Part shown: positions 1 to 64,000 of the stretch, in pieces
Layout: every line of letters begins with the position of its first letter
Numbering within the stretch: the stretch's first letter is position 1
Assembly (NCBI RefSeq): GCF_025665335.1
Contig: NZ_CP106869.1
Coordinates: 1,266,501-1,330,500, forward strand
Origin: Xanthomonas sp. AM6
GTDB taxonomy: Bacteria; Pseudomonadota; Gammaproteobacteria; Xanthomonadales; Xanthomonadaceae
Length of the DNA stretch: 64,000 bases
Direction of reading: 5' to 3'
Notes under the pieces: model-generated
What the model saw: the letters and a program-made list of their open reading frames with translations, nothing else
The model's database searches: none
What the model was told of the DNA's origin: nothing
Translations under genes and position numbers: made by a program

Positions 1-391
1 CGGTCTCGGCCTGGCGCGCGGCCAGCCGCGCCTGCGCGGCCTGCAGCGCGCGCAGCAGCGCCGCGTCCGCGCCATTGCCGGCGGAGGCCAGGCGCTGCTC
101 GAAGCGGCCTTCGCCCAGCGCCTGCACCGCTTGCACCGCGTGCTGCAGCGACGGCGCCGCGAGCCGCAGGCCGGCCCAGTACAGCGCCGCCACCATCAAC
201 GCCGCGATCGCCAGCGCCGGCGCCAGGCGCGCCAGCGCCGGTCCGTCCGGCCCGAGCTGGCGGCCGACGTGCAGCGCGTACAGCGCCATCGCCAGCAGGC
301 CCAGCGCATAGGCCAGGGCGAGCAGCAGCGGGCGCAGGTGCGGACGGGAGCCGCCGGTCGAGGGAAGGGCTGAGGCGTCTGGCAAGGTCAT
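1..391 (-). CDS. N-terminal part of a membrane signalling protein with HAMP-like linker (partial)
   Basis: The reading frame opens with ATG at 391 on the minus strand and runs off the left edge, so about 130 residues are visible. Two hydrophobic segments (about residues 23-42 and 53-73) are separated by only about ten residues. They are followed by an Ala/Leu/Gln-rich amphipathic stretch containing ALGEGRFEQRL, which resembles a HAMP linker, and then a coiled-coil-like Ala/Gln/Arg run. This is typical of the start of a sensor kinase, GGDEF protein or chemoreceptor. The output domain lies outside the window, so the class cannot be decided. Family assignment is inference; the open frame and hydrophobic segments are seen directly. 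Confidence 0.6.
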   Translation of the reverse strand, partial: MTLPDASALPSTGGSRPHLRPLLLALAYALGLLAMALYALHVGRQLGPDGPALARLAPALAIAALMVAALYWAGLRLAAPSLQHAVQAVQALGEGRFEQRLASAGNGADAALLRALQAAQARLAARQAET

Positions 392-765
392 GGCGGCTAC
401 CGGCTGGGAAGCGTCGGCGCAGTCCATTCGCGTCGGCGGTTCATCGTGAATGTCTTCCAGTATCGGCCGGCAGGTTCGCCGGCTTGACCGCGCCGGGTGC
501 CGCTCGTCGGAAAGATTCGACCTGAATGGGCACGGCAGGTAGCTGAATACGCTGGTTTTTATGCTGCGCTGCGATGTCGGGCGGCGCATGCCGCGCTCTC
601 GGCCGGTGCACCGTCGCCGGCACGGATGGCCGCCGCAGCCGCAGCCGCAGCTGCCGGACGCGGCAACGCGGACGCGCCCCTCGGACCGGCGGGCCACAGC
701 CTCCTCCAAACGAAACCGGCCGTCTCGCGACGGCCGGTGGGGTCGAACGGCAGCGGCGGGGGCGC
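392..765. other. Intergenic region without a recognisable gene
   Basis: No reading frame here has convincing protein features. The right end holds the inverted repeat described separately at 715-738. The remainder probably contains the promoter of the leftward gene starting at 391, but I could not define it. Confidence 0.5.
715..738 (-). terminator. Rho-independent terminator candidate for the glucose dehydrogenase gene
   Basis: A perfect 10-bp stem (ACCGGCCGTC / GACGGCCGGT) encloses a TCGC loop. On the minus strand it is followed by the T-rich run TTTCGTTT. It begins 28 nt after the stop codon of the leftward glucose dehydrogenase gene. Confidence 0.65.
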
Positions 766-3234
766 CTATTTCGCCGTGGCGGCGTCGGGCAGCGTCCAGG
801 CGATCACGCTGTCGCCGGGCTTGGTCTCCATGCGGTCGTGGCCGCCGATCGCGGCGACGATGTACTGCTTGCCGTCGACCGTGTAGCTCAGCGGCGCGGC
901 CTGCGGGCCGGCCGGGACCCGCACTTCCCACAGCAGCTCGCCGGTCTGGGTGTCGTAGCCGCGCAGGAAGTTGTCCAGCGCCGCGCCGATGAAGGTGACG
1001 CCGCCGGCGGTGGCCAGCGAGCCGCTGTTGTTCGGCGTGCCCAGCTCGAACTTCATCTTCGACGGGATGCCCATCGGGCCCTGGTCGTAGCCGGTGCCCA
1101 GCGGACGCCGCCAGATCACCTGCTGGGTGCGCAGGTCCACGCCGGAGATGTAGCCCCACGGCGGGGCGATGCACGGGGTGTTCAGCGGCGACATCCACGG
1201 CTCCTTGCGCGCGCCGTAGGCCAGGCCTTCCTGGGCCATGTAGCCGGGCGTCCTGCTCTTGCCGTTGAACACCGAGACCACGCCCAGTTGCTCCATCTTC
1301 TGCCGCGGGTACACGTTCTCGGTGTACGGCAGGCGGTTGCTGTTCATCACCATGATGCCGCGCTGCAGGTCCACCGACACGCCGCCCCAGTTGATGCCGC
1401 CGTGGTTGCCGGTGAACGACAGCGAGCCGCCGAGGCTGGGCGGGGTGAACATGCCTTCGTAGCGTAGCTGCTTGAACTGGATGCGGCAGGCCAGCTGGTC
1501 GAACGGGGTGATGCCCCAGGCGTCGGACTCGACGATGGTCTCGTAGTCCTTGCTCGGCGCGCCGACGGTGTTGGGCATGCCCGGCGAAACCGGCTGGGTC
1601 TTGGCGGTCCAGTCGCCGTGGTCGGTGCCCTGCGGCACCGGCAGCTGCTGCACCGGCATGATCGGCTTGCCGGTCTCGCGGTCGAGCACGAACACCTGGC
1701 CGGACTTGGTCGCCTGGATCACCGCCGGGCGCGTGCCGCCGCCGGGCACCGGGAAATCGACCAGGTTCGGCTGCGGGCCGATGTCGTAGTCCCACAGGTC
1801 GTGGTTGACCGTGCGGAAGTGCCAGCGCTCCTTGCCGGTGGCCGCGTCCACCGCGACCAGCGAGGCGGTGTATTCCTCTTCCTGCGGGGTGCGGCCCTTG
1901 CCGAAGAAGTCGCCGGAGGCATTGCCGGTGGGCAGGTAGACCAGCCCCAGTTCGTCGTCGGCGGCCATCAGCGACCACACGTTCGGGGTCGAGCGGGTAT
2001 AGGTCTGCCCGGCCGGCGGCGCGGCGTCGATCGCCGGGTTGCCCAGGTCCCAGGCCCAGCGCAACTGGCCGCTGACCGCGTCGAAGGCGCGCACCACGCC
2101 CGACGGCGCGTCGCGTTCCTGGCCGTCGCGGACCTGGCCGGTGGGCTGGATCACCACCCCGCGCATCACCACCGGCGGCGAGGTCGGGCCGACGAAGCCG
2201 GGCTTGGTGTTGCCGGTGTCCTTGTTCAGATCGACGTAGCCGTGGTCGCCGAAGCTCTCGCACAGCTTGCCGGTGGCGGCGTCGAGCGCGCCCAGGCGGC
2301 CGTCGACCATCGGCCAGAAGATGCGCTTGGCGCATTCGGCGACCGGGGTGGTGGCCTCGAAATAGGACACGCCGCGGCAGGTGGTGGCGGCGACGCCGGC
2401 CATCGCCTTGGGGTCGGTCTTGGGATCGAAGCGCCAGCGTTCCTTGCCGGTGCTGGCCTCGACCGCGATCACCTTCTGCGTGGGCGTGCAGATGTAGACC
2501 AGGTCGCCGACCTTCAGCGGGGTGTTCTGGAACGCGTAGCCGAGCTTGGAGCCAGCCGGCTTGAGGTCGCCGGTATGGAATTCCCAGGCGATCTTCAGGT
2601 CCTTGACGTTGGCCGGGGTGATCTGCGCGCCGGGGCTGTAGTGGTTGGACAGGTTGGAGCCGGCATAGGCGGTCCAGTTGCCGGCATCGTGGTTGGCGGC
2701 GACGTTGCCGTCGGGGCTGGGCACGGCGGCGCGGCTGAACGCGGCCTGCGGCCGCTGCGCGGCCAGCGCGGGGTCGGCCAGCTCGATCGTGCGCGGGAAC
2801 AGCAGCGGACCGAACACCAGCAGCGCGCCGAGCACCGGCAGCACGCCGGCGACCAGCGCGTAGCCCAGGCCGGACAGCGGCGCCAGGCGCCGGCGCGCCA
2901 CCTTCCAGAACGGCAACAGCAGCAGGCCCAGCACCGAGATCATCGCCAGGCGCGGGATCAGCGCCCAGCCGTCCAGGCCGACTTCGGCCAGCGCCCAGGC
3001 GATGGTCGCGGCCAGGGTCAGGCCGAACAGCCACAGCCCGGCGCGGCGGCCGAGCGCCAGCAGCACGCCGGACACGGCCAGCGCCAGGCCGGCCAGCAGG
3101 TAGTACCAGGAGCCGCCGACGGCGACCAGTTGCCCGCCCATGAAGGCGAGCGCGATGCCCAGCAGGGCGATGACCACGGCATAGGCGGCGAACAGCCAGC
3201 GGCCGGGTCCGTGTGTGGGGGAATGATCGGTCAT
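766..3234 (-). CDS. gcd: PQQ-dependent membrane-bound glucose dehydrogenase
   Basis: Quinoprotein that oxidises D-glucose to gluconolactone on the periplasmic side and passes electrons to ubiquinone. The 822-residue product begins with about five membrane helices (residues 10-150), then a long periplasmic beta-propeller. The propeller carries family hallmarks such as NWTAYAGSNLSNHYSP near its start, repeated ATGKERW blades, NHDLWDYDIGPQPNLVD and a C-terminal GGHDRMETKPGDSVIAW. Length and architecture match membrane-bound Gcd, about 800 residues. I start at the ATG at 3234 because the extra upstream frame is basic and Pro-rich and would precede the first helix. No pqq biosynthesis genes are in the window, so the cofactor source is unknown. 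A soluble relative such as a quinate dehydrogenase is less likely given the N-terminal anchor. Confidence 0.9.
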   Translation of the reverse strand: MTDHSPTHGPGRWLFAAYAVVIALLGIALAFMGGQLVAVGGSWYYLLAGLALAVSGVLLALGRRAGLWLFGLTLAATIAWALAEVGLDGWALIPRLAMISVLGLLLLPFWKVARRRLAPLSGLGYALVAGVLPVLGALLVFGPLLFPRTIELADPALAAQRPQAAFSRAAVPSPDGNVAANHDAGNWTAYAGSNLSNHYSPGAQITPANVKDLKIAWEFHTGDLKPAGSKLGYAFQNTPLKVGDLVYICTPTQKVIAVEASTGKERWRFDPKTDPKAMAGVAATTCRGVSYFEATTPVAECAKRIFWPMVDGRLGALDAATGKLCESFGDHGYVDLNKDTGNTKPGFVGPTSPPVVMRGVVIQPTGQVRDGQERDAPSGVVRAFDAVSGQLRWAWDLGNPAIDAAPPAGQTYTRSTPNVWSLMAADDELGLVYLPTGNASGDFFGKGRTPQEEEYTASLVAVDAATGKERWHFRTVNHDLWDYDIGPQPNLVDFPVPGGGTRPAVIQATKSGQVFVLDRETGKPIMPVQQLPVPQGTDHGDWTAKTQPVSPGMPNTVGAPSKDYETIVESDAWGITPFDQLACRIQFKQLRYEGMFTPPSLGGSLSFTGNHGGINWGGVSVDLQRGIMVMNSNRLPYTENVYPRQKMEQLGVVSVFNGKSRTPGYMAQEGLAYGARKEPWMSPLNTPCIAPPWGYISGVDLRTQQVIWRRPLGTGYDQGPMGIPSKMKFELGTPNNSGSLATAGGVTFIGAALDNFLRGYDTQTGELLWEVRVPAGPQAAPLSYTVDGKQYIVAAIGGHDRMETKPGDSVIAWTLPDAATAK

Positions 3235-3730
3235 GGGATGGGGAAGGTCTGGCGAGGGTCCGCGCGCGTCGCGGAAAGCGGCTGCGGCGCCGTGCGGATC
3301 GTGGAGGGGAGCAGGCGAGGGCATGGCCGCATCGGCGGTGGTCCTGCGCACTTCGGGACAGCGCGCCACCCCTCCCAGGGTGCAGACAACGGCGCGCTGC
3401 GTGCGCCAATTTTAAGCGCGGCCGGTGTGCTGACCGTGACGGCAAACGAAACCTTGCGTCCCGCGGGCAGGGTTTGCGAAGCCCGGAAATGGAGACGTGG
3501 TGCCCGGACATGCGTGGAAACCGGGGCATCACCCGATTTTTCGTCGCGACGCGCTCGACCATGCGGCATGTCGATTCATGCGTGCGCGCTCCACGAAGGC
3601 CTCGCAGGAGCGGCGCAGCGTGGCACGGCGTCGTGGAACGGGCACGCCGGCGACCTCGCCGCAACGATGGCCAGATTCCCGGCGCCGCCTCCCGCAGATT
3701 GCTCACCTGCGGGAGAAGGAGAGCGAAGCC
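3235..3730. other. Intergenic region between gcd and otsA
   Basis: About 500 bp with no credible gene. It separates two leftward transcription units, so it should hold the gcd promoter (the less GC-rich stretch around 3410-3470 is the most plausible place) and the 3' end of the trehalose operon. The only defined structure is the hairpin at 3689-3715. Confidence 0.5.
3689..3715 (-). terminator. Hairpin downstream of otsA, possible terminator
   Basis: Inverted repeat CTCCCGCAG / CTGCGGGAG with a 9-nt loop, starting 15 nt after the otsA stop codon. No T run follows on the minus strand, so it may act only as an mRNA 3' stabiliser or with Rho. Confidence 0.4.
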
Positions 3731-5095
3731 TCAGCCCTCCAGCGCCTGCAGGTAGCGCTGCCGCCACACGCCGATGTCGTTCTTGCGCAGATGGTCCATC
3801 ATCGTCTGCCAGCGTTCGATGCGCTTGGCCTTGGGCAGCGAGGCGGCGGTGGCGATGGCGTCGGCGACGCCGTCCAGGTCGTGCGGATTGACCAGCAGCG
3901 CCTCCTTCAGTTCGTCGGCGGCGCCGGCCAGCAGCGACAGCACCAGCACGCCCGGATTCTCCGGGTCCTGCGCGGCCACGTATTCCTTGGCGACCAGGTT
4001 CATGCCGTCGCGCAGCGGCGTCACCAGGCCGACCTGGGCGGCGCGGTAGAAGCCGGTCAGGGTGGCGTGGGTGAAGTTGCGGTTGACGTAGCGCAGCGGG
4101 GTCCAGTCCGGCTCGGCGTGGCCGCCGTTGATGTGCCCGGCGATCTGCTCGAGCTGGTTGCGCAGTTGCTTGTACTCGGTGACGTCGCCGCGCGAGACCG
4201 GCGCGATCTGCAGGTAGGTCAGGCTGCCGCGCTGGTCCGGATGCCGCTCCAGGTAGCGCTCGAAACCGAGGAAACGCTCGGGCAGGCCCTTGGAGTAGTC
4301 CAGCCGGTCCACGCCGATCGCCAGCTGGCGGTCGCGCAGGCTGCTGCGCAGGTCGCGCACCGCCGGCTTGGTCACCGCCGCGCGCGCCTGCTGCGCGATC
4401 AGCTCGGTATCGATGCCGATCGGGAACTTCTCGGCGCGGAAGCGGCGCCCGCCGGGCGCTTCCAGCACGCCGTCCTGGATCACCTTGCCGCCGCCGAACA
4501 GGCGCACGTAGGCCTGGAAGCGGTCCACGTCGCGCTGGGTCTGGAAGCCGACCAGGTCGTAGGCGTAGAAGCCGGAGAACAGCCGCGCGTGGTCGGGCAG
4601 GGCCTGGATCAGGTCGGCCGAGGGGAACGGCACGTGCAGGAAGAAACCGATCTTGCAGCCGATGCCGCGCTCGCGCAGCAGCGAGGCCAGCGGGATCAGG
4701 TGGTAGTCGTGGATCCACACCGTGTCGTCTTCGCGCAGCAGCGGCGCCAGCTTCTCGGCGAACATCGCGTTGACCCGGCGGTAGCCTTCGCGGGTGGCGC
4801 GGTCGTAGTCCACCAGGTCCAGGCGGAAGTGCAGCAGCGGCCACAGCGTGCGGTTGGCGAAGCCGTTGTAGTACGCGTCCAGGTCGGCGCGGTTGAGGTC
4901 CATGGTGACGAAGCGGATGTCGCCCTGGGTCTGCTCGTGCAGCGCGCCGCTGTCGCCGCGCACGGTCTTGCCGCTCCAGCCGAACCACACCCCGCCGCGT
5001 TCCTTCAGCGCGGCCAGCAAGCCCACCGCCAGGCCGCCGGCGCGGTTCTCGCCGGGCAACGCCACGCGGTTGGATACCACTACGAGTCTGCTCAT
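3731..5095 (-). CDS. otsA: Alpha,alpha-trehalose-phosphate synthase (UDP-forming)
   Basis: Glycosyltransferase family 20 enzyme making trehalose-6-phosphate from UDP-glucose and glucose-6-phosphate in the cytoplasm; OtsB then removes the phosphate. The 454-residue product starts MSRLVVVSNRV and carries the family blocks GWSGK (about 40), VWIHDYHLIPLA (about 125), HVPFPS (about 150), VDRLDYSKGLPERFLGFERY (about 260) and the C-terminal region RDGMNLVAKEYVAAQ. The start codon overlaps the stop of the upstream GH15 gene (ATGA), which indicates translational coupling in an otsB-GH15-otsA operon. Length matches the family. Trehalose made by this route is a compatible solute for osmotic and desiccation stress. 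Confidence 0.95.
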   Translation of the reverse strand: MSRLVVVSNRVALPGENRAGGLAVGLLAALKERGGVWFGWSGKTVRGDSGALHEQTQGDIRFVTMDLNRADLDAYYNGFANRTLWPLLHFRLDLVDYDRATREGYRRVNAMFAEKLAPLLREDDTVWIHDYHLIPLASLLRERGIGCKIGFFLHVPFPSADLIQALPDHARLFSGFYAYDLVGFQTQRDVDRFQAYVRLFGGGKVIQDGVLEAPGGRRFRAEKFPIGIDTELIAQQARAAVTKPAVRDLRSSLRDRQLAIGVDRLDYSKGLPERFLGFERYLERHPDQRGSLTYLQIAPVSRGDVTEYKQLRNQLEQIAGHINGGHAEPDWTPLRYVNRNFTHATLTGFYRAAQVGLVTPLRDGMNLVAKEYVAAQDPENPGVLVLSLLAGAADELKEALLVNPHDLDGVADAIATAASLPKAKRIERWQTMMDHLRKNDIGVWRQRYLQALEG

Positions 5096-6873
5096 GAAGC
5101 CTCCTGCCAGCTGCGCGACAATCGCATCGCGGCGATGATCAAGCCGACGTGCGAGTAGGTTTGCGGGAAATTGCCCCAGGCTTCGCCGCCGTCGAAGGCC
5201 AGATCCTCCGACAGCAGGCCCAGGTGGTTGCGGCGCGCGAGAATGCGCTCGAACAGTTCGCGCGCCTCGTCCTTGCGCCCGATCGCGGCGAGCGCGTCGA
5301 TGTACCAGAACGTGCAGATGGTGAAGCTGGTTTCCGGCTCGCCGAAATCGTCCGGCGCCACGTAGCGGTACAGCGCGTCGCCGTGCTTGAGGTCGCGGCC
5401 GATCGCCTCGACCGTGGCGACGAAGCGCGGATCGTCCGGGGCGATGAAGCCGATGTCGGCCAGCAACAGCAGCGAGGCGTCCAGGCGATGGCCGTTGAAG
5501 GTGTCGGTGAAGTGGCCGCGCTCGGCGCTCCAGGCGTCGGCCAGCACCCGCGCGTGGATGGTGTCGGCGCGCTCGCGCCAGTAGGCCACGCGCGCGTCCA
5601 TGCCCAGCCGCGCGGCGATCTTGGCCAGGCGGTCGCAGGCGGCCCAGCACATCGCGCTGGTGTAGGTGTGCACCTCGGCGCGGCCGCGGAATTCCCACAG
5701 CCCGGCGTCGGGCACGTCGTGCAGCGCGAACGCGCGCTCGCCCAGCGGTTCCAGGCGCAGGAAGGTATCGGCGTCGCCCGGGTCCTTCAGGCGCAGGTCG
5801 AAGAACAGCTGGGTGGAAGCCAGCACCACGCTGCCGTACACGTCGTGCTGCTTCTGGATCCAGGCCAGGTTGCCGCGCCGCACCGGGCCCATGCCGCGGT
5901 AGCCGGCCAGCGATTCGACCTCGTGTTCCTCCAGCGCCGCCTCGAAGCCGATGCCGTACAGCGGCTGCAGGCTGCCGTCGGTGGTGGCGATGTTGAAGAT
6001 GTAGCCGAGGAACTGCTCCATCGTGCGGGTGGCGCCGAGCCGGTTCAGCGCGCGCACCACGAAGGCGGCGTCGCGCAGCCAGCAGTAGCGGTAGTCCCAG
6101 TTGCGCGGCGTGTCCGGCGCTTCGGGGATGGAGGTGGTCATCGCCGCGATGATCGCGCCGCTGTCCTCGTACTGGCACAGCTTCAGCGTGATCGCGCTGC
6201 GGATCACCGCGTCCTGCCAGTCCAGCGGCACCGACAGGTAGCGCACCCACTCGCGCCAGTATTCCTCGGTGCGTTCCTGCGCTTCCTGGATGTAGCCGGT
6301 CAGCGAGCGGGTCAGCGATTCGTCCACGCCGAGCATCAGGTTGACCGGATGGTTGAGCACGAACGGCAGTTCGTCGCGGATGAAGCGCACCGGCACGTCG
6401 GTGGTCAGGCGCAGGGTGAAGTCCGGCAACAGCCAGCGCACGTGGTTGCTGCCCCAGGTGCTTTCCGGCTTGCGCGCGCCCCAGTCGGCCAGCGGCCGCG
6501 CCAGCACGCGGATGCGCGGGTTGCCGGACAGCGGCCGCACTTGGCGGATGATGCTGACCGGCCGGTAGAAGCGGCCGTGGTTGCGCCAGCGCGGCGCGAA
6601 GTCGATCACCTCCACCGCGCCGCCGTGCGCGTCGCGCAGCACGGTGCGCAGGATCGCGGTGTTGGCCAGGTAGTGCTGCTCGCTGTCGACGAAATCCTCC
6701 AGCTCGATGCTGAAATCGCCGCCGGGGTGGTCGCGCGGCGACAGCAGCGCGCAGAACGCCGGGTCGCCGTCGAAGGCCGGCAGGCAGCTCCACACCACGC
6801 GGGCCTGTTTGTCGACCAGCGCGCCGAAGCTGCCGTTGCCGATCACGCCGAGGTCGAGGTTGGGGGAACTCAT
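5092..6873 (-). CDS. Glycoside hydrolase family 15 protein (glucoamylase/trehalase-like)
   Basis: Predicted (alpha/alpha)6-barrel enzyme of 593 residues, without a signal peptide, so cytoplasmic. Typical GH15 blocks are NWDYRYCWLRDAAFVVRAL (about 230), WEFRGRAEVHTYTSAMCW (about 370, with a likely catalytic Glu), ETSFTICTFWYIDALA (about 505) and GNFPQTYSHVGLI (about 560). Bacterial members of this clade include trehalases and glucan-active enzymes, and substrate cannot be told from sequence. Being embedded between otsB and otsA, with its stop overlapping the otsA start, links it to trehalose turnover. It might remove excess trehalose or process an alpha-glucan feeding the pathway; that role is inference. 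Confidence 0.85.
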   Translation of the reverse strand: MSSPNLDLGVIGNGSFGALVDKQARVVWSCLPAFDGDPAFCALLSPRDHPGGDFSIELEDFVDSEQHYLANTAILRTVLRDAHGGAVEVIDFAPRWRNHGRFYRPVSIIRQVRPLSGNPRIRVLARPLADWGARKPESTWGSNHVRWLLPDFTLRLTTDVPVRFIRDELPFVLNHPVNLMLGVDESLTRSLTGYIQEAQERTEEYWREWVRYLSVPLDWQDAVIRSAITLKLCQYEDSGAIIAAMTTSIPEAPDTPRNWDYRYCWLRDAAFVVRALNRLGATRTMEQFLGYIFNIATTDGSLQPLYGIGFEAALEEHEVESLAGYRGMGPVRRGNLAWIQKQHDVYGSVVLASTQLFFDLRLKDPGDADTFLRLEPLGERAFALHDVPDAGLWEFRGRAEVHTYTSAMCWAACDRLAKIAARLGMDARVAYWRERADTIHARVLADAWSAERGHFTDTFNGHRLDASLLLLADIGFIAPDDPRFVATVEAIGRDLKHGDALYRYVAPDDFGEPETSFTICTFWYIDALAAIGRKDEARELFERILARRNHLGLLSEDLAFDGGEAWGNFPQTYSHVGLIIAAMRLSRSWQEAS

Positions 6874-6949
6874 GGAGCGGGCGGGTCCTTGTGCAGGGCG
6901 GGAGGGAAGGCGGGGACGAATCGGGCGCGCGCTGGCGCAGGCGCCGCGC

Positions 6950-7702
6950 TCATGCGGCGTTGTCGCGCAACCATGCGTGTACGCCGTGTGTATCGGGCAG
7001 CGCGAACGTCGCCGCGCTGTCCTCGCGCGTGCCGACCAGCACGCTCCAGCCGCCGGCGCGGTTGGCGGCCTGGAAACCGAACTCGTCGGTGAGGTCGTCG
7101 CCGACGAACACCGGGCGCCGGCCCTGGAACGGCGGCTGCTGCAGCAGCGTGGTCACCGCCAGGCCCTTGTCGCTGCCCTCGGGCACGAACTCGACCACGT
7201 GGTCGCCCGGCTGCAGGCGGTAGCCGGGCAGCGCGCCGATCTGTTCCTGGGCGAAGGCAAGCACCTGCGCGCCGGCGTCCGGCGCGGCGCGCCAGTGCAG
7301 CGCCATGCTGGCGCCCTTGTCTTCGATCAGCACGCCCGGATGCGCCTGGCGCAGGTGCGCGGCGCGCTGGTGCAGGCCATGCAGCCACTGCGAGGTGTCG
7401 GCGGGCATCGCCGCGCGCGCATTGATGTCGCTGCGCAGCTCGTGGCCGTGCAGGCCGGCGGCCGGCAGGCGCAGGGGTGCGAACAATGCATCCAGCTGCG
7501 CCAGCGGCCGTCCGCTGACCAGCGCCAGCGCGCCGTGCAGCCGGTCGCTGATGCGGCCGATCGCCTCGCGCACCTCCGGCAGCAGGTGCACGCCGTCGGG
7601 ACGGTCGGCGAAAGCGATGAGGGTGCCGTCCACATCCAGGAACAATGCGCAGGCATCGTCAAGGCGCGGCGGCGGCGGTCGGAGGGGGAGCGCGTCAGCC
7701 AT
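6950..7702 (-). CDS. otsB: Trehalose-6-phosphate phosphatase
   Basis: HAD-superfamily phosphatase converting trehalose-6-phosphate to trehalose. The 250-residue product has the nucleophile motif LFLDVDGTL near residue 20, LVSGRPLAQLD (about 65), a Lys-containing EDKGASMALHWR segment (about 125) and the Mg-binding FVGDDLTDEFGF (about 205). It is the first gene of the leftward otsB-GH15-otsA operon, with 76 bp before the next start. Size and motifs fit OtsB closely. The N-terminal Pro-rich stretch before the HAD core is short and probably unstructured. Confidence 0.93.
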   Translation of the reverse strand: MADALPLRPPPPRLDDACALFLDVDGTLIAFADRPDGVHLLPEVREAIGRISDRLHGALALVSGRPLAQLDALFAPLRLPAAGLHGHELRSDINARAAMPADTSQWLHGLHQRAAHLRQAHPGVLIEDKGASMALHWRAAPDAGAQVLAFAQEQIGALPGYRLQPGDHVVEFVPEGSDKGLAVTTLLQQPPFQGRRPVFVGDDLTDEFGFQAANRAGGWSVLVGTREDSAATFALPDTHGVHAWLRDNAA

Positions 7703-7752
7703 CCGTTCATGGTGGCGCAGGCGGCGTTAGCGCGAGGTGGAGTGGGTGGAGC

Positions 7753-7832
7753 CGGGATTGGGGATTCGGGATTGGCAAAAAGCCACACGCGGCCCCGCTG
7801 TGACGAATCCCCAATCCCAAATCCCAATCCCG
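7753..7832. repeat. Heptamer-based inverted repeat (copy 1)
   Basis: Left arm 7753-7774 is a 7-nt periodic series of GGGATTG/GGGATTC units. Right arm 7805-7832 carries the reverse complements (GAATCCC, CAATCCC). The 30-nt spacer includes CAAAAAGCC. It lies between the otsB start and the stop of the first TonB receptor gene, which are both leftward. Transcript passing through it could fold into a long imperfect hairpin. Confidence 0.8.
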
Positions 7833-7840
7833 CACCTTCG

Positions 7841-10279
7841 TCAGAAGGTGTACCTCACCCGCCCATAGTAATAAGCGCCGTTGCTGCCGATCGGCGACAG
7901 CACGTCGTAGGGCAGGTTGCCGAAGTAGTAGATGTCGGTATTGGAGCGGTCGGAGTAGTTGTCGGTGAGGTTCTGCCCGCCCAGCGCCACGCTCCACTGC
8001 GGGGTGATGCGGTATTCGACCTCGGCATCGAGCTGCCACTCGGCGCCGTAGGTCTGCCGCGGCACGAAGCCGTCGCCGAAGTCGAACACGCGGGTGGCGC
8101 TGCCGTAGCGGCTGACGCGGGTCTGCAGCGCCCAGCGGTCGTTGCTCCAGTTCGCGGCGAACTGGGCGCGGGTGCGCGGTGCGGCGTCGGTCAGGGTGTT
8201 GCTCTCCTCCACGCCGAACAGCACGTAATCGGGATTCAGCGCCAGCAGTTGCGATGGAGTGGCGACCACGTTCTCCAGTTCGGTCTTGGCGTAGCTCCAG
8301 GTGCCGGTCAGCTGCAGCTGGCCGTTGCCCAGTGCCTGGCGCCAGTTGCTGACCAGCTCGGCGCCGCGGGTGCGGGTGTCGGCGGCGTTGACGAAGAAGC
8401 TGGCGCTCTGCAGGCCGCTGACGCCGAAGTTCTGCGCCACGAACGCGGTCAATGCATCGCCACTGATGTCCTCCGACAGCGCGATGCGGTCGTCGATGTC
8501 GATCTGGAACAGGTCCAGCGACAGGTCGAAGTGCGAACCGATGCGGCTGGTGAAGCCGAGGCTGTAGTTGACCGACTTCTCCGGCTTCAGCGCCTTCGCG
8601 CCCAACGCCTGCGCGATCGGGTTGTTGACCGACAGCAGCCGGCCCTGCAGCAGCTGGCCGGATGCGTCGTAGCCGGTGGAGGTGGCCTCGTAGCCGATCT
8701 GGCTCAGCGACGGCGCATGGAAGTTGTTGGAGATCGCGCCGCGCAGCGCGAACGCCGGCACGAACTCGTAGCGCGCGGCCAGCTTGCCGGTCAGCTCGCC
8801 GCCGAAGTCCTGGTAGTGCTCGTAGCGCGCGGCCAGGTCGGTGGAGAACTTGTCGCCGAACTGGCTGGACAGGCTGGCGTAGGCGCTGGCGACGTTGCGC
8901 GACAGGTCGGCCGCATCCTGCGGGGTCAACCCGCCGCCGGCCTGGGCGCCGGTGGGGCGGTCGGTGTAGGCGCCGGCGGCGTAGCTGGCCGGATCGCCGG
9001 GACGGGTGCGGTAGTGCTCGCGGCGGAATTCCACGCCGCTGCCGACGCTGTGGGTGGCGCCGGCCGCGTCGAAGCTGCGGCTCAGGTCCAGGTTGGCCAC
9101 GCTCTGCTCGAAGGCGTAGTCGCCGGTCTTGAAGCGGGTCGGGCTGCCGGGGCCGAGCGAGGCGTTGAGCGAGTTCTTCAGCCGGTAGGTGAAGTCGTTG
9201 CGGCCGTAGTCGAGGCTGGCGTCGTAGGCCCATTCGCCCCATTGCCCGCGCGCGCCGGCCACGCCCTGCAGGTCGCGGTTCTCGCCCAGCGACACCGGCC
9301 GGTAGCCGTTCGGGTAGACCTCGGTCCAGTTGGCGTCGCTGTCGGGATAGCGGAAGTAGTTGGCGCCGCGCGTGTCGCGCTGGTTGTAGGTGCCGAAGAA
9401 GTAGAACTCGCTGCCCTGGCCGAACGGCAGCTTGCCGTTGATCCAGGCGTTGAGGTCCTTGCTGGCGCCGTCGCCGAGCACGTAGTTGCGCTTGCCGGCC
9501 AGGGCCAGGTTGGCCGGGGTCTGTGCCTCGAAGAACGGGATCTGGTCGTAGCCGGCGCGGTTGGTGCCCTCGCGGTTCTTCAACTCCAGGCCGACCTTGA
9601 AGAAGCCGCCGTCCTCGCCCAGGCGGGTGCCGACCTTGGCGCTGGCGTAGCTGGTCTGGCCGTCGGTGACGGTGCGGTCGATCGGCTTCACGTCGGTGTG
9701 GTGGGCGCCGAAGCTGGCCTCCAGCGCGCCGCTGTCCGGGTCGTCGTCGAGGATCACGTTGATCACCCCGGCCACCGCGTCCGAGCCGTACTGCGCGCCG
9801 GCGCCGTCGCGCAGCACTTCGATGCGCTGGATGGCGCTGACCGGGATCGCGTTGAAATCCACCGGCGTGGTGCCCTTGCCGATCTTGCTGTCGGTGTTGA
9901 CCAGTGCCGAGGTATGGCGGCGCTTGCCGTTGACCAGCACCAGCACCTGGTCGGGCGAGAGCCCGCGCAGCTGCGCGGCGCGGATGTGGTCGGCGCCGCC
10001 GGAGTTGGACTGGCGCGGGAAGTTGAACGAAGGCAGCAGCGCCTGCAGCGCGCTGCCCAGTTCGCCGTTGACCACGCCGGCCTTGCGGATGTCCTCGGCG
10101 CTGAGCACGTCCACCGGCGCGGTGGACTCGAGCACGGTGCGGCCGCTGGCGCGGGTCCCGGTGACGATCACCGTGTCCAGGTTGGTCGCGGCGGCCGGCT
10201 CGGCCTGCTGCGCCAGGGCGGGGGCCGACAGGGCCAGGGCGATGGCCAGGCTCAGCGGCTTGGCGAACGGGTGCGACAT
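7841..10279 (-). CDS. TonB-dependent outer-membrane receptor (receptor 1)
   Basis: The 812-residue product has a Sec signal peptide (cleavage after APALAQQ, about 24). Next comes a plug domain with a TonB-box-like LDTVIVTGTR, the block LRGLSPDQVLVLVNGKRRH, and RIEVLRDGAGAQYGSDAVAGVINVIL. A 22-strand barrel follows, ending in YYYGRVRYTF with a terminal aromatic residue for BAM-dependent insertion. It imports an unidentified ligand using energy from TonB-ExbBD. It is clearly related to receptors 2 and 3 in this window. No transport partner or regulator is adjacent, so the ligand (sugar, iron chelate, cofactor) cannot be inferred. Transcription is leftward, towards the trehalose operon, separated by repeat copy 1. 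Confidence 0.9.
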   Translation of the reverse strand: MSHPFAKPLSLAIALALSAPALAQQAEPAAATNLDTVIVTGTRASGRTVLESTAPVDVLSAEDIRKAGVVNGELGSALQALLPSFNFPRQSNSGGADHIRAAQLRGLSPDQVLVLVNGKRRHTSALVNTDSKIGKGTTPVDFNAIPVSAIQRIEVLRDGAGAQYGSDAVAGVINVILDDDPDSGALEASFGAHHTDVKPIDRTVTDGQTSYASAKVGTRLGEDGGFFKVGLELKNREGTNRAGYDQIPFFEAQTPANLALAGKRNYVLGDGASKDLNAWINGKLPFGQGSEFYFFGTYNQRDTRGANYFRYPDSDANWTEVYPNGYRPVSLGENRDLQGVAGARGQWGEWAYDASLDYGRNDFTYRLKNSLNASLGPGSPTRFKTGDYAFEQSVANLDLSRSFDAAGATHSVGSGVEFRREHYRTRPGDPASYAAGAYTDRPTGAQAGGGLTPQDAADLSRNVASAYASLSSQFGDKFSTDLAARYEHYQDFGGELTGKLAARYEFVPAFALRGAISNNFHAPSLSQIGYEATSTGYDASGQLLQGRLLSVNNPIAQALGAKALKPEKSVNYSLGFTSRIGSHFDLSLDLFQIDIDDRIALSEDISGDALTAFVAQNFGVSGLQSASFFVNAADTRTRGAELVSNWRQALGNGQLQLTGTWSYAKTELENVVATPSQLLALNPDYVLFGVEESNTLTDAAPRTRAQFAANWSNDRWALQTRVSRYGSATRVFDFGDGFVPRQTYGAEWQLDAEVEYRITPQWSVALGGQNLTDNYSDRSNTDIYYFGNLPYDVLSPIGSNGAYYYGRVRYTF

Positions 10280-10479
10280 GGGGGGCTCTCTCCTGCAGTG
10301 GCGCGAAGACCGGCCGCGGCGGTGGTCCGTGCGCCGCGGGCGGATCGAAATTTGGTTACATCCATCCGGATGAAGCGATATATTATCTTATCGTTAACGC
10401 GGCCGCGAGCTACCGCGTCCGTTCCGTTCGGCATCAGCTGATGCCCGGCGGTTATCGGGCGGGTGCCGCTGTCGTCGCC

Positions 10480-10485
10480 TACCAT
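10480..10485 (+). promoter_or_regulatory. Candidate -10 element for the DUF3574 gene
   Basis: TACCAT preceded by CGCC lies 34 nt before the ATG at 10520. The same TANNNT pattern recurs at a similar distance before many rightward genes in this window. No clear -35 is visible. Confidence 0.35.
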
Positions 10486-10519
10486 CGCGTCCTTCCGTTC
10501 CGACTGCCGAGACCTGCCG

Positions 10520-10999
10520 ATGCTGTTGCGCGCCCCCTTGCTTGCCGTGTTCCTGGCCCTGACCGCCTGCGCCAGCGTGGCGCCCTCGGCTTCCACCGCG
10601 CCGGCCACGGCCAGCGCCACGCTGCAGGGCGACGCCGCGCGCCCGGCACAGGCCAGCGGCTGGGTGCGCAGCGAGCTGTACTTCGGCGTCGGCGAGGAGA
10701 GCGGTCCGGCCGATCGCCCGCAGGCCGAGCCGATCAGCGAGGCGCAATGGCGGGCGTTCCTGGACAAGCAGGTCACGCCGCGCTTCCCCGACGGGCTGAC
10801 CGTGTTCGACGCCTACGGTCAGTGGCTGTTCCGCGGCGCCAAGGAGCCGAACCGGCTCAACACCAAGGTGCTGGTGATCCTGCACGAGGACACGCCGCAG
10901 CGCCGCGCCGACATCGAGGCGATCCGGCTGGCGTGGAAGCAGGCCACCGGGCACCAGTCGGTGCTGTGGTCGCGGCAGGCGGTGGAGGTGTCGTTTTGA
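10520..10999 (+). CDS. DUF3574 domain lipoprotein
   Basis: Small exported protein of 159 residues. A hydrophobic signal ends in the lipobox-like LTAC (Cys about 15), so it is probably lipid-anchored in the envelope. The mature part contains GWVRSELYFGVG, WRAFLDKQVTPRFPDGLTVFDAYGQW and TKVLVILHEDTPQRRADIEAIR, the pattern of DUF3574. Function is unknown. I use the ATG at 10520 because the 19 upstream in-frame residues precede the signal peptide and overlap the candidate -10. It is divergent from receptor 1 across a 240-bp region. Confidence 0.75.
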   Translation: MLLRAPLLAVFLALTACASVAPSASTAPATASATLQGDAARPAQASGWVRSELYFGVGEESGPADRPQAEPISEAQWRAFLDKQVTPRFPDGLTVFDAYGQWLFRGAKEPNRLNTKVLVILHEDTPQRRADIEAIRLAWKQATGHQSVLWSRQAVEVSF

Positions 11000-11002
11000 A
11001 GC

Positions 11003-11033
11003 CGGGATTCGGGATTGGGGATTGGGGATTCGG
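11003..11033. repeat. Heptamer repeat, single arm (copy 2)
   Basis: Four to five GGGATTC/GGGATTG units at 7-nt spacing fill the gap between the DUF3574 stop (10999) and the acetyltransferase start (11046). No inverted partner arm is visible nearby, so this is a half element. Confidence 0.75.
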
Positions 11034-11045
11034 AAGAGCGGGGCG

Positions 11046-11507
11046 ATGACGTTCTCGATCCGCCAGGACGATCTGTCCGGTGAAGCGGTGCGCGCGTTGC
11101 TCGCGTACCACCTGCAGCAGATGCATGCGCAGTCGCCGCCGGGCAGCGTGTATGCGCTGGACCTGTCCGGATTGCAGCGCGCCGACGTGACCGTGTGGAG
11201 CGTCTGGCGCGGCGATGCGTTGGCCGCGATCGGCGCGTTGCGCGTGCTGGGCGACGGCGGCGGCGAACTGAAGTCGATGCGCACCCATCCGGACTTCCTG
11301 CGCCAGGGCGCGGCCGCGGCCCTGCTGGAGCACATCGTGGACGCTGCGCGCGCCGCCGGCCTGCGTCGGCTGAGCCTGGAGACCGGGAGCGGCGCGGCCT
11401 TCGATGCGGCGCAGGGCCTCTACCGGCGCCGCGGTTTCCGCGACGGCCCCGCGTTCGGGGACTACGTGCCGAGTGCGTTCAACCGGTTCCTGCACCTGGA
11501 CCTGTAG
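11046..11507 (+). CDS. GNAT family N-acetyltransferase
   Basis: Product of 153 residues with a GNAT fold. A central strand carries ELKSMRTHPDFLRQGAAAALLEHIVDAA (about 77-105), whose RQGAAAALL loop is the acetyl-CoA pyrophosphate-binding signature. It is followed by LRRLSLETGSGAAFDAAQGLYRRRGF (about 110-136), the usual C-terminal motif. The overall pattern resembles the PhnO/YncA-like small acetyltransferases; the substrate is unknown. I start at ATG 11046, because the eight upstream in-frame codons come from the preceding heptamer repeat arm. Confidence 0.85.
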   Translation: MTFSIRQDDLSGEAVRALLAYHLQQMHAQSPPGSVYALDLSGLQRADVTVWSVWRGDALAAIGALRVLGDGGGELKSMRTHPDFLRQGAAAALLEHIVDAARAAGLRRLSLETGSGAAFDAAQGLYRRRGFRDGPAFGDYVPSAFNRFLHLDL

Positions 11508-11577
11508 CCGCGCTGCGTTGCGCGGGCCGGGATGCTGCATCCCTGGCTGCGCGCCAATCCGGCCGCACCGCTTCCAT

Positions 11578-11583
11578 TACCAT
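11578..11583 (+). promoter_or_regulatory. Candidate -10 element for the permease gene
   Basis: TACCAT lies 29 nt before the chosen ATG at 11613. Its position supports that start over the upstream in-frame ATG at 11532, which would precede the element. Confidence 0.4.
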
Positions 11584-11612
11584 CCCTCGACCCCCACGCG
11601 ACCACCGCCCGC

Positions 11613-13214
11613 ATGCCCACCAGCACCGCTTCTCCTTCCTCGCGCCCGCGCTGGTTCGTCGCCGGCGATCTCAACGGTTTCTTCGGGCTGGTGGTCGACA
11701 ACCTGTCGATCCTCGGCTTCATCACCGCGGCCCTGGTCGGCCTGTTCCAGTTCCCGGCCGAGGTGATCTTCACCCGCATGATTCCCGGCACCGCGTTCGG
11801 CGTGCTGATCGGCAATCTGCTGTACACCTGGATGGCGCGGCGGCTGGCCGCGCGCAGCGGGCGCAGCGACGTCACCGCGATGCCGCTGGGCCTGGACGCG
11901 CCGACCAGCATCGGCATGGCGCTGCTGGTGCTCGGCCCGGCGTTCGTGCGCTACAAGCAGCAGGGCCTGGATCCGCAGGCGGCGGCGATCGCCACCTGGC
12001 ACCTGGGCATGGCCGCGCTGGTGGTGATGGGCCTGCTGAAGACGGTGCTGTCGTTCTTCGGCGATGCGGTCACCCGCGCCCTGCCGCGGGCGGCGCTGCT
12101 CGGTTCGATCGCCGGCATCGCGCTGGTGCTGATGGGCTTTTTGCCGCTGCTGGAAACGCTGCGCGCGCCGCTGGTCGGGCTGGTCGTGCTGGGCCTGCTG
12201 CTGTACGTGCTGATCGCCAGGGGCCGCTTGCCGTACGGCCTGCCCGGGGTGCCGGTGGCGCTGGTGCTGGGCACCGGCCTGTACTACTGGTTGAACGCGG
12301 CCGGTTTCGGCATTCCCGGCTACCAGGCGCCGCAGTGGGTGGCGCCGCAGCTGGTGCTGCCGTGGCCGAGCCTGGGCTTCGTCGCCGGCCTGGCCGACAC
12401 CGTGCCGCTGCTGCCGCTGCTGCTGCCGTTCGGCCTGCTGATGGTGGTCGGCGGCATCAACGTCAGCGAGAGCGCGCGCGCCGCCGGCGACGACTACCGC
12501 ACCCGCGACATCCTGCTGGTGGAAGCCTGCTCGACGCTGGTCGCCGGCGTCTGCGGCGGCGTCGCCCAGACCACGCCCTACATCGGCCAGCCGGCGTACA
12601 AGCACATGGGCGCGCGCAGCGGCTACACGCTGCTGACCGGCCTGTTCATCGGCCTGGGCGGCATGCTCGGGCTGGTCGCCGGGCTGGTGCAGTGGCTGCC
12701 GATGGCGGTGCTGGCGCCGATCATCGTGTACGTGGCCATCGACATCACCACCCAGGCGTTCCAGGCCACGCCCAAGCGCCATGCCGGCGCGATGGTGCTG
12801 GGCTTCCTGCCGTCGGTGGCCTACCTGCTGGCGATCAAGGCGCCGGGCTGGATCCCGCCGGACAAGCTGGCCGCCTTGACCACCGCGCTGGACGGGCACG
12901 GGCTGCCCGAGCTGGCGGTGATCTTCACCCTGGGCAACGGTTTCATCATCACCGCGATGCTGTGGACCGCGGCGGTGGCGGCGATGGTCGACGGGCGCCT
13001 GCGCCGCGCCGCGGTGTTCCTGCTGGTGGCGGCCGGGCTGACCCTGTTCGGGCTGATCCACTCGGTGGATCCGCGCGGCGGCATCTACCTGCCGTGGACG
13101 CTCAGCGGCCTGCCCAAGCTGATCGCCTGGCAGTTCGCCGGCGGCTACGTGGCCCTGGCCGCGCTGCTCGGCCTGCTGTCGCTGCAGAAGCCGCGCGCGG
13201 TGCTGGTGGATTGA
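11613..13214 (+). CDS. NCS2-like permease (xanthine/uracil permease family)
   Basis: Integral inner-membrane protein of 533 residues with about 12-14 hydrophobic segments. The N-terminal part GDLNGFFGLVVDNLSILGFI and the internal stretches AMPLGLDAPTSIGMALL and GGINVSESARAAGDDY..TRDILLVEACSTLVAG resemble NCS2 nucleobase transporters. The GGVAQTTPYIGQPAY loop matches the conserved region between helices 8 and 10. Predicted role is proton-coupled uptake of a purine or related ring compound; substrate is unassigned. It is a stand-alone rightward gene. Confidence 0.75.
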   Translation: MPTSTASPSSRPRWFVAGDLNGFFGLVVDNLSILGFITAALVGLFQFPAEVIFTRMIPGTAFGVLIGNLLYTWMARRLAARSGRSDVTAMPLGLDAPTSIGMALLVLGPAFVRYKQQGLDPQAAAIATWHLGMAALVVMGLLKTVLSFFGDAVTRALPRAALLGSIAGIALVLMGFLPLLETLRAPLVGLVVLGLLLYVLIARGRLPYGLPGVPVALVLGTGLYYWLNAAGFGIPGYQAPQWVAPQLVLPWPSLGFVAGLADTVPLLPLLLPFGLLMVVGGINVSESARAAGDDYRTRDILLVEACSTLVAGVCGGVAQTTPYIGQPAYKHMGARSGYTLLTGLFIGLGGMLGLVAGLVQWLPMAVLAPIIVYVAIDITTQAFQATPKRHAGAMVLGFLPSVAYLLAIKAPGWIPPDKLAALTTALDGHGLPELAVIFTLGNGFIITAMLWTAAVAAMVDGRLRRAAVFLLVAAGLTLFGLIHSVDPRGGIYLPWTLSGLPKLIAWQFAGGYVALAALLGLLSLQKPRAVLVD

Positions 13215-13290
13215 GCGCGCCGATGCCGGCGGCTCGCTGAAAGCAGCAGGCAGGGACCTGGCGGCGCGCGGAATCGCGCGCCGCCACGCA

Positions 13291-13995
13291 TCACCCATCC
13301 AGTTCCGGATAGCGGCGGAAGATCCCGTTCTGGTTGAACGGCAGGCGCCGCGGCGAGGCCAGATAGGCGGCGATGCCGGGGCGCTCGGACACGCGCTGCT
13401 GCAATGCGCGCAACTGCGGCAGCTTCGGCGAGAGCTTCTTCATCGCGTTGGGGAAGGCGTAGTCCAGTCCGCTCATCAGCTGGAACAGCGACAGGTCCAC
13501 GTAGGAGTGCTCGCGCAGCGCATGGCGCCCGCCCCCCTGGCCCAGCACCTGCTCGAAGTAGCCGAGGAACTTGGGCAGGCGCTGCGTGCGCAGGTCCTCG
13601 GCGCGGCGCCGCGCTTCGGGCTTCTGGTCGTCGTAGTACAGCGCGCTGGCGATGGGGTGGTGGCTGTCGTGGATCTCGGTCACCAGGTCGGCGATGGTCA
13701 GCTGCAGTTGCAGCGCCTGCAGCCGCCGCGATTCGCTGTCCGGCACCAGCCCCAGCGACGGGCCGAGGAAGTGCAGGATGTTGGCGACCTGCGCGACCAC
13801 CTGCCGCCCGGTCTTCAGGAACGGCGGCGCGAACGGGCGCGCGCCCGGCCGCTCGCCGTCGAGGAAGGGCTGCATCGCCGCGTCGCCTTCCTCGCGGGCG
13901 ACGTCGCGGTAGGCCGCGCCGGCATCCTCCAGCGCCAGCCGCACGAACTCGCCGCGGCCCTGGATGCCGGTCCAGTAATAGAGTTCGTAGTGCAT
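13291..13995 (-). CDS. Glutathione S-transferase family protein
   Basis: The 234-residue product has a thioredoxin-like N-terminal domain beginning YELYYWTGIQGRGEFVRLAL. This resembles the sigma/alpha-type GST start, with a Tyr that could activate glutathione. A helical C-terminal domain with SYVDLSLFQLMSGLDYAFPNAM follows. In the middle, PPFLKTGRQVVAQVANILHFLG corresponds to the cis-Pro and glutathione gamma-Glu binding region, although the usual ES pair there is not obvious. It converges with the permease gene, with 76 bp between the stops. The substrate is unknown, with detoxification or stress likely. Confidence 0.82.
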   Translation of the reverse strand: MHYELYYWTGIQGRGEFVRLALEDAGAAYRDVAREEGDAAMQPFLDGERPGARPFAPPFLKTGRQVVAQVANILHFLGPSLGLVPDSESRRLQALQLQLTIADLVTEIHDSHHPIASALYYDDQKPEARRRAEDLRTQRLPKFLGYFEQVLGQGGGRHALREHSYVDLSLFQLMSGLDYAFPNAMKKLSPKLPQLRALQQRVSERPGIAAYLASPRRLPFNQNGIFRRYPELDG

Positions 13996-14347
13996 TGCGG
14001 CTCCTGTGCGGGATCGGGAAGGCCGAGGGTAGGGCATGACCGGTAGCGGCGTGTGACCGTGGTGCGACCGGTGCCGGAGTCGCCGGAGTCGCCGGTGCCG
14101 TTCGGGAGCCGCCGGCGCATGCGCGCGGCAGGCGGAACTGTCACGTCGGCGGCGCTCGTGCGCCGACCGCCGCGCCCGCAAGGCGTCCCGCCGCGCGGCG
14201 GACGCGAGCGGCGGCGTTCCCTCCGGGCGAACGATGCGCGCGCCGCCGGTGTATACAGGCGGTCCCGGCGGCCTTGAAACATGCCGCGCCAACCGCATCT
14301 GACTAGCATGCCGGCACGGCCGGCCCTTCATTCAGAGGAACTTCCCG
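13996..14347. other. Divergent intergenic region between the GST gene and clpB
   Basis: About 350 bp without a gene. It contains the candidate sigma-32 promoter of clpB at 14273-14300 and a short tandem run of GAGTCGCCG near 14082-14098. Nothing else is recognisable. Confidence 0.5.
14273..14300 (+). promoter_or_regulatory. Candidate sigma-32 (heat-shock) promoter of clpB
   Basis: CTTGAAA at 14273-14279 and CCGCATCT at 14293-14300, with 14 nt between CTTGAA and the second element, match the RpoH consensus (CTTGAA, CCCCATNT) with one mismatch. It ends 47 nt before the clpB ATG, a fitting distance for the expected heat-shock control. Confidence 0.65.
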
Positions 14348-16929
<2,582 letters not shown>

Positions 16930-16933
<4 letters not shown>

Positions 16934-17583
16934 TCCCTGCCGGATCCCGCGCGCGGGCCGCCGAGCCGGCGGTCCGCGCCTTGCTGGTGGACCTGGACGG
17001 CGTGCTGCGCCTGTGGCCGGACGACGATGCGGCACTGGAACGTGCGCACGGCGTCCCGCCGGGTAGCTTGCGTGCGGTCGCGTTCGCGCCGGCGTTGCTG
17101 GAGCGCGCGATCCGCGGCGAGATGACCGATGCGCAATGGCTGGCCGACGTCGCCGCGCGCATCGCCGCGCTCGCGCCGCAGGCGGATGCGGCCGCGCTGG
17201 TCGCCGCATGGTCGGCGCCGCAGGCGGCCACACTCAATCTGCCCGTGCTGGAACTGGTGCGGCGCGTGCGCCAGCGCATGCCGGTGCTGCTGCTGAGCAA
17301 CGCCACTTCGCGCCTGCCGCGCGATCTCGCGGCGCTCGGCATCGCCGACGCATTCGACGCGGTGGTGAACTCGAGTACGGTCGGGGCGATCAAGCCGGAG
17401 CCTGCGATCTTCCTGCATGCGCTGGCGCAGCTCGGGATCGCCGCGGACGCCGCATTGTTCGTCGACGATACCGCGGTCCATGTCGAGGCCGCGCGCGCGC
17501 TGGGCCTGCGTGCCGAGCGCTATGTCGATGCCGGGCAGCTGCGCGCCTGCCTGCTCGCCCACGGCGCGCTCGGCGACGACTGA
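16930..17583 (+). CDS. HAD-family hydrolase, overlapping clpB
   Basis: Predicted small-molecule phosphatase of 217 residues. Motif I is [11 protein letters not shown] (about 18-28; nucleophile and acid Asp residues present). Motif II is [11 protein letters not shown] (about 120), motif III is the Lys in [10 protein letters not shown] (about 155), and motif IV is [14 protein letters not shown] (about 178). The best start is GTG 16930, whose GTGA overlaps the clpB stop, so translation is probably coupled to clpB. No closer ATG precedes motif I. The substrate is unknown. Coupling to a heat-shock gene would make it co-induced, which is inference. Confidence 0.82.
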
Positions 17584-17682
17584 AGCGCCCTCGGCACGCC
17601 ACGGTGGTGCGCCTCGCAGCGCTGACAACCCGGCGGCATGGCCTCATAACCGCAGGTTTGCATTCCCCGCCCGGCATGGCGC

Positions 17683-17708
17683 TATCGTCTCGGCTCCTCT
17701 TGCCGAGA
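17683..17708 (+). promoter_or_regulatory. Candidate -10 and start-proximal hairpin of the sulfhydrylase gene
   Basis: TATCGT (17683-17688) could be a -10. A perfect 7-bp hairpin, TCTCGGC (17688-17694) and GCCGAGA (17702-17708) with a pyrimidine loop, ends 7 nt before the ATG at 17716. It overlaps the place where a Shine-Dalgarno sequence would be, and none is evident. This may affect initiation. No known SAM or SAH riboswitch fold was recognised. Confidence 0.3.
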
Positions 17709-17715
17709 CCCGCCC

Positions 17716-19002
17716 ATGTCCGACCCGAACTGGAAGCTGGAGACCATCGCCGTGCACGGCGGCTACCGCCCCGATCCGACCACGCGCGCGGTGGCGGTGC
17801 CGATCTACCAGACCGTGGCCTACGCCTTCGACGACACCCAGCACGGCGCCGACCTGTTCGACCTGAAGGTGCAGGGCAACATCTACAGCCGCATCATGAA
17901 TCCCACCACCGACGTGCTGGAGCAGCGCATCGCCGCGCTGGAAGGCGGCATCGGCGCGCTGGCGGTGGCGTCCGGGCAGGCGGCGGTGACCTATGCGATC
18001 CAGACCATCGCCGAGGCCGGCGACAACATCGTCTCCTCCAGCGCGCTGTACGGCGGCACCTACAACCTGTTCGCGCACACGCTGCCGCTGTCGGGCATCC
18101 AGACCCGCTTCGCCGACTACCGCGAGCCCGACGCGTTCGCCGGGCTGATCGACGACCGCACCAAGGCGATCTTCGTCGAGTCGATCGGCAACCCGCGCGG
18201 CAACGTCACCGACCTGGAAGCGGTCGCCGAGGTGGCGCATGCGCACGGCGTGCCGCTGATCGTCGACAACACCGTGCCCACGCCGTACCTGCTGCGGCCG
18301 ATCGAGTTCGGCGCCGACATCGTGGTGCACTCGCTGACCAAGTACCTGGGCGGGCACGGCACCAGCCTGGGCGGGGCGATCGTGGATTCGGGCCGGTTCC
18401 CGTGGGCGGAACATGCGCAGCGCTTCCGCCGCCTCAACGAACCGGACGTCAGCTACCACGGCGTGGTCTATACCCAGGCGCTGGGCGAGGCCGCCTACAT
18501 CGGCCGCGCGCGGGTGGTGCCGCTGCGCAACACCGGCGCGGCGCTGTCGCCGTTCAACGCGTTCCAGCTCCTGCAGGGCATCGAGACGTTGCCGCTGCGG
18601 ATGGACCGGATCAATCAGAACACGCTGGCGGTGGCGCGGCATCTGCAGACCGAGGCCAAGGTGGAATGGGTCAACTACGCCGGGCTGCCCGGGCATCCGG
18701 AGCATGCGCTGGCGCAGAAGTACCTGCGCGGGCATGGCTCGGGTGTGCTCACCTTCGGCCTGCGCGGCGGCCGCGCCGCCGGCGCGCGCTTCCTCGACGC
18801 GCTGCAGCTGTTCACCCGGCTGGTGAACATCGGCGATGCGAAGTCGCTGGCCACGCATCCGGCCTCGACGACGCACCGCCAGCTGTCGCCACAGGAACTG
18901 GAGCGCAGCGGCGTCAGCGAGGACACGGTGCGGCTGTCGGTCGGGATCGAGCACATCGACGACCTGCTCGCCGACCTGCGGCAGGCGCTGGCGCAGGCCT
19001 GA
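17716..19002 (+). CDS. O-acetylhomoserine sulfhydrylase-like PLP enzyme
   Basis: Fold-type I PLP enzyme of the Cys/Met metabolism family (428 residues). It probably makes homocysteine from O-acetylhomoserine and sulfide (MetY), a direct sulfur-assimilation step towards methionine. The start WKLETIAVHGGYRPDPTTRA, the block YSRIMNPTTDVLEQRIAALE (about 55-75), VASGQAAVTYAI and the PLP-binding Lys in HSLTKYLGGHGT (about 209) are all present. The length of about 430, rather than about 390, and the N-terminal pattern favour MetY over MetB/MetC. The related MetZ cannot be excluded. The gene is monocistronic. Confidence 0.88.
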   Translation: MSDPNWKLETIAVHGGYRPDPTTRAVAVPIYQTVAYAFDDTQHGADLFDLKVQGNIYSRIMNPTTDVLEQRIAALEGGIGALAVASGQAAVTYAIQTIAEAGDNIVSSSALYGGTYNLFAHTLPLSGIQTRFADYREPDAFAGLIDDRTKAIFVESIGNPRGNVTDLEAVAEVAHAHGVPLIVDNTVPTPYLLRPIEFGADIVVHSLTKYLGGHGTSLGGAIVDSGRFPWAEHAQRFRRLNEPDVSYHGVVYTQALGEAAYIGRARVVPLRNTGAALSPFNAFQLLQGIETLPLRMDRINQNTLAVARHLQTEAKVEWVNYAGLPGHPEHALAQKYLRGHGSGVLTFGLRGGRAAGARFLDALQLFTRLVNIGDAKSLATHPASTTHRQLSPQELERSGVSEDTVRLSVGIEHIDDLLADLRQALAQA

Positions 19003-19344
19003 CCCGGCCAGGAACGCGCGTGGCCGGGGCGGCCTGCGCGCCATCGCCGCGACGCAGGCCATCGTCCGCGGCGGCGACGGACAGCTGGGCGAAAGGATGG
19101 CGCGCCAGGCTAGGGCGTGCCATCCATCCCGAGCAGGCCGCACCGGGCCTGGCGTGCCGTCGGCTGGCGGTGCATGGCGTCGCGCCAGGCTGGGCGGTCG
19201 GGCCGCGCCGCGCGCCGCCGGCCGACGACCTGCCAAGCACGGCCGCCGCGCCGTTGCCGGCACGCGCTGCTCCGGGATGGAGGGCACCCGATGTGCCGGC
19301 CGCCGTGCCGGCGTTGCCGTGTCCGCAGGCCAGGAGCTCTCGCC
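19003..19344. other. Intergenic region before the desaturase pseudogene
   Basis: About 340 bp, GC-rich, without a credible gene. A 10-bp direct repeat GCGCCAGGCT occurs at 19102-19111 and 19182-19191. No promoter is evident, consistent with a decaying downstream gene. Confidence 0.4.
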
Positions 19345-20400
19345 ATGTCGTCCATCCCGCATGCCTGGTCGGTCGTGGTCGCCGCGGTGGCCGAGCATGC
19401 GGTGACGCCGCTGCTGGCGGCGCTGCACCTGACCGGGCTCCGCGACGATCCGCGCGAGATCGCCGCGTCGTTGCTGATCGCGGCCCTGCAGTTGTGCATC
19501 ATCGGCGCGCTGTTCCGCCCGCTGGAGAGCCTGTGGCCGGCCGAGCGCTGGGAGCACCGGCGCCTGGCCAGGATCGACTTCCACTCCACCTGGCTGATGC
19601 TGGTCTGGGTGTTCCCGCTGTTCTCGTTCCTGATTCTGACCCGCTGGCCAATGCGCTGGGCGGGGCCGATGCCGACGCGGCGGCGGCGCCGGCGTTCGGC
19701 CTGCGCCACGCGTGGCCGTGGCTGGACCGGCATCCGCTGGCTTCGCGCTGTACTGCCTGGCCTACGACTTCACCTACTACTGGATGCACCGGATGCAGCA
19801 CTGGCTGCCGTGGTGGCGGGCGACGCACAGCATGCACCACAGCCAGCGCCAGCTCAGCTGCTGGGCCAACGACCGCAGCAACTACCTGGGCGGCGCGCTG
19901 CAATCCTTCGTGCTGGCCGCGGTCGGCGTGGCGTTCGGCATCGTCGCCGACGAGTTCGCTGGCTGATGCTGCTCGGCGAACTGGTGCAGAACCTGTCGCA
20001 TGCCAACGTGCGTTTCGGGTTCGGGCCGGTGCTGGACAAGCTCCTAGTCGATCCGCGTTTCCACCGCCTGCACCACATGCGCGTGGACCCGCAGCGGCCG
20101 AACCTGCACAACTGCAATTTCGGCCAGGTGTTCGCGTTCTGGGACGTGCTGTTCGGCACCGCCTTGTACGGCGAGCCGCTGCGTCCCACCGGGGGCGGCG
20201 ACCCGATGGTGGGCCGCGACAACGCGCTGGGCTGGTCGCGCTGCAACTGGAGGGATTGAAGCGGTTCTGGGGGGCGGTACGGCGCCGCGCCGGATGGACG
20301 CCAGGCGAGGTCGCCTTCAGCGAGGACTATGGGCCGATCCCGGTCGCGCACGTCCCGGTCGCGCATGCGGCGGCGAGCGAATTCGCGGCAGCGGACGATG
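19345..20400 (+). pseudogene. Sterol desaturase / fatty acid hydroxylase family pseudogene (multiple frameshifts)
   Basis: The family pattern is complete but spread over three frames. ATG 19345 opens a frame through MSSIPHAWSVVVAAV to FPLFSFLILT (near 19640). The protein continues as LANALGGADADAAAAPAFG in a second frame to about 19735. A third frame carries GFALYCLAYDFTYYWMHRMQ and HSMHHSQRQLSCW to about 19962. The first frame then resumes with LGELVQNLSHANVRFGFG and FHRLHHMRVD. After about 20240 the second frame gives LKRFWGAVRRRAGW. The di-iron His clusters HRMQH, HSMHH and HRLHH survive. Each step corresponds to loss of one base, three of them at short G or C runs (CCC, GG, GG). The end is approximate. 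This is recent inactivation or localised sequence error. Confidence 0.75.
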
Positions 20401-20473
20401 CGCACGCCGAGGCCGCGGTACAGGGCGGTTCCCGCGTCCCGAGCGGCCTGCCCGGGAGCGGACGACAGAGCCT

Positions 20474-20511
20474 GGCGGCGCGGCGTCGCTGCAGCCCGAC
20501 GCCGCGCCGCC
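20474..20511 (-). terminator. Strong hairpin downstream of the psiF-like gene
   Basis: A perfect 15-bp stem (20474-20488 with 20497-20511) encloses an 8-nt loop. It starts 6 nt after the stop codon of the leftward psiF-like gene. There is no clear T run, but position and strength suggest a terminator or mRNA 3' end structure, possibly for both strands. Confidence 0.5.
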
Positions 20512-20517
20512 GGCCGA

Positions 20518-20829
20518 TCACCGCTTCTTCAGGCAGCCGCTCATGAAGGTCTTGCGCGCATCGCCCTGCAGCTTCTGCGTGGCGGCTTGCGCATTGCAGT
20601 CCTTCATCCGCTGCTGCGAGGCGTTGGCCGCCGGCGCCGCACTGCCGCCGCTGAGGCAGGCCTTCTGCGCGGCCTTGTACTCGTCGCCCGTCTTGCCCTT
20701 GTTCTGGGCCGAGCACTTGGCCATCAACGACTGCTGCGCGGTCTGCGGCTTGGCCGCGGCATCGGCCAGCAGCGGGGCGGCGCCCAGGCTCAGCAGCAGG
20801 CACACGGCGAGGGAGATGGAGCGGGTCAT
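20518..20829 (-). CDS. psiF: PsiF family protein
   Basis: Small exported protein of 103 residues. The signal peptide (MTRSISLAVCLLLSLGAAPLLADA) is followed by two PsiF modules: QQSLMAKCSAQNKGKTGDEYKAAQKACL (about 32-60) and QRMKDCNAQAATQKLQGDARKTFMSGCLKK (about 72-102). Each module has two Cys residues likely forming a disulfide in the periplasm. The founder is a phosphate-starvation-inducible protein of E. coli with unknown function. Start at 20829 is set by the signal peptide; the longer upstream frame is Arg/Pro-rich. No pho box was identified. Confidence 0.8.
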   Translation of the reverse strand: MTRSISLAVCLLLSLGAAPLLADAAAKPQTAQQSLMAKCSAQNKGKTGDEYKAAQKACLSGGSAAPAANASQQRMKDCNAQAATQKLQGDARKTFMSGCLKKR

Positions 20830-21079
20830 GGCAGCGGTCCGGTCGGGTGGTGCGCGCATCCTGCGCCCGCGGATCTGACCGAACTGTGACCCGGTCCGCT
20901 GACCGGCGCACTGACCCCGAGGACCGTTCCGGCGGCTGGCCGCGCCCGGGCATCGCGGCGCGCGCCGGGTCGGCATCGCCCGGTTCGACCGCCATGCCGG
21001 CAAGCGGTCGCCGGCCGCCAGCCGTTCCAGCCCGGGCGTAGGCCCAGCGGCCGCCGCCCATCCGCCCCTCGCTCCGGCC

Positions 21080-21829
21080 TCAAACCTGAGCGAAGCCCCC
21101 GTCCACGAACACTTCGCTACCGGTCATGAAGCTGCTCTCGTCCGAGGCCAGGAACAGCGCGGTCGCCGCGACTTCTTCCGCCCGGCCGATCCGGCCCAAC
21201 GGCAGCTGCGCGGTCATGCCGTCGATGATCGCCTCTCGCTGGCCGGTGCCGGACAGCGCCAGGTCCAGGCCCGGCGTCGAGATCGGCCCCGGCGACAGCA
21301 CGTTGACGCGGATGCCGGTGTCTTTCAGGTCCAGCGCCCAGCTCCTGGCGAAGTTGCGCAGCGCGGCCTTGGTGGCGCTGTACACGCTGAATGCCGGTGT
21401 GCCCATGGTGCCGGTGGTGGAGCCGGTGAGGATCACCGAACCGCCGGCGCGCATCAGCGGCAACGCTTTTTGCACAGTGAACAGCGTGCCCTTGACGTTG
21501 ACGCCGAAGGTGCGATCGAAGGAGTCTTCGGTGATCGCGCCCAGCGGCTGGAACTCTCCGAGCCCCGCATTGGCGAACAGCACGTCGATGCGGCCCTTGG
21601 CGGCTTCGACCTGGGCGAAGACGCGGTCCAGATCGTCCAGCTTCGAAATGTCGCCCTGAATGGCGATGGCGTCGGCACCGATCAGGCGCAGCGCCTTGTC
21701 CAGTTCCTCCTGCCGGCGCCCGACGATGACGACCTGTGCGCCTTCGGCCGCGAAGCGAATCGCGCTTGCCAGACCGATGCCGCTGTTGCCGCCGGTGACC
21801 ACTGCAATCTTGCCGTTGAGCCTGCTCAT
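21080..21829 (-). CDS. SDR family NAD(P)-dependent oxidoreductase
   Basis: Classical short-chain dehydrogenase of 249 residues. It has the cofactor motif TGGNSGIG (about 12-19), the NAG motif (about 88-90, in FANAGLGEF), catalytic Ser (GSTTGTMG region, about 138), YSATK with catalytic Tyr and Lys (about 152-156) and the C-terminal TGSEVFVDGGFAQV. An Arg-Arg pair after strand 2 (VGRRQEE) suggests NADPH preference. It is transcribed divergently from an HxlR regulator 97 bp away. HxlR proteins often control such neighbouring oxidoreductases in response to reactive electrophiles. The substrate is unknown. Confidence 0.9.
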   Translation of the reverse strand: MSRLNGKIAVVTGGNSGIGLASAIRFAAEGAQVVIVGRRQEELDKALRLIGADAIAIQGDISKLDDLDRVFAQVEAAKGRIDVLFANAGLGEFQPLGAITEDSFDRTFGVNVKGTLFTVQKALPLMRAGGSVILTGSTTGTMGTPAFSVYSATKAALRNFARSWALDLKDTGIRVNVLSPGPISTPGLDLALSGTGQREAIIDGMTAQLPLGRIGRAEEVAATALFLASDESSFMTGSEVFVDGGFAQV

Positions 21830-21871
21830 GATGCGCTCCAGAGAATGGGGAGGCGCAACTGTAGATCTCGG

Positions 21872-21909
21872 CTATTATTTTGAATAGTATGCACCATTTG
21901 GTAAGTACC
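21872..21909. promoter_or_regulatory. AT-rich divergent promoter/operator between SDR and HxlR genes
   Basis: In otherwise GC-rich DNA this short segment holds three dyads: CTATT-N6-AATAG (21872-21887), ACCATTTGGT (21893-21902) and GGTAAGTACC (21900-21909). They are plausible operator sites for the HxlR dimer between the two start codons at 21829 and 21927. TAGTAT (21885-21890) could be the regulator's -10. Confidence 0.5.
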
Positions 21910-21926
21910 TTGGGAGCGATCGGATC

Positions 21927-22298
21927 ATGGCGAACTCCACATTCAGTTGCGGTCTCGAGGCCGCCCTGTCCGTGCTCGGCGGCAAGTGGAAGCCGCTGAT
22001 CCTCTACAACCTGGCCAAGAACGTGCATCGCTACGGCGAGTTGCGGCGCGCCATCGGCGGGGTGACCGACAAGGTACTGATCCAGCAACTCAAGGAGCTG
22101 GAACGCGACCAGGTCGTTGCGCGCATCGACTTCCAGGAGATCCCGCCCAGGGTCGAGTACTCGCTGACGCCTTTCGGGCAGTCTCTGGCGGCGGCGCTGG
22201 GAGGACTGTGCGTGTGGGGCACGGAACACATGCAGACGGTCGAACGCATCAGCGAACGTCGCGCGTCCGCCGTCTCCAAATCCAAGTCCAACGCCTGA
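21927..22298 (+). CDS. HxlR family winged-helix transcriptional regulator
   Basis: The 123-residue product matches HxlR architecture. It has an N-terminal Cys (FSCGLEAALSVLGGKWKPLILYNL, Cys about 8), a winged helix with YGELRRAIGGVTDKVLIQQLKELERDQVV, the wing PPRVEYSLTPFGQSL and a C-terminal dimer helix. The conserved Cys in the start motif is the electrophile/redox sensor in HypR-type members. It is divergent from the SDR gene, its likely target, with dyad sites between them. Length is normal for the family. Confidence 0.9.
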   Translation: MANSTFSCGLEAALSVLGGKWKPLILYNLAKNVHRYGELRRAIGGVTDKVLIQQLKELERDQVVARIDFQEIPPRVEYSLTPFGQSLAAALGGLCVWGTEHMQTVERISERRASAVSKSKSNA

Positions 22299-22434
22299 TC
22301 GCCGATGCCATGGCCGGCATCGGCGCTGCATGGTCTTGAGGTACGCGCCTGGCCGCGCGGACAGCGCATGCGCGGCGGTGGCGTTGGCCGGGCGCTGGCG
22401 GCCGCGCTGTCGAAGCGTCGAGGCGCTGCTGCCG

Positions 22435-23235
22435 CTAGCGGAAGAACTGGCTCGGCGGTTGGCCGAACTGGCGCTTGAACATCGCGGTGAACGCGCTGGG
22501 GCTGTCGTAGCCCAGTTCCACCGCCACGTCGATGATGCGGTCGCCGGCGGCCAGCCGTTCCAGCCCGCGCAACAGGCGCAGTTGCTGCCGCCATTGGCCG
22601 AAGCTCATCTGCAACTCGCGCCGGCACAGGCGCTGGATGGTCTTGACGTTCACCTCCAGCCGCGCCGCCCAGTCGTGCAGGGTGGTGGTGTCGGCCGGAT
22701 CGGCATCGAGCGCGGCGCCGATGCGCAGCAGGCGCGCATCGTGCGGTTGCGGCAGGTGCAGCGGCAGCGCCGGCAGGGCGTGCAGCTCGTCGAGGATCAG
22801 CCGCATCAGGCGCCCGTCGCGCGATTCGGCGGCGTAGTCCCAGGGCACGCCGGCGGCGCTGCGGATCAGCGCTTCCAGCAGCGGCTCCACCGCCATCACC
22901 GACGGCTGCGCCGGCATGCCGGCGATCGCGGCGGGGCGGATGTACAGGCTGCGCATGCCCAGCGTGCCGACGCAGCGCACGCTGTGCACGGTGCCCGCCG
23001 GCATCCACAGCGCGCGGGTGCTGGGCACCACCCAATGGCCCTGGCCGGAGCGCACCACCATCAGCCCGTGCAGCGCGTAGACCAGTTGGTGGCGTTCATG
23101 CCGGTGCGGGGCGATGACGGTGTCGCTGGGATAGTCGGTGGCCTTGCACACCACGTCGCCCGGCGCCTCGTCAACGCTCCAGGCGCGCGGCGCAGGCGGG
23201 CTGGCGATGTCCTTTTCTCGACGAGCGATGGGCAT
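22435..23235 (-). CDS. AraC family transcriptional regulator with cupin sensor domain
   Basis: Product of 266 residues. An N-terminal cupin (HRHERHQLVYALHGLMVVRSG at about 43-63, with His residues) is followed by a C-terminal double helix-turn-helix (LHDWAARLEVNVKTIQRLCRRE and IIDVAVELGYDSPSAFTAMFKRQFGQPPSQFFR). The layout matches the NimR/YqhC-type small AraC regulators. It is divergent from an MFS exporter gene starting 68 bp away, so it probably controls that exporter in response to a compound it exports. This regulatory link is inferred from position. Confidence 0.88.
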   Translation of the reverse strand: MPIARREKDIASPPAPRAWSVDEAPGDVVCKATDYPSDTVIAPHRHERHQLVYALHGLMVVRSGQGHWVVPSTRALWMPAGTVHSVRCVGTLGMRSLYIRPAAIAGMPAQPSVMAVEPLLEALIRSAAGVPWDYAAESRDGRLMRLILDELHALPALPLHLPQPHDARLLRIGAALDADPADTTTLHDWAARLEVNVKTIQRLCRRELQMSFGQWRQQLRLLRGLERLAAGDRIIDVAVELGYDSPSAFTAMFKRQFGQPPSQFFR

Positions 23236-23265
23236 GTCACGCAGGAAGGCCGGGGCGGCTCAGCC

Positions 23266-23271
23266 TACCAT
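23266..23271 (+). promoter_or_regulatory. Candidate -10 of the MFS exporter gene (decides its start)
   Basis: CCTACCAT resembles the -10 elements seen before other genes here. It overlaps the in-frame ATG at 23270, so transcription would begin beyond that ATG, favouring the next one at 23303. Confidence 0.4.
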
Positions 23272-23302
23272 GCGCGCCGTCGCCTCCATTGCCCGGTCCG
23301 CC

Positions 23303-24523
23303 ATGTCCAGCCTGCGTCCTGCCGCCGCCGTTCCCGCCGCCGCCGCACCCCGCCCGGTGGTGGCCGGCGTGCTCGCCGCAATCACCTCCTCGCACCTGAT
23401 CAACGACATGATGCAGTCGCTGATCCTGGCGCTGTACCCGGTATTGAAGGGCCAGTTCCAGCTCAGCTTCGCCCAGGTCGGGCTGATCACGCTGACCTAC
23501 CAGCTCACCGCCTCGCTGTTCCAGCCGCTGATCGGGCTGCGCACCGACCGCCGTCCGGCGCCGTACTCGCTGCCGCTGGGCATGACCTCCACCCTGTGCG
23601 GCCTGCTGCTGCTGGCGTATGCGCCGAGCTTTGCGATGGTGCTGCTGGCCGCCGCGCTGGTCGGGATCGGCTCGGCGATCTTCCATCCGGAATCCTCGCG
23701 CATCGCGCGGCTGGCCTCGGGTGGGCGGCACGGGCTGGCGCAGTCGGTGTTCCAGGTCGGCGGCAACACCGGCACCGCGCTGGGGCCGCTGATCGCCGCG
23801 GCGGTGATCGTGCCCAACGGCCGCCACGCCGTGGCCTGGTTCGGCGCCGCCGCGCTGCTGGGCATCGCCCTGCTGTCCTACGTCGGCCGCTGGTACGCGC
23901 TGCACCTGCAGGCGGTGCGCGCGGCGCCGCGGCCCGCCGTGGCGGCGCCGGCGCTGCCGCGCAGGACCGTGCTGCGGATCGTGGCGATCCTGCTGCTGCT
24001 GATCTTCTCCAAGTACTTCTACATCGCCGGGCTGAGCAGCTATTACACGTTCTACCTGATCCAGCGCTTCGGGGTGTCGGTGCAGAGCGCGCAGCTGCAC
24101 CTGTTCGCGTTCCTGCTGGCCTCGGCGCTGGGCACGCTGATCGGCGGCCCGGTCGGCGACCGGATCGGACGCAAGCCGGTGATCTGGGTGTCGATCCTGG
24201 GCGTGGCGCCGTTCGCGCTGGCGCTGCCGTACGTCGGCCTGCACGCGGCGACCGCGCTGACCGTGCTGATCGGCTTCGTGCTGTCCTCGGCGTTCTCGGC
24301 GATCCTGGTGTACGCGCAGGAAATGATGCCCGGGCGCATCGGCACCATCTCCGGGCTGTTCTTCGGTTTCGCCTTCGGCATGGGCGGGCTGGGCGCGGCG
24401 GTGCTCGGCCTGCTTGCCGACCGCGAGGGCATCGTGTTCGTGTACCAGGCGATGTCCTACCTGCCGCTGCTGGGCATCGTGGCGGCGCTGCTGCCGAGCC
24501 GGCGCCCGGTGCCGGCGCACTGA
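23303..24523 (+). CDS. MFS transporter, fosmidomycin-resistance (Fsr)-like
   Basis: Inner-membrane drug/proton antiporter of 406 residues with 12 predicted helices. Family features are the opening ITSSHLINDMMQSLILALYPVLK, RTDRRPAPYSLPLGM in the helix 2-3 loop, FHPESSRIARLASGGRHGLAQS (the FHPE segment typical of Fsr-like MFS proteins) and the second-half loop GDRIGRKPVIW. Such proteins export fosmidomycin or other small compounds in some bacteria; the actual substrate is unknown. The alternative start is ATG 23270. The divergent AraC gene is its likely regulator. Confidence 0.87.
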   Translation: MSSLRPAAAVPAAAAPRPVVAGVLAAITSSHLINDMMQSLILALYPVLKGQFQLSFAQVGLITLTYQLTASLFQPLIGLRTDRRPAPYSLPLGMTSTLCGLLLLAYAPSFAMVLLAAALVGIGSAIFHPESSRIARLASGGRHGLAQSVFQVGGNTGTALGPLIAAAVIVPNGRHAVAWFGAAALLGIALLSYVGRWYALHLQAVRAAPRPAVAAPALPRRTVLRIVAILLLLIFSKYFYIAGLSSYYTFYLIQRFGVSVQSAQLHLFAFLLASALGTLIGGPVGDRIGRKPVIWVSILGVAPFALALPYVGLHAATALTVLIGFVLSSAFSAILVYAQEMMPGRIGTISGLFFGFAFGMGGLGAAVLGLLADREGIVFVYQAMSYLPLLGIVAALLPSRRPVPAH

Positions 24524-24617
24524 GCGCGGTCCGGCCGGGCCAGGCGATCGGCGCAAGATCGGGACCGCGCAGGGCCGGTCGCCGCGGCACACTGCCTCGA
24601 CCTTGCGGAGACCGGCC

Positions 24618-25508
24618 ATGATCCAGACGCGGATGTCCTCCCAGCAGCGCGGCATCGAACGCGCGCTCGCGCACCTGCAGCAGCGGTTGCAGGCGCACGC
24701 GGCCGTGCCGGATCTGGCCGAGCTGGCCGCGGTGGCGCACCAGTCGCCGTTCCACTTCCACCGCGTCTACCGCGCCATGACCGGCGAGACCGTCGGCCGC
24801 ACCGTGACCCGGCTGCGCCTGCTGCATGCCTTGCAGCTGCTCGCCGGCACCGGTTCGATCACCGAGATCGCGCTGGCCGTGGGCTACGAGACGCCACAGG
24901 CGCTGGCGCGCAGTTTCCGCACCACGCTCGGCGCCAGCCCCAGCCGGCTGCGCGCCGATCCTGCGGCGCTGGCCGCGCGATCGCAGGCGCTGGCGCGGCC
25001 GCCGCGGCAGGCCGCGGACGCGCCGCCGGCGCCCTTGCAGGTCGCGGTGCGGGCGCTGGCACCGTTCGAGGTGGTGGTGCTGCGCCGGCGCGGTGCCTTC
25101 GATGCGCTGGACGCCGGCTTCGGCCGCCTGTTCGCCTGGGCGCAGCGCGCCGGCGTCGCCGAGCGGCTGCAGACGCTGGCCGGCATTCCGCTCAGCGACC
25201 ACCGCGACGTGCCGGCGCGCGCGCACGTGTTCGAGTGCGCAATGGGCTTCGCCGCAACGGTGTCCCCGCCGGCACCGTTCGCGCTGCGCACGCTGGGCGG
25301 CGGCGACTACGTGGTGCTTCGCCAGGTCGGCAGTTACGCGCAGCTGGAAGCGGCGCTGGACCGGGTCCTGGCCGATTGGTTGCCGGGCAGCGGCTACGCG
25401 CTGCGCGACGTACCGCTGCATTACCTGTACCTGGACGATCCGGAAACCGTGGCCGAAGCCGCGCTGCGCGCCGACATCTGCGTGCCGGTGCGACGCGCCC
25501 CCGGCTAG
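24618..25508 (+). CDS. AraC-type regulator fused to a GyrI-like effector domain
   Basis: The 296-residue product has an N-terminal AraC DNA-binding domain: LAELAAVAHQSPFHFHRVYRAMTGETV and ITEIALAVGYETPQALARSFRTTLGASPSRLR, about residues 15-115. A Pro/Ala linker leads to a C-terminal GyrI/SbmC-like domain (about 140-290) with VVVLRRRGAFDALDAGFGRLFAWA, GGDYVVLRQVGSYAQLEAALDRVLADWLPGSGY and HYLYLDDPETV. This arrangement is that of Rob and related multidrug-sensing activators, where the GyrI-like pocket binds amphipathic ligands. It is likely a cytoplasmic activator of detoxification or efflux genes; targets are unknown. Confidence 0.88.
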   Translation: MIQTRMSSQQRGIERALAHLQQRLQAHAAVPDLAELAAVAHQSPFHFHRVYRAMTGETVGRTVTRLRLLHALQLLAGTGSITEIALAVGYETPQALARSFRTTLGASPSRLRADPAALAARSQALARPPRQAADAPPAPLQVAVRALAPFEVVVLRRRGAFDALDAGFGRLFAWAQRAGVAERLQTLAGIPLSDHRDVPARAHVFECAMGFAATVSPPAPFALRTLGGGDYVVLRQVGSYAQLEAALDRVLADWLPGSGYALRDVPLHYLYLDDPETVAEAALRADICVPVRRAPG

Positions 25509-25617
25509 CCCGGGAGCGCACGACGGCGGCACGGGCCGGCGCGGCGCCGGCCAGGCATTGGCGCTCTTGCTGGGCCGCAGCGCACGCGCGATGCGCGCCC
25601 GCGTGCCCGCGTGCGGT

Positions 25618-27303
25618 TCAGCGCGGCGCGGCGCGCAGCGCGCGGTACGGCGGCGTCGCCATCACCATCTCGGCCAGCGAATAGGCCAGCTCGCGCTCGG
25701 CCATCACCGTGCCGTCGGCGCCGTGGTCGAGCAGGTGCTTGACCTCGGCATCGCTGTGCGCGCGCGCCAGCAGGGTCAGCCCCGGGTTCAGCGCGCGCAG
25801 CTTGGCCAGCGCCTCGCCGGCCTCCAGCGGCTGCGGGATCGCCAGGATCGCGATCTTGGCCTTCTCCGGGTGCGCCTCGGCCAGCACCCGGTCGGCGGCG
25901 GCGCTGCCGCGGATGCCGGGGATGCCGTCGGCATGCGCGCGTTCCACGTGTTCGCGGTTGTCGTCGATCACCAGCACCGGCACGCCGCGTTCGCGCAGCA
26001 CCGCGGCCAGGGTGCTGCCGACCCGGCCGTAGCCGATCACGATGGCGTGGTCGACCAGGTCCAGCGACGGCCCTGGCGGCAGTTCCGCTTCCACCGTCAC
26101 CGGCGCTTCCACCGCCTGCCTGGCCTGCCAGCGGTCCAGCCAGGTGAACAGCAGCGGGTTGGCGATGATCGACAGCAGCGCGCCGGCCAGGATCAGGTCG
26201 CGCCCGGTCTCGGGCAGGATCGCCAGGCTGACCCCGAGCCCGGCCAGGATGAAGGAGAACTCGCCGATCTGCGCCAGGCTGGTGGAGATGGTCAGGGCGA
26301 TGCCGGTGGGGTGGCCGAACGCGCGCACGATCACGAACGCGGCCAGCGACTTGCCCACGGTGATGGTCAGGAACGTGGCCAGCACCTGCCACGGATGCTC
26401 GAGCAGGATGTGCGGGTCGAACAGCATGCCCACCGAGACGAAGAACAGCACCGCGAACGCGTCGCGCAGCGGCAGCGAATCGCTGGCCGCCTTGTGGCTG
26501 AGCTCCGATTCCTTCAGCAGCATGCCGGCGAAGAACGCGCCCAGCGCGAACGACACCCCGAACAGCGTGGCCGAGCCGAACGCCACGCCCAGCGCGATCG
26601 CCAGCACCGACAGCGTGAACAGCTCGCGCGAGCCGGTCGCGGCGACCTTCTCCAGCGCCCACGGGATCGCGCGGCGGCCGACCACCAGCATCACCACCAC
26701 GAACGCGGCCATCTTCAGCAGGGTGATGCCCAGCGCGCCGAGGATCGAGCCGGCGCTGCCGCCATCGCCCTTGCCGCCGAGCGCGTCGGCCAGCGCCGGT
26801 AGCAGCACCAGCGCCAGCACCATCACCAGGTCTTCGACGATCAGCCAGCCGACCGCGATGCGCCCGCGCTGGGTTTCCAGCAGGCGCCGCTCCTCCATCG
26901 CGCGCAGCAGCACCACGGTGCTGGCCACCGACAGCGCCAGGCCGAACACCAGCCCGTGCAGCGTCGGCCAGCCCATGCTCCAGGCCAGGCCCCAGCCGAG
27001 CAGGGTGGCGACCGCGATCTGCGCCAGCGCGCCGGGGATCGCGATCCACTTCACTTCCATCAGGTCTTCGAGCGAGAAATGCAGGCCCACGCCGAACATC
27101 AGCAGCATCACCCCCAGTTCCGACAGCTGGTTGGCCAGCGCCTGGTCGGCGACGAAGCCGGGCGTGAACGGGCCGACGCAGATGCCGGCCACCAGATAGC
27201 CGACCAGCGGCGAGAGCTTGATGCGATGGGCGAGCGTGCCGAGGACGAAGGCGAGGGCGAGCCCGACCGCGATGATGTCGATGAGGCTGGTGTCGTGATG
27301 CAT
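25618..27303 (-). CDS. ybaL: Monovalent cation:proton antiporter-2 (CPA2), YbaL/Kef-like
   Basis: Inner-membrane protein of 561 residues. A CPA2 exchanger domain with about 12-13 helices occupies residues 1-385: GTLAHRIKLSPLVGYLVAGI, MLLMFGVGLHFSLEDL, SVASTVVLLRAMEERRLLET and GWLIVEDLVMVLALVL. A cytosolic RCK-N/TrkA-N Rossmann domain follows at about 410-530 (HAIVIGYGRVGSTLAAVLRE, NAD(H)-binding GxGxxG). This matches the YbaL subgroup, thought to be K+/H+ exchange or efflux systems. The QRGRIAVGWLIVEDLVMVL segment is the conserved Kef/YbaL helix. It converges with the AraC-GyrI gene. Confidence 0.88.
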   Translation of the reverse strand: MHHDTSLIDIIAVGLALAFVLGTLAHRIKLSPLVGYLVAGICVGPFTPGFVADQALANQLSELGVMLLMFGVGLHFSLEDLMEVKWIAIPGALAQIAVATLLGWGLAWSMGWPTLHGLVFGLALSVASTVVLLRAMEERRLLETQRGRIAVGWLIVEDLVMVLALVLLPALADALGGKGDGGSAGSILGALGITLLKMAAFVVVMLVVGRRAIPWALEKVAATGSRELFTLSVLAIALGVAFGSATLFGVSFALGAFFAGMLLKESELSHKAASDSLPLRDAFAVLFFVSVGMLFDPHILLEHPWQVLATFLTITVGKSLAAFVIVRAFGHPTGIALTISTSLAQIGEFSFILAGLGVSLAILPETGRDLILAGALLSIIANPLLFTWLDRWQARQAVEAPVTVEAELPPGPSLDLVDHAIVIGYGRVGSTLAAVLRERGVPVLVIDDNREHVERAHADGIPGIRGSAAADRVLAEAHPEKAKIAILAIPQPLEAGEALAKLRALNPGLTLLARAHSDAEVKHLLDHGADGTVMAERELAYSLAEMVMATPPYRALRAAPR

Positions 27304-27975
27304 TCAGATTCGCAGAACAGGAATGCCGGGAGTGTGGCCGATGCGGGTTTTGTGGGCAAATCGGCGTGGCTACAACTCCAGGAGGCGGCGCTGCGCGAGG
27401 CCTGGCGAGGTTGCAGCTCGCACCGCTGCCAACGGACGCAGCCGACCGGCGTGCTGGCGTTTCGCTTGCCGAGTCGTGCGATGTCGCTGCCCGCCGCTGC
27501 TCGATGACGCGACCTCCGAGGTCGACACATCCAGGCAAGCGAACGCGCGCTGCCGATGCAGGGGCGGCGATCCCGCGTGCCCGGGGTTTTCCGTCAAGAC
27601 ATGCGTCGCGTTCTCATTTTCTGCGTTTCATCGGGTTTCACCCGGAATGGGCGTTCCATCCGATTGCAGTAAAGCTGCTCCGTTCCGACAGAACGCCGAC
27701 ATTCGCCGCGCCGCATGAGGCTGCAGCGCGTAGCGCGGCCGCCAGCCCAATGGCGGCGGCACTCTCACGGATTCGTGATACGCGAAACCGTCAAAATAGC
27801 CCGGGTTCCGGATCGGTCGAATGAGAAACCTGTCCCAGCCTCCCCGCGCTTCCCGCAAACCCCTGCCAGGCAAGGCATTGCCGCCGTTGTGTGCGCTGCA
27901 AACTGTCTACTGTCCGGGTTCTCGGCGTGCTGTATGTTTGCGCCAATTAGGCGTCCTGCCAAGGATCAAGGTGGC
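27304..27975. other. Long intergenic region between ybaL and the MASE1 gene
   Basis: About 670 bp without a convincing gene: frames present are short, Arg/Cys-rich and atypical in codon use. Local GC drops around 27600-27700 and 27780-27970. It should contain the divergent promoters of ybaL and the MASE1 gene. It may hold a decayed gene or a small RNA, but nothing specific is recognisable. Confidence 0.45.
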
Positions 27976-29490
27976 ATGGCTACACTGAAAAAATTCGCTG
28001 GCGGCATCCTCCTGAGCGCGGCGTACTGCGCGCTCTACATGATCGTGTGGCGCTGGTCGGTGGACCAATGGTTCCTGCCGGCAGGCGTGCGCGCGGCCGC
28101 GTTGCTGTTCCTGCCGTACCGGCTGTGGCCGTACGTGCTGCTGGGCGATGCCGCCGCGTTGCTGGCGATGCGCGTGCCGATGGCCAACCACGACGGCGTG
28201 AGCGAGGTGTGGGCATACCTGAGCCCGTTCCTGGTCGCGCCCTTGTTCGCGCTGCTGCCGTGGGCGTTCCGCAGCCGCTTCCCCGCCTCGTGGGCCGTGC
28301 AGCGCTGGCTGCCGTTCCTCACCGTGGGCCTGGCGCTATGGGGCCTGCTGGTCAACAAGGCGGTCAACGCGATGTTGGACGGGCCGGCCGCATTCATCAC
28401 CCTGGAGCACAGCATCCGGTACTGGATCGGCAGCTACCTGGGCATCCTGATGTTCTTCCTGCCGACGCTGCTGTGGCTGCATCGCAAGAGCGACAAATCC
28501 TTGTCCGGCACGTTGCTGCGCGACTCGGCGATCGCGGTGCTCGCCGTGGCCGGCATCTTCGCGCTGGCGATGGGCACCCCGGGCCTGTTGCACCAGTTCC
28601 TGTTGCTGATGCTGCTGGTGCCGGGCGCCTGGCTGACGCTTTCGCATGGCTGGCGCGGCTCGGCGGTCGGCGTGGTGCTGGCCAACCTGGCGGTCGCCAT
28701 GTCGCTGCCGCGTTCCAACTATGCCGGCGCCTACGACCAGCAGGGGTTCGACGTGCAGATGCTGATCGCCGTCGCCGCGACCCTGCTGTTCGTGCTCGGC
28801 TCGAAGATCTCCAGCGCCTTCCGCCAGGCGCGGCATTACGGCTATGCCGAGCAGCAGGCGCTGCAGGTGGCGCAGGCCAGCTACATGTCCGCCGAGCGCA
28901 CGCTGCGCAACCGGGTGATCGAGTACACCGACATCCATGTCCACCTCAACAAGCTGCGCCGCGACATCGCCTCCTCGCTGAAGGAGCGCGGCCACTACGC
29001 GGCGGCCATGGAAATGAACCGCACCGGCGTGATCCAGGCGCAGCTGCTGGACGACTACGTCGCGGCGCTGTATCCGCTGGACATCGAGACCCATGGGCTC
29101 TACGGCGCGCTGAGTTCCATCGCCTTCGCCAATGCCTGCGACACCGAGGTGGAGACGCGGCTGCGCGGCGAATCCAGGCTACTGTCGATCGGCCTGCAAC
29201 TGGCCGCGTACCGCTGCGTGCTCAATGCGATGGAGATGCTGCCGCGCAGCGGCCGGCATCGGATCACGGCGCGCGTGTGGAAGGCGCGTGGCCGGCGCGG
29301 CCTGGTGGTGACCGTCGCCGCCGATCCGGCGCTGCTGCTCGGCGCCGGCGACGCCAAGAACACGGACGAGATCGAGTGGGAACTGGCGAGCCGGCTGAAG
29401 GCTCATGACGGCACCTGTCGGCGTCGCCATGAGCTGAAGATCAGCTTCCTCGTCTCCGAACCGTCGGAGCGGCGCCCCGTCACTTCTTGA
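27976..29490 (+). CDS. MASE1-type membrane sensor with a degenerate kinase-like C-terminus
   Basis: Product of 504 residues. The N-terminal half (about 1-300) has roughly eight to ten membrane helices in MASE1 style (AGVRAAALLFLPYRLWPYVLLGD, IGSYLGILMFFLPTLLW). A cytosolic helical segment (about 300-360) with HVHLNKLRRDIASSLKERGHY recalls a dimerisation helix. The end (about 400-490) has AAYRCVLNAMEMLP in the place of a HATPase N-box, but lacks the NALKHA-type Asn/Gly boxes, so ATP binding is doubtful. Probably a signalling scaffold or divergent sensor kinase. ATG 27976, after AAGGTGGC, suits the first helix; an ATG at 27932 is possible. Its 3' end overlaps the convergent gene by 11 bp. Confidence 0.7.
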   Translation: MATLKKFAGGILLSAAYCALYMIVWRWSVDQWFLPAGVRAAALLFLPYRLWPYVLLGDAAALLAMRVPMANHDGVSEVWAYLSPFLVAPLFALLPWAFRSRFPASWAVQRWLPFLTVGLALWGLLVNKAVNAMLDGPAAFITLEHSIRYWIGSYLGILMFFLPTLLWLHRKSDKSLSGTLLRDSAIAVLAVAGIFALAMGTPGLLHQFLLLMLLVPGAWLTLSHGWRGSAVGVVLANLAVAMSLPRSNYAGAYDQQGFDVQMLIAVAATLLFVLGSKISSAFRQARHYGYAEQQALQVAQASYMSAERTLRNRVIEYTDIHVHLNKLRRDIASSLKERGHYAAAMEMNRTGVIQAQLLDDYVAALYPLDIETHGLYGALSSIAFANACDTEVETRLRGESRLLSIGLQLAAYRCVLNAMEMLPRSGRHRITARVWKARGRRGLVVTVAADPALLLGAGDAKNTDEIEWELASRLKAHDGTCRRRHELKISFLVSEPSERRPVTS

Positions 29491-29914
29491 TGGTGACGGT
29501 CCAGGCGTCGCCATTGGCGGTGCTGGACCTCTGCACGGTGAAGTAGCGCGCATCGTAGAGCACGATGCCGCGGCTCTGGTCCAGCGCATCGACGATGCTG
29601 ACCCGGTCCACGTCCTTGCCCATCGGGGTCACCCAGGCGGTGTTTTCGATGCGCGCCACCGCGCCGCGGACCTGCCCGTTCGCATCGTTGATCTGCAGGT
29701 AGGTCACCCCGCCACGCTCGAACTGATAGATGCTCACGGTGGCGTTGGTCGACAGATCGGTGGCGGCCGGCATGCTCTCGCCCAGGCCCTGCGTTGCGAT
29801 GTGGCTGCCGCCGCCGGTGGGGCAGCAGGTCTGTGCGTGAGCGACCGAGGCGAACGCCGAGCACAGCAAGACTCCCGAGGCCAGCGTCGCGATTTTCGAG
29901 ATATTCCAGTCCAT
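29480..29914 (-). CDS. Small exported protein of unknown function
   Basis: I do not recognise the family. The 144-residue product has a clear Sec signal peptide (about 1-28, ending ASVAHAQ). The mature domain opens with a vicinal cysteine pair (TCCPTGGG) and is beta-rich (ATVSIYQFERGGVTYLQINDANGQV, RGIVLYDARYFTVQRS), ending in WTVTIKK. It is most likely periplasmic or secreted. It converges with and overlaps the MASE1 gene. An inverted repeat and an AT-rich leader lie upstream. Confidence 0.7.
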   Translation of the reverse strand: MDWNISKIATLASGVLLCSAFASVAHAQTCCPTGGGSHIATQGLGESMPAATDLSTNATVSIYQFERGGVTYLQINDANGQVRGAVARIENTAWVTPMGKDVDRVSIVDALDQSRGIVLYDARYFTVQRSSTANGDAWTVTIKK

Positions 29915-30008
29915 AGCTTGTCCTTCCCCTGCTAAGGGTTTTCTATCGCCTGCCGTTCAGGCGATTCCACCTTACGCGAGTCGCAGCGGGCAGCTGTTGA
30001 CAAATATC

Positions 30009-30032
30009 GGGTAAAGAAACGGAGTTTTACCC
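30009..30032. promoter_or_regulatory. Inverted repeat GGGTAAA-N10-TTTACCC
   Basis: Perfect 7-bp half-sites (30009-30015, 30026-30032), 95 nt upstream of the leftward gene starting at 29914. Size and spacing suit a dimeric regulator binding site. No matching regulator family was identified. Confidence 0.4.
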
Positions 30033-30174
30033 TATGTCATTGATGCGGCGCGCATTCCGTGAATGTCTACCAAAGTAACTTCCTCCTGTTCCTGATCTGT
30101 GTTAGTTGGTGGAGTTAATCGGCGGGAAGCGCGATCGTTAATACGCGACGACCGTTTCGCAGCGCGCGGCAGAC

Positions 30175-30203
30175 AAAAAAGCCCCGGCGAACCGGGGCTT
30201 TTT
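30175..30203. terminator. Bidirectional Rho-independent terminator
   Basis: A6, then stem GCCCCGG / CCGGGGC with CGAA loop, then T5. It is flanked by A and T runs on both sides and so works on both strands. It lies 44 nt after the stop of receptor 2 (minus strand). Confidence 0.85.
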
Positions 30204-30246
30204 CCTGCTCGGCAGCGCCGCATCCGCTACGCCGTGCCGGCCTGCC

Positions 30247-32634
30247 TCACCACTTGTAGTTGACGTTGGCGTAGGCGAAGGCGCCGTTGAAGCCGAACGG
30301 CGAGGAGGTGCTGTACGGGAGGTAGGTGCGGGTGCCGGCACCGGCGCGCGACTGGTCCGGGTACTCGTTGAGCACGTTGTCGCCGCCGATGGTGAAGTCC
30401 CAGTTGCCGAGCTTGTAGCTGGCGGCCAGGTCCAGCGTCCACTTCGCCGTATAGGTCTGGTCGGCCGCCGGGGTGGTGCCGAAGTCGGTGAACTCGCCCC
30501 AGCGCGTGGCGGTGGCGGTGAATGCCCAGTCGCCCGGCGCCCACACGCTGCTCAGGAAGAACTTGTCGCGCGGCGCGCCCTTGGTGATGCGGCCGATCTC
30601 GGCGCGGCCGATGCGCACCGCGGTCGGGTCGATCGCCTCCAGCACCGCCGGGTTCTCGGCGATCTGCTCGATCTCGGTCTTGTTGTAGTTGTAGCCGGCG
30701 GTCAGGTCCAGGTTGCTGTTGCTCAGCGCGATCTTGTAGGTGCCGACCGCGTCCACGCCTTGGGTCTTGGTGTCGATCGCGTTGGTGAAGTAGCGGCCGC
30801 CGCCGATGCCGGCGTAGCCGTTGGCCTGCAGGTAGTTGCGCACCGCGGTGGAGGTTAGGTTCTCCGACAGCACGATGCGGTCGTCGATGTCGATGCGGTA
30901 GGCGTCGACGGTGACGTACAGCGCGTCGACCGGTTGCAACACCAGGCCCAGGCCGTAGTTCTTCGACTTCTCCGCCTTCAGCGGTTCGGCGCCGAGCGCG
31001 ACCGCGGCCGGGTTGTCGGTGCGGAAGGTGCCGATCTCGAATGGCGTGGCGGTGATGCTGCCGTCGGGCTGGGTGACGTTGATGAAGTTGGTGGCGATGG
31101 ACTGGAAATACTGCTGCTGCAGCGACGGCGCGCGGAACCCGGTGGAGGCGGTGGCGCGCAGCGCGACCTTGTCGGTGAAGGCATAGCGCAGCGACAGCTT
31201 GCCGGTGCTGGTGTCGCCGAAATCGCTGTAGTTCTCGTAGCGCCCGGCCAGGCCGGCGGAGAACTTGTCGGTGATGTCGGCTTCCAGGTCCACGTAGGCC
31301 GAATAGCTGTTGCGGTCGTAGTGGCCCGAATCGCTGGGCTTGAAGCCGGCATAGACCTGCGCGCCCGGCAGCAGCGTGCCGTTGGCCGAGGGCACCCCGC
31401 CGTTGACGTAGGAGGCCACGTCGCCGGGCGATTCGTTGAACTTCTCGCCGCGCCACTCGCCGCCGAAGGCCAGCGTGACCGGGTAGGCCAGGCCGATCTC
31501 CAGCGACTTGCTGAAGTCGGCGTTGAGCAGGTTCTGGGTGACTTCCAGCGAACCGGCATAGAAGTCGGTGGGGCTGCTCAGGCCCAGGCTGTTGTTGAGG
31601 CTGTTCTTGACCTCGAAGCTGAGGTTGTTGCGGCCGTAGTTGTAACTGATGTCGATGCCCAGCCCGCCCTCGGTGCTGGCCTTGAAGCCGCCGACCCAGG
31701 AGACGTCCTTGCTGACGTTGTAGATCTGCGGCAGGAAGCCGCCGGGATAGATCTCCGGACGGTTGCGGTTGTCGCCGGACCAGCGGAAATAGCCGTTGGA
31801 CAGCACCTCGCGGCGGCTGAGCATGCCGTAGGAATAGAAGGTGATGTAGTCGGCCGGGCTGTACTGGCCGTTGTAGGAGAACGCGCCCTGGTCGACGTCC
31901 GGGTCGCCGTAGCGCTGCTGCACTTCGCCCAGGTATGGCTTGGCGCGGTCGGTCTGGTCCTGGTGACCGGCCTGCGCGGCGAAATGCACGGCGCCGTTCT
32001 CGCCGAACGCGAGCCCGGCGTCGCCGGACAGCTGGTACTGCTCGCCGTCGCCGGCGCTGTACTTGCCGTAGCGCGCGGCGATGCTGCCGCCGTCGCCGCT
32101 GCCCTTGAGCACGATGTTGATGACCCCGGCGATGGCGTCGGAGCCGTATTGCGCCGAGGCGCCGTCGCGCAGCACTTCGATGCGCTCCACCGCCGCGATC
32201 GGGATGGTGTTGAGGTCGGCCGGCGAGGAGCCGCGGCCTTGCGCGCCGTTGAGGTTGACCAGCGCGGTGGTGTGGTAGCGCTTGCCGTTGACCAGCACCA
32301 GCACCTGGTCGGGCGACAGGCCGCGCAGCTGCGCCGGGCGCACCGCGTCCGAACCGTCGGTGATCGCCGGGCGCGGGAAGTTCAGCGACGGCACCGCGCG
32401 CGACAGCGCGGTGGCCAGTTCGGTGGTGCCGGTGGACTGCAGCATCTCCGGCGAGATGATGTCGATCGGCGAGGCCGATTCGGCGACGGTGCGGTCGGCC
32501 ACGCGGGTGCCGGTGACGATCACGGTATCCAGCGTGCGGGCGCTGTCGGCATCGCTTTGCGCGAGCGCGGGTAGGGCGGCGGTGGCCAGCGCGAGGGCGA
32601 CGGCAGTAGCGAGAGGGCTGAACGTGCGGGTCAT
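30247..32634 (-). CDS. TonB-dependent outer-membrane receptor (receptor 2)
   Basis: The 795-residue product has a signal peptide (ending LPALAQ, about 25), TonB-box-like LDTVIVTGTRV and a plug with LRGLSPDQVLVLVNGKRYHT and LRDGASAQYGSDAIAGVINI. The barrel ends FAYANVNYKW. It shares near-identical blocks with receptor 3, such as the plug, YAFTDKVALR, GFRAPSL and DDRI(V/L)LS, so the two are paralogues. Ligand unknown. The start at 32634 follows from the signal peptide. Transcription is leftward and stops at the terminator at 30175-30203. Confidence 0.9.
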   Translation of the reverse strand: MTRTFSPLATAVALALATAALPALAQSDADSARTLDTVIVTGTRVADRTVAESASPIDIISPEMLQSTGTTELATALSRAVPSLNFPRPAITDGSDAVRPAQLRGLSPDQVLVLVNGKRYHTTALVNLNGAQGRGSSPADLNTIPIAAVERIEVLRDGASAQYGSDAIAGVINIVLKGSGDGGSIAARYGKYSAGDGEQYQLSGDAGLAFGENGAVHFAAQAGHQDQTDRAKPYLGEVQQRYGDPDVDQGAFSYNGQYSPADYITFYSYGMLSRREVLSNGYFRWSGDNRNRPEIYPGGFLPQIYNVSKDVSWVGGFKASTEGGLGIDISYNYGRNNLSFEVKNSLNNSLGLSSPTDFYAGSLEVTQNLLNADFSKSLEIGLAYPVTLAFGGEWRGEKFNESPGDVASYVNGGVPSANGTLLPGAQVYAGFKPSDSGHYDRNSYSAYVDLEADITDKFSAGLAGRYENYSDFGDTSTGKLSLRYAFTDKVALRATASTGFRAPSLQQQYFQSIATNFINVTQPDGSITATPFEIGTFRTDNPAAVALGAEPLKAEKSKNYGLGLVLQPVDALYVTVDAYRIDIDDRIVLSENLTSTAVRNYLQANGYAGIGGGRYFTNAIDTKTQGVDAVGTYKIALSNSNLDLTAGYNYNKTEIEQIAENPAVLEAIDPTAVRIGRAEIGRITKGAPRDKFFLSSVWAPGDWAFTATATRWGEFTDFGTTPAADQTYTAKWTLDLAASYKLGNWDFTIGGDNVLNEYPDQSRAGAGTRTYLPYSTSSPFGFNGAFAYANVNYKW

Positions 32635-33025
32635 TGGCGGTCGGCTCCAGAACGGGGGGACGTCGTGCGCCGCCAGGTCCGCGATCACCCCCTCCCGGGT
32701 GTTGCGCGTCTCGCGAATGTGGCGGCTGCACCATGGATTACCGGGATATGTCGATTGTGTCAATGTTCCGTTAAACCCCTGAAATCGTTGCAGGCGCAAC
32801 CACCGCTGCGATCCTTTACGGCACCGGCGATGACGGTATTCGCCGCAGCCGTAGACAAAAAAAGCGGCCGGCAATGCCGGGCGCCCCGTACGCGATCAGG
32901 GTCACGCATCGCGCGTGCCGGCCTGGGCGCGAGCGTTACGCGCTGCGTGCGATCGCTTCGCCCGGCTTGGAATGCGCTTGGGGATCCCTGCGGAGAAACG
33001 CCCGCGCGATCTGGTTGCTGCAGGA
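32635..33025. other. Intergenic region upstream of receptor 2
   Basis: About 390 bp with no gene. It contains the terminator of the VOC gene (32857-32884) and should hold the receptor 2 promoter; the AT-richer stretch near 32740-32790 is the likeliest position. Confidence 0.5.
32857..32884 (-). terminator. Rho-independent terminator behind the VOC gene
   Basis: On the minus strand a 9-bp stem (32864-32872 with 32876-32884, one mismatch) is followed by seven T residues (the A run 32857-32863 on the plus strand). It lies 142 nt after the VOC stop and ahead of the receptor 2 promoter region. Confidence 0.75.
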
Positions 33026-33451
33026 TCAGAAGTCGATGCGCACCGCCTCGGCGCTGCGTTGCGCGGGCCCGTGGAAGACGGCTTCGAGGTTGTTGCCGTC
33101 CGGGTCGAGCACGAAGGCCGCGTAATAGCCGGGGTGGTACGGGCGCAGTCCCGGCGCGCCGTTGTCGCGTCCGCCGTGCGCCAGCGCGGTGCGGTGGAAC
33201 GCGTCCACCATCGCGCGGTCGCGCGCCTGGAACGCGAGATGGTGGCGCCCGGTCAATTCGCCCTGGGCCAGCGTGCTGCGGTCGGACACGAACAGTTCGT
33301 CGGCCCAGAAATACCCGTCGCCCTGGCCGCCGAGCGGGATGCCGAGTTCGCGCAGCACGGCGGCGTAGAAGGCCTGGCTCGCCTGCAGGTCGCGCACCAC
33401 CAGGTGCAGGTGGTCGATCAGGCGTCCGCGGTACAGCTGTTCGGTTTGCAT
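33026..33451 (-). CDS. VOC family protein (glyoxalase/dioxygenase fold)
   Basis: The 141-residue product has two betaalpha-beta-beta-beta modules. The first module starts GRLIDHLHLVVRDLQASQAFYAAVLRELG with a metal-ligand-type His. GRHHLAFQARDRAMVDAFH sits mid-protein, and YAAFVLDPDGNNLEAVFHGP carries the C-terminal Glu ligand. Members are metal-dependent lyases, dioxygenases or binding proteins; the substrate cannot be assigned. It lies between receptors 2 and 3 on the same strand but with its own terminator, so it is not obviously co-transcribed with receptor 2. Confidence 0.85.
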   Translation of the reverse strand: MQTEQLYRGRLIDHLHLVVRDLQASQAFYAAVLRELGIPLGGQGDGYFWADELFVSDRSTLAQGELTGRHHLAFQARDRAMVDAFHRTALAHGGRDNGAPGLRPYHPGYYAAFVLDPDGNNLEAVFHGPAQRSAEAVRIDF

Positions 33452-33550
33452 GGGGATGGCTCCGCCGGAGAGGACGGCATCTGATACCACCGCTGCCGGC
33501 GAGGCGCCTTCACGGCGCGTGGACCGGCACCGGCGCCGTCGGCGGCGCAA

Positions 33551-33585
33551 ACGAGAACGCCCCGGACCGGCCGTGGCGTTCTCGT
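33551..33585 (-). terminator. Hairpin terminator behind receptor 3
   Basis: Perfect 11-bp stem ACGAGAACGCC / GGCGTTCTCGT with a 13-nt loop, followed on the minus strand by TTTGC. It starts 22 nt after the receptor 3 stop codon. Confidence 0.65.
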
Positions 33586-33607
33586 CATAAGCGCCGGGCG
33601 TTGCGGC

Positions 33608-35998
33608 TTACCAGCGGTAGTTGATCCGCCCGTACACGTAGGCGCCGTTGAAGCCGTACGGCGAGTAGTTGCTGTACGGCAGCATGCCGAAGGTGGAGTT
33701 GACCAGGTTGGTGGTCTTGTCCGGGTACTGGTCCAGCAGGTTGTCCGCGCCCAGGGTCAGGGTCCAGTTGGCGCTGGGCTTGAAGCTGGCCGAGGCGTCC
33801 ACCACCCAGCTCGCGTCGTAGGTCTGGTCGCGGGCGGCGCTGGCCGAGTTGCGCACGGTGAAGTCGCCGTAGCGGGTGGCGGCCAGGTTGAAGTCCCAGT
33901 GCTGCAGCTTCCAGGTGCCGCTGAGGATGATCTTGTCCTTGGGGAAGCTGTCCTCCAGGCGGCCGATCTCGTCGCGGCCGAGGATGGTCTGGGTCGAGCC
34001 GATGGCCGCCAGCGCCTGCGGCTGCTCGACCGCGTCGGTGATCTCGGTCTTGCTGTAGCCGTAGCTGGCGGTGAGGTCCAGGGTGCTGGCCGCGAACGGG
34101 ATCGTGTAGGTGCCGACCAGGTCCACGCCGCGGGTGCGGGTGTCGGCCGCGTTGCTGAAGTAGCGCACGCTGGTGACGTTGGAATAGCCCAGTCCGCGCA
34201 GCTGCGCCAGCACCGCGGCGTCGTTGAGGTTGGAGGACAGCAGGATGCGGTCGTCGATCTTGATCTGGTACGCGTCCAGGGTCAGGTACAGGCGTTCGGC
34301 CGGCTGCAGCACCAGGCCCAGGCTGTAGGACAGCGAGGTCTCGGCCTTCAGCGGCGCGGCGCCCAGCGCCTGGGCCACGGCACTGTCCACCGGGAAGGTG
34401 CCCGATTCGAAGAAGGTGCCGTTGATGTAGTTGCTGGTCACCGCCTGGTACTGCTGCTGCGCCAGCGACGGGGCGCGGAAGCCGCTGGCCACGGTGCCGC
34501 GCAGCGCCACCTTGTCGGTGAACGCGTAGCGCGCCGACAGCTTGCCCGAGGTCTTGCTGCCGAAGTCGGAGTAGTCCTCGTAGCGGCCGGTGAGACCGGC
34601 GGAGAACTTGTCGGTGAAGTCCGCTTCCAGGCCGGCGTAGACGGCGTAGTTGTGGCGGTCCGAATGCACCGCGTTGGCCGGCGAGAAGCCGGCGAAGCCC
34701 TGCGCGCCGCCGGTGGTGCCGCTGTAGGAGTCCGGTTCGCCCGGCGACTGGTTCCACTTCTCCTGGCGGTATTCGGCGCCGAAGGACAGCGTCACCGGAT
34801 AGGCCAGGCCCCATTCCAGCGGCTGGGTGAAGTCGGCGTTGACGATGTTCTGGGTGTACTCCAGCGCGCCGTCGTAGAAGCTGCTGGGGCTGTCGATGCC
34901 CAGGCTGTAGTTGATGCTGTTGCGGGTGTTGAAGCCGATCTTGTTGTAGCCGTAGTTGTAGCTCACGTCCCAGCCGAAGCCGCCCTCGGTGCTGCCCTTG
35001 AGCCCGGCGACCAGCGAGCGGTCCTTGGAATACTGGCCGATCTCCGGCACGTAGCCGTCCGGGTAGGTCTGCGCCAGCAGCGCGCTCTGCCCGTTGTGGT
35101 TGCGCGAGCGGTAGAACGCGAACGAGGTGATGTCGCGGTTGCTGGCGATGGCGGTGGCGTAGCCGGTGACGCGGTCGCTGAAGCGGAACTCGCCGTTGGC
35201 CGAGACCGCGGTCGCGTCGACCTGCGGGTCGCCGTAGACGAAGGTGGTCTCGCCGATGCCCGGATAGTTGCTGGTGTTCGGCGTGGTGCCCTGGTACGGG
35301 CCGGCGCGGTTGGTCGCGTCCTGCTGGCTGATCTGCCCGGCCACGTGCACGCTGCCGCGGCCGTCGCCGAAGCCGATCCCGGCATCGCCGGAGAGCTGCG
35401 ACTTGGCGCCGTCGCCGGCCGAATAGCGGCCGTGGTCGATCGCCAGGCTGCCGCCTTCGCCCGCGCCCTTGAGCACGATGTTGATCACCCCGGCGATGGC
35501 GTCGGAGCCGTACTGCGCCGAGGCGCCGTCGCGCAGCACTTCCACCCGCTCGATCGCCGCGATCGGGATCGCGTTGATGTCCACCGCCGAGGCGCCGCGG
35601 CCGATGCTGCCGTTGACGTTGATCTGCGCGGAGGTGTGGCGGCGCTTGCCGTTGACCAGCACCAGCACCTGGTCGGGGGAGAGCCCGCGCAGCTGCGCCG
35701 GGCGGATGCCGCTGGTGCCGTCGGTCAGCGCCGGGCGCGGGAAGTTCAGCGAGGGCAGGGCGCGCGACAGCGCGGTGGCCAGTTCCGAAGTGCCGGTGGA
35801 CTGCAGCGCTTCGGGGGTGATGATGTCGATCGGCGACTGCGATTCGGCCACGGTGCGGTCGCTGACCCGGGTGCCGGTGACGATGACGGTGTCCAGCGTG
35901 CTCGGCGTCGCCGCGGTGTCGGCGCTCTGGGCGAAGGCGGGGACGCCGACGAGGGCCGCGACGACGGCGATCGCGAGCCGGGAAACAGGGTGATTCAT
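33608..35998 (-). CDS. TonB-dependent outer-membrane receptor (receptor 3)
   Basis: The 796-residue product has a signal peptide (ending VPAFAQ, about 24), LDTVIVTGTRVSDRTVAESQ, a plug with LRGLSPDQVLVLVNGKRRHT, and a barrel ending VYGRINYRW. It matches receptor 2 closely over the whole length, including the plug, FSAGLTGRYEDYSDFG and the C-terminal LPYSNYSPYGFNGAYVYG. It is a paralogue with probably related but not identical ligand, since the barrel loops differ. Monocistronic: its own hairpin lies downstream and a divergent ABC-F gene upstream. Start 35998 is set by the signal peptide. Confidence 0.9.
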   Translation of the reverse strand: MNHPVSRLAIAVVAALVGVPAFAQSADTAATPSTLDTVIVTGTRVSDRTVAESQSPIDIITPEALQSTGTSELATALSRALPSLNFPRPALTDGTSGIRPAQLRGLSPDQVLVLVNGKRRHTSAQINVNGSIGRGASAVDINAIPIAAIERVEVLRDGASAQYGSDAIAGVINIVLKGAGEGGSLAIDHGRYSAGDGAKSQLSGDAGIGFGDGRGSVHVAGQISQQDATNRAGPYQGTTPNTSNYPGIGETTFVYGDPQVDATAVSANGEFRFSDRVTGYATAIASNRDITSFAFYRSRNHNGQSALLAQTYPDGYVPEIGQYSKDRSLVAGLKGSTEGGFGWDVSYNYGYNKIGFNTRNSINYSLGIDSPSSFYDGALEYTQNIVNADFTQPLEWGLAYPVTLSFGAEYRQEKWNQSPGEPDSYSGTTGGAQGFAGFSPANAVHSDRHNYAVYAGLEADFTDKFSAGLTGRYEDYSDFGSKTSGKLSARYAFTDKVALRGTVASGFRAPSLAQQQYQAVTSNYINGTFFESGTFPVDSAVAQALGAAPLKAETSLSYSLGLVLQPAERLYLTLDAYQIKIDDRILLSSNLNDAAVLAQLRGLGYSNVTSVRYFSNAADTRTRGVDLVGTYTIPFAASTLDLTASYGYSKTEITDAVEQPQALAAIGSTQTILGRDEIGRLEDSFPKDKIILSGTWKLQHWDFNLAATRYGDFTVRNSASAARDQTYDASWVVDASASFKPSANWTLTLGADNLLDQYPDKTTNLVNSTFGMLPYSNYSPYGFNGAYVYGRINYRW

Positions 35999-36130
35999 GA
36001 ATTCTCCAATACAGCGGGCGGGCCTCTGGGGGCCCGATGGGGGCGGAACGGCGGCGATGCGGCGGAGGCCGCGAGGAGGGGCCGGGAAGGGTGGCCCGCG
36101 CACGCCTGAGCGTCAATTATTCGTTAACGG

Positions 36131-36136
36131 TAGAAT
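36131..36136 (+). promoter_or_regulatory. Candidate -10 of the ABC-F gene
   Basis: TAGAAT in a locally AT-rich segment (TCAATTATTCGTTAACGG just before it), 61 nt before the ATG at 36198. Confidence 0.45.
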
Positions 36137-36197
36137 CGTGTCCCAGGAAGCATGCTCATCTGCATATTCCCAACGGTTCTTTGGACGCTCTCCCCCG

Positions 36198-38054
<1,857 letters not shown>

Positions 38055-38147
38055 GCGGCAGCGTTCCCCTGGCGGCGCGCTGCCTGGCGCCGCACGTGCA
38101 CGCCATTCGCTAAGCTGCGCGTCGGGCCGGCGGCGCAGGGAGCAACC

Positions 38148-38651
38148 ATGATCAGCGGCATCATCGGCGTGGACGACTACCTGGCCGCGCAACGCCTGCA
38201 CACCCGGCACCAGCTGCGGCGCGCGTTGGCGGTGCTGGCGGCCGCCTTGCTGGTCGGGCTGGTGCTGGTGCTGTCGCTGCCGTCCGAGGCCACGGTGTTC
38301 GGCGCCCTGCTGGTCGGCGCCGGCGGCGGCGGGCTGATCGGCCTGGGCGTCACGCGTGCGTGGATCCTGCCGCGCAAGGTGCGGCGCCTGCACGCGCAGC
38401 AGGCCACGCTGCGGCATGTCGTCACCTATGCCTGGGACGAGACCGAGATCGAGGTCTCGTGGGCGGGCGGACGGGCGCGCCATCCCTGGACCGACTACGT
38501 CCGCTGTCGCGAGAACGCGCAGCTGCTGTTGCTGTACCACAACGACATGCTGTTCGAGGTGGTGCCCACGGCGTGGTTCGCCGATGACGCGCAGCGCGAA
38601 GCGTTTCGGCGCCTGGCGACGCGGGTGGGAACCGCTGCCCGCGCCGGATAG
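38148..38651 (+). CDS. YcxB-like membrane protein
   Basis: The 167-residue product has two hydrophobic segments (about 25-45 and 50-70), then a cytosolic or periplasmic domain with HVVTYAWDETEIEVSWAGGRARHPWTDYVRCRENAQLLLLYHNDMLFEVVP and a final FRRLATRVG. This pattern fits the YcxB-like C-terminal domain, of unknown function. A TAAGCT sequence at 38111-38116 may be its -10. No partner genes are evident. Confidence 0.75.
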   Translation: MISGIIGVDDYLAAQRLHTRHQLRRALAVLAAALLVGLVLVLSLPSEATVFGALLVGAGGGGLIGLGVTRAWILPRKVRRLHAQQATLRHVVTYAWDETEIEVSWAGGRARHPWTDYVRCRENAQLLLLYHNDMLFEVVPTAWFADDAQREAFRRLATRVGTAARAG

Positions 38652-38787
38652 CGGCGTGCGCGGGTCCGTGGCGCGCACACACGGGCGACGCGTGGCATGT
38701 GGGGTGTGCGTGCGGCAGCGCCAGGCAGCGCGCCGGGCGTCGCCCCTGGCGCGCTTGCCCGGCGTGGCGCCGGTGGCCTGGCTTGGC

Positions 38788-39078
38788 TCAGGCGGCGGCG
38801 CTGGCCACGACCAGCAGGCCGCCGGCGATGGCGGCCCAATCCAGCGGCGTGCGCGAGCGCAGGCTGCGCAGCGACGGACGCGCCGTCGGCGTCGGCCGCA
38901 GGCCGGCCTTCAGCCCCATCAGCGCCAGCCCGGCCGCGCTGAGCGCCCAGTGCCATTCGCTGGCGCCGCTGCGCAGGAAATAGGCCAGATGCAGCACGCA
39001 CAGGCAGGCCAGTGCGGCGGCCAGGACGATGTCGCGCGAAACCAGGGCCGGACGAGCGGCCATGACGAGACGGTTCAT
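38788..39078 (-). CDS. Small membrane protein of unknown function
   Basis: The 96-residue product has three hydrophobic stretches (about 17-36, 44-57 and 80-95) and a basic Pro/Arg loop (RPTPTARPSLRSLRSRTP). I recognise no family. Coding is supported by the well-formed alternation of membrane segments and a start at 39078; a longer upstream frame is not credible. It converges with the YcxB-like gene. Probably an inner-membrane protein; confidence is limited by size. Confidence 0.55.
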   Translation of the reverse strand: MNRLVMAARPALVSRDIVLAAALACLCVLHLAYFLRSGASEWHWALSAAGLALMGLKAGLRPTPTARPSLRSLRSRTPLDWAAIAGGLLVVASAAA

Positions 39079-39408
39079 TGCGTGTTCCCCCCAGGAACGT
39101 GATCGCCTTCCCCTGGCGCCCCTTGCAACTGCGACTCCGATCATAGTTCCGCTCTCGGGCGGCCGCCAAGTGGCGGTGCACAAATCTTCACGTGGCTTGC
39201 CCTTGGGCGCCGTGCTCTCCTCGGCCGCCCTTGCCGGCGATCGTCGCTCGGGCGCCCTGGCTGGTGTCCCGTGCGATGGCCGTAACCGGTCCCGGTCTGC
39301 GTTGGATCGCTTGGTGGGTGTGGCGACAGCCGCCTGCGCCGGATGCGATGGATGCGGCGCGCAGTGGCCCGCGCCGCTGGCAGTGCACACGACCTCAAGG
39401 AGAACGGG
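39079..39408. other. Divergent intergenic region
   Basis: About 330 bp between a leftward small membrane protein gene and a rightward lipoprotein gene. No gene or structured element stands out; an AAGGAGA ribosome-binding site precedes the ATG at 39409. Confidence 0.45.
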
Positions 39409-40653
39409 ATGAACCGAGTCATGGCAACAGTGCTGCTGTCCGCCTTGCTGGCCGGCTGCGCCGGCTACGGCCAGCAGCGAACGCAGCGGACGATCTGCCG
39501 CGAGACCTCGTCCCTGTCCAGCGAGTGCAAGGCAGCGGAGTTCCTCGTGCTGGACGGCGATGGCACGGCGCCGGCGCCGGCACTGGCCTTCGTCGAGTTC
39601 GACCAGAACGGTGCGCCCTACGATCCGGCATCGATCGACGATGTCATGGGCAAGATCGCCGCGCGCGCTGCGCTGCCGCCGCAACGCCTACTGCTGGTCG
39701 TGTTCATCCATGGCTGGAACCACAACGCGGCGCAGGGCGATGGCAACGTCATCGCCTTCAAGGCCTTTCTGCGCCAGCTGCAGGCGCAGGAACAGGTGCT
39801 GGCGGTGGGCAAGCGGCGTGCGGTGGTCGGCGTCTACCTGGGGTGGCAGGCCAAGGCTTCGGACAACAGCCTGCTCGAACTGCTCTCGTACCGGGACAAG
39901 AAGGAGTTGGGGCTGACCACCGGCGTGGAAGGCGTGCGCGGCGTGCTGGCGCGCCTGGCCGAGCTGCGCCGCGCCGCGCCGGAAAGCCGCCTGGTGCTGA
40001 TCGGGCACAGCTTCGGCGGCGGCGTGCTGTTCACCGCGGTCAAGGACCGCATCGTCGCCGCCGTCGGCGATCCGCAGGCGCGTCGGCAGAAGGCGTATGG
40101 CGATCTGGTGATCCTGCTCAATCCGGCGATCGAGGCCGAACAGTTCGTCGCGTTGCACCAGGCCGTCGCGCAGACCGCGTTCCGGGCGTGCGAGCCGCTG
40201 GCCATGGCCAGCTTCACCTCCGACGCCGACACCGCGCTGTCCAGGGAATTTCCGCGCGGCATGCGCTTGTTCTATCCGCAGCGGCTGGCGGCGGCGGGCA
40301 CGGACGAGGCCGAACTGATCACCACGCCGTACGGCCTGTATCCGCCATTTGCGCGCTATCGGCTGCGTGTGCTGCCCGGGGCAACGGTGCAGACCGCGCT
40401 GACCCCGGCGGCGTTCACCGCGGCGGCACGCACCTGGGGCGGTTTCAGGGCCGGCACCGGCGCGTTCGCACTGGGCGGGATCGAATTGGCGTCCAGCGCC
40501 GCGCCAGCGCCGCAGCCCTGGGTGCCGCTGTTGAACGTGCGCGTGGACAAGGCGCTGATCCAGGAGCACAACGCGATCTGGGATCCCGGGTTCGCCTATT
40601 TCGTCCGCGGCCTGGTCGGCATGGAATTCGCCAAGGGCGATGCGTGCCGGTGA
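39409..40653 (+). CDS. Lipoprotein with alpha/beta-hydrolase (lipase/esterase-like) fold
   Basis: The 414-residue product has a lipoprotein signal (MNRVMATVLLSALLAGC, lipobox LAGC, Cys about 17), so it is probably anchored in the outer membrane. The core has LLLVVFIHGWNHNAA (about 95-110, oxyanion HGW) and the nucleophile elbow LVLIGHSFGGGVLF (GHSFGG, about 200). DLVILLNPAIEAEQF and a C-terminal DPGFAYFVRGL also belong to the fold. A catalytic Ser is evident; the acid and His are not assigned with certainty. Length and style resemble serine-hydrolase lipoproteins annotated as esterases. No operon partner is visible. Confidence 0.78.
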   Translation: MNRVMATVLLSALLAGCAGYGQQRTQRTICRETSSLSSECKAAEFLVLDGDGTAPAPALAFVEFDQNGAPYDPASIDDVMGKIAARAALPPQRLLLVVFIHGWNHNAAQGDGNVIAFKAFLRQLQAQEQVLAVGKRRAVVGVYLGWQAKASDNSLLELLSYRDKKELGLTTGVEGVRGVLARLAELRRAAPESRLVLIGHSFGGGVLFTAVKDRIVAAVGDPQARRQKAYGDLVILLNPAIEAEQFVALHQAVAQTAFRACEPLAMASFTSDADTALSREFPRGMRLFYPQRLAAAGTDEAELITTPYGLYPPFARYRLRVLPGATVQTALTPAAFTAAARTWGGFRAGTGAFALGGIELASSAAPAPQPWVPLLNVRVDKALIQEHNAIWDPGFAYFVRGLVGMEFAKGDACR

Positions 40654-40740
40654 GCCGGCAGCGCGTGCGCCGCGGATGGTGCAGGCCATGGCGTGCGCAC
40701 GCGTCCTGGCACACGGCTGAACCTTCTGCGCGCGTTCCGC

Positions 40741-41619
40741 TCAGCTCGCCGCGCGCTGCTGCTCGGCCAGCAGCCACTCGCGCAGGCGGCGGCCGGCCTC
40801 GCTTTCGGCGCGCGAACGCAGGCGGGTGAGCCAGTAGCGTCCGGCGTCGATGCGGGTCGGGAACGGCGCGACCAGGCGCCCGGCGTCCAGGTCCTGCGCG
40901 AACAGGCGCAGCGGCAGCAGGGCCACCCCGGCGCCGGCCGCCGCGGCGCTGGCCAGGGTCAGCGAGGAATCGCAGATCGGCCCGCTGGCCAGCACTTCCG
41001 GCGCGGCCGCCGCCTGCAGCCAGCGCGGCCATTCGTCCAGCCGGTAGGAGCGCAGCAGCGGCACGCCGGCCAGGTCGGCCGGCACGCGCAGCGCGCGCGC
41101 CAGCGCCGGCGCGCACACCGGTGCGAACGGCGCGTCCAGGATCGGCGTGGCGCACTGGCCCTGCCAGTCGCCGTCGCCGAAGCGGATCGCCAGGTCCAGG
41201 CCCTCGCCGGCCAGGTCGACGCGGTTGTTGTGGGTGTGCACGCGCAGTTCGATGTCCGGATGCGCGGCGTGGAAGGCGTCCAGGCGCGGCAGCAGCCAGC
41301 CGACCGCGAAGGTGCCGACCACGCCGACGCTCAGCGTCTCGCGGTAGCGGCCGCCGGCGAAGCGTTGCAGGGTCGCGGCGATGCGGTCGAAGGCCTCGGT
41401 CAGCACCGGATGCAGGCGCTGGCCTTCGTCGGTCAGGGCCACGCCGCGCGGCAGGCGCTGGAACAGCACCACGCCCAGGCGCGCTTCCAGTTGCTTGATC
41501 TGGTGGCTGAGCGCGGCCTGGGTCACGCACAGCTCGACGGCGGCGCGGGTCAGGTTCTGGTGCCGCGCGGCCGCCTCGAAGGCGCGCAGGGCGTTCAGCG
41601 GCAGCTGCGGGCGGATCAT
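40741..41619 (-). CDS. ampR: LysR-type regulator, AmpR-like
   Basis: LysR family regulator of 292 residues. The N-terminal winged helix-turn-helix is LPLNALRAFEAAARHQNLTR with AAVELCVTQAALSHQIKQLE (about 5-50). The effector domain includes LSVGVVGTFAVGWLLPRLDAF, a segment characteristic of AmpR and GcvA. It is divergent from the class A beta-lactamase gene 98 bp away, the standard AmpR arrangement. AmpR members sense peptidoglycan muropeptides and switch beta-lactamase expression. That this copy responds to muropeptides is inference. Confidence 0.88.
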   Translation of the reverse strand: MIRPQLPLNALRAFEAAARHQNLTRAAVELCVTQAALSHQIKQLEARLGVVLFQRLPRGVALTDEGQRLHPVLTEAFDRIAATLQRFAGGRYRETLSVGVVGTFAVGWLLPRLDAFHAAHPDIELRVHTHNNRVDLAGEGLDLAIRFGDGDWQGQCATPILDAPFAPVCAPALARALRVPADLAGVPLLRSYRLDEWPRWLQAAAAPEVLASGPICDSSLTLASAAAAGAGVALLPLRLFAQDLDAGRLVAPFPTRIDAGRYWLTRLRSRAESEAGRRLREWLLAEQQRAAS

Positions 41620-41637
41620 GGTCAGGCATTAATTCCG

Positions 41638-41661
41638 TTCATGGCTGCAATTGAATAACCT
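41638..41661. promoter_or_regulatory. Candidate AmpR operator and bla -10
   Basis: Dyad TTCA-N10-TGAA at 41638-41655 (a LysR-type T-N11-A arrangement) is followed by TAACCT (41656-41661), a possible -10 for the rightward beta-lactamase gene. It is the only AT-rich stretch in the divergent region. Confidence 0.5.
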
Positions 41662-41717
41662 CGCTGGTGGGCGGCGGTCAAGCTGCGCATCATCGACGCT
41701 TCGAACGGAGGTGGACG

Positions 41718-42605
41718 ATGCTGGCGAGACGACGGTTTCTGCAGGGGATGGGGCTGGCGGCGGCAGCGCTGGCGGTCGGGACGGACGCGAAAGTGCCGCA
41801 AATCAAGGCGCCGTCCCTGGCCCGGCGGCTGGCCGCGATCGAGCGCGGCACGGGCGGCCGGCTCGGGGTGGCGCTGCTCGACGGCAGCGGCGCCACGCTT
41901 GGCGGGCAGCGGCAGGACGAGCGTTTCCCGATGTGCAGCACCTTCAAATTTCTATTGGCGGCGGCGGTGCTGCAGCGGGTCGATCGCGGCGAATTGGACC
42001 TGGAACGGCGTGTGCCGATCCGTGCCGCGGACATGCTGGCGCACGCGCCGGTCACCGAGCGCCACGTCGGCGGCACGCTGAGCGTGGCCGAGCTGTGCCG
42101 GGCGACGATGATCTTCAGCGACAACCCGGCCGCCAACCTGCTGTTCCCGCTGGTCGGCGACCCGCCTGGGCTGACCCGCTTCCTGCGCGCGCTCGGCGAC
42201 GCGCAGACCCGCTCCGACCGCTACGAGCCGGAGATGAACCGCTACGCCGACGGCGATCCGCGCGATACCACCACCCCGGCGGCGATGGCCGCCACCCTGC
42301 GCGCGCTGCTGCTCGGCGACGTGCTGCAGCCGGCCTCGCGCACCCGGCTGACCGAGTGGCTGATCGACAACCGCACCGGCGACGATTGCCTGCGCGCCGG
42401 CCTGCCACGCGGCTGGAGGATCGGCGACAAGACCGGCAGCAACGGCACCGACACCCGCAACGACATCGCCATCGTGTGGCCGCCGGGCCGGCGCACGCCG
42501 CTGCTGCTGACCGCCTACCTCAACGGCGCCAAGGTCGACAGCGCCGCGCGCGACGCGGCGCTGAAGGCGGTGGCGGTGGCGGTGCGCGAGACGCTCGCGG
42601 ACTGA
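41718..42605 (+). CDS. bla: Class A beta-lactamase
   Basis: Serine beta-lactamase of 295 residues exported to the periplasm. The start MLARRRFLQGMGLAAAALAVG has a twin-arginine-like RRRFLQG motif. Catalytic motifs are complete: STFK with nucleophile Ser about 74, SDN about 134-136, YEPEMN with the general base Glu about 170, and DKTGSNGT about 239. The omega-loop segment GDPRDTTTP matches class A enzymes. Spectrum cannot be read from sequence; similarity of layout to the L2/Xanthomonas chromosomal enzymes suggests an inducible cephalosporinase/penicillinase. GGAGG precedes the ATG. The divergent ampR gene is the likely regulator. Confidence 0.93.
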   Translation: MLARRRFLQGMGLAAAALAVGTDAKVPQIKAPSLARRLAAIERGTGGRLGVALLDGSGATLGGQRQDERFPMCSTFKFLLAAAVLQRVDRGELDLERRVPIRAADMLAHAPVTERHVGGTLSVAELCRATMIFSDNPAANLLFPLVGDPPGLTRFLRALGDAQTRSDRYEPEMNRYADGDPRDTTTPAAMAATLRALLLGDVLQPASRTRLTEWLIDNRTGDDCLRAGLPRGWRIGDKTGSNGTDTRNDIAIVWPPGRRTPLLLTAYLNGAKVDSAARDAALKAVAVAVRETLAD

Positions 42606-42834
42606 GCGCCGCGGTTATGCGGCGAAGGCGTCGCGCCCGGCGAACTTGGCGATGCAGCGGTTGCGCCGGCTGGCGGTCTCGCGCATCCCTGGCGGGTGCG
42701 GCCGCGGCGCGCGCATTTGCGGATCGCAAGATCCTGGCGCCGGCGGATGCGCTGCCCGGCCGCAAGCGAACGCTTCGCGATTGCCACGCATCGCTTCCCT
42801 GTCGTCCATCCTCCATCCACTGGAGCAAGAACGC

Positions 42835-43809
42835 ATGCGCAATCCCCTCTTTTTCGTGGTTTCCGCCGCCGCACTGCTGCTCGCCCACGCGCCGGCCCAC
42901 GGGGAAATCTGGCAGCCCGCGCCAGGCCACGTGCAGGTGCCGATCTGGCCAGGCAAGGTTCCCGATGCATTGCCGCGCCCGAAGCCCGAATCGGTCGGCC
43001 CCGGTCCCGGACGCCCGTGGTGGCCCAGGGTCAACGACGTCAGCCGGCCGACGATGACGGTGTATGCGCCCAGCGGCCGCAACACCGGCGCCGCCGTGGT
43101 GGTGTTCCCCGGCGGCGGTTACCAGATGCTGGCCATGGACCTGGAAGGGACGGAGATCTGCGACTGGCTGACCTCGCGCGGCATCACCTGCGTGCTGCTG
43201 AAGTACCGCGTGCCCAATTCCGGGCCGACCTGGACCGACGGCGGCCGCTACTACCCCAAGGTGCAGACCGCGCTGCAGGACGCGCAGCGCACGCTGGGGC
43301 TGGTGCGCCTGCATGCGGCGCAGTGGGGCATCGATCCGCACAGGGTCGGGGTGATCGGCTTTTCCGCCGGCGGGCATCTGGTGGCCGCGGCCAGCACCCA
43401 TTTCGCGCAACGCACCTATCCGGCGGTGGACGCCGCCGACGGGGAGAGCTGCCGCCCGGATTTCGCCATCGCGGTCTATCCCGGCCACCTGTGGGCGCAC
43501 GAGGACGAGGATCGCGCCACGCGCGATCCGACCCGCCTGGACCTGCGCCCGGACATCACCGTCGGCACCGGCACCCCGCCGACCTTCCTGCTGCACGCCG
43601 AGGACGACGAGGTGGACAACGTCGCGCAGTCGCTGGCCTACTACGTGGCGCTGAAGCGGGCCGGCGTGCCGGCGGAAATGCACCTGTACGCGCAGGGCGG
43701 CCACGCCTTCGGCCTGCGCGCGGGCACGCTGCCGATCGCGCAATGGCCGCGCCTGGTGGAAACCTGGCTGGGAACCATCGGCATGCTGGACGCGGCCGGC
43801 GCCCGCTGA
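42835..43809 (+). CDS. Exported alpha/beta-hydrolase (BD-FAE/acetylxylan-esterase-like)
   Basis: The 324-residue product has a Sec signal peptide (MRNPLFFVVSAAALLLAHAPAHG). It has PTMTVYAPSGRNTGAAVVVFPGGGYQMLAMDLEG, giving the oxyanion-loop HGGG-like motif PGGGY (about 90-100). The nucleophile elbow is VIGFSAGGHLV (GFSAGG, about 180). FLLHAEDDEVDN (catalytic Asp) and GGHAFGLR (catalytic His) complete the triad. This pattern fits carbohydrate esterases that deacetylate plant polysaccharides, but carbohydrate specificity is inference. Probably periplasmic or secreted. Confidence 0.83.
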   Translation: MRNPLFFVVSAAALLLAHAPAHGEIWQPAPGHVQVPIWPGKVPDALPRPKPESVGPGPGRPWWPRVNDVSRPTMTVYAPSGRNTGAAVVVFPGGGYQMLAMDLEGTEICDWLTSRGITCVLLKYRVPNSGPTWTDGGRYYPKVQTALQDAQRTLGLVRLHAAQWGIDPHRVGVIGFSAGGHLVAAASTHFAQRTYPAVDAADGESCRPDFAIAVYPGHLWAHEDEDRATRDPTRLDLRPDITVGTGTPPTFLLHAEDDEVDNVAQSLAYYVALKRAGVPAEMHLYAQGGHAFGLRAGTLPIAQWPRLVETWLGTIGMLDAAGAR

Positions 43810-43935
43810 CCGCCGCGGCAGGCGCAGCGCCTGCGCGCTGCGGCAGTTCCGCAGGCGGCCACCGCGCCGATGCGAAGCGCCGGCACCGATGCCACCTGGA
43901 TTCCGCGACCCTCGATCTCGACCGCGGGCCGGCGC

Positions 43936-46086
43936 TCAACCGGGCGCGGCGATCTCGGCCACCTCGCTCTGGTACAGCTGCGCCGGCCCGCCCATGGCCG
44001 GATCGCTGACGCTGGCCTTGCCGGTTTCCACGCGCCCGGCCAGGCGCTGGCGCGCGCCGTCCTGCACCAGCCACAGGTCGTACCAGCCGCCCGTCGCCGC
44101 CGCGTTCCAGCTGCGCCGATGCTCCGCGCCCGGCGCCAGCTCCACGCGGTCGCGCGGCTGCGCCTGCGCATAGGCGCCCGGCTGCAGTTCCACGTGCAGC
44201 GCGCGGATGCCGGGATTGCGCAGCAGCAGGCACAGCGCCTGCGGGTCGTGCGCGTCCTGGGCGATCTCGGCCTGCAGCGGCGGCGCGGCGAGGTCGCCGC
44301 GGTAGTGGCGGTGGAAGCCGTTGGGGCCGAGCAGCCACAGGTCGTAGCGGCCGTCGTAGGTGGTCCAGGTCGGGTCCAGCGTGGCGCCGGCGCCGACCGT
44401 GTAGCGCCGCGGGACCGCCGCCAGGTCGTAGCGGTCGTAGACGTGCAGCACCGCCGCCGCGCCGGCATTGGCCAGGCGCAGCCGCACTTCGCCGCGCGCG
44501 TCCACGTGCTCGAACTGCACCGTCGGGCGATACGGCAGCGCGCGCGAGCGGCGCACGCCGAACGGCTGCTGCGGCGCCTGCGCGGTGGCCGGCAGCGGCG
44601 GCAGCGCATGCTCGCGCAGGGCGGCCGCGCGCGCCGCCGCGGCGCGCACGTCGGGCAGCGCGGCGACGAACGGGCGCGTGTCGGCCTGGCGGAAATCGAA
44701 GGCATCGACCAGGTCGCCGCAGACCGCGCGGCGCCACGGCGTCAGCCCGCTCGCGGCGACGCCGAAGCGGCGTTCCAGCAGGCGCAGCACCGAGGTGTGG
44801 TCGTAGACCTGCGAGTCGATCCAGCCGCCGCGGCTCCACGGCGAGATCACGTACAGCGGCACCCGCGGGCCGAGGCCATAGGGACGGCCGCGCAGCTCCG
44901 GCAGGTCGGCCTTCTCGTCGCCCGGCGCCGGATGCAGGTGGTATTCGCCGTCGGTGCCGACCGTGGAGGCGCCGGCCCAGCCGCCGGCCGCGGCCGGATC
45001 GGGCGAGGGCGGCGCCGGCGGCGGCACGTGGTCGAAGAAGCCGTCGTTCTCGTCGAACATCAGCAGCAGCGCGGTGCGCGACCACACCTTCGGATCGGCG
45101 GTCAGCGCGTCGAGCACGCGCGCGGTGTAGGCCGCGCCCTGCGCCGGGCTGGACGGATCGGGATGCTCGCTGCCGGCGGCGTCGGCGATGACGAAGCTCA
45201 CCGCCGGCAGCCGCGCGCCGAGCACGTCCTCGCGCAGCTGCGCCAGCGTGCGCGTGCCGACGCCGCGTTCGCGCAGCTGCGGATCGTGGCCGGGCGCGCC
45301 GCGCCAGGCCGCGCGGAACGGGGCGAAGCCGGCCAGCGGGTTGTCGGTGAAGTTGTCGGCCATGTCCTGGTAGATCTGCCAGGACACGCCGGCCTGCTGC
45401 AGCGCTTCGACGTAGCTGGGCCAGCGGTAGTCGTCCGCATGCCCGCCCAGTTCGGGGAAGTTGTCGTGCGAGTTGGCGATCGCCGGCCCGCCGGCGCGCG
45501 CATGCGGATCGTTGTGGCCGGTCCACAGGAACACGCGGTTGGGATTGGTGCCGGCCTGGATCGCGCAGTGGTAGGCGTCGCACAGGGTGAAGGCCTCGGC
45601 CAGCGCGAACTGGAAGGGCAGGTCGTCGCGCTCGTAGTGGGCCAGCGCATGGTCGCGCTTGGCCGCGGGCCAGTGGCCCATGCGGCCGTGGTCCCAGGCC
45701 TGCTGCGCGTTCGGCCAGGTGTGCGGGGTGCCCTGCACGCGCATGGCGCGGAAGTCGCGCGCGGTGCGCAGCGGGAACGGCGCCAGCAGCCGGCTGCCGT
45801 CCGCGCTGGGCTGCAGCCAGACGCTGCGCCGCGCCGCCTCGGGCAGCGGCGGCGCCGGGATCGGGAAGCGGTCGCCGAAGCCGCGCGCGCCGGGAAAGCT
45901 GCCGAAGTAGTGGTCGAAGGCGCGGTTCTCCTGCATCAGGATCACCACGTGCTGCAGGTCCTGCAGGGTGCCGCTGCGCACGTCCGGCGCGATCGCGGCG
46001 GCGCGGGCGATGCTGGGCGGCAGCAGCGCGGCGGCGGCGCCGGCGACGCCGGCCTGCAGCAGGCGGCGGCGGGGAAGGTCGGTCAT
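43936..46086 (-). CDS. Phosphocholine-specific phospholipase C (PlcN/PlcH-like)
   Basis: Tat-exported enzyme of 716 residues; MTDLPRRRLLQAGVAGAAAALLPP contains the twin-arginine signal. It hydrolyses phosphatidylcholine-type lipids to diacylglycerol and phosphocholine. Family blocks are DLQHVVILMQENRAFDHYFGSFPG (about 42-65, nucleophile Thr/Asn region), LAEAFTLCDAYHC and GRTWTGHNDP-like FLWTGHND (about 190). LLMFDENDGFFDHVPPP (about 350), RVPLYVISPWSRGGWIDSQVYDHTS (about 425) and two C-terminal DUF756-type repeats (about 520-700) follow. It is downstream of a TonB receptor gene on the same strand, across an 85-bp gap with a hairpin. Confidence 0.92.
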   Translation of the reverse strand: MTDLPRRRLLQAGVAGAAAALLPPSIARAAAIAPDVRSGTLQDLQHVVILMQENRAFDHYFGSFPGARGFGDRFPIPAPPLPEAARRSVWLQPSADGSRLLAPFPLRTARDFRAMRVQGTPHTWPNAQQAWDHGRMGHWPAAKRDHALAHYERDDLPFQFALAEAFTLCDAYHCAIQAGTNPNRVFLWTGHNDPHARAGGPAIANSHDNFPELGGHADDYRWPSYVEALQQAGVSWQIYQDMADNFTDNPLAGFAPFRAAWRGAPGHDPQLRERGVGTRTLAQLREDVLGARLPAVSFVIADAAGSEHPDPSSPAQGAAYTARVLDALTADPKVWSRTALLLMFDENDGFFDHVPPPAPPSPDPAAAGGWAGASTVGTDGEYHLHPAPGDEKADLPELRGRPYGLGPRVPLYVISPWSRGGWIDSQVYDHTSVLRLLERRFGVAASGLTPWRRAVCGDLVDAFDFRQADTRPFVAALPDVRAAAARAAALREHALPPLPATAQAPQQPFGVRRSRALPYRPTVQFEHVDARGEVRLRLANAGAAAVLHVYDRYDLAAVPRRYTVGAGATLDPTWTTYDGRYDLWLLGPNGFHRHYRGDLAAPPLQAEIAQDAHDPQALCLLLRNPGIRALHVELQPGAYAQAQPRDRVELAPGAEHRRSWNAAATGGWYDLWLVQDGARQRLAGRVETGKASVSDPAMGGPAQLYQSEVAEIAAPG

Positions 46087-46119
46087 GGCGCGGGCACCGG
46101 CAGGACGGAACGAAGAGGG

Positions 46120-46148
46120 CTCGCCGGCGGCAGCGCGCCGCCGGCGAG
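46120..46148 (-). terminator. Hairpin between the TonB receptor and phospholipase C genes
   Basis: Perfect 12-bp stem (46120-46131, 46137-46148) with a 5-nt loop, followed on the minus strand by CCCTCTTCGTT. It could terminate or attenuate transcription of the receptor gene before the phospholipase gene. Confidence 0.55.
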
Positions 46149-46171
46149 GGCGCAGCATGCGGGCTGCGCGG

Positions 46172-48559
46172 TTACAGATCCAGCGTCAGGGTCAGGCCGA
46201 CCGTGCGCGGCGCGGCGATGAACGCGCTGTCGCTGCCGTCCACGCCTTCCAGGTAGCGCTTGTCGGTGAGGTTGCTGACGTTGAGGTCCAGCTTCAGGCC
46301 CTGCAGCTGCGCCGACAGTTCCGACAGGCTCAGGCCCAGGTGCGCGTCGAAGGTGGTGACGCCGTCCAGGCTGGCGCTGTTGGACGCATCCAGGTAGCGC
46401 TTGCCCAGGTAGCGGCCGGAGAGGCCGAACGCCCAGGCCTGGCCCTGCCAGTCGGCCGAAGCGACCAGGGTGTGGCGCGGCTGGCCGATCACCTGCGAGC
46501 CCGGGGCGATCTCCAGCGCGGTGTCGCGAGCGGCGTCGCCGCTGCCCAGGTAGGTCGCCTTGTTGAAGGTGTAGGCGCCGTTGATCCGCCAGCCGTTGTC
46601 CCAGCCGTAGCCCAGCGCCGCTTCCACGCCGCGCGCATGCACGCCGCCGAAGTTCTCGTAGACGCCGTCGGTCTCGCCCAGGTAGTCGATGCCGTCGACG
46701 AAGTTGGCCGGCACGTAGACGATGCGGTTGTCGAAGCGGATGTCGTAGACGGTGACGCTGCCGGTCAGCGGCCAGCGGCTGATGCGCAGGCCCAGCTCGA
46801 TGTTGTCGGCGGTCTCGGGCTTGACCCGGCTCAGCGCCACCGGGTCGGTCTCGCCGAGCACGCCGGAGGGGATCGCGGCGAAGTTCTGCGAGTAGCCGGC
46901 GAAGGCTTCCAGGCCCTTCACCGGCGTGGTCCAGGTCAGGCCGGCGGAGAACAGCGGGTCGGAGTGCGCGTCCGATCCGGCGTGCTGGCTGTCGCCGATG
47001 CGGCGGTCGCGGGTCTGGTCGACGAAGAACTGCTTGACGCCCACGCGCCAGGCGAAATCGCCGTAGCGCATCAGGTCCTCGACGTAGTACATGCGCTCGT
47101 CGGTGTCGTACTTGTCCTTGAACTGCACCCAGTACGGGGTGTGGTCGAAGGCGATGTCGGTGCCGACGTTGAGCAGGCGGTGCCAGTCGCGGGTGACGCT
47201 GCGCTGGTACTTCTCCAGCCACACGCCGGCGCGCACGGTGTTGTCGATCGCGCCCAGCGCGGCACGCCATTCGGCATCGGCGGTGAACCCGGCGCGGTCG
47301 TTGTCGTAGTGGCTGTGGCGGTAGGACTGCACCGCTTGCGAGCCGGCCGGGTAGCAGGCCGGGTTCGATTCGGCCGGCACGGTGGCGCTGCCGCTGCAGC
47401 CGGCAAGCAGCGTCGCCGCCGCGCCGCTGGGGGTGACGAAGTAGATCTTGCCCAGGTCGCTGCCGCCGTACACGGTGCGCCCGCCGCGGAATTCCGATTC
47501 CGGGTTGCCGCTGCCGTCGTTGCTCACGTCCACCAGGTACGGCGGGATCCAGTCGCCGCGGCCTTCCAGGCGGTGCGCGTAGCCGGCCAGCGTGGCCTTG
47601 AAGCCGTTGCCGCCGTCGAACGCGCCGCGCAGGTAGCCGAAGGTGTTCTTGCGCAGGGCGCGCGAGCCGGAGCGGTAGTTCTGGTCGAGGTAGGGAATGC
47701 CGGTCAGCGTGCCGGTCAGCAGGTCGTGCTCGGGATCGCGCGCGAACTGCTCGGGGGTGACGCTGGTGTATTCCGATTCGTCGGCGTCGTCGTAGGACAG
47801 GTAGCCGCTGAGCTTCCACGCGCCCAGATCGCTGTCGAACTTGCCGGCCAGGTGGTCGCGGGTGGTGTGGCCGCTGCCGTCGATCCAGTCGTCGTTGCTG
47901 CTGTGCGAGGCGCTGAGCCAGGCCTTGGTGCTGCCGATCAGGCCGGTGTCGTAGCGCGCGTAGTACTTGCGCGCGTCGTTGTCGCCGATGCCCACCGCCA
48001 CGCGCACGCGCTGCGCGTCGAGCGGTTCGCCGGTCAGGTAGTTGAGCGTGCCGCCCAGCGCTTCGTTGGAGCGCGAGGCGATGTCGGCGGTGCCCTGGCT
48101 GACTTCCACCGTCTCCAGGTCCAGCGGGTCGATGAAGCGGTTGGCCTTGGCGCCGCCGCCGTAGGCCGAGCCGCCGTTGGGCAGGCCGTCGATGGTGGTG
48201 CCGATCTGCTGGGTGTCGCGGTTGCTGACGAAGCCGCGCATGCTGATCTGCGTGCCCCAGTCGGAGGAACCGAACGCGTCGGCCTCGGTCACGATCACCC
48301 CGGGCAGCTCGTTGAGCACGTCGTTGACGCTGCCCATCGCGAACTGGCGGTCCAGCATCTCCTTGCTGACGCTGGTCTTGGCATAGGTGGTGGCCTGGCC
48401 GACGACCTGCACCTGGTCCAGGGTGGAGACCTGATCGCCGGCCTCGGCGGGCGTGGCGGGAGCGCTTGCATCGGCGGCCTGGGCGTGGGCGACCATCGCC
48501 GACAGCAATAGGGCCAGCGTGGTCCGCCGCGGGACACGGAAACTTTTCGGGAAATTCAT
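46172..48559 (-). CDS. TonB-dependent outer-membrane receptor (receptor 4, phospholipase-linked)
   Basis: The 795-residue product has a signal peptide (MNFPKSFRVPRRTTLALLLSAMVAHAQA). Its plug domain is LDQVQVVGQATTYAKTSVSKEMLDRQ, ELPGVIVTEADAFGSSDWGT and LDLETVEVSQGTADIASRSNEALGGT. The barrel ends GLTLTLDL without a terminal aromatic, unlike receptors 1-3, and the plug motifs also differ, so it belongs to another subfamily. It is on the same strand as and directly upstream of the phospholipase C gene. A role in taking up phosphate- or choline-bearing products is plausible but unproven. Confidence 0.88.
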   Translation of the reverse strand: MNFPKSFRVPRRTTLALLLSAMVAHAQAADASAPATPAEAGDQVSTLDQVQVVGQATTYAKTSVSKEMLDRQFAMGSVNDVLNELPGVIVTEADAFGSSDWGTQISMRGFVSNRDTQQIGTTIDGLPNGGSAYGGGAKANRFIDPLDLETVEVSQGTADIASRSNEALGGTLNYLTGEPLDAQRVRVAVGIGDNDARKYYARYDTGLIGSTKAWLSASHSSNDDWIDGSGHTTRDHLAGKFDSDLGAWKLSGYLSYDDADESEYTSVTPEQFARDPEHDLLTGTLTGIPYLDQNYRSGSRALRKNTFGYLRGAFDGGNGFKATLAGYAHRLEGRGDWIPPYLVDVSNDGSGNPESEFRGGRTVYGGSDLGKIYFVTPSGAAATLLAGCSGSATVPAESNPACYPAGSQAVQSYRHSHYDNDRAGFTADAEWRAALGAIDNTVRAGVWLEKYQRSVTRDWHRLLNVGTDIAFDHTPYWVQFKDKYDTDERMYYVEDLMRYGDFAWRVGVKQFFVDQTRDRRIGDSQHAGSDAHSDPLFSAGLTWTTPVKGLEAFAGYSQNFAAIPSGVLGETDPVALSRVKPETADNIELGLRISRWPLTGSVTVYDIRFDNRIVYVPANFVDGIDYLGETDGVYENFGGVHARGVEAALGYGWDNGWRINGAYTFNKATYLGSGDAARDTALEIAPGSQVIGQPRHTLVASADWQGQAWAFGLSGRYLGKRYLDASNSASLDGVTTFDAHLGLSLSELSAQLQGLKLDLNVSNLTDKRYLEGVDGSDSAFIAAPRTVGLTLTLDL

Positions 48560-48946
48560 CAAAGGTGAACGCTTGCAGGTGGGGGACCGTGATGGTGTCG
48601 ACACATGGTTGCGTGGGTGTGACTGCCGGTTCGCGGGTTCCTGCGCCTGTGTCTGCAGGATGGCGCGGTGTGTCGGTGCGTTGGCGGGTCGCTTCGCGCC
48701 GGACCCTCACCCCAACCCCCCCAATGGGAGAGGGACTAAAGCCCAGGGGAGAGGGACTGAAGCGCAACGCGGCGGTTCCCTTCTCCCCTCGGTGGAAGGT
48801 GCCCGGCAGGGGCGGATGAGGGTACGGGCGACGCCTCGTGCACCCTCTGCAGGCGCCGGCCTGGCGTCCAAGCCGGCCGCATCGCTTGAAAGCCGGCGCC
48901 CGGGCCCCATACTGGCGGCCTCTGTTCCTCTCGCGTTTTTGCCGCC
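48560..48946. other. Divergent intergenic region containing a repeat element
   Basis: About 390 bp between receptor 4 and the FmdB gene. The repeat at 48703-48823 occupies the middle. The receptor promoter should lie around 48560-48700. No convincing Pho box was found. Confidence 0.5.
48703..48823. repeat. Intergenic repeat with terminal inverted ends
   Basis: Ends ACCCTCA / TGAGGGT are inverted. Inside, GGGAGAGGGACT occurs twice in direct orientation (48726-48737, 48747-48758). CCCTTCTCCCCTCGG-type sequence near 48778 pairs with the GGGAGAGG units. The pattern resembles the short intergenic palindromic elements common in Xanthomonas genomes. Confidence 0.7.
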
Positions 48947-49285
48947 ATGCCGATCTATGCCTTCCAATGTGCCGAGTGCGGTCACAGCTTCGACCGCCTG
49001 CAGAAACTCTCCGATCCCGATCCGGACGCCTGCCCGTCGTGCGGCGCGCCCGCGGTCAAGCGGCAGCTGACCGCGCCGTCGTTCCGGCTGTCCGGCAGCG
49101 GCTGGTACGAGACCGATTTCAAGAAGGACGGCGACAAGAAGCGCAACCTGGCCGAGTCCGGCAGCGGTGGCAGCAGCAGCGGCGGCGACGCCAAGCCGGC
49201 CGCCGCGGCCGCCTCCACCGACGCCCCGGCCAAGCCGGCGGCGGCCGCCACGCCGGCGCCGGCCGCCAAGCCCGCCGCGACCTGA
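48947..49285 (+). CDS. FmdB family zinc-ribbon protein
   Basis: The 112-residue product starts with a zinc ribbon, MPIYAFQCAECGHSFDRLQK, whose CxxC is paired with CPSCG near residue 29-32. The conserved FRLSGSGWYETDFK segment follows. A low-complexity Ala/Pro/Lys tail (about 70-112) completes it. FmdB-type proteins are small regulators or accessory factors of unknown action. It precedes the DUF3011 gene (convergent) and lies about 1.2 kb before aspS; in many proteobacteria fmdB is next to aspS, which matches the wider context. CATACT at 48908-48913 may be its -10. Confidence 0.88.
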   Translation: MPIYAFQCAECGHSFDRLQKLSDPDPDACPSCGAPAVKRQLTAPSFRLSGSGWYETDFKKDGDKKRNLAESGSGGSSSGGDAKPAAAAASTDAPAKPAAAATPAPAAKPAAT

Positions 49286-49305
49286 GCCCGGCGCCTGGCA
49301 AAAAT

Positions 49306-49339
49306 GCGAACGGCCCGGAGTCGCCTCCGGGCCGTTCGC
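49306..49339 (-). terminator. Rho-independent terminator behind the DUF3011 gene
   Basis: Perfect 15-bp stem (49306-49320 with 49325-49339), TCGC loop, followed on the minus strand by ATTTTTG. It starts 17 nt after the DUF3011 stop and could also serve the rightward fmdB gene. Confidence 0.8.
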
Positions 49340-49356
49340 GTTCCTGGGCTTGCCGA

Positions 49357-50337
49357 TCAGCGGGCGCCGAAGCGCGCCCGGCAGCCTTCCTTGACCCACA
49401 CCGCGTTGCCCTCGTAGCCCCAGTTGCGGCCTTCGACGCAGGTGGTGCCGGACAGTTGCTGGATCACCGCCGGGCGCCCCTGGCGGCGGTCCCAGGCGCA
49501 GCTGCGCAGGCGCTTGTCGTCGCTGCTGCAGGTCACCGAGTAGTCGCCGCCGCCGGCGGGCGGACGGCCCGGACCCCAGCCGCCGCCACCGCCGCCGCGG
49601 CCTTCGGCGAACTCGCCGCGGCAGCCGTCGTCCACCCACACCGCGCCGTCGCGCTGGCCCCAGGTGCGGCCCTCGATGCAGCGGGTGTCGGACAGCTGCC
49701 GCACCAGCACCGCATTGCGCCAGCCGGTGTTGCACACACGCTGGCGCTGGTCCTGGCTCTCGCACCGGATGGTGCCGCCGGGGCCGGCGCTGCCGCCATT
49801 GCCGCCGCCGCCCCAGTTGCCGCCGCCACCGTCGCCCCAGCCGCCACGGCCCTCGGCGAAGCGGCCGCGGCAGCCGCGGTCCACCCACACCACGCCGGGG
49901 CCGGCGCCCCAGGTCTGGCCTTCGATGCACGGCGAGTCCGACAGCGTGCCGACCAGCCGCGCGCGGCCGCGGAACGGCGTGGCGCACTGGCGGCGCTTGC
50001 GGTCGGTGCTGGAGCAGGCGATGGTCTGCGCGTTCGAGCCCGGCTGCGGCCGCCATTGGCCGCCGCTGCCGCGCAGCGAGGTGGAGATGTCCTGCTGGAT
50101 GCGGCCGAAGCCCCAGCCGCGGTCGATCTGGTCCAGGTAGAACTCCAGCTGGTCGTCGGGGATCTGCCGGCCGCGCGACTGGTCGGCGTACTCGCGCTCG
50201 ATCACCCGCACCCGGCTCGGCACCGACAGCTGCCGCAGGTCCTCCGGCGCGTAGGCGCGCGTGCTTTGCGCCGCCGCCGGCGCGCTGGCCAGGGCCAGTC
50301 CGGCCATCAACAGCCAACCGCTCAGACGCTTCAACAT
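49357..50337 (-). CDS. Exported protein with three tandem DUF3011 modules
   Basis: The 326-residue product has a Sec signal peptide (ending ASAPAAAQ, about 24), then a helical region with VRVIEREYADQSRGRQIPDDQLEFYLDQIDRGWGFG (about 44-80). Three homologous modules follow, at about 105-165, 190-250 and 268-326. Each has a CSS/CES opening, R..C, QLS or TLS, C(I/V)EGxxWG and VWVxxGCRxxF, with four Cys apiece. Gly-rich linkers separate the modules. DUF3011 is of unknown function; the regular Cys pattern suggests disulfide-stabilised extracytoplasmic lectin-like or binding modules. Monocistronic with its own terminator. Confidence 0.85.
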   Translation of the reverse strand: MLKRLSGWLLMAGLALASAPAAAQSTRAYAPEDLRQLSVPSRVRVIEREYADQSRGRQIPDDQLEFYLDQIDRGWGFGRIQQDISTSLRGSGGQWRPQPGSNAQTIACSSTDRKRRQCATPFRGRARLVGTLSDSPCIEGQTWGAGPGVVWVDRGCRGRFAEGRGGWGDGGGGNWGGGGNGGSAGPGGTIRCESQDQRQRVCNTGWRNAVLVRQLSDTRCIEGRTWGQRDGAVWVDDGCRGEFAEGRGGGGGGWGPGRPPAGGGDYSVTCSSDDKRLRSCAWDRRQGRPAVIQQLSGTTCVEGRNWGYEGNAVWVKEGCRARFGAR

Positions 50338-50495
50338 GGGTCCCCTCCGATGCCCGTGAATGTGGGCGGACTATAGCCTCACGCAAACTTAAGGCCGGGT
50401 GAGCGGCGCCGCGATTTGCCCGGGCCGGCGCCGCGCCGCAGAATATCCGGCTTGCCGGCGCCTTCTGCGCCGGCCGCCCCTCCTTGGAGTTTGCG

Positions 50496-52253
50496 ATGCG
50501 TACCCACTTCTGCGGCCTGGTCGACGAGACCCTGATCGGCCAAACCGTCACCCTGGCCGGCTGGACCGACGTCGCCCGCAATCTCGGCGGCGTGTGCTTC
50601 ATCGACCTGCGCGACCACGAGGGCATCGTGCAGGTGATGGTGGAGCCCGAGAACGCGGAGGTGTTCGCGGTCGCCGCCAGCCTGGGCTACGAGGACGTGC
50701 TGCAGGTCGAAGGCGTGGTGCGCGCGCGGCATGCGGTCAACGACAAGATCCGCAGCGGCAAGGTCGAGATCGTCGCCAGCCGCATCGACATCCTCAACAA
50801 GGCCGCGCCGCTGCCGTTCCACGCGCACGAGAACCCGGGCGAGGAAACCCGCCTGAAGTACCGCTACCTGGACCTGCGCCGCCCGGAGATGCAGCGCATG
50901 CAGCGCACCCGCATCAAGCTGGTGCAGGCGCTGCGCCGCCACCTCGACGCCAGGGGCTTCCAGGACATCGAGACCCCGATCCTGGCCAACGTCACCCCGG
51001 AAGGCGCGCGCGACTTCCTGGTGCCGGCGCGCATGCACCCGGGCGAGTTCTACGCGCTGCCGCAGTCGCCGCAGCTGTTCAAGCAGATCCTGATGGTGGC
51101 CGGCTTCGACCGCTACTACCAGATCGCGCGCTGCTTCCGCGACGAGGCGCTGCGCGCCGACCGCCAGCTCGAGTTCACCCAGCTGGACATGGAATTCGCC
51201 TTCGTGCGCGAGCGCGACGTGCAGGACTTCGTCGAGGAGATGATCCGCGCCATCTTCAAGGAAGTGGTCGGCGTCGAACTGGACGCCAGCTTCCCGCGCA
51301 TGACCTGGGCCGAGGCGATGCGCCGCTACGGCTCGGACAAGCCGGACCTGCGCATCGGGCTGGAACTGGTCGACGTGGCCGAACTGGTCAAGGACAGCGA
51401 GTTCGCGGTGTTCACCGCCGCCGCCAGCGACGCCGACGGCCGCGTGGCCGCGCTGCGCATCCCCGGCGGTGCCAGGCTGTCGCGCAAGCAGATCGACGAG
51501 TACGCCGCGCATGCGGCCAAGTACGGCGCCAAGGGCCTGGCCTACATCAAGATCGGCGACACCGGCGAGGTCACCTCGCCGATCGCCAAGTTCTTCGGCG
51601 AAGCGGCCTTCGCCGCGCTGATCGCGCACGTCGGGGCCGGCAACGGCGACATCGTGTTCTTCGGCGCCGGCGCCTACAACAAGGTGTCCGACTTCATGGG
51701 CGCGCTGCGGCTGAAGGCCGGCAAGGACTTCGACCTGGTCGCCGACGGCTGGCGCCCGCTGTGGGTCACCGACTTCCCGATGTTCGAGTACGACGAGGAG
51801 GCGCAGCGCTACGTCGCCCTGCATCATCCCTTCACCGCGCCGGCGGTCGAGGACATCGCCGAGCTGCGCGCCAACGCCAGGACCGCGGTGTCGCGCGGCT
51901 ACGACATGGTGCTCAACGGCAACGAAATCGGCGGCGGCTCGATCCGCATCCACCGCACCGACATGCAGGCGGCGGTGTTCGAGCTGCTCGGCATCGGCGC
52001 CGAAGAGGCGCGGATCAAGTTCGGCTTCCTGCTCGACGCGTTGAAGTACGGCGCGCCGCCGCACGGCGGCATCGCCTTCGGCATCGACCGCATCGCCGCG
52101 CTGATGGCCGGCACCGACTCGATCCGCGACGTCATCCCGTTCCCCAAGACCACCGGCGCGCAGGACCTGATGACCGGCGCGCCGTCGCCGATCACCGAAG
52201 ACCAGCTGGCCGAAGTGCACGTGCAGGTGCGCGCCAAGCCGGTGCAGGGCTGA
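50496..52253 (+). CDS. aspS: Aspartyl-tRNA synthetase
   Basis: Class II aminoacyl-tRNA synthetase of 585 residues charging tRNA with aspartate. The N-terminal OB-fold anticodon-binding domain (1-105) includes [21 protein letters not shown]. The catalytic core has motif 2, [20 protein letters not shown] (about 214-233), and motif 3, [13 protein letters not shown] (about 523-535). A bacterial insertion (GAD) domain lies between about 290 and 420, which marks the bacterial type. The start at 50496 follows a TTGGAG ribosome-binding site; the four extra in-frame codons upstream are unlikely. A GNAT gene follows after 3 nt. Confidence 0.97.
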
Positions 52254-52256
52254 GCG

Positions 52257-52793
52257 ATGGCGCTGGCGATCCGTCAGGCCACGCCGGACGACGCCGCCAC
52301 GCTGGCGGCGCTGGCCGCGGCCACCTTCACCGAGACCTTCGGCCATCTGTATCCGGCCGAGGACCTGCGCGATTTCCTCGAAGCGCACTACAGCGTCGAA
52401 CGCCAGCGCACCATCCTCCAGCACCCGGACTACGCGGTCTGGCTGCTGGAGGACGACGGCGTGGCGGTGGGCCATGCCGCGGCCGGCCCCTGCGGCCTGC
52501 CGCACGCGGACGTGCGACCCGGCGACGGCGAACTGAAGCGGCTGTACCTGCTGCGCTCGCACCAGAACAGCGGCTGGGGCAGCCGCCTGTTCGAGACCGC
52601 GCTGGGCTGGCTGGAGCGCGCCGGGCCGCGCACGCTGTGGATCGGGGTGTGGTCGGAGAACTTCGGTGCGCAGCGCTTCTACGCACGTTATGGATTCGCG
52701 AAGGTCGGCGACTACGAGTTCCCCGTCGGCCGGATCCGCGATCACGAGTACATCCTGCGCCGGGCGGCGGGCCCGGACCGGGCGGAGCGATAG
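52257..52793 (+). CDS. GNAT family N-acetyltransferase downstream of aspS
   Basis: Product of 178 residues. GNAT features are ALAIRQATPDDAATLAALAAATFTETFG at the N-terminus, ELKRLYLLRSHQNSGWGSRLFETALGWLE (about 90-118, acetyl-CoA-binding with a QNSGWGS loop) and GVWSENFGAQRFYARYGFAKVGDYEFPVG (about 135-160). The latter resembles spermine/spermidine or aminoglycoside-type acetyltransferases. It begins 3 nt after the aspS stop, so is probably translated from the same mRNA. The substrate is unknown. Confidence 0.88.
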   Translation: MALAIRQATPDDAATLAALAAATFTETFGHLYPAEDLRDFLEAHYSVERQRTILQHPDYAVWLLEDDGVAVGHAAAGPCGLPHADVRPGDGELKRLYLLRSHQNSGWGSRLFETALGWLERAGPRTLWIGVWSENFGAQRFYARYGFAKVGDYEFPVGRIRDHEYILRRAAGPDRAER

Positions 52794-52956
52794 CGGGGAC
52801 GCTTTCCCGGCGGCCGTTCCCCCGTTCCGAGGCGCAGCCCGTCCTACCCGCGGCAGGGCTTCCCCAACGCCTTCGGCTGAAGCCGCTGCGCGGGCCGGGG
52901 CGCAGCGATGCCGGGGTTGTCGGCCAGGTCCGCCGGGACCGCAGGCGACCGGGACC

Positions 52957-53898
52957 TCACCGGCTGGCGGCGCGCACCGCCGTCACTTCCGCGCGCGGCG
53001 GTGCGCCGAACAGCCGCTTGTATTCGCGGCTGAACTGCGAGGGGCTCTCGTAGCCGACCCGGTGCGCCGCGGCCGCGGCCTCCAGCCCGTCCACCAGCAT
53101 CAGCCGGCGCGCCTCGTGCAGGCGCAGCTGCTTCTGGTACTGCAGCGGCGACAGCGCCGTCGCCGCCTTGAAGCCGCGGTGCAGCGCGGACACGCTCATG
53201 TGCACCGTCCGCGCCAGCGCCTCCACCCGCAGCGGTTCCAGGTAGTGCCGCCGCAGCAGCATGACCGCCTGCGCGACGCGCTGGTGCTGGCCGTCCTTGA
53301 CCGCCAGGGCGCGCAGGTGCTCGCCCAGGTCGCCCTGCAGCACGCGGTAGAGGATCTCCCGGATCGCCAACGGCGCGAGCACGCGCAGGTCCTCGGGGGC
53401 GTCGAGCAGGCGCATCAGCCGCAGCACGGCGTCCAGCAGCGGCGTGCCGACCCGCGCGACATAGGCGGCACAGGCGCCGTCGCCGGCCTCGTTTTCGCCG
53501 GTCCGTTCGGGGCCGTCCAACAGCAGCCCGGCGATGTCTTCCGGCGCGAGGTCCAGGCGCAGGCACAGGTAGGGCTTTTCCGGGCTCGCTTCCACCACCT
53601 GCCCGATCATCGGCAGGGTCACCGGCACGACCAGGTAGTGCAGGGGGTCGTAGCGGTAGTGCTGCTCGCCCAGGATCGCCAGCTTGCTGCCCTGGACCAC
53701 CAGGCACAGCCGCGGCTCGTAGACCGTCGGCATGCAGGCGGTCGGCGCGTCGAAGCGGACCAGGTGCAGTGCGGGCAGGGCGGTGCGATGGAAACCTTCG
53801 CCACCGGCGGTCAGCCGGGCGATGCGGCCGGTCAGTTCCGCCAGCGGCGCGGCGAGCGAGTGCTGGGCGATCAGCTCGGACGGGGATAGGGCATTCAT
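52957..53898 (-). CDS. AraC family regulator with AraC-type N-terminal domain
   Basis: The 313-residue product has an N-terminal cupin-like ligand domain (about 20-190), with HLVRFDAPTACMPTVYEPRLCLVVQGSK at 45-72. The C-terminal AraC HTH pair includes RVEALARTVHMSVSALHRGFKAATALSPLQYQKQLRLHEARRLM and AAAAHRVGYESPSQFSREYKRLFGAPP (about 220-300). It is divergent from the RND pump operon across 251 bp, so it probably regulates the pump. The effector is unknown. Start 53898 is set by the domain. Confidence 0.88.
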   Translation of the reverse strand: MNALSPSELIAQHSLAAPLAELTGRIARLTAGGEGFHRTALPALHLVRFDAPTACMPTVYEPRLCLVVQGSKLAILGEQHYRYDPLHYLVVPVTLPMIGQVVEASPEKPYLCLRLDLAPEDIAGLLLDGPERTGENEAGDGACAAYVARVGTPLLDAVLRLMRLLDAPEDLRVLAPLAIREILYRVLQGDLGEHLRALAVKDGQHQRVAQAVMLLRRHYLEPLRVEALARTVHMSVSALHRGFKAATALSPLQYQKQLRLHEARRLMLVDGLEAAAAAHRVGYESPSQFSREYKRLFGAPPRAEVTAVRAASR

Positions 53899-54149
53899 GG
53901 ACTTCGCTGGGCATGGCCTGCGGCGATACGCCGAAGAGTACCGGAGACGGGCCGTGCCGGTGGGACCGACGTACAGGATCCGGCAATCTTGCGGCAGTAA
54001 CGGGCAAGCGCCGGCACGGGCATTTCGGAGAGTCTGTTGTGGCCGCCGCACGGCAGTGTCCCGCCCGGCCTGCTTGTGGCAATGGCCGTGCGACGCGCAC
54101 TATCGATGTCCGCGAACCGCTCGCCCCAGTCCCCCATGGAGCCGTCCGC

Positions 54150-57100
54150 ATGTGGATCGTCCAGTACGCGCTTTCGCGCCGCTACACCGTTGGCGTGCTC
54201 GCCATCCTGATCCTGCTGTTCGGGATCCAGTCGGCGCGGCGCATGCCCACCGACATCCTGCCCGAGGTCGGCATTCCCTCGGTCAACCTGATCTGGACCT
54301 ACGCCGGCCTGCCGGCGGCGGAGATGGCGGCCAAGCTGACCTCGTTCTCCGAGATCTCGGTGCTCAACAACGTCGACGATCTCAAGGAAGTACGCTCGGA
54401 GAGCCTGAACGGCATCGGCATCGTGCGCGCCGACTTCCAGCCGGGGGTCAACCTGGAGCGCGCGCTGGCGCAGATGACCGCGGTCTCGCAGACCATCCTG
54501 CGGCGCATGCCGCCGGGCACCTCGCCGCCGCTGGTGGTGCGCAGCAACCTGTCCAGCACGCCGGTGCTGCAGCTGGTGCTGTCGTCCGATTCGATGAGCG
54601 AGGCGCAGCTGTACGACTACGCCCGCCTGCAGCTGCGCTCGCAGATCCAGTCGATCCCCGGCATCCGCATGAGCCTGCCGTACGGCGGCGCGGCGCGCCA
54701 GGTCATGGTCGACCTGGATCCGGAGGCGCTGCAGACCTATGGCCTGACCCCGCAGGAGGTGACCGGCGCGCTGGAGCGCGGCAGCCCGACGCTGCCTTCC
54801 GGCACGATCCGCGAGGGCGCGCGCGAGATGCAGATCTCGCTGGAGACCAGCCCGGAAAGCGCCGCCGGCTTCCTCGACCTGCCGATCGCCAGCCGCGGCG
54901 GCAACGTGATCTACGTGCGCGACGTGGCCAGCGTGCGCGACGGCGGCGCGCTGCAGACCAACATTGCGCGCATGGACGGCGCCAGCGCAGTGTCGGTGGC
55001 GCTGATCAAGATGGGCGGCGCGTCGGCGGTGGAGATCGTGCGCCAGGTGCGCGAGCGCCTGCCGGAGATCGCCGCCTCGGCGCCGCCGGGCACGCGTATC
55101 GAACCGATCTTCGACCAGTCGGTATTCGTCGACAACGCGATCGGTTCGATCCGCCACGAGGCGATCCTGGTCGGCCTGCTGGTCGCGGCGGTGGTGCTGG
55201 TGTTCGTCGGTTCGTGGCGCTCGAGCCTGATCGTGCTCTCGGCGATCCCGCTGGCGCTGCTGGCCTCGGTGACTGCGCTGTACCTGCTCGGCTACACCTT
55301 CAACGTGATGACGCTGGGCGGGCTGGCGCTGGCCATCGGCATCCTGGTCGACAACGCGGTGGTCGACGTTGAGAACACCAACCGCCACATCGCGATGGGC
55401 AAAGACGTACGCACCGCGATCCTGGACAGCGCCGGCGAGGTGGTGTTCCCGGAATTCGTCTCCACGGTGTCGATCTGCATCGTGCTGACCCCGATCCTGC
55501 TGATGACCGGCCTGTCGGCCTGGGTGTTCACCCCGCTGGCGCTGGCGGTGATCTTCGCGATGCTGGCCTCGTTCCTGCTGTCGCGCACGCTGATCCCGGT
55601 GCTGTGCTATCTGCTGCTGCCGGCCGATATCCGCAGCCGCGAGCAGCCGCGCTGGGCCGCCGAGCGCGCGCTGCTGCACCTGCACCACCGCATGGAACAC
55701 GCGCTGGAGCGGCTGCGGGAGCGCCACCACGCGCTGTTGTACCGGCTCGGCCACCATGGCGGCGTGCTGGTGCTGGCAGCGTTCGTGCTGCTGGCGTTGG
55801 GGGCGGGCAGCGCCGCGCTGCTGGGGCGCGAGTACTTCCCGCAGGTCGACGCCGGACAGTTGCGCCTGCAGGTGCGGCTGCCGTCCGGCACGCGGCTGGA
55901 GCAGACCGCGCAGCGGCTGGCGCAGATCCAACGCGAGATCCGCCAGGTCATCCCCGCCGACGAACTGCAGACGGTCTACGAGCAGATCGGCATTCCCGAC
56001 GCCGTCAACCTGGCCTGGGTGGACAGCGCGGTGGTCGGCGCGTTCGAGGCCGAGCTGATGCTGCAGCTGCGCACGCCGCACGCGCCGACCTCCGGCTACC
56101 TGAAGGCGATCCGCGAGCGCATTGCCGAGCGCTTCCCCGACGTGCGCGTGTTCGAGCGTCCCCCTGACGCGACCGGCCGCACCCTGGCCGGTTCGGCGGT
56201 GGGCGCGCTGGAGGTGCGCTTCAACGGCCGCGATGCCGCCGGCAACCTGGCGCTGGCGCGCGAGCTGGTGCCGCAGCTGCAGCGGATTCCCGGTGCCACC
56301 GACGTGATGGTGCGGCAGGTGCTCGACCTGCCCGAGTACCACATCGCCATCGATCGCACCCGCGCCGCGCAGCTCGGCATCAGCGCCCAGGACGCCAGCC
56401 GCGCGGTGCTGGCGGTGCTCGGTTCGTCCGGCACCGTGACCCCGGTGTACTGGGTCGATCAGGCCAGCGCCACTTCCTATACGGTGCAGTTGCAGGTGCT
56501 GCCCTCGGACCTGGCCGGCATCGACGCCCTGCTCAACACGCCGCTGCGCATCGGCGCGAACGGCACCGTCCTGCTCCGCAACATCGCCAGCGTGACCCCG
56601 CGCGCGGTGCCGGCCAGCGTCGGCCGGGTGATGATGGCGCCCACCGTCAGCGTCATCGCCAACGTGCAGGGACGCGACCTCGGCTCGGTGTACTCCGCCC
56701 TGGGCGGGCTGACCGAGCAGATGCGGCCGCGGCTCAAGCCGGGCAACCGCATCGAGATCGTCGGCCAGGCCGGCGAGATGCAGAACGCCTACGCCGAATT
56801 GGGCTCCGGCCTGCTGATGGCGGCGGTGCTGGTGTTCCTGGTGCTGGTGGTGAACTTCCAGTCCTGGGTCCAGCCGCTGGTGGCGATGTCCGGGCTGCCG
56901 CTGGCCATCGCCGGCGCGGCGGTGGCGCTGTTCGTCACCGGTACTGCGCTCAGCGTGCCGGCGCTGATGGGCGTGATGATGGTGATCGGCGTGTCCACCG
57001 CCAACAGCGTGCTGGTGACCAGCTTCGCGCGCAACCTGATCGCCGGCGGCCACGATCCCGAACAGGCCGCCTACGAGGCCGCGGCGGTGCGCCTGCGGCC

Positions 57101-57350
57101 GGTGCTGATGACCGCCAGCGCGATGGTGCTCGGCATCGTGCCGATGGCGCTGGGGCTGGGCGAGGGCGGCGAGCAGAACGCTCCGCTCGGCCGCGCCGTG
57201 ATCGGCGGCCTGCTGTTCGGTACGCCCGCCACGCTGCTGCTGGTGCCCTCGATCCTGGCCGTGCTTGGCCGCCGCCACAACCGCCGCGTCGCCGCGGCCG
57301 CAACCACCGCCGCCGGCTTGCCGGCCGGCGGCGAAGGAGCCATTCGATGA
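54150..57350 (+). CDS. RND efflux transporter, inner-membrane pump
   Basis: Proton-driven pump of 1066 residues with the RND two-fold layout: helix 1 and a periplasmic domain, helices 2-6, the second half, helices 7-12. Helix 4 has GGLALAIGILVDNAVVDVEN (about 405), and helix 10 has GVMMVIGVSTANSVLVTSFA. The AcrB relay residues Asp407-Asp408-Lys940 appear as Asp-Asn and Ala here, so the proton pathway differs from AcrB-type pumps. It lacks the metal-RND Met pattern. The MFP gene follows with a 4-nt overlap and there is no outer-membrane factor gene. The start MWIVQYALSRRYTVGVLAILILL at 54150 is the usual N-terminal helix. Confidence 0.9.
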   Translation: MWIVQYALSRRYTVGVLAILILLFGIQSARRMPTDILPEVGIPSVNLIWTYAGLPAAEMAAKLTSFSEISVLNNVDDLKEVRSESLNGIGIVRADFQPGVNLERALAQMTAVSQTILRRMPPGTSPPLVVRSNLSSTPVLQLVLSSDSMSEAQLYDYARLQLRSQIQSIPGIRMSLPYGGAARQVMVDLDPEALQTYGLTPQEVTGALERGSPTLPSGTIREGAREMQISLETSPESAAGFLDLPIASRGGNVIYVRDVASVRDGGALQTNIARMDGASAVSVALIKMGGASAVEIVRQVRERLPEIAASAPPGTRIEPIFDQSVFVDNAIGSIRHEAILVGLLVAAVVLVFVGSWRSSLIVLSAIPLALLASVTALYLLGYTFNVMTLGGLALAIGILVDNAVVDVENTNRHIAMGKDVRTAILDSAGEVVFPEFVSTVSICIVLTPILLMTGLSAWVFTPLALAVIFAMLASFLLSRTLIPVLCYLLLPADIRSREQPRWAAERALLHLHHRMEHALERLRERHHALLYRLGHHGGVLVLAAFVLLALGAGSAALLGREYFPQVDAGQLRLQVRLPSGTRLEQTAQRLAQIQREIRQVIPADELQTVYEQIGIPDAVNLAWVDSAVVGAFEAELMLQLRTPHAPTSGYLKAIRERIAERFPDVRVFERPPDATGRTLAGSAVGALEVRFNGRDAAGNLALARELVPQLQRIPGATDVMVRQVLDLPEYHIAIDRTRAAQLGISAQDASRAVLAVLGSSGTVTPVYWVDQASATSYTVQLQVLPSDLAGIDALLNTPLRIGANGTVLLRNIASVTPRAVPASVGRVMMAPTVSVIANVQGRDLGSVYSALGGLTEQMRPRLKPGNRIEIVGQAGEMQNAYAELGSGLLMAAVLVFLVLVVNFQSWVQPLVAMSGLPLAIAGAAVALFVTGTALSVPALMGVMMVIGVSTANSVLVTSFARNLIAGGHDPEQAAYEAAAVRLRPVLMTASAMVLGIVPMALGLGEGGEQNAPLGRAVIGGLLFGTPATLLLVPSILAVLGRRHNRRVAAAATTAAGLPAGGEGAIR

Positions 57351-58477
57351 ACGTCCGCCACCTGTTGTTCCGCCCGGTTCCGTCCGCGGCGTTCGCCACG
57401 CCATTGCTGATGGCCGCCTGCCTGCTGGCGACCGGATGCGACAACGGTCGCGCCGTGCCCGCGTCCGACGCGGTGCCCGAGGTGTCGCTGGTACAGGCGC
57501 GCGCGGCCGCGGCCGACGCTGCGCTGGTGCTGCCGGCGCGCGCTCAGGCCGGGCAGAGCGCGCAGGTGTTCGCGCGCGCCACCGGCCTGGTCGGTACGCG
57601 ACTGGCGGACATCGGCGATCACGTCCACGCCGGCCAGTTGCTGGCGACCATCGCCGCCCCCGAGATCGACCAGGCGGTGCGCCAGGCGCAGGCCGACCTG
57701 GCACAGGCCGAGGCCGGCCTGATCCTGGCCAGCGGCAACTACGAACGCGCCGCGGCGATGCTGCGCACCCAGCTGATCTCGCGCGAGGACTACAGCAGTC
57801 GCCTCGGCGCACGCGATGCCGCCCGGGCGGCGCGCGACGCGGCGCACGCGCAGCTGGCCAGCGCGCGCGAACGACAGGGCTTCGCCAGCGTGCGCGCGCC
57901 GTTCGACGGCGTGGTCAGCGCGCGCAACGTCGACGTCGGCGACCGCGTGGTGGGCGATACCGCCTCGGCGACGGTGCCGATGTTCCGCGTCGATGCGCTC
58001 GATCCGTTGCGGGTCGCGGCGGACGTCCCGCAGAGCGCGGCGCTGCAGGTGCGGCCGGGCTTGCGCGCGCAGGTCACGTTCCCGGAGTTGCCGGACGAGC
58101 AGTTCGACGCGGAGGTGGTGCGCACCGCGCACCGCATTTCCGAGGAGGTCGGCGGCATGCGGGTGGAACTGCGGCTGCCCAATCCGGGCAACCGCATCCC
58201 GGCCGGCATGGTCGGCCAGGTGCGCCTGAGCGTCCCGCGCACTGTGCCGGCGGTGGTGCTGCCGCTGGCCGCGGTGATGCAGGACGGTGCGACGGCCAAG
58301 GTGGCGAGGGTGACCGGCGACGGCCAGGTGCGTTTCGCCCAGGTCAGCCTGGGCCGCAATCTCGGCAACGAGATCGAGGTGCTGTCCGGCGTCGCCGCAG
58401 GCGACTCGGTGGTGCTGGCGCCCAACGCGCTGCTGGCGGACGGAATGCGGGTGCGCGGGCGGCCGCAGGCGCGGTAG
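57347..58477 (+). CDS. RND periplasmic adaptor (membrane fusion protein)
   Basis: Product of 376 residues. The signal ends in a lipobox (LLATGC, Cys about 28), so it is a lipoprotein. The hairpin part VRQAQADLAQAEAGLILASGNYERAAAMLRTQLISREDYSS is an alpha-helical coiled coil (about 100-145). Barrel-sandwich halves are IGDHVHAGQLLATIAAPEI and FASVRAPFDGVVSARNVDVGDRVV. A beta-barrel and MP domain follow, to LLADGMRVRGR. ATG 57347 overlaps the pump stop (ATGA). The pair pump-then-adaptor is reversed from the common order; the outer-membrane channel must be encoded elsewhere. Confidence 0.9.
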   Translation: MNVRHLLFRPVPSAAFATPLLMAACLLATGCDNGRAVPASDAVPEVSLVQARAAAADAALVLPARAQAGQSAQVFARATGLVGTRLADIGDHVHAGQLLATIAAPEIDQAVRQAQADLAQAEAGLILASGNYERAAAMLRTQLISREDYSSRLGARDAARAARDAAHAQLASARERQGFASVRAPFDGVVSARNVDVGDRVVGDTASATVPMFRVDALDPLRVAADVPQSAALQVRPGLRAQVTFPELPDEQFDAEVVRTAHRISEEVGGMRVELRLPNPGNRIPAGMVGQVRLSVPRTVPAVVLPLAAVMQDGATAKVARVTGDGQVRFAQVSLGRNLGNEIEVLSGVAAGDSVVLAPNALLADGMRVRGRPQAR

Positions 58478-58540
58478 GCGCGTCCGCGCCGCGTTCAGGC
58501 CGGGCGCCGTAGCCTGGGGACCCGCTCCGAGGACGGTCGC

Positions 58541-59188
58541 ATGCCATCGGTCGTGTTGCTGCACGGAATCTGGAACCCTGCCTGGTGGCTGCTGCCGCTG
58601 GCGAGGCGCCTGCGGTGCGAGGGCTTCGAGGCGGACCTGTTCGGCTACTACGGGACCATGGCCGGGCCGGACGCCGCGGTGCAGGCGCTGGTGCGCTATC
58701 TCGGCCGCCTGGGCGGTCGGCCGGTCGCACTGGTCGGCCACAGCCTCGGCGGGCTGGTCGCGCTGGAAGCGGCGCGGCGTGGCGCACCCGGAGTGGAGAA
58801 GGTCGTCTGTCTCGGCAGCCCGCTGCTGGGCAGCGCGGCCGCGCGCGCCCTGTGCGGACACCGCGGCCGCGCCTGGATGCTGGGGCGGAGCCGCGCGTTG
58901 CTGCGCGAAGGCGTCGCGCCATGGACCGGAAACGCCGCGGTCGGGATGATCGCCGGCCGCCGCGCCGCCGGCCTGGGACGGCTGTTCGCCGAACTGGGCG
59001 AATCCGACGGCACGGTCGCGCTGGCGGAGACCCGGCTGCCGGGATTGGCCGACCATTGCGTGGTGGATGCCAGCCATACCGGGCTGGCGTTCTCCGCGGA
59101 AGTGGCGCGGCGGCTGGCGGGGTTCCTGCGCGAGGGACGCTTCGATGTCGGGACGGTCCCGAGAGGGGCGCCGCGGCCAATCGGGTAG
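58541..59188 (+). CDS. Alpha/beta-hydrolase of unknown substrate
   Basis: The 215-residue product starts [33 protein letters not shown] (HG oxyanion, about 8). The nucleophile elbow is [20 protein letters not shown] (GHSLGG, about 68). [14 protein letters not shown] near residue 178 carries the probable catalytic His. There is no signal peptide, so it is cytoplasmic. It resembles small serine hydrolases or lipase/acyltransferase-like proteins. No partner is adjacent; it begins 64 nt after the adaptor stop, with TAGCCT at 58510-58515 as a possible own -10. Confidence 0.82.
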
Positions 59189-59191
59189 AAT
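59186..59191 (+). promoter_or_regulatory. Candidate -10 of yebC
   Basis: TAGAAT preceded by TCGGG, 34 nt before the yebC ATG. It overlaps the stop codon region of the hydrolase gene, so yebC likely has its own promoter driving yebC-ruvC. Confidence 0.45.
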
Positions 59192-59225
59192 CCGCGCCTG
59201 TCATCCAAGCAAGACCGGTAACCCC

Positions 59226-59957
59226 ATGGGTAGAGGCCCCTCGATCGAAGCCCGCAAGAACGCATCCGATGCGAAGCGCGGCAAGATTTTCACCAAGATC
59301 ATCCGCGAGATCGGCGTGGCCGCGCGCGCCGGCGGCGGCGACCCGTCCAACAACCCGCGCCTGCGCGTGGCGATGGACAAGGGCCTGGCCTCGAACATGT
59401 CCAAGGACGTGATCGAACGCGCGATCAAGAAGGCCACCGGCGAGCTGGAAGGGGTGGAATACGAGGAGATCCGCTACGAGGGCTACGCCCCGGGCGGGGT
59501 GGCGGTGATCGTCGACTGCCTGACCGACAACCGCGTGCGCACCGTGGCCGACGTGCGCCACGCCTTCAGCAAGTGCGGCGGCAACCTGGGTACCGAAGGC
59601 TCGGTGGCGTTCATGTTCAAGCGCCTGGGCGTGCTCAGCTTCGCCGCCGGCGCCGACGAGGAGAAGATCACCGAGGCGGCGATCGAGGCCGGCGCCGACG
59701 ACATCGTGGTCTACCCGGAGGACGGCGCGATCGACGTGCTGACCTCGCCGGAGGCGTTCCAGGCGGTCAAGGACGCGATGCAGGCCGCCGGCCTGGCCGC
59801 CGACCATGCCGAGATCAGCTTCCGCGCCGACAACGACATCGCCGTGGAAGGCGACACCGCGCTGCAGGTGCGCAAGCTGCTGGACATGCTGGAAGACCTG
59901 GACGACGTGCAGGCGGTCTATTCGAATGCCGACCAGTCCGCGTTGAGTGGCGGCTGA
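59226..59957 (+). CDS. yebC: YebC/PmpR family protein
   Basis: Product of 243 residues with the signature [33 protein letters not shown] (start), [17 protein letters not shown] and [30 protein letters not shown]. The usual start in other species, MGRKWE/MAGHSKW, is altered to MGRGPS here. YebC proteins act in transcription regulation and, in recent work, in relieving polyproline ribosome stalling. This gene precedes ruvC, as in most proteobacteria, and the ruvC frame starts 2 nt after its stop, so ruvC is translated from the same transcript. Confidence 0.95.
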
Positions 59958-59958
59958 G

Positions 59959-60651
59959 ATGGCGATGCCCGGGACGCGGGACGTCGCCGGGACCCGGGAC
60001 TCGGGACTCGGGAACCGGAACGGCGAGTCGGCGGCGGCGGATAGATCGTCGGCGCCCGGGGCCGTACCCGCTCACGCCCGCCGCTCGGCCAGTCCTTCGA
60101 GTCCCGAGCCCCGGGTCCCGGGTCCCGGCAAAGTCCGCATCCTCGGCATCGACCCAGGCTCGCAGCGCACCGGCGTGGGCATCATCGACGTCGATGCCGC
60201 CGGCCGCACCACCCATGTCCACCACGCGCCGCTGCTGCTGCTCGGCGAGGGCGACTTCTCGCAGCGGCTCAAGCGCCTGCTGCACGGGCTGGGTGCGCTG
60301 ATCGAGCAATACCAGCCGCAGGAAGTGGCGATCGAGCGGGTGTTCATGGGCAAGAGCGCCGACGCGGCGCTCAAGCTCGGCCACGCGCGCGGCGCGGCGA
60401 TCTGCGCGGTGGTGCTGCGCGAGCTGCCGGTGCACGAGTACGCGGCCAAGGAGATCAAGCTGGCGATCGTCGGCAAGGGTGCGGCCGAGAAGCAGCAGGT
60501 GCAACATATGGTCGGCCTGATGCTGAGCCTGACCGGCAAGCTGCAGGCCGACGCCGCCGACGCACTGGCGGTCGCCATCACCCATGCCCACGTGCGCGCG
60601 ACCGCGCAGCGCCTGGGCGTCAGTACGCAACAGGCGTGGAGCAGGAAATGA
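59959..60651 (+). CDS. ruvC: Holliday junction resolvase RuvC with a repeat-encoded N-terminal extension
   Basis: Endonuclease that resolves Holliday junctions with RuvAB. The core from about residue 58 ([21 protein letters not shown]) has the catalytic Asp, [20 protein letters not shown] with the second acid, and [18 protein letters not shown] with the last two Asp residues. The product is 230 residues rather than about 173. Between ATG 59959, 1 nt after the yebC stop, and the core no in-frame ATG, GTG or TTG exists, apart from GCGATG at 59965. The extension ([20 protein letters not shown] and onwards) is read from repeat copy 3. GTG 59947 is a possible earlier start. Confidence 0.85.
59968..60128. 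repeat. Heptamer-based inverted repeat (copy 3), inside the ruvC frame
   Basis: Left arm 59968-60018 and right arm 60099-60128 are built of GGGACTC/GGGACCC units at 7-nt spacing and are largely reverse complementary. The 80-nt spacer encodes [20 protein letters not shown] within the ruvC frame. The right arm ends 3-4 codons before the conserved RuvC core. It differs from the other copies in the C-for-T variant (GGGAC rather than GGGAT). Confidence 0.8.
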
Positions 60652-60657
60652 CAAAGG

Positions 60658-60754
60658 CCGGGATTCGGGATTCGGGAATCGGGAATGGGAAAGGCAGAAG
60701 CGGTGGGGCGGGCACCCGCTTTCCCCATTCCCCATTCCCCAGTCCCCAGTCCCG
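60658..60754. repeat. Heptamer-based inverted repeat (copy 4) between ruvC and ruvA
   Basis: Left arm 60658-60690 (GGGATTC, GGGAATC units) and right arm 60721-60754 (CCCCATT, CCCAGT units) face each other around a 30-nt spacer. It fills most of the 124-bp ruvC-ruvA gap and ends 22 nt before the ruvA ATG. Confidence 0.8.
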
Positions 60755-60773
60755 GCGCCTCGCCCGAGGCGCC
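60754..60773 (+). promoter_or_regulatory. Hairpin immediately before the ruvA start
   Basis: GGCGCCTCG (60754-60762) and CGAGGCGCC (60765-60773) form an 8-9 bp stem ending 2 nt before the ruvA ATG at 60776, where a ribosome-binding site would be expected. No Shine-Dalgarno sequence is visible, so initiation may be weak or depend on structure opening. Confidence 0.5.
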
Positions 60774-60775
60774 CA

Positions 60776-61360
60776 ATGATCGGGCGCCTGCGCGGGATCC
60801 TCGCCTACAAGCAGCCGCCGTGGCTGGTGATCGACGTGGGCGGGGTCGGCTATGAGCTGGAGGCGCCGATGAGCACCTTCTACGACCTGCCCGACGTCGG
60901 CCGCGACGTGATCCTGTTCACCCACTACGCGCAGAAGGAGGACAGCGTGTCGCTGTACGGCTTCCTGCGCGAGGGCGAGCGGCGCCTGTTCCGCGACGTG
61001 CAGCGGGTCACCGGCATCGGCGCCAAGATCGCGCTGGCGGTGCTGTCGGGGGTCAGCGTGGACGAGTTCGCGCGGCTGATCACCAGCGCCGACGTCGCCG
61101 CGCTGACCCGCATCCCCGGCATCGGCAAGAAGACCGCCGAGCGCATGGTGGTGGAACTGCGCGACCGCGCCGCGGACTTCAGCGGCGGCGCGCCGGTCAC
61201 CGGCCAGCTCGGCACCGATGCGGTATCCGAGGCCACCGTGGCGCTGCAGCAGCTCGGCTACAAGCCCGCCGAGGCGGCGAAGATGGCGCGCGACGCCGCC
61301 GCCGACGGCGACGAGGTCGCCACCGTGATCCGCAAGGCCCTGCAGGCCGCGTTGCGCTGA
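60776..61360 (+). CDS. ruvA: Holliday junction branch migration protein RuvA
   Basis: DNA-binding partner of the RuvB motor, 194 residues, tetrameric. The start [31 protein letters not shown] is the OB domain. The pair of helix-hairpin-helix motifs ([18 protein letters not shown] and [18 protein letters not shown], about 72-135) binds junction DNA. The C-terminal domain [21 protein letters not shown] contacts RuvB. The length is standard. ATG 60776 is the canonical start; an in-frame upstream extension runs through repeat copy 4 but is not needed. Confidence 0.95.
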
Positions 61361-61397
61361 CCCGGCGCCGTACCCCTTTCTTCACGCCTTGCGGCGC

Positions 61398-61403
61398 TAC
61401 CCT
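61398..61403 (+). promoter_or_regulatory. Candidate -10 of kup
   Basis: TACCCT preceded by GCGGCGC, only 9 nt before the kup ATG at 61413, implying a very short leader or leaderless transcript if used. Confidence 0.35.
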
Positions 61404-61412
61404 GATCCCCTC

Positions 61413-63332
61413 ATGTCCTCCTCTCCCGTTCCATCCCCCGGCTCCGGCCATTCGGCCGATGCCGCGCATGGCAAGGCCGGCTTCGCGCTGATCATCGGCG
61501 CCATCGGCGTGGTGTTCGGCGACATCGGCACCAGCCCGCTGTACACGCTGAAGGAGGCGTTCTCGCCGCACTACGGCCTGAACAGCGACCACGACACCGT
61601 GCTCGGGGTGCTGTCGCTGGCGTTCTGGTCGCTGATGATCGTGGTGACGCTGAAGTACGTCACCATCATCATGCGCGCCGACAACGAGGGCGAGGGCGGG
61701 ATCATGGCGCTGATGGCGCTGACCCAGCGCACCATGCGCAAGGGCTCGCGCTCGGCCTACGTGGTCGGCATCCTCGGCATCTTCGGCGCCTCGCTGTTCT
61801 TCGGCGACGGGGTGATCACCCCGGCGATCTCGGTGCTGGGCGCGGTCGAGGGCCTGGAAGTGGCCGCGCCGGGCCTGCACGCCTTCATCGTGCCGATCAC
61901 CGTGATGGTGCTGGTGATCCTGTTCCTGGGCCAGCGCTTCGGCACCGAGAAGGTCGGCAAGGTGTTCGGCCCGATCACCTGCCTGTGGTTCCTGTCGCTG
62001 GCGGCGATCGGCATCTGGAACATCGTCGACGCGCCGGAAGTGCTGAAGGCGTTCAACCCGTGGTGGGCGATCCGCTTCTTCCTGGAACACGGCTGGCACG
62101 GGGTGTGGATCCTCGGCGCGGTGGTGCTGGCGGTGACCGGCGGCGAGGCGCTGTACGCGGACATGGGCCACTTCGGCGCGCGCCCGATCCGCCACGCCTG
62201 GTACTTCTTCGTGCTGCCGTGCCTGGTGCTGAACTACCTGGGGCAGGGCGCGCTGGTGCTCAAGCACCCGTCGGCGCTGAAGAACCCGTTCTTCGAGGCG
62301 GTGCCCGGCTGGGCGCTGTACCCGATGATCGTGCTGGCCACGCTGGCGGCGGTGATCGCCTCGCAGGCGGTGATCACCGGCGCGTTCTCGATCGCGCGCC
62401 AGGCGATGCAGCTGGGCTACATCCCGCGCATGCTGATCAAGCACACCTCGCACGACACCATCGGCCAGATCTACATCCCCGGCATCAACTGGCTGCTGAT
62501 GGTGATGGTGATCGCGCTGGTGCTGATCTTCCGCAGCTCCACCAACCTGGCGGTGGCCTACGGCATCTCGGTGTCGGCGACGATGCTGATCGACACCCTG
62601 CTGCTGGCGCTGGTGGCGCGCGCGCTGTGGCCGCGCTGGCGCAACTGGGTGCTGCCGCTGTGCGTGGTGTTCTTCGTCATCGACGCCGCGTTCCTGATCG
62701 CCAATGGCGCCAAGCTGCTGCAGGGCGCCTGGTTCCCGGTGGCGCTGGGCATCGTGATGTTCACCATGATGCGCACCTGGCGCCGCGGCCGCGAGCTGCT
62801 GCGCGAGGAGATCCGCAAGGACGGCATCCAGATCGACAGCTTCCTGCCCGGGCTGATGCTGGCGCCGCCGGTGCGCGTGCCGGGCACGGCGGTGTTCCTG
62901 ACCGCCGACGCGACCGTGGTGCCGCACGCGCTGATGCACAACCTCAAGCACAACAAGGTGCTGCACGAGCGCAACGTGTTCCTGACCGTGGAGACCCTGC
63001 CGGTGCCGTACGCCTCGGCCCGGCAGCGGCTGAAGATGGACGCCATCGGCGACGAGTTCTACCGCGTGATCGTGCGCTTCGGCTTCATGGAGACCCCCGA
63101 CGTGCCGCTGGCGCTGATGCGCTCCTGCGACCAGGGCGGGATCTACTTCGACCCGATGGACACCACCTATTTCGCCAGCCGCGAGACCATCGTCGCCAGC
63201 GCCAACCGCGGCATGCCGATCTGGCGCGACAAGCTGTTCGCGGTCATGCACCGCAACGCCGCCCCGGCCACCGGCTTCTTCCGCATCCCCGGCAACCGGC
63301 TGGTGGAGCTGGGGGCGCAGGTGGAGATCTGA
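61413..63332 (+). CDS. kup: Low-affinity potassium transporter Kup
   Basis: Inner-membrane K+ uptake protein of 639 residues with about 12 helices and a C-terminal cytosolic region. Family marks are [19 protein letters not shown] at residue 29-47, [16 protein letters not shown] and [32 protein letters not shown] (about 248) is the conserved Kup motif, and [19 protein letters not shown] is also present. The C-terminal part carries [27 protein letters not shown]. It sits between ruvA and ruvB. Start 61413 is preferred over the in-frame ATG at 61389, which precedes the candidate promoter. Confidence 0.95.
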
Positions 63333-63347
63333 GGCCGCCTGCGGCGG

Positions 63348-63459
63348 CCGGGATTGGGGAGTCGGGGAGTCGGGATTGGTCAAGGCCGTAGCGCCGAAGC
63401 CATCCCGCAGCCGATACTATTGCGTTACCCATCCCGAATCCCGACTCCCCAATCCCGGC
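63348..63459. repeat. Heptamer-based inverted repeat (copy 5) before ruvB
   Basis: Left arm 63348-63378 (GGGATTG, GGGAGTC units) and right arm 63431-63459 (GAATCCC, GACTCCC, AATCCCG) flank a spacer holding GATACTAT (63413-63420), a possible ruvB -10. The right arm ends 4 nt before the ruvB ATG. Confidence 0.78.
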
Positions 63460-63463
63460 TCCC

Positions 63464-64000
63464 ATGGACCGCATCATCGCCAGCAGCGCCACCCGCGAAG
63501 ACGACGCGGTCGAGGCCAGCATCCGACCCAAGCGGCTGGCCGACTACCTCGGCCAGCAGCCGGTGCGCGAGCAGCTGTCGATCTACATCGAGGCGGCCAA
63601 GGCGCGCGGCGAGGCGATGGACCATGTGCTGATCTTCGGCCCGCCGGGGCTGGGCAAGACCACGCTCAGCCACGTCATCGCCAACGAGCTGGGGGTCAAC
63701 CTGCGGGTGACCTCCGGCCCGGTGATCGAGAAGGCCGGCGACCTGGCGGCGCTGCTGACCAACCTGCAGCCGCACGACGTGCTGTTCGTGGACGAGATCC
63801 ACCGCCTGTCGCCGGTGGTCGAGGAAGTGCTGTACCCGGCGATGGAAGACTTCCAGATCGACATCATGATCGGCGAGGGCCCGGCCGCGCGCTCGATCAA
63901 GATCGACCTGCCGCCGTTCACCCTGATCGGCGCCACCACCCGGGCCGGGCTGCTGACCGCGCCGCTGCGCGACCGCTTCGGCATCGTGCAGCGCCTGGAG
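63464..64000 (+). CDS. ruvB: Holliday junction branch migration ATPase RuvB (3' end outside the window)
   Basis: AAA+ motor of the RuvAB complex; 179 residues are visible and the gene runs off the right edge. It starts [31 protein letters not shown]. Walker A is [10 protein letters not shown] (about 59-68), Walker B is [23 protein letters not shown] (about 107), and sensor 1 [22 protein letters not shown] is present. All match RuvB. No ribosome-binding site is seen: the space before the ATG is filled by repeat copy 5. kup separates it from ruvA. Confidence 0.95.

Follow-up and report, generated by a model that had tools for sequence, protein, structure and literature searches.

The ruvC gene of Xanthomonas sp. 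AM6 has probably lost the start codon that lies three codons ahead of the conserved RuvC core, and is now translated from a start at the stop codon of the upstream gene yebC (ATG 59959), gaining a disordered N-terminal tail of 57-60 residues. Positions are those of the window, meaning the whole stretch of 64,000 nucleotides that was analyzed (contig NZ_CP106869.1, 1,266,501 to 1,330,500, forward strand). It is the combination that is unusual: throughout a whole group the core has lost its start, and nearly all members have an in-frame start where yebC ends. Comparison of the DNA of related genomes establishes an intact RuvC core without a near start, a start codon kept at the end of yebC by 18 of the 20 members of a Xanthomonas group, and a frame that continues unbroken from there.

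The history we propose would begin with an ancestor of this Xanthomonas group in which the RuvC start codon three codons ahead of the core was lost. Ribosomes finishing yebC would, most likely, re-initiate at its stop (in the window, at ATG 59959), and translation would pass through both arms of an inverted repeat in the spacer. The product would be an ordinary RuvC carrying a disordered tail of 57-60 residues, its sequence drifting nearly freely. Only a start and an unbroken frame would then be kept (not the residues of the tail).

The yebC-ruvC region of the window

Features of the region are as follows.

59226..59957, forward strand: yebC (YebC/PmpR family), identified from the sequence, with NF001030 and TIGR01033 above cut-off
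59955-59957, forward strand: yebC stop codon TGA, one base ahead of the proposed RuvC start
59959..59961, forward strand: proposed RuvC start codon ATG, with ATG or GTG at the same place in 8 species
59965..59967, forward strand: second in-frame ATG, the less likely start from sequence comparison
59959..60138, forward strand: putative RuvC N-terminal extension of 60 codons, made of the repeat arms and the intervening stretch
59979..60013, forward strand: arm 1 of inverted repeat I2 (GGGACCC/GGGACTC units)
60102..60136, forward strand: arm 2 of inverted repeat I2, reaching up to the codon before the core
60139..60651, forward strand: RuvC core (ILGIDPGSQ...) to the stop codon, matching TIGR00228, with invariant catalytic residues
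60652..60776, forward strand: ruvC-ruvA spacer with a further repeat copy of similar kind (from the sequence and the repeat list), used as a control

The earlier note on this DNA had claimed that no ATG, GTG or TTG stands in frame between ATG 59965 and the core, and the window sequence bears this out: there is none as far as the first core codon, ATC 60139, and the bases directly ahead of it (60127-60138) read GGC AAA GTC CGC. The note's further claim, of a RuvC frame reaching back to the yebC stop with an extension of roughly 57 residues, agrees with a protein of 230 amino acids from ATG 59959, which is 57 residues longer than one begun at codon -3, the start position in most relatives. (The machine-listed open reading frame covers 59947-60651, and its GTG 59947 falls within yebC.) Repeat I2, a convergent inverted pair between genes of the same direction, has two 35-nt arms that are 89% complementary, with a 7-nt period and 88 nt between them, and the RuvC frame runs across both. 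That the spacer codons derive from the repeat arms was likewise correctly seen; across the genus group the only canonical RuvC frame contains the repeat.

Loss of the near-core start among relatives

Relatives were taken from the best 80 of 516 matches, and a later search, which matched 292 of 297 genomes, added 100 more loci. The resulting 221 ruvC loci, seven of them without a yebC motif, reduce to 182 unique 5' ends, mostly of the family. Twenty genomes including that of the window (L001-L020, the genus group) form one group on the tree with support 99; because they are related, counts over them overstate independence.

None of the 20 has a canonical start at codon -3. In 17 the six codons nearest the core contain no start at all; the other three (L006, L008, L009) have GTG at codon -2. 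The codon at -3 in the 17 start-less genomes is AAA, AAG, AAC, GCC, GAC, ACC, TCC, TCT, ACT or TTC, ten different codons, so no shared non-canonical start is visible there; codon -2 varies among GTC, GTT and GTG in 12 of the 20, as an internal valine codon would. We infer from these sequences a single ancestral loss of the RuvC start in the genus group. An error of sequencing or assembly behind the missing RuvC start, a base error being something the earlier note had itself allowed for, has a negligible probability: nothing was found in its favor, and codon -3 is no start in any of the group's 19 other genomes either.

The picture is different in named Xanthomonas that do not belong to the group. 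Among the best 80 of 516 matches, 13 of 17 have ATG at -3 (L032, L033, L036, L037, L039-L047), and arm 2 of the repeat stands directly before that ATG in all 13 of these records. The remaining four of the 17 have GTG at -3 (L048, L078), GTG at -2 (L071) or, in X. melonis L034, no near start. Of the 182 unique 5' ends, 147 carry a start no more than six codons from the core and 35 carry none; the latter comprise 17 of the genus group and 18 others, including X. melonis L034, L127 and the Luteimonas sequences L102 and L106, while two that have lost the start (L028, L030) belong outside the family. On a tree built from yebC and core DNA the start-lost state changes 17 times, and some of these changes may be regains. 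Several RuvC sequences without a near start show no arm-2 pattern (L174, L180, L181, L200, L214, L218, L219, L221, L028, L030), so that the ruvC start has been displaced repeatedly.

One locus in the collection, L094, comes from a contig labelled Bacillus subtilis (JAHREJ010000020.1), yet its ruvC is 76% identical to the query and Stenotrophomonas-like. This assembly is probably mislabelled or contaminated.

A start codon at the yebC stop

Spacers were scored for a start at the yebC stop where yebC was found and the spacer had at least 45 nt, which made 101 of 144 near-start sequences outside the group testable, and 16 of 18 start-lost ones. Within the group, 18 of 20 genomes have an in-frame start, open to the core, whose offset from the yebC stop is -1, +1 or +4 nt. 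Among testable near-start relatives, such a start within the wider range of -4 to +9 nt occurs in 6 of 101 (related species, whose counts are not independent). X. maliensis L048 has a start at +7 as well as its GTG at -3.

Three arrangements make up the 18. That of the window is shared by eight species (L001-L003, L005, L007-L010), with the codon at +1 being ATG in four and GTG in four. As ATG or GTG is kept at this place in all eight, and the second ATG (the equivalent of 59965) is found in L001 and L003 only, 59959 is favored over 59965. A second set (L011-L016, L018, L019) has ATG at +4 in all eight members. In L017 and L020, which are of the X. albilineans type, the ATG overlaps the yebC stop as TGATG; the spacer phase differs there and the start matches. 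Pairing of the upstream sequence with the anti-Shine-Dalgarno sequence gives -4.8 to -8.6 kcal/mol for the 18 starts (raw energies, without a baseline). Initiation at ATG 59959, coupled to yebC, is the likeliest reading of these alignments.

In the two exceptions, L004 and L006, a stop interrupts the frame in its upstream part, yebC has no start beside it, and an ATG is found 21 codons ahead of the core. Both cluster on the tree with the window's relatives in a group of 10 with support 100, a position indicating that the yebC-stop arrangement was replaced in them. They have to use a start that is not close to yebC, and so lend something to the idea that tail length depends on the species, with part of the group starting nearer the core. 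This idea can draw as well on the second set, where five of the eight have an ATG at -28 and two have one at -30, on the usable GTG at -2 in L006, L008 and L009, and on the other start-lost sequences, of which only 4 of 16 (L034, L127, L180, L200) have a start at the yebC stop, so that most of those outside the group must start inside the spacer. We hold it to be possible, if on the whole rather doubtful, for the group; the window itself has no start nearer than 59965, and its reading from ATG 59959 would be unchanged.

The repeat and the loss of the start

The narrow repeat pattern occurs 95 + 98 times genome-wide (overlaps counted), against none in a reversed control. Heptamer repeats of the GGGAATC/GGGNATC kind are known from Xanthomonas as G-quadruplex repeats (Rehm et al. 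2015, PMC4692102) and are defined there as at least two (GGGANTN) units in tandem, one or more of them being GGGAATC. The yebC-ruvC arms in the window contain GGGACTC and GGGACCC variants and no GGGAATC unit, while the ruvC-ruvA copy has one GGGAATC, at 60667. The yebC-ruvC copy is a variant of the GGGAATC heptamer kind and not a member under the strict rule.

The earlier note supposed that a mobile-like repeat had overwritten the native start. In the window arm 2 does extend to the codon before the core, as would be expected had the insertion of a repeat wiped out the ancestral start. Outside the group, however, a repeat of the same kind adjoins an intact ATG in the 13 of 17 named Xanthomonas (best 80 of 516 matches) described above, and the arm-2 pattern is found in 40 of 147 near-start sequences. 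On the tree of 182 unique sequences "arm 2 present" changes 14 times, and start loss shows no association with arm 2 over 13 independent pairs (median p 0.625, with few pairs informative); the pattern misses diverged arms such as those of L017 and L020. The repeat as the cause of start loss was accordingly set aside, the tree pairs (a weak test) and the repeat beside intact ATG codons both failing to support it. Nor is a mobile-like character supported: this repeat resembles the GGGAATC heptamer repeats, 83% of which are reported to hold their position between two Xanthomonas species (PMC4692102, section 14). The insertion mechanism is largely contradicted, and we judge it very improbable. The earlier note would also have counted against itself any relatives in which the repeat is followed by a start close to the core. 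Such relatives do exist, in other lineages; they show that there are two states, and taken alone do not refute the extension.

Repeats of this region have some further properties. Another convergent pair lies at window 63330-63476, just ahead of ruvB; the ruvB ATG is kept in 20 of 20 genomes, and a repeat stands directly before ruvB in the six spacers viewed. In several species both arms share a unit variant (GGGACGC/GCGTCCC in L009, GGGGACC/GGTCCCC in L004), seemingly by concerted change, and the arm units look as if one arm had been copied from the other. Most of the arms of L011-L019 mismatch.

Is the spacer translated?

The RuvC frame is stop-free in 18 of 20 spacers. Stops occur in the other two forward frames in 12 and 9 of the 20 spacers, and in the reverse frames in 2, 4 and 6. 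An open frame was dropped as proof of coding: the spacer frame is also open in 55 of 101 tested near-start relatives, and GC-rich heptamers are mostly stop-free (with all six frames considered, stops are lacking in 12 of the 16 GGGANTN types and in about 73% of GC-rich heptamers drawn at random). A substitution-only simulation of 18 genomes left all of them stop-free with a frequency of 0.010 (fitted rate, real roots); in runs of the same type the value was 0.003 when the roots were random and rose to as much as 0.089 when the rate was halved. Neither the simulation nor the pN/pS comparison included L004 and L006, which were set aside beforehand, an omission that favors the coding reading.

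Spacer length is no better a guide. The yebC-ruvC spacer has one length phase (modulo 3) in 16 of 20 genomes, and the control, the ruvC-ruvA spacer, does so in 20 of 20 (lengths 124 in 13, 163 in four, and 175, 121 and 346 in one each) despite stops in the ruvA frame in 9 of 20, with the ruvA start kept in 20 of 20. Length modulo 3 was for this reason also dropped as proof of coding. The phase argument does pass a second control, as the kup-ruvB spacers occur in all three phases. The constant phase of the 20 ruvC-ruvA spacers may be chance.

Purifying selection on the RuvC tail was sought by pN/pS in three groups of sequences, and none of any strength was found. Tail values are 0.78, 1.03 and 0.82, against 0.13, 0.10 and 0.01 for the core. 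The two shifted frames give 1.17 and 1.00, 0.78 and 1.18, and 0.92 and 1.43 in the respective groups, so that frame 0 is lowest in two of the three and never low. This want of a clear amino acid constraint is what one would see if a non-canonical start next to the core (e.g. GTC 60133 or ATC 60139) were used and the upstream frame were untranslated, and there is a precedent in that infC of X. euvesicatoria begins at ATT according to proteogenomics (PMC5559785). But no common non-canonical start occurs at -3 or -2 over the 20 genomes; ATC/ATT at the first core position is shared, but is a coding Ile; the bases ahead of the core are a C-rich repeat arm within a predicted stem; and the kept start at the yebC stop would go unexplained. 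We regard such a start as quite unlikely. The reading that fits all of the results is that the spacer is likely translated, with little or no constraint on its residues, and coding use of the repeat stretch in RuvC is likewise likely from the sequences compared.

A predicted hairpin in the spacer RNA

RNA of 59940-60150 is predicted to fold at -134.9 kcal/mol (z -5.0 against 200 shuffles), with the bases near the old start mostly inside the predicted stem. So stable a predicted hairpin within the proposed coding stretch counts against the reading that the stretch is translated. Ribosomes coming off yebC would evade the block by the stem if they started where the hairpin begins on its 5' side. 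The predicted hairpin is strong in L001-L010 and L018 and weaker in the other members of L011-L019, in L017 and in L020; as a conserved RNA structure it was rejected, being weaker in most of L011-L020, and for the same reason it is at best local, the shared feature being the start beside the end of yebC (18 of 20).

A more ambitious account would have the stop-free repeat rescue the loss of the start by way of the yebC-stop start, with the hairpin concealing the region of the old start and so making RuvC synthesis depend on yebC translation, and with the tail drifting freely. If true, a repair operon would have become obligately coupled through the action of a repeat; we think this unlikely. 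What we prefer, re-initiation at the yebC stop after loss of the near-core start, would allow the effect of a long mRNA hairpin within a translated region to be tested.

The RuvC protein

The core is recognized by TIGR00228 at 167.7 bits (cut-off 100.65) and by PF02075 at 158.3 (cut-off 22.2); a third model, NF000711, falls short of its cut-off of 163 with 131.6. Residues D65, E126, D198 and D201 are invariant in 46 aligned sequences, and are aligned with 1hjr; the catalytic acidic residues of E. coli RuvC are D7, E66, D138 and D141. The predicted model has the RuvC fold (best match 6lw3_A, TM by target length 0.93), and matches to solved RuvC chains start at residue 59-61. Model confidence (pLDDT) is below 50 at residues 1-48 of the tail and mostly above 80 in the core, and the tail has no match in Pfam up to E = 1. 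Since the first core strand in the model, residues 59-65, ends at D65, the tail exits at the opposite end of the strand. The tail would presumably be harmless, and the extended RuvC would presumably retain it in the mature protein and have normal activity.

Comparison with known systems

Here, in a naturally replicated case, a conserved repair nuclease has most likely acquired its N-terminus from a non-coding repeat, and one genus contains both start states. It illustrates how gene starts move, and cautions against the habitual placement of RuvC starts at the core. Among the matches listed from the open-access literature (title and start of abstract), no paper on an extended RuvC in Xanthomonas appears.

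The closest relatives of the repeat itself are those of Rehm et al. (PMC4692102), which share with it G-rich 7-nt units, convergent inverted pairs and a mostly intergenic position near the ends of open reading frames; unlike them, the arms in the window consist of GGGACTC/GGGACCC variants and lack GGGAATC. That source reports that 7-11% of the heptamer repeats overlap an open reading frame at least partly, and flags ruvA among repeat-associated genes. Its available text describes no lost start with a repeat as the new N-terminus, and has no occurrence of "albilineans". Longer N-termini than annotated were reported for 50 genes of X. euvesicatoria by proteogenomics (PMC5559785, with no occurrence of "ruvC" in the main text available). 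These genes resemble the present case in having upstream starts in a GC-rich Xanthomonas, but are corrections of annotation.

Compared with RuvC resolvases (TIGR00228; 1hjr, 6lw3), the protein agrees in the sequence of its core, in its predicted fold and in the four acidic residues of catalysis, and differs from 1hjr and 6lw3 in its putative tail of 57-60 residues. For repeats that enter proteins there are two parallels. The RU sequences of enterobacteria are small mobile sequences found in genes (Delihas 2007, PMC2759123); like the present repeat they are intergenic units with open frames fused to genes, but they are described as MITE-like mobile units. Rickettsia palindromic elements occur in protein genes (Ogata 2000, 2002, via PMC6649704), and here too a palindromic repeat would be translated within a working protein. 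The Rickettsia elements, however, are insertions into genes, placing a palindrome inside an existing coding region, whereas other Xanthomonas keep the repeat before the gene with the start behind it, and in the window an upstream repeat would have come to be read after a shift of the start.
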